DNA of 12,201 bases from Podochytrium sp. JEL0797 (lineage: Eukaryota > Chytridiomycota > Chytridiomycetes > Chytridiales > Chytriomycetaceae), in NCBI GenBank assembly GCA_027596195.1, contig JADGJG010000817.1:1-12201 (forward strand), in the 5' to 3' direction. The notes below the pieces were generated by a model. It was not told the DNA's origin. It did no database searches and worked only from the letters and a program-made list of their open reading frames with translations. A program made the position numbers and the translations under genes. The number at the start of each line of letters is the position of its first letter. Position 1 is the first letter of the stretch. Below, piece after piece: positions 1-12,201 of the stretch.

Positions 1-1302
1 GCGGTTTACCATTGTCCTCGTTTACGGTTCCCGTGTTTCTAACATCCCATAGAGAAATGGTCCCGTTTCTAGTCGCGGTGGCAAAGGCGTCTTGGGAGGA
101 GGTGTCAGTCATCAACTGGAGCGCGAAAAAGGTCAAAAATTTACTTGGATCATGAGGGTTGAAGGCAACCGACTTGACACTTGTGGAGTGTTTTCCAAAG
201 ACAGAGATAACTTCGCGCGTTTCGACACTCCACAGTTTGCAGGTTTGGTCGCCCGAGGCCGTCACCTGTTTCGTTGCGGGGATATCAGCGAAGGAAACAC
301 GGGCGCTTTTCGAACGGAGGGAGAGCATCACGCACAACAAACTGGTCATCGGGAGTCCAGATCACGTCAAAAATGTTGTTTTCGTGTGCTTGCCAGGAGT
401 AACCGTCTGAAATTGGACCTGTTTTGATTTTTTTGGTCGAGCGTGTCCAGGTCCGGAAATCAGCCCAAATAGCAAACAAAAGCAAAACACAAAATAAGAG
501 GGATGATCAAGACGATTTCAGGCAGACAGCACGTTAAAGTCCAGATTGGTTGGCTTGATCACGGTGAGGATCGCTGCGGGAAACGCGATCCACAATGACT
601 GCAACTTCTCGCCCACAATCCAAATCCAATCATTGCGCTGCGATCCCACTATTGCTTCCCAATGCATGCTTCGTAGCGGCCAACCTTCTCCATTGAACAC
701 GCACCTTCGGTTTCTGCGGTTTCGGCCGTGTCGAGAATCGAGACACGTCCATTTTCGCTTCCGATGGCCAGGTACTTTCCGTCGTTTGATTCTGCATCAG
801 TATCACAGTGAATTAGACACGATGTGCTCGAAAGGAAAGCGGGGGGGGGGGGTTCAGAGGGAGGCGGGAGTTTGCCGCCGGGCATTTCGCTAGCAAAGTA
901 GGTTATCGGAGGCGAGGGATCCTGATTGAGATAGATCTGGGGTTGAGATTCCCTGATCAGGCGCCAGCGGGAGGTAGAGGAGGCAGCAGAGCGGGGTTCG
1001 AAGGCAGCGGCCGATCGGTTGATCAGACTCGTTTTGTTACCGAAATTGTAGGCGCAGGCGTAGGTGTTTGCAGTGCAGACAAGGCGATCGGCTGGGCGCG
1101 AATAGAAGGTCGGCGCAAGCAGAGACCAGGCGGGGTTGGCTATTGGGAGGGAATGTGAGTTGGTAAGGAGACTAGGAACGGAGACTAGGAGACGAGACTA
1201 GGGGACTAGGTACTTACGAACGCAGAATCCAGGCCGCGCAGGGTGAGCAAGGCCACGCACTTCGCGGGAGCGGAGCGAGGCAAACAGCGAGGGCGGTGAC
1301 AT
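1..1302 (-). CDS. DTL: CDT2/DTL-like WD40 protein, N-terminal part (runs off left edge)
   Basis: Substrate receptor of the CRL4-Cdt2 ubiquitin ligase, a nuclear WD40 protein that targets PCNA-bound Cdt1 and similar substrates (family knowledge). Proposed exons on the minus strand: 1261-1302, 705-1197, 336-418, 145-265 and <1-90; phases agree at every junction. Three donors are GTGCGTG or GTGCGTGATG; branch points CTGAT and CTGAC are visible in the introns at 266-335 and 91-144. The spliced product contains successive WD40 blades: YLAIGSENGRVSILDT, then WQAHENNIFDVIWTPDDQF, VVTASGDQTCKLWSVETREV, HSTSVKSVAFNPHDP and NAFATATRNGTISLWDVRN. These follow the order and spacing of the first blades of animal DTL (W-AH-NAVFDLAW, AAGDQTAKFWDV, SLKSVAF, GRDGNIMVWDTR). 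Start ATG is at 1302. The N-terminus before blade 1 is longer than in animals, so exon 2 may hide another intron (see findings). An alternative intron 1 (1185-1217, donor GTAAGT) keeps frame but would be only 33 nt. The intron at 419-704 is unusually long (286 nt). The C-terminal PIP box is outside the window. Confidence 0.75.
1168..1210. repeat. CTAG-bearing short tandem repeat at DTL intron 1
   Basis: Four CTAG tetramers (1172, 1185, 1198, 1206) sit in a degenerate 13-nt repeat of the form GAGACTAGGA(A)CG. On the minus strand each copy gives a CCTAG that can act as a 3' splice acceptor, so the acceptor of DTL intron 1 is ambiguous. The choice at 1198 restores frame with the GTGCGTG donor at 1260 (63-nt intron). 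Confidence 0.6.
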
Positions 1303-1673
1303 GATTCCTCGTTTGGTTTTGTTTTTTTTGTTGCAAAAATCGAGAGGTCCGTCCGAAGATTCTTCGCGTGTCCAGAAACAAAGCAAAACACAAACAACAA
1401 CAACAACAACAAGCCAACGCGTGCTGTGGAAGCGAGGAGAGTGTGCACTTCTTTTCGGAGGCGGTTGCGAAAAGCAGTGGCCATCCGAGTGGTGCGGGAG
1501 CCAACACGTCATTCACGAGTCACGACGAGTCAAGGAAAAGACGCGTATTCGGTGACAAGAATTTAACATGTATTAACCACAGAGAAATGAAATCCTATAA
1601 ACAATTTCTCCCCATTTTCAACCAATCAAATCAATTCAAACCAATTTTCCATTGAAGTCATCGTTCAACGACA
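1303..1673. promoter_or_regulatory. Upstream region of the DTL-like gene
   Basis: No gene is seen here. The stretch includes the probable 5' UTR and promoter of the minus-strand DTL gene. It holds a short (AAC)n microsatellite at about 1391-1412 and two ACGCGT hexamers (1417-1422 and 1541-1546), which match the MluI cell-cycle box bound by MBF in ascomycete yeasts. ACGCGT is common elsewhere in this window, so this reading is weak. No TATA box is obvious on the minus strand. Confidence 0.35.
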
Positions 1674-2086
1674 TCAGCCCCAAACCTTCTTGATGGCATA
1701 ATATTGCATGTAGAAGGCTCCTGCCGAGTGGGGGTGAGCCTGTGTCAAAATGGGGAACGTACGAGTCGAAAAAAAACACAATGTCGCCGGGTTGAACGAG
1801 AATCTGCGTGAATTCCAGCGTGTCCTCCACGTCCTTGCCGACTGCGCCGTTCGTGTTGGCGAGAATCTTCTTTTAGGGAAACTCGGACGCGTCAAAGAAT
1901 CATGCGGTCACGTCATGTTGGCAAGAGAAACCCATTCCGCCGGGTGGCTTCATGTTAATCTGGAGAAAAGAAGAAAGACATTTGATGCGGAGAAAGAAGA
2001 TCAAAGGGTGAAATCTGTAGCCACCGGGGGACAAACAAAATCCAGGTGATAAGCGAAGCCCATCCCACGCGTGACTTCGTATTTAT
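1674..2086 (-). pseudogene. Phytanoyl-CoA dioxygenase-like (PhyH) pseudogene with duplicated exon
   Basis: Minus-strand frames show pieces typical of the Fe(II)/2-oxoglutarate-dependent PhyH family: INMKPPGGMGFSCQHDVTA (metal-binding H-x-D region), FFDASEFP, KKILANTNGAV, EDTLEFTQILVQPGDIVFF (continuing DSYVPH) and, in another frame, AGAFYMQYYAIKKVWG. They cannot be joined into one frame: there is a TGA at 1900-1902, a TAA at 1873-1875 and a frame change after the PGD-FF-DSYVPH segment near 1745. A second diverged copy of the H-x-D exon lies just upstream (2040-2086: GMGFAYHLD after a frame break). Both copies follow a pyrimidine stretch ending in CAG (acceptors before 2086 and 1959). Family assignment is by motif only. 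An active gene with sequencing errors is less likely, given three separate lesions. Confidence 0.6.
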
Positions 2087-2301
2087 CTGGCGAAAGAAAG
2101 GGGGAGATTTGATGATTTGAAGATCGGAACCGTCGTCTTTGCCACAATCTCAGAGGCGGTGCCGCAGGTGACTTGACCCCACTAACCCTGCCCCTACTTG
2201 CAGAAGTTTCGATGCCCCCACTCTTGTATGTGGCTGTCGGTGGCTGTGGGTGGCTGATTCGAGCGAGTCACGCCGAAACCAAGCCATTGCCCGAGACGCA
2301 C

Positions 2302-2408
2302 CCGAGAAGCTTGGCCACAAAAACATCCGATGTTTTTTTTTCGACAAAGCCAAAGACACGGATGGTGTCGGCGGATGGGGGTGGTGGTGGTGGATTGGCA
2401 GCAGCCAT
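2302..2408 (-). other. Candidate first coding exon, unknown protein
   Basis: An ATG at 2408 opens a 35-codon stretch starting MAAANPPPPPPSADTIRVFG and ending ...VAKLLG at a GTGCGTC donor (2301), the same donor type used three times in the DTL gene. The Pro run followed by a mixed hydrophobic/charged segment looks like a real N-terminus. No continuation can be fixed: several acceptors between 2100 and 2260 give open but unrecognisable frames. It could be the first exon of the broken PhyH-like gene just downstream or of a separate gene. I do not recognise it. Confidence 0.3.
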
Positions 2409-2917
2409 TGTTGAGCGGGAGCGGAGTTTGAGTCGCTTAGGGGAATTTGGGGAGAAAACGCGCAAATTGATTTCCAATCACGTTTCTCCACCAAATGCTG
2501 CGATTCCAGAAATTCTCCGAATATTTCCGGGATCTTCCGATTTCTTCCGCTAAACGAATTATGCACATTGTCTTTTTGGAAGGAAACGGGAAATATGTGG
2601 CAGTCCCAATCAGCATTGAGGGCGTTCATTGTCAAGGCTTTGGCAATTTTTTTGATTTCATCGTCGTTCCCATTTATTTCCTCCTCCTGCGACCTACCCC
2701 CACTTGTGAATCACAACACTTTATAGGGGTTTGGAGGCGAGTTTTTTAATGAGTTGGATTTTGGGAGAGATTGTCACGTTGCACGATGGAGTCGAGTGGG
2801 TGGGAAGGTGATAAGTGCTCAGCTTGTTGGCGCTGCAATTGTCGCGGGATTGTTGGCGTGGTTTTTGGTGCGCGTGCGGAACCGCGGCGGCGTTGGCTCC
2901 AAGCAGTGGCTTTTCCT
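2409..2917. other. Gene-poor stretch with a degenerate fragment of the 3.6-kb secreted gene
   Basis: No complete gene is supported. The segment 2868-2912 on the minus strand reads KPLLGANAAAVPHAH and shares the 17-nt block GGAACCGCGGCGGCGTT with 3617-3633, where the secreted gene reads PTLGVNAAAVPRAH (3608-3649). Downstream of the shared block the frames diverge and no signal-peptide exon is found upstream, so this looks like a decayed partial copy. The rest is ordinary AT/GC-mixed sequence with an inverted CCAAT (ATTGG) near 2470. Confidence 0.4.
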
Positions 2918-3097
2918 TCACAATGCGCAAGTGGCCGCGGGGTGCGATCCAGCGAATGATCGGTGTGCAATAAAGAGGCTGTTCGGGTTATCACCCAGCA
3001 CCACGTGAGCAGCAAAAATTAATCGTTCCGCCAATTTCGGCAGCTCAACAAGCCAAAACCCAAGTTCAGCTTTCGAGTCCACCAACCCACCTCTCAG
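2918..3097 (-). other. Open exon-like fragment, unknown
   Basis: After a possible acceptor (CCGTTTAG, 3098-3100) a 59-codon open stretch begins LRGGLVDSKAELGFWLVELP and includes KLAERLIFAAHVVLGDNPNS, then ends at TGA (2918-2920). The composition resembles a folded protein (amphipathic helix followed by a GDNPNS turn) rather than random sequence. It has no start codon, no clear donor and no matching neighbour exon. It may be a relic exon. I do not recognise a family. Confidence 0.25.
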
Positions 3098-3246
3098 CTA
3101 AACGGATTGTAGACTTCTACTTCCCCATTTCGGCGGCACGGATATCCCAATATCATTGAAAGCTCCTGTTCCACAAACCCGAAAAAAGGAATACGAGCGT
3201 TTTTATTTTCTGATTGGTTTTGTTTCGATTTTGCAATTCTTTTCAA

Positions 3247-3401
3247 ACGTTCTTCGACGTTTTCATATAATAAGCTCGTCCAACCATGGCATGTCCGGCA
3301 TTTGTATCCGAGTCTCGCTTGCGAACGTTCTTCGACGTTTTCATATAATAAGCTCGTCCAACGATGCCGTTTCCGACCATGTGTCCGAGTCTGGCTTGCG
3401 C
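3247..3401. repeat. Tandem direct duplication of about 78 nt over a gene's 3' end
   Basis: Two head-to-tail copies start at 3247 and 3325. The first 38 positions of each copy are identical; the rest differs by scattered substitutions and at least one indel. On the minus strand the copy at 3325-3401 holds the last codons (...DSDTWSETASLDELII) and, with its edge, the stop codon of the secreted gene at 3341. The copy at 3247-3324 repeats the same peptide-and-stop segment in the presumed 3' UTR with a frame slip (RKRDSDTNAGHA in one frame, WLDELII-stop in another). Confidence 0.85.
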
Positions 3402-3773
3402 AGATTGACGGATCCTGAAGCTCCCTCGATACCCGGGACAACATCGGGCGAAGCAGGAGACACAGCCTGTGGCACTGCAATTTTTGCCTCTCTCTTGTTC
3501 TTTGACATTTTTACGAATCCTGCTATACTCACAAGGGGCGCAGGAGGCAACGGGGACGGCACCGCTTGTGCTGCTGTGACTGCCGCGGGAGCGGGAGATA
3601 CGGCTTGATGAGCGCGTGGAACCGCGGCGGCGTTAACGCCAAGCGTTGGCTGTCATATAAATGGTGTATATTCAGTACGCGTTGAACAAGTGCAGGTGTG
3701 GACAAGAGAGAGATCTTACAATTAACGTCAAGAGGGGAAGCCCGAAGGACGCGAAAAGGATCGAAAGCTTCAT
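3341..3773 (-). CDS. Small secreted Ala/Pro-rich protein, unknown
   Basis: Two exons: 3720-3773 (54 nt, 18 codons) and 3341-3649, joined by a 70-nt phase-0 intron (donor GTAAGA, acceptor ATGACAG). The 120-residue product starts MKLSILFASFGLPLLTLI, a classic signal peptide, followed by an Ala/Pro/Val-rich region with a repeated QAVSPA motif (HQAVSPAPAAV and PQAVSPASPDVV), a KNKREA stretch and an acidic C-terminus ending DTWSETASLDELII. The start context CCACCAAAAATG is favourable. A KR followed by EA resembles the Kex2/Ste13 site of yeast alpha-factor, but only one such site is present. Architecture matches the neighbouring precursor at 4365-5193: a 54-nt signal-peptide exon, then a phase-0 intron. 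The stop codon lies inside a tandem duplication. No family recognised; secretion is inferred. Confidence 0.6.
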
Positions 3774-4364
3774 TTTTGGTGGGGGGTCGTTGTGTTTGTG
3801 GGGTGTCTTTTTTTCGCAGAATATTTTGTATCTAACAAAGGGTTCCACACCCATTGTCTTTAAGGGTGAACAAAGATGGCATGGTGTGAGCCCCAATCGC
3901 GTTTGTACGCTTCATTGTTGTTTTCGTGGTGTGGAAAATGGAATTGTTTGGCAAAAAGAGAGGAAGGGGAGACGTGCTCCCAAACAACTCCACCTACTTC
4001 CCTTTAACTTTCTGGAAAGTGGGCGTTCCTGGGCCCTTAACCAGAGCAGGAGTCAAATACATTTCAAACATATTATTCTAAAATCTCTTCGAGGTTCCGC
4101 TGCGAGTCGACGAGATTGATGGCTCACCTGACACTTCTTCAGCGTGTTTCATCCCCCCCCCCCCTTCCAACCAATCATCCTATTCCTCTTACAAAGCTTA
4201 AAAAATTAGTTGTATTGAAATTTGTACGCATTTTCAGAACACAAGCGCGTCATTTCTCCCGCACTCGTGCCCCTCGGCGCCATTTCAAGTTTTCAATTTC
4301 GTCATAAATCGATCCCATTATAAATCCCAACGAGTGTATATTTTTTAAACTTATGCAAAAAAAA
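3774..4364. other. Intergenic region between two minus-strand secreted genes
   Basis: No gene is seen. It contains the 3' flank of the gene ending at 4365 and the promoter of the gene starting at 3773. A TATA-like ATACAAAATAT lies on the minus strand around 3824-3834, about 50-60 nt upstream of the ATG. A run of 12 C occurs at 4153-4164 and the stretch 4190-4360 is AT-rich. The plus-strand open frame over 3661-4119 has no start context, composition or splice support. Confidence 0.45.
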
Positions 4365-5193
4365 TCAAAACACTCCCGTCTGCAAAAACCGCCTCCCTCT
4401 CTCTGAAAACGGATCCTCTTGTTCCACGAACCCGCGTCTCGCGCGGCGCGGGCGTCGCGAGTCGGGGGACACGTGGAGGTGGAAAGTTGCGTCAGGTCTT
4501 GCTAAGGGTTCCACCTCCGAGTCACTCTCCTATATAAAAAAAATTGGGGGGCTTTAGAAAACAGGGGGGGGGGGGGGTTCTTTGTTTTACCTCGTTGTTG
4601 GAAGAGTCGCGATCTTCAATCTCCTTCAAGGATTGAGGAAAAAAGAAGGGGGAAATCATCAGGGCCTCTCCATCGATGGTTTTTATATACCTCTTCGGAT
4701 CCAGTATCGAATCGCCAAGGCTTCGGGTTCGCGTCGCGTCGGCGATCTTCAATCTCCTGAGAGCAATCAAAATTCAATCACTCCCTTCGGGCTCATCAAG
4801 AGGAACAGCAAGAGAGTGGGGGTGAGAGGTGGGGGTCAATACCTCTTCAGATCCCGTATCAAATCTCCACGGTTTCGGGTTCGCGTCGCGTCGGCCCTCT
4901 TTGGGCTGCCAAAAAAGAATAGGTTGAGACAACTTCTTGTCTCCAAAAGATGCCCGTCGGCCTTTTCTCGCGGGGAGGGTTTACCTCTTGTGATCCAAAG
5001 CCAGCAACGTTCAAAGCCATTGGAAGTGCGTCTGTTGTTTGAAACTAAAACGGGGGTTTCAGAGGGCAGAAATTCAAAGAAAAAGGGGTTGGTTCGAAAA
5101 GAAGGGAATTGGCTACAAGCGCGTTTGGTTTGGACTCACCATACAAAGCATCACGCAGAGGCACGCGAGAAAGAGGACAGCAGTGGTTTTCAT
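4365..5193 (-). CDS. Secreted tandem-repeat precursor, candidate Kex2-processed peptide prohormone
   Basis: Six exons on the minus strand, all introns phase 0: 5140-5193, 4985-5044, 4843-4905, 4691-4756, 4591-4623, 4365-4529 (18+20+21+22+11+54 codons, plus stop). Introns are 95, 79, 86, 67 and 61 nt; intron 2 has branch point CTCAAC. The 146-residue product starts MKTTAVLFLACLCVMLCM (signal peptide). Residues 43-59 and 65-81 are the identical core RRDANPKPWRFDTGSEE, each followed by EEIEDR or EIEDR, so two near-identical peptides are bounded by GRR and DRRR dibasic sites. The C-terminus holds RRPRRARR (117-124) and GRR (137-139). Known family logic: fungal pheromones and KEP proteins are secreted repeat precursors cut by Kex2 at KR/RR. 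Inferred role: source of short secreted peptides. No homologue is recognised. A plus-strand 414-codon frame overlapping here is a shadow. Main doubts are the weak donors GTATTG and GTATAT and lack of transcript data. Confidence 0.7.
4691..4905 (-). repeat. Duplicated repeat exons of the secreted precursor
   Basis: Exons 4843-4905 and 4691-4756 are diverged duplicates; the intron between them is unlike the following one. A third, shortened exon (4591-4623) repeats only the first five codons (EIEDR). Each copy starts after an AG and ends GAG|GTA, so copies can be added or lost as whole exons without frame change. The 17-codon core differs at six third or first positions, all synonymous. Confidence 0.75.
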
Positions 5194-5428
5194 TATTTGG
5201 CGATAGAGAAGGAGACTGGGGATTTCGTTCCAAAACTTCTGGCACGTTCGAAAATCTCCTGCAATGAAAATCTTTCACGGTCTCTCGAAATACGCGGTGT
5301 TTTCGCACATCCTCAAGCCGCACAAAACAAAGGTAATTTCCTCGATATATCTTCAGAAACGGAATATTCAAATGGAAACCGAAATCGCCCCTATAACCCC
5401 CCCTTTCACACTCTCAGTCACTCCATAT
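5194..5428. promoter_or_regulatory. Spacer between the ZNF511-like stop and the repeat-precursor start
   Basis: Only 235 nt separate the two minus-strand genes, so this holds both the 3' end signals of the ZNF511-like gene and the promoter and 5' UTR of the precursor. A GATATAT at about 5343-5349 is the only TATA-like element seen on either strand. An AT-poor CGCGGTG lies near 5293. An ATTGCAG near 5262 could splice a 5' UTR intron. Confidence 0.4.
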
Positions 5429-6862
5429 TCACTCCATATCCGAATCCACCAACACGACTCCGCCCCCTTCTTCTCCCTCCATCTCACTCCCACTCTCCAC
5501 ACCAACCATCCCTCTCGCACCCTCTCTTCCAACACTGCCCATACCCCCATCCACCGTCATCGCACCCGATCCGGCACGGTTCCTCTCGACCCTCACGGCT
5601 CTTTTCTCCTTCCACACGCGTTCTGCCTCTTTCGCACGCGCGGGGACTCGCGCCTTGTATGCTTCGAGCGCTTTTTCACGCGTCCAGACTCCGGTGTGTG
5701 CGTTGGATGTGTGGCCTTGGTATTTGGGGGCCAGGATGGGGGGTGGTGGGGGGTGTGGGGTGGGTGTGGTGGATGAGGGTTCTGCGGGCGGTGGAGTTGG
5801 GAGAGGAGTGGATGAAGGTGTTTTGAGTGTGGGAGGGAGGGCGGGTTGGTGGGGTTGAGAAGAGGGTTTGGTGGCGGGGATGGGGTCAACTCCCATTGTG
5901 ACATCATTGGTTGAGGAAGTTGTTTCGATTGCGGAGGTGTTCGAAGAAAGGGGTTCGACAGCCATTGGAGCAACATTAGGGCCGTTCTGGAGTTTCGATT
6001 TGAGTGCAACGCTGCGTGGAACTAAACTCAAAGTTTTGAGTGATCCGAGAAGGGATTGGAACGCGTCTTCTTGGGCGTCTTGGTCCATGGGGTCTGTGGT
6101 TGATGGTGAATTCGTGGGGGCGGGTTTGGCAGGGTGCTTTTTGGGACGCGGTTTTCCTGAGCGTTTCTTTTTCGGGGTAGTTGATGTGTTGGAATCTGGT
6201 GGGATGGGTGCAGCGGATTGAATGGGTGATTCTGAATCGATTTTGACGGGTGGCAAGGAATGTGCGGTTGGTTCAAGTTTTTCGTGATGCGGTTTCGATT
6301 TGGCGTGCGGGTGATTCTTGTGGCTGGTTTTTGAATCAGCCAAGTAATAGGAGAGATAGAAAGACGCGAAACGTACTGATCGATTCCAGCCTTTCCGAGG
6401 ATAATGTGGAAATTGAAGTCGTGTTGAAACTCGTGCTTTTCCATGAGGTGTAGTTTGCGCTTGAAGGGCCCACTGAATTTGCGGTTGCAGTTGTCGACGA
6501 AGCATTCGTACTTTTGTGTATTTGATTAGTAGAAGAGTAAAGAAGAATAAATAACTTGTTACCAAGTTCTTTTCTCTGCAGGCCACTTCAAAAAACGAGT
6601 CGTGTATTTCCTTCAAATGCAAATCGAGCATTTTTTGCGAAGGAAGAAGACGGCGACAAAATGCGCAGGGAAACGAGTGCTCTTTAAACGAGTGGCTGCG
6701 CAAATCGCGGCGAGACGAGAAAGACGCGCAGTCGCACAGCCCACAACGGAACAAGGCTTCGAGGCGCACGTATTTCGAAAAGGTCAAAGTGTCGTCTGCG
6801 TCGCTCAAGTCGTCGTCTTGTTGCCACGTGGTCCACGCTGAGCAAAAGCTGCGTTTCGTCAT
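5429..6862 (-). CDS. ZNF511: ZNF511-like C2H2 zinc-finger protein
   Basis: Three exons: 6563-6862, 6377-6510 and 5429-6323, giving 442 residues. Introns are 52 nt (donor GTAACA, branch CTAAT, acceptor AAAAG) and 53 nt (donor GTACGT, branch CTGAT). Three fingers are visible: C40-x2-C43 with H57/H62, C66-x2-C69 with H82/H87 (CAFCRRLLPSQKMLDLHLKEIH in two pieces: CAFCRRLLPSQKM and LDLHLKEIH), and after the first intron C103-x4-C108 with H121/H126 (YECFVDNCNRKF). The order and the phrases FCRR-LPS--LLD-H--E-HDS-F and Y-C-V--C--KF are those of animal ZNF511, a conserved nuclear protein of poorly known function. After the fingers a KHEFQHDFNFH segment leads into about 300 residues of low-complexity, Pro/Ser/Thr-rich, Lys-rich sequence (KKKRSGKPRPKKHPAKPAP) and an acidic tail; animal ZNF511 lacks such a tail. 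Start ATG 6862 is the first in frame. It lies 31 nt after the upstream gene's stop. Confidence 0.75.
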   Translation of the reverse strand: MTKRSFCSAWTTWQQDDDLSDADDTLTFSKYVRLEALFRCGLCDCASFSSRRDLRSHSFKEHSFPCAFCRRLLPSQKMLDLHLKEIHDSFFEVACREKNLVTSYLFFFTLLLIKYTKVRMLRRQLQPQIQWALQAQTTPHGKARVSTRLQFPHYPRKGWNRSVRFASFYLSYYLADSKTSHKNHPHAKSKPHHEKLEPTAHSLPPVKIDSESPIQSAAPIPPDSNTSTTPKKKRSGKPRPKKHPAKPAPTNSPSTTDPMDQDAQEDAFQSLLGSLKTLSLVPRSVALKSKLQNGPNVAPMAVEPLSSNTSAIETTSSTNDVTMGVDPIPATKPSSQPHQPALPPTLKTPSSTPLPTPPPAEPSSTTPTPHPPPPPILAPKYQGHTSNAHTGVWTREKALEAYKARVPARAKEAERVWKEKRAVRVERNRAGSGAMTVDGGMGSVGREGARGMVGVESGSEMEGEEGGGVVLVDSDME

Positions 6863-6893
6863 TTTTGAGGTGCTTTTTTTGTCTTTGTCCTAT

Positions 6894-9125
6894 TTACTGC
6901 AACAAAACAAGAAGCCGCTCACTCTGCTTCTGCGGTAACCGATACCCAGCCTCTGATCTCTGCTGTTCCATCGCAATCCAACCTTCCAGTGTTTGAACCA
7001 CAAGCGCGCGTTGGTCCGCGTTAAACCACTGATGAACTGTATACGCGAGGTCCAAGAGTGTCGAGACGGTATAATACATCTGAATTTTGGCAACGTTATG
7101 AGTTGCAGACAAAAATCAATAGACATATCCTTCCAAAAAAAACTCACATGCACAAGCACCCCATCCAAATCCCCCACCCCTCCATCTCCCGCTTCCCTCC
7201 ACTTCATCACAATCTTAAACGGATTCTGAATCCCTTCCATCAAAAAAACACACACATCCACGACCTCTTCGACCCCGATCGTGAGATGCGCAATCGACGC
7301 GTTCATGAATCGCAGGACGAGGCTGAAGGATTGAAAGAGTTCGAGGGTCTGTGAGGGGGTAGCGGTTTCGTCGTCGAGGAGGTGGAGGAATGTGTTCCAT
7401 AGTTGGAGGGATGCATCGCAATACAGACGGGTTTCCAAACTTGCGGGATTTCCCATCGTCGCTGACGCCGCGTTGGTCCAAATCCACCGCGCAACGCCCT
7501 TCTCGAATCCGTCAGGTTCCGCCCCCGAAGATGCAACCATCCAGTCGCGTTGAAGATGAGCATGTCCCGCCGCGTAAAGCTTTTCAGTCTCCTTGTGCAT
7601 GAGGAGCTGCGCGAGTGTCCCGCAGAAAGTGCAGAGGGCAAGGTCTTGTGGGTTTTGCGATAGGATTTGGAAAAGGAGGTGGATCCAGTGGGTCAGAATT
7701 TCGTGGTGAACTGTGTGTGTGCGTGTTTTTTTTGGATTGGTTGGGTAAGTGAAATGGGGGCCTCTTTTCCGCCCGTCGGGTTTCCCCAAAAGCAATGTTT
7801 ACCTTCATCGCTCAAAACAACAAAGACTTCCAGAACCAAGAGTTTCGCAACCAAATTCTCCATCCCCACCACCGCTTCAAACAAGGCCCGTTCAAACCCA
7901 TCGACCCACATCTCGGCAGGCACACTGCACTCGGCAAACACAACCATCGACGCGACCAAATGCACATACAGCGTTGACGACTCATACGGCATCAACAGAC
8001 TCTGCGGGTTCAACGAATCGATAATATTGAGGAAACATGCAAAAGGTTGTTGCTGGGTTGGGGAGTGAACGAGCATTTCGGGTGCAATTGTTGATGAGAC
8101 GGAGAGTGTCAAGGAAACGAGGTAAATCACGGCAACGGCCAATTGGTCTTGAGAAACAGAGGTTGTATCGATATCGAGAACGGGGTGTCCACACGACAGT
8201 TCATCCGCCGACAAGAGGTTCGTGACAAACACGAGTTTATGGGACGGATTCGATTCCCCAGCGCGGTCAAGCAGAGAATGCAGGATGTGATTGATTCCGA
8301 GGGAAAATACGGATTTGAAGTCGGGTTCTGTTTGGATGTTGTTGGTGAAGGCTTGGAGGGTCGCGGAGAGGAGGAAACAGGCGAGGGCGGTGCATGCTTT
8401 TTCGGGGAGTGGGTGGGACGCGTTCAGGAGGATGGAGTTGAGGGGGACAAAGAGCTTGGCGATGATGAAGAAGCGTTGGGGGATCGGCGCGTTTTGGGCA
8501 AAGTGGCGTTGGATGGCGGCGAGGAGGTCGGTCTGTTGAGTGGAGAGTGAGGACGGTACAATCCTATCGGGTCAAAGATGCGTACAAACAGCAGCGAATC
8601 GAAGGCATCTTCGTTCTTGAACAGATGGGTTGCTGTTGCCTTGACAATGGCCACGAGGTTCTTTGGGGTCGCGTGTTTGAGCACCTTGTTGGCCATTGCG
8701 CGACAAAGGGCGGCGCCGCACTCTTTGCTGAGGCCCCATTGCGGCGCATTTCGGCGAACTGCGACGAGTAAAGACAGGAGGAGGTCTAGGGAGGTGTTAG
8801 ACTGTTTCCTAGGGAACTACTAGGCGTCTCTAGGGATCCTTCCTAGGAAACCACTAGTCACCTAGACACGGGACACTCTGCGCGGCTTCGACGCTGCGCC
8901 AGGCGAGAAGCGCTGCGTTGAGCTAGGGCGTGTGAGAGTGGACCAAGACAGCGGCCTAGGCAGAAAGCGACTCACCACGCAGCCCACGGTGCGCGCGTCC
9001 AAGGCAAAGCCAAACGACGACGGCAGAGACCTTCTCGCAAGTGCTGCTAAGAGTTCTGCGTTGTCGCCCTTTCCGTGGTTGTGCCGCAGCGTGGTTAGGG
9101 CATCGTTTTCGTTGGCAAACTGCAT
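6894..9125 (-). CDS. Helical-repeat protein, possible FIRRM/C1orf112 (DUF4487) homologue
   Basis: Five exons: 8976-9125, 8586-8801, 7803-8532, 7148-7710, 6894-7079 (1845 nt, 614 residues, frame intact). Introns are 174, 53, 92 and 68 nt; donors are GTGAGT, GTACGC, GTAAAC and GTGAGT, and acceptors end ACAG or TTCAG. The protein is a run of Leu/Ala-rich amphipathic helices typical of HEAT/ARM solenoids, for example SLDLLLSLLVAVRRN, AIVKATATHLFKNEDAF, LVASMVVFAECSVP, ALFEAVVGMENLVAKLL, HHEILTHWIHLLFQIL and LLDLAYTVHQWF. No transmembrane or catalytic motif is seen. The stretch from ALFEAVVGMENLVAKLL through HHEILTHW resembles, by memory only, the central part of vertebrate FIRRM, a partner of the FIGNL1 ATPase in RAD51 turnover. 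That protein is longer (about 850 residues), so the match is tentative; any other ARM/HEAT family remains possible. Start ATG 9125 is the first in-frame ATG; a GTG upstream would add 20 residues. Confidence 0.7.
8786..8960. repeat. CTAG-rich segment in intron 1 of the helical-repeat gene
   Basis: Nine CTAG tetramers occur between 8786 and about 8959, eight of them inside the 174-nt intron (8802-8975). Several form palindromes such as TTCCTAGGAA. The intron is more than twice as long as most others here. The composition recalls the CTAG repeat in intron 1 of the DTL-like gene at 1168-1210. Confidence 0.6.
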
Positions 9126-9349
9126 CGTGTTGAATGTTTTGCAAAGGAGTTCGGACAAATCTCGCTTCTCACTTTTTTTAATCACACCAATACAAAAGAA
9201 GGAATACTCTGATCATACGCATTCTCTTCTGACTCTTCATGCTCATAAAAGCGTGAGAACCTCAAGCCACGCGTTTGCGTCATGACTTATTGTTCGCCAG
9301 AACGTGAAATCTGATTGGAATGCCGCGTTTTTGATTCAAAACGCGACCC

Positions 9350-9368
9350 ATTGTTCTGCAAAGACAAT
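9350..9368 (+). promoter_or_regulatory. ATTGT-N9-ACAAT inverted repeat upstream of first ML gene
   Basis: ATTGT (9350-9354) and ACAAT (9364-9368) are separated by 9 nt and end 16 nt before the TATA box. Both half sites, the spacer length and the distance to TATA are kept in the second copy (10987-11005) although the surrounding bases have diverged. ATTGT/ACAAT cores are typical of HMG-box factors in fungi; the factor is unknown. Confidence 0.5.
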
Positions 9369-9384
9369 AGAAAACTAAGAGCAG

Positions 9385-9392
9385 TATAAATA
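9385..9392 (+). promoter_or_regulatory. TATA box of first ML gene
   Basis: TATAAATA lies 60 nt upstream of the ATG and is matched by an identical element upstream of the paralogue. Confidence 0.7.
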
Positions 9393-9444
9393 GACCCCAC
9401 TGAATCCCTTTCTTTTCTTCACAAGCTTTAAAAAATCTTAAACA

Positions 9445-10022
9445 ATGCAATTCTCCACTCTCCTCGCCACCCTCCTCTCCTCCACCGTAATAGCCCTCCC
9501 CTTTCTCCTCGAGGCCAGACAACAATCCGGAACAAGCGTTCTCTCAACCGGATGGACGTTTTGCCCCTCCAACGGGGGCTACGCCGGAATTTTCAACCTC
9601 CAAATCTCTCCATACCAACCACCGCAATCCATTTCGGTTCAATGGAACGGAGCGAGTACTTCGACTGTTCAAGTGTCTTCGGGGTCTGTGAACTTTACGT
9701 ACGCGTTGTTGGACCCGAATGGATCGGGCAACACCTTGCTCAGGAATACCAAGGTTTGCTTTCCCAGCTTTCCCCACTTCCCCCCCCTTATTCTTCTTAT
9801 TCACTCGACTAATCGATATCCCTCCTCCAGTTGTACGATCTCTGCGCGTTGCCCGGAATGACATGCCCGATAAACCCCGTCAACGCACAACTCAACTTTC
9901 AGCTCCCGCCGCCCACGGTGGCCAAGTCGAGCTCCGGGTTGAACGCGGCCGTGACCATCACCGTGTACGATCAAGTCAAGAACATTTACCTGTGTGTCAC
10001 GAACCCGAGTTATTCTGTTTAA
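9445..10022 (+). CDS. Secreted ML-domain (NPC2/PG-PI transfer protein-like) lipid-binding protein, copy 1
   Basis: Two exons, 9445-9753 and 9831-10022, with a 77-nt phase-0 intron (donor GTTTGC, branch GACTAAT, acceptor CTCCAG). The 166-residue product starts with a signal peptide (MQFSTLLATLLSSTVIA) and a short LPFLLEARQQSG pro-like segment. The rest fits an ML (MD-2-related lipid-recognition) fold: an early FCPSNGG, the ISPYQPP segment equivalent to the family's ISPxPP, LYDLCALPGMTCPI and a final NIYLCVTN. Four cysteines at about 40, 108, 115 and 158 would form the two usual disulfides (40-158, 108-115). Fungal relatives bind phospholipids or sterols outside the cell or in the vacuole; ligand here is unknown. 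The gene is a tandem paralogue of the one at 11088. Start context AAACAATG is good. Confidence 0.8.
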
Positions 10023-10919
10023 ATTTTTTTTTTTCTTGAAAGAATAGATTCACTTTGAACAATTTTACTTATTATTTTATTTCTTGTAGAATTAAAACTT
10101 TTTTGTATTCCTTGCCAGCTTGTACTCGGTCGACTTAAATGCTCTTTATTTTTCCTCTGTCCCTCACGGACATGGTGAAGCACTGCTTGCTAAAAGGAAA
10201 AAGGAAGATTTACGACAGTACCATGATTCAGCACTCTTATGTAGCGTCAGATGGTAAGGTGACCTAAAAAAAAAGAGCATTCAAGATTGTTGTAACAGGA
10301 ACTTCAGCCTGTTAGCGTACAGAGTAACAGTCTCGCATATTGTAGTGTACGCTTTCATTTATTGATAGAAAGTCTGCGTGTAAATCACCCTTCTCTCCTT
10401 CAACAATAAGAATATATAATATACGAGTACTGCGTATGTCGTTATCCAATGAACCTTATGGTGTAGTAAATTTGGACGATATACTTCGCAATGTGTGTTT
10501 GTTGAATTAAAGAATAGAAGAGTAGTTGATGAACACTAGATTTGACACGCGTGAAATGACGCTTCAACAAAGCTGTTCATCCGATACTGTTTCAATCTCG
10601 ATTAAAAAACGAATTTGGTATAGACGAGAAATGTCGTTGAACAGCATCCTGAATTCTACTTACCTTACCCCACATCATTTATAATGGGCACGCATAGCCT
10701 TATTGTTTTTGGAAGAGAACGGGAGAATTCGGCACAGACTCTGACAGGGACAGGGGGAAAGAAATAACTTCTCTTGACAAGTCTAAACCATCCTACGATT
10801 GGAGAAGCCACAATGTTTTGCCAAAATAAAACAAATCTATCTCGCGTTCGAATACTGTGTTGTTTTTCTTCAACCGTAACACCAACGAGGACGACATTTT
10901 TACTGACATTTTTATAGAC
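10023..10919. other. AT-rich spacer between the two ML paralogues
   Basis: No open frame of note and no tRNA or rRNA is seen in about 900 nt. The right end (about 10818-10870) resembles the 3' flank of the second ML gene (about 11773-11840): both have GCCAAAATAAA, CAAA-TCTATC, TCGAATAC or TGAAATAC, and TGTGTT followed by T-rich sequence. In copy 2 this block is only about 90 nt after the stop, while here it is about 800 nt after the copy 1 stop. The 10030-10810 segment is therefore either an insertion in copy 1 or lost from copy 2. An AATAAA occurs at 10825-10830. Confidence 0.55.
10293..10353. other. Pair of adjacent perfect hairpins
   Basis: TAACAGG (10293-10299) pairs with CCTGTTA (10308-10314) around an 8-nt loop. 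AGCGTACA (10314-10321) pairs with TGTACGCT (10346-10353) around a 24-nt loop. They share one base at the junction. Function unknown; could be a structured RNA, a protein-binding site or chance in an otherwise featureless spacer. Confidence 0.45.
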
Positions 10920-11087
10920 TTATTGTTCTTCTCCAAGCCGGAAATCTGATTGGAACACCGCGTTTTTCAACTCAAAAAGGCCACCTATTGTTCTGCCAAC
11001 ACAATGGAACGCTAAGAACAGTATAAATACGCTCCTCTCAAACGGACCCTTTCTTTCCTCACAAGCTCAAAACTCAATCCCCAAACA
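10920..11087 (+). promoter_or_regulatory. Duplicated promoter of second ML gene
   Basis: This block is collinear with 9285-9444. It keeps the CTTATTGTTC start, GAAATCTGATTGGAA (10941-10955, inverted CCAAT), CCGCGTTTTT, the ATTGT-N9-ACAAT repeat at 10987-11005 and the TATA box at 11022-11029, with the repeat-to-TATA spacing unchanged at 16 nt. The TATA box is 66 nt before the ATG. Confidence 0.65.
11022..11029 (+). promoter_or_regulatory. TATA box of second ML gene
   Basis: TATAAATA, preceded by AACAG and in the same position as in the first ML promoter. Confidence 0.7.
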
Positions 11088-11685
11088 ATGCAATTCACCA
11101 CCCTCCTCGCTTCCACCGCCCTCCTCCTCTCCTCCACCACAACCGCACTCCCTTTCCTCCTCGAAGCCAGACAACAATCCGGAACAAGCGTCCTCACTCC
11201 CGGGTGGTCGTTCTGCCCTTCCAACGGGGGATATGCGGGCATTTTCAACCTCCTCATCTCTCCGTATCAACCACCGCAGCCCATCTCGGTTCAATGGAAT
11301 GGAGCGAGTACTTCGGATATTGAAGTGACTTCGGGGTCTGTCAACTTTACGTACGCGTTGTTGAACCCGAATGGATCGGGCAACATTTTGCTCAAGAATA
11401 CCAAGGTTTTGCCACCCCCCCGTTCCCTTTTCACTATTCGCTAGTTCATGTTGTTAATCACCTATCCAACATCCCCTTACCCAACATCCCCAGCTGTATG
11501 ATCTCTGCACGTTACCTGGAATGAATTGCCCAATCGACGCTGTCAACGCGCAACTCAACTTCCAGCTGCCGCCGCCCACGGTGGCCAAGTCGAGTTCGGG
11601 GTTGAACGCGACCGTCACGATTACAGTGTATGATCAAGTCAAGAACATTTACTTGTGTGTCACGAACCCGACTTATTCAGTTTGA
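11088..11685 (+). CDS. Secreted ML-domain lipid-binding protein, copy 2
   Basis: Two exons, 11088-11405 and 11494-11685, with an 88-nt phase-0 intron (donor GTTTTG, acceptor CCCCAG) at the same position as in copy 1. The product is 169 residues: signal peptide MQFTTLLASTALLLSSTTTA, the same LPFLLEARQQSGTSVL segment, then the ML fold with cysteines at about 43, 111, 118 and 161. Exons are strongly conserved between the copies while introns are not alignable, which indicates selection on both proteins. Changes are mainly conservative (for example TVQVSSGS to DIEVTSGS, CALPGMTCPI to CTLPGMNCPI). Relative to copy 1 it has three extra residues, all within the signal peptide. Ligand unknown. Confidence 0.8.
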
Positions 11686-12025
11686 TTTTTTTTCTGTCTT
11701 TTGTATTGTTTCGTGTTTGTTGTTCCTTTTTTTTACTTTTTTGATATCAAGTTGCGGAATCTCGGATAAATTTGGCCAAAATAAATCAAAATCTATCGTC
11801 TACTTAAAGTTCTCTCGGGTTTGAAATACTTGTGTTTTTTTTCGTTGTTCGCCTGTCAGCCTGCTGTCAGCCCGTGTCACCACAAAGGAAACAAAAGAAT
11901 GGCTTTCACTTGTTTCTATTTATTTCTTCTTGTGCTTCACAAACTCTTTCAAAGCAACACTCCCGTCCGTAAATCCTAAACATCATAAATTAAAAGCATT
12001 CGTTTAACGCGTTGTCTGAGCACCA
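11686..12025. other. 3' flank of second ML gene
   Basis: No gene is seen. The stretch is T-rich directly after the stop (typical of fungal 3' UTRs), has AATAAA at 11780-11785, and the block 11773-11840 has a relative at 10818-10870. It then runs into the homopolymer at the window's right edge. Confidence 0.5.
11780..11785 (+). terminator. Candidate polyadenylation signal of second ML gene
   Basis: AATAAA about 95 nt after the stop codon, within a conserved block shared with the flank upstream of this gene. Confidence 0.45.
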
Positions 12026-12082
12026 CCCCCCCCCCCCCCCGCCCGGGGGGGGGCGGGGGGGGGGGGGTGGGGGGGGGGCCGG

Positions 12083-12120
<38 letters not shown>

Positions 12121-12139
12121 CTCGGGGGGGGGGGGGGGG

Positions 12140-12174
<35 letters not shown>

Positions 12175-12201
12175 GGGGCGCGGGTGGGCACTTGGCGGGG
12201 G
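12026..12201. repeat. C/G homopolymer edge, probably assembly artefact
   Basis: A run of 15 C is followed by GCCC and then about 150 nt of G with rare C, T or A interruptions to the end of the window. No telomere-like unit (such as TTAGGG) is present. The C-to-G switch would fold back on itself. Most likely a low-quality contig end; the long proline or glycine frames it produces are not genes. Confidence 0.75.

What the first reader, a model, noticed from the sequence alone, without database searches (positions are those of the whole stretch)
4365..5193. Undescribed secreted repeat precursor with dibasic processing sites
Seen: a six-exon, all-phase-0 model gives a 146-residue protein with a signal peptide and two copies of RRDANPKPWRFDTGSEE plus E-rich linkers ending DRRR or DR, and further dibasic clusters in the tail. 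Known: fungal pheromone and KEP precursors carry repeats released by Kex2 at KR/RR. Inferred: the locus could release the peptide DANPKPWRFDTGSEEEIED, a candidate signalling molecule. I recognise no such family.
Basis: partly seen in the sequence, partly recalled or inferred. Interest (0 to 1): 0.88.

Follow-up and report, generated by a model that had tools for sequence, protein, structure and literature searches.

The report
Unannotated chytrid secreted repeat-peptide precursor
A small overlooked gene in a water-living chytrid fungus appears to make a secreted protein carrying two identical copies of a short peptide next to cutting sites, the layout fungi use to release signalling peptides, but no relative and no function are known yet.

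Summary
On the minus strand, 5193-4365, six GT-AG exons, all phase 0, give a 146-residue protein with a signal-peptide-like start and two copies of RRDANPKPWRFDTGSEE followed by EIEDR. The repeat itself supports the model. The two 51-base core copies differ at six sites, all synonymous (P 4e-5 to 1.7e-4), and their similarity stops at the predicted splice sites while the introns are unlike. The contig belongs to Podochytrium sp. JEL0797, Chytridiomycota. The protein database holds NCBI's models for two neighbouring genes but returned nothing for this protein, so the gene is probably unannotated, and the absence of homologues says little. Kexin-, DPP-IV- and S10-carboxypeptidase-type genes are present.

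Best reading: a Kex2-processed precursor of an extracellular peptide. The core starts DA-NP-KP, which fits a Ste13 trimming ladder, as in alpha-factor-type precursors. With two copies it misses the three-repeat rule of published KEP surveys, so I call it KEP-like. Signalling is inferred, not shown.

The parts
5140..5193 (-). exon 1: first in-frame ATG, n- and h-region of the signal peptide (MKTTAVLFLACLCVMLCM)
   Evidence: 11-residue hydropathy maximum 3.19; context AATAATGA
4985..5044 (-). exon 2: c-region with likely cleavage TDA|LP, and N-terminal spacer
   Evidence: cleavage point by the (-3,-1) rule, recalled; no SignalP available; codon score -2.8, another frame scores +1.4
4843..4905 (-). 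exon 3: PKEG-RR-DANPKPWRFDTGSEE, core copy 1 preceded by a dibasic site
4691..4756 (-). exon 4: EIED-RRR-DANPKPWRFDTGSEE, linker and tribasic site closing copy 1, then core copy 2
4591..4623 (-). exon 5: EIEDR-DSSNNE, second linker copy, with a single Arg instead of a dibasic site
   Evidence: first 15 nt identical to those of exon 4
4365..4529 (-). exon 6: acidic stretch and arginine-rich tail with RRPRRARR and RGRR, stop TGA
   Evidence: codon score -2.9, still best of its three sense frames
4742..4893 (-). repeat unit A: RR + core (4893-4843), intron 3, EIEDR (4756-4742)
4609..4741 (-). repeat unit B: RR + core (4741-4691), intron 4, EIEDR (4623-4609)
4757..4842 (-). intron 3 (86 nt), inside unit A
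   Evidence: no detectable similarity to intron 4
4624..4690 (-). intron 4 (67 nt), inside unit B

Best explanation
A real, single-copy, probably unannotated gene of the chytrid Podochytrium sp. JEL0797 encodes a secreted preproprotein. It enters the ER by its signal peptide, is cut in the late secretory pathway by a kexin-type protease after EGRR and EDRRR (and in the tail after RARR and RGRR), is trimmed at the C-terminus by an S10 carboxypeptidase, and releases DANPKPWRFDTGSEEEIED from copy 1 and a C-terminally longer form from copy 2. A Ste13-like DPP-IV enzyme may then remove the XA/XP dipeptides DA, NP and KP, leaving WRFDTGSEEEIED. The mature peptide most likely acts as an extracellular signal between cells of the fungus or towards neighbours. 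Shown: gene anatomy, the protein-level constraint on the core, and presence of the enzyme families. Inferred: secretion, each cleavage, the trimming, and the signalling role. Rough likelihoods: gene as modelled 0.85; secreted and cut at dibasic sites 0.6; the peptide is a signal 0.35.
For: Exact exon chain. Synonymous-only divergence of the core, dS about 0.87 with no amino-acid change. Similarity limited to exons, ending at the splice sites. Hydrophobic signal-like start that spans the exon 1/2 junction. Mature part without cysteine, low hydropathy on the disordered side of the charge-hydropathy boundary, and enriched in dibasic clusters. Kexin-like S8 protease matching PDB kexin at E 6e-64, and three P-domain loci. 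A DPPIV_N gene, two matched stretches at one place. 19 S10-carboxypeptidase matches. The core starts DA-NP-KP right after RR, the XA/XP pattern described for Ste13 sites with X often Asp or Glu (PMC9769878 passages; PMC6339444 section 9). KEPs are reported from 14 of 19 surveyed Chytridiomycota strains (PMC7329392 passages).
Against: No transcript, peptide or homologue. The protein set holds NCBI models of two neighbours on this contig but not, at about 80-255 aa, this one. Only copy 1 is bracketed by dibasic sites. Only two repeats. Codon score positive but low (+2.3 against a mean of 23.9 for 22 training chunks, minimum -8.3; +0.6 with a larger training set), exons 2 and 6 slightly negative and exon 2 better in another frame. 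The Ste13 pattern was noticed after the fact and is one observation, not two, because the copies are duplicates.
Confidence: 0.5

Rival explanations
1. A secreted, largely disordered protein that works uncut: the repeated core is a binding or structural motif (wall, matrix or host surface), and the arginine pairs are part of a charged low-complexity sequence.
For: Copy 2 lacks a closing dibasic site; the protein is rich in both Arg and Glu, and composition alone would give about 2.9 dibasic clusters. Constraint on the core fits any function of the core.
Against: Both cores are directly preceded by RR, and the duplicated unit begins at that RR; 6 clusters against 2.9 expected, P 0.017.
Confidence: 0.22
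2. A secreted effector-like protein or peptide that acts on another organism rather than a self-signal; members of the genus are recorded on diatoms.
For: Small, signal-peptide-like start, no homologue found; Podochytrium species are listed as diatom parasites (PMC10643281, passages); KEPs have been discussed as effectors (PMC6339444, abstract).
Against: No cysteine in the mature part; no evidence on expression or host contact; the ecology of this isolate was not found (no paper with JEL0797 or JEL797).
Confidence: 0.15
3. The exon chain is partly wrong: the duplicated core exons are coding, but the first or last exons differ, so that the product is not secreted or has another tail.
For: Exons 2 and 6 have slightly negative codon scores, exon 2 scores better in another frame, and the whole chain scores low; intron 5 holds a long C run.
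Against: Signal-like segment spans the exon 1/2 junction; every exon is phase 0 and open; each retained intron gives a stop.
Confidence: 0.1
4. Not a gene: a decayed or chance open region, or coding on the other strand (plus-strand open frame 4558-5826).
For: Long plus-strand open frame; no annotated protein or homologue found.
Against: The plus-strand frame scores -64.9 by codon use (a weak measure), and no antisense frame keeps the repeat's protein identical; synonymous-only change argues for the minus-strand frame.
Confidence: 0.03

Closest known systems
KEX2-processed repeat proteins (KEPs) of Le Marquer 2019 and Umemura 2020
   Same: Signal-peptide-like start, repeated 19-residue motif preceded by RR, short cysteine-free mature protein, Kex2-type protease in the genome; KEPs are known in Chytridiomycota.
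   Different: Two repeats instead of at least three; copy 2 not closed by a dibasic site; each unit is split by an intron and appears to have been duplicated together with it; no sequence relative found.
Ascomycete alpha-factor-type pheromone precursors
   Same: Order of parts: signal peptide, spacer, dibasic site, XA/XP dipeptides, then a core that would start with Trp (the Trp start of yeast alpha-factor is recalled).
   Different: No sequence similarity found, no STE2 match in the genome (control silent); another phylum; two copies with an acidic tail.
Dikaritin RiPP precursors (ustiloxin type)
   Same: Dibasic-flanked repeat behind a signal-like start.
   Different: No UstYa/DUF3328 gene among the 9 other window ORFs scanned or matched in the genome (control silent); no Tyr in the core.
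Animal neuropeptide precursors
   Same: Dibasic sites and GRR motifs that would be amidation sites in animals (recalled).
   Different: No amidating-monooxygenase domain matched (control silent); a chytrid, not an animal.

Membership tests
KEP | N-terminal signal peptide (SignalP in the surveys) | tested here: inconclusive
   Hydrophobic core VLFLACLCVML, mean hydropathy 3.19, first in-frame Met, TDA|LP site; SignalP not available.
KEP | At least three similar repeats between Kex2 sites (PMC6339444 section 24, PMC7329392 section 13) | tested here: not met
   Two copies; protein searches of the own genome found no further copy (counts are lower bounds).
KEP | Each repeat flanked by KR, RR, KK or RK | tested here: not met
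   Copy 1: RR before and RRR after. Copy 2: RRR before, single Arg (EDR-D) after.
KEP | Repeats make up at least 15% of the protein | tested here: met
   2 x 19 of 146 residues, 26%; arithmetic on the protein, threshold.
KEP | Kex2-type protease in the genome | tested here: met
   Three P-domain loci; S8 domain matching kexin at E 6e-64.
KEP | Released peptides demonstrated | not testable with these tools
   Needs mass spectrometry.
alpha-factor-type pheromone precursor | XA/XP dipeptides directly after the Kex2 site | tested here: met
   RR-DA-NP-KP-W in both copies (definition); one evolutionary observation.
alpha-factor-type pheromone precursor | Ste13-type dipeptidyl aminopeptidase present | tested here: met
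   DPPIV_N match at G000:C175, E 2.6e-69; family level only, not shown to be a Golgi enzyme.
alpha-factor-type pheromone precursor | STE2-type receptor present | tested here: inconclusive
   No PF02116 match, but no control genome rang; STE2-like receptors are reported only from Ascomycota (PMC12842992 passage).
alpha-factor-type pheromone precursor | Homology to known alpha pheromones | tested here: not met
   No Pfam or NCBIfam match and no protein at E <= 10; short peptides can be missed by such searches.
Dikaritin RiPP precursor | UstYa/DUF3328 gene nearby | tested here: inconclusive
   None in 9 other window ORFs scanned, the contig being only 12 kb; no genome match, control silent.
Dikaritin RiPP precursor | Tyrosine in the core (recalled) | tested here: not met
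   No Tyr in the mature protein (composition).

The most novel reading that the evidence does not exclude
A flagellated fungus uses a peptide signal made by the full alpha-factor-type route (Kex2 cut, then Ste13 trimming of DA-NP-KP, giving a Trp-initial peptide). That would put this route near the base of the fungi, where pheromone chemistry is largely unknown and where Rhizophagus was named the only early-diverging fungus with Ste13 signatures (PMC6339444 section 18).
Probability: 0.15. Interest if true: 0.75.

Novelty: new variant of a known kind. Interest (0 to 1): 0.5.

Why it matters
If the peptide is released and active it would be a candidate peptide signal of a chytrid; Le Marquer et al. 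state that pheromone chemistry outside Mucoromycotina and Blastocladiomycota is largely unknown among early-diverging fungi (PMC6339444 section 18). It also shows what surveys can miss: a two-copy precursor with repeats split by introns falls below the three-repeat rule and, here, probably escaped gene annotation altogether. Catalogues built on predicted proteins could therefore undercount such genes in intron-rich fungi.

Tried and rejected
Coding on the plus strand: open frame 4558-5826 scores -64.9 by codon use; rejected mainly because no antisense frame keeps the repeat identical. A first codon-usage run trained partly on the wrong strand of two loci (L006, L010) and put an antisense frame on top (38.1 against 25.0 for frame 0); it was discarded after I saw the strand error, and replace it. 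For one search, 3 of the 17 long open frames listed were dropped from training by eye as non-coding.

Amidated neuropeptide-like product: no PF03712 match, control silent, so not excluded, only unsupported. RiPP/dikaritin: no UstYa match (control silent). Cysteine-rich toxin or effector: the mature part has no cysteine. Cationic antimicrobial peptide: the predicted 19-mer has 7 acidic and 2 basic residues; not pursued. A four-residue likeness (ANPK) to PSY-type plant peptide hormones was noticed from recall only and set aside, because the core has no tyrosine to be sulfated; not searched.

Relatives: two protein searches, viral contigs (11 pattern stretches, none confirmed) and prokaryotic genome contigs (78 stretches, none confirmed) gave nothing. 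By their descriptions these DNA collections are viral or prokaryotic, so the negatives are weak. The DNA pattern was my own back-translation with codons that the window does not use; its empty result means nothing. Structure prediction was not attempted: the spliced protein is not contiguous in the window's DNA and the mature chain looks disordered. Rfam on the window: no match. Literature: no paper with the core letters or locus prefix; no paper with all of '24.4 Mb', Chytridiomycota and 'genome assembly'.

Full report
WHAT WAS CHECKED. The minus strand of 5193-4365 was rebuilt exon by exon in a script. The six exons are 54, 60, 63, 66, 33 and 165 nt, all in phase 0, separated by five GT-AG introns of 95, 79, 86, 67 and 61 nt. 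The product is 146 aa: MKTTAVLFLACLCVMLCM / FQTTDALPMALNVAGFGSQE / PKEGRRDANPKPWRFDTGSEE / EIEDRRRDANPKPWRFDTGSEE / EIEDRDSSNNE / ESDSEVEPLARPDATFHLHVSPDSRRPRRARRGFVEQEDPFSERGRRFLQTGVF. None of the intron lengths is a multiple of three, and keeping any one intron gives an early stop, while exons 2, 3, 4 or 5 can each be skipped in frame.

WHY IT IS MORE THAN CHANCE. The locus holds its own comparative test. The repeat unit is not simply an exon: it runs from the RR through the core, across an intron, to EIEDR at the start of the next exon. Unit A and unit B are 66 coding bases each and differ at 6 positions; all 6 lie in the 51-base core and all are synonymous (five third positions and one AGA/CGA first position). 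Six random substitutions would be all synonymous with P 4e-5 (uniform) or 1.7e-4 (transition-biased) on the core, 400,000 trials each, and 1.2e-4 on the 66-base unit, 60,000 trials. Counting sites, dS is about 0.87 and dN is 0, so this looks like an old duplication whose peptide has been kept. In the other five frames the two copies differ by 2 to 6 amino acids. Similarity runs 4 bases past the predicted donor (GTAT) and stops, and on the other side starts at the predicted acceptor AG; introns 3 and 4 align no better than shuffles (75 of 500 reach the observed score).

Codon usage gives only weak support. Trained on 14 open frames (4,287 codons) from kexin, IFT46 and chitin-synthase loci of the same genome, frame 0 of the whole chain scores +2.3 against -5.5 to -24.0 in the other five frames. 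That is low beside the mean of 23.9 for 22 training chunks (minimum -8.3). Exons 2 and 6 are at -2.8 and -2.9, and exon 2 scores +1.4 in another frame. The measure discriminates poorly: off-frame training chunks reach 23.2, and the neighbouring zinc-finger frame scores -46.1, although exon 1 of an annotated neighbour behaves well (10.8 against -32.4 and -15.2) (all). Adding the two annotated neighbours to the training set gives +0.6 against -5.6 to -26.0.

WHOSE GENE. A protein search with a neighbouring small secreted gene returned two proteins (of 187 candidates), both on a 12,201-base contig: HDU98_011143 and HDU98_011142 of Podochytrium sp. JEL0797; my spliced protein matched HDU98_011143 over its full length at 100%. 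The genus is in Chytriomycetaceae, Chytridiales, Chytridiomycota. Matches to IFT46 and strong matches to chitin synthase (best E 3.3e-163; 4 of the 14 control genomes, bacteria, also ring for that family, so only the strongest of its 45 matches count) agree with a flagellated fungus. The database therefore holds deposited gene models of this contig, yet the 146-aa protein found nothing at E <= 10 among 58 candidates (candidates of about 80-255 aa), and a 74-residue query found no candidate. So the gene is probably unannotated, or modelled at a very different length. It follows that the lack of homologues in protein databases is poor evidence: relatives may have unannotated copies too. Pfam, NCBIfam, PADLOC and PDB sequences gave no match. 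In the own genome the searches matched only this locus.

HOW IT MOST LIKELY WORKS. The start has a short basic n-region, a hydrophobic run (VLFLACLCVML, mean hydropathy 3.19) and a TDA|LP site. The remaining 122 residues have no cysteine, lie on the disordered side of the charge-hydropathy boundary (mean hydropathy 0.343 against 0.434), and hold 6 dibasic clusters against a mean of 2.9 in 20,000 composition-keeping shuffles (P 0.017). Cutting after dibasic sites, except before Pro or a further basic residue, gives fragments of 20, 22, 55, 3, 15 and 7 residues. Copy 1 is freed as DANPKPWRFDTGSEEEIED-RRR; copy 2 runs on to the tail because its linker reads EIEDR-DSSNNE. A single Arg after Asp is a poor kexin site (recalled). 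Since both copies share an exact RR junction at the amino end, the functional end is more likely the N-terminal one (inference).

The enzyme families exist in this genome: three P-domain loci, one of which also has an S8 domain matching yeast kexin structures at E 6e-64, with furin close behind (3.7e-63), and a hydrophobic stretch near its C-terminus (by eye); a DPPIV_N match; and 19 S10-carboxypeptidase matches. Directly after RR the core reads DA-NP-KP-WRF. Vogt et al. describe the Ste13 motif as repeated XP or XA, X often Asp or Glu, after the Kex2 site (PMC9769878, passages), and Le Marquer et al. scored XA/XP there (PMC6339444 sections 9 and 24). Three such dipeptides in a row by composition alone (Ala+Pro 18 of 122) would be about 0.3%, but this was noticed after the fact. 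Trimming would leave WRFDTGSEEEIED. A role as an extracellular signal is a common reading of this architecture; nothing here tests it.

WHAT IT IS AND IS NOT. Both surveys demand at least three repeats (PMC6339444 section 24; PMC7329392 section 13), and Vogt's script demands similarity to at least two other fragments (PMC9769878 section 14). With two copies, one of them not closed by a dibasic site, this is not a KEP by those definitions, though Le Marquer et al. note that some alpha-pheromone precursors do not have the usual four or more repeats. It works like one, if the inference above holds. KEPs as such are not new in the phylum: 178 in 14 of 19 Chytridiomycota strains (PMC7329392 passages). 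What is unusual is the two-copy design with intron-split units; that other KEPs mostly have uninterrupted repeats is general knowledge, not tested here (the word intron does not occur in the main text of the Umemura paper).

Negative searches to weigh: STE2, STE3, UstYa and the amidating-enzyme domain were not matched, but in each case no control genome rang, so absence is not shown. STE2-like receptors are in any case reported only from Ascomycota (PMC12842992 passage), so a receptor, if there is one, may be of another kind.

LITERATURE SEEN. PMC6339444: abstract, sections 6, 9, 18, 24. PMC7329392: abstract, section 13, passages. PMC9769878: abstract, section 14, passages. PMC12842992, PMC6733946, PMC10643281, PMC7537106: passages only. 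A search for the core letters or the locus prefix found 0 papers. One search listed 8 papers with Podochytrium, none with JEL0797 or JEL797; 2 of the 8 were opened. Searches listed 1, 5 and 6 papers on related topics, of which 0, 2 and 2 were opened. Supplementary tables of the KEP surveys could not be consulted, so a listing of this gene or a relative there is not excluded.

VERDICT. Real and overlooked gene, very likely; KEP-like secreted precursor, likely; peptide signal, plausible. The decisive steps are a search of chytrid genome assemblies at DNA level and a mass-spectrometry test in yeast.

Noticed in passing
window 9445-10022 and 11088-11685 (+): Two tandem secreted paralogues (166 and 169 aa, 85% identical; HDU98_011142 and HDU98_011143), with no Pfam match over cut-off and no other relative among 187 candidates. 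By eye the cysteine and beta-strand pattern recalls ML/NPC2-type lipid-binding proteins, which Pfam did not support.
   Followed up: partly
window about 9230-9440 and 10920-11085: The upstream regions of the two tandem paralogues look alike by eye, as in a recent tandem duplication that includes the promoter.
   Followed up: no
window about 3253-3284 and 3331-3362: Direct repeat (TTCGACGTTTTCATATAATAAGCTCGTCCAAC), seen by eye.
   Followed up: no
window 5429-6889 (-): C2H2 zinc-finger-like frame with a proline-rich tail just upstream of the precursor; only weak Pfam zinc-finger matches, below cut-off. It recalls ZNF511-type proteins, from memory.
   Followed up: no
window 2-1197 (-): WD40 gene cut by the contig end; best Pfam model for its first part is the THOC3 beta-propeller, below that model's cut-off.
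   Followed up: no
window 12010-12201: The contig ends in a long G-rich simple repeat (glycine- or proline-rich in the frames listed), probably where assembly stopped.
   Followed up: no
G000:C90, near 30913-31083 (-) and 41325-41495 (+): Two further kexin/furin-like P-domain loci about 10 kb apart in opposite directions, so this chytrid has at least three such genes or gene parts.
   Followed up: partly
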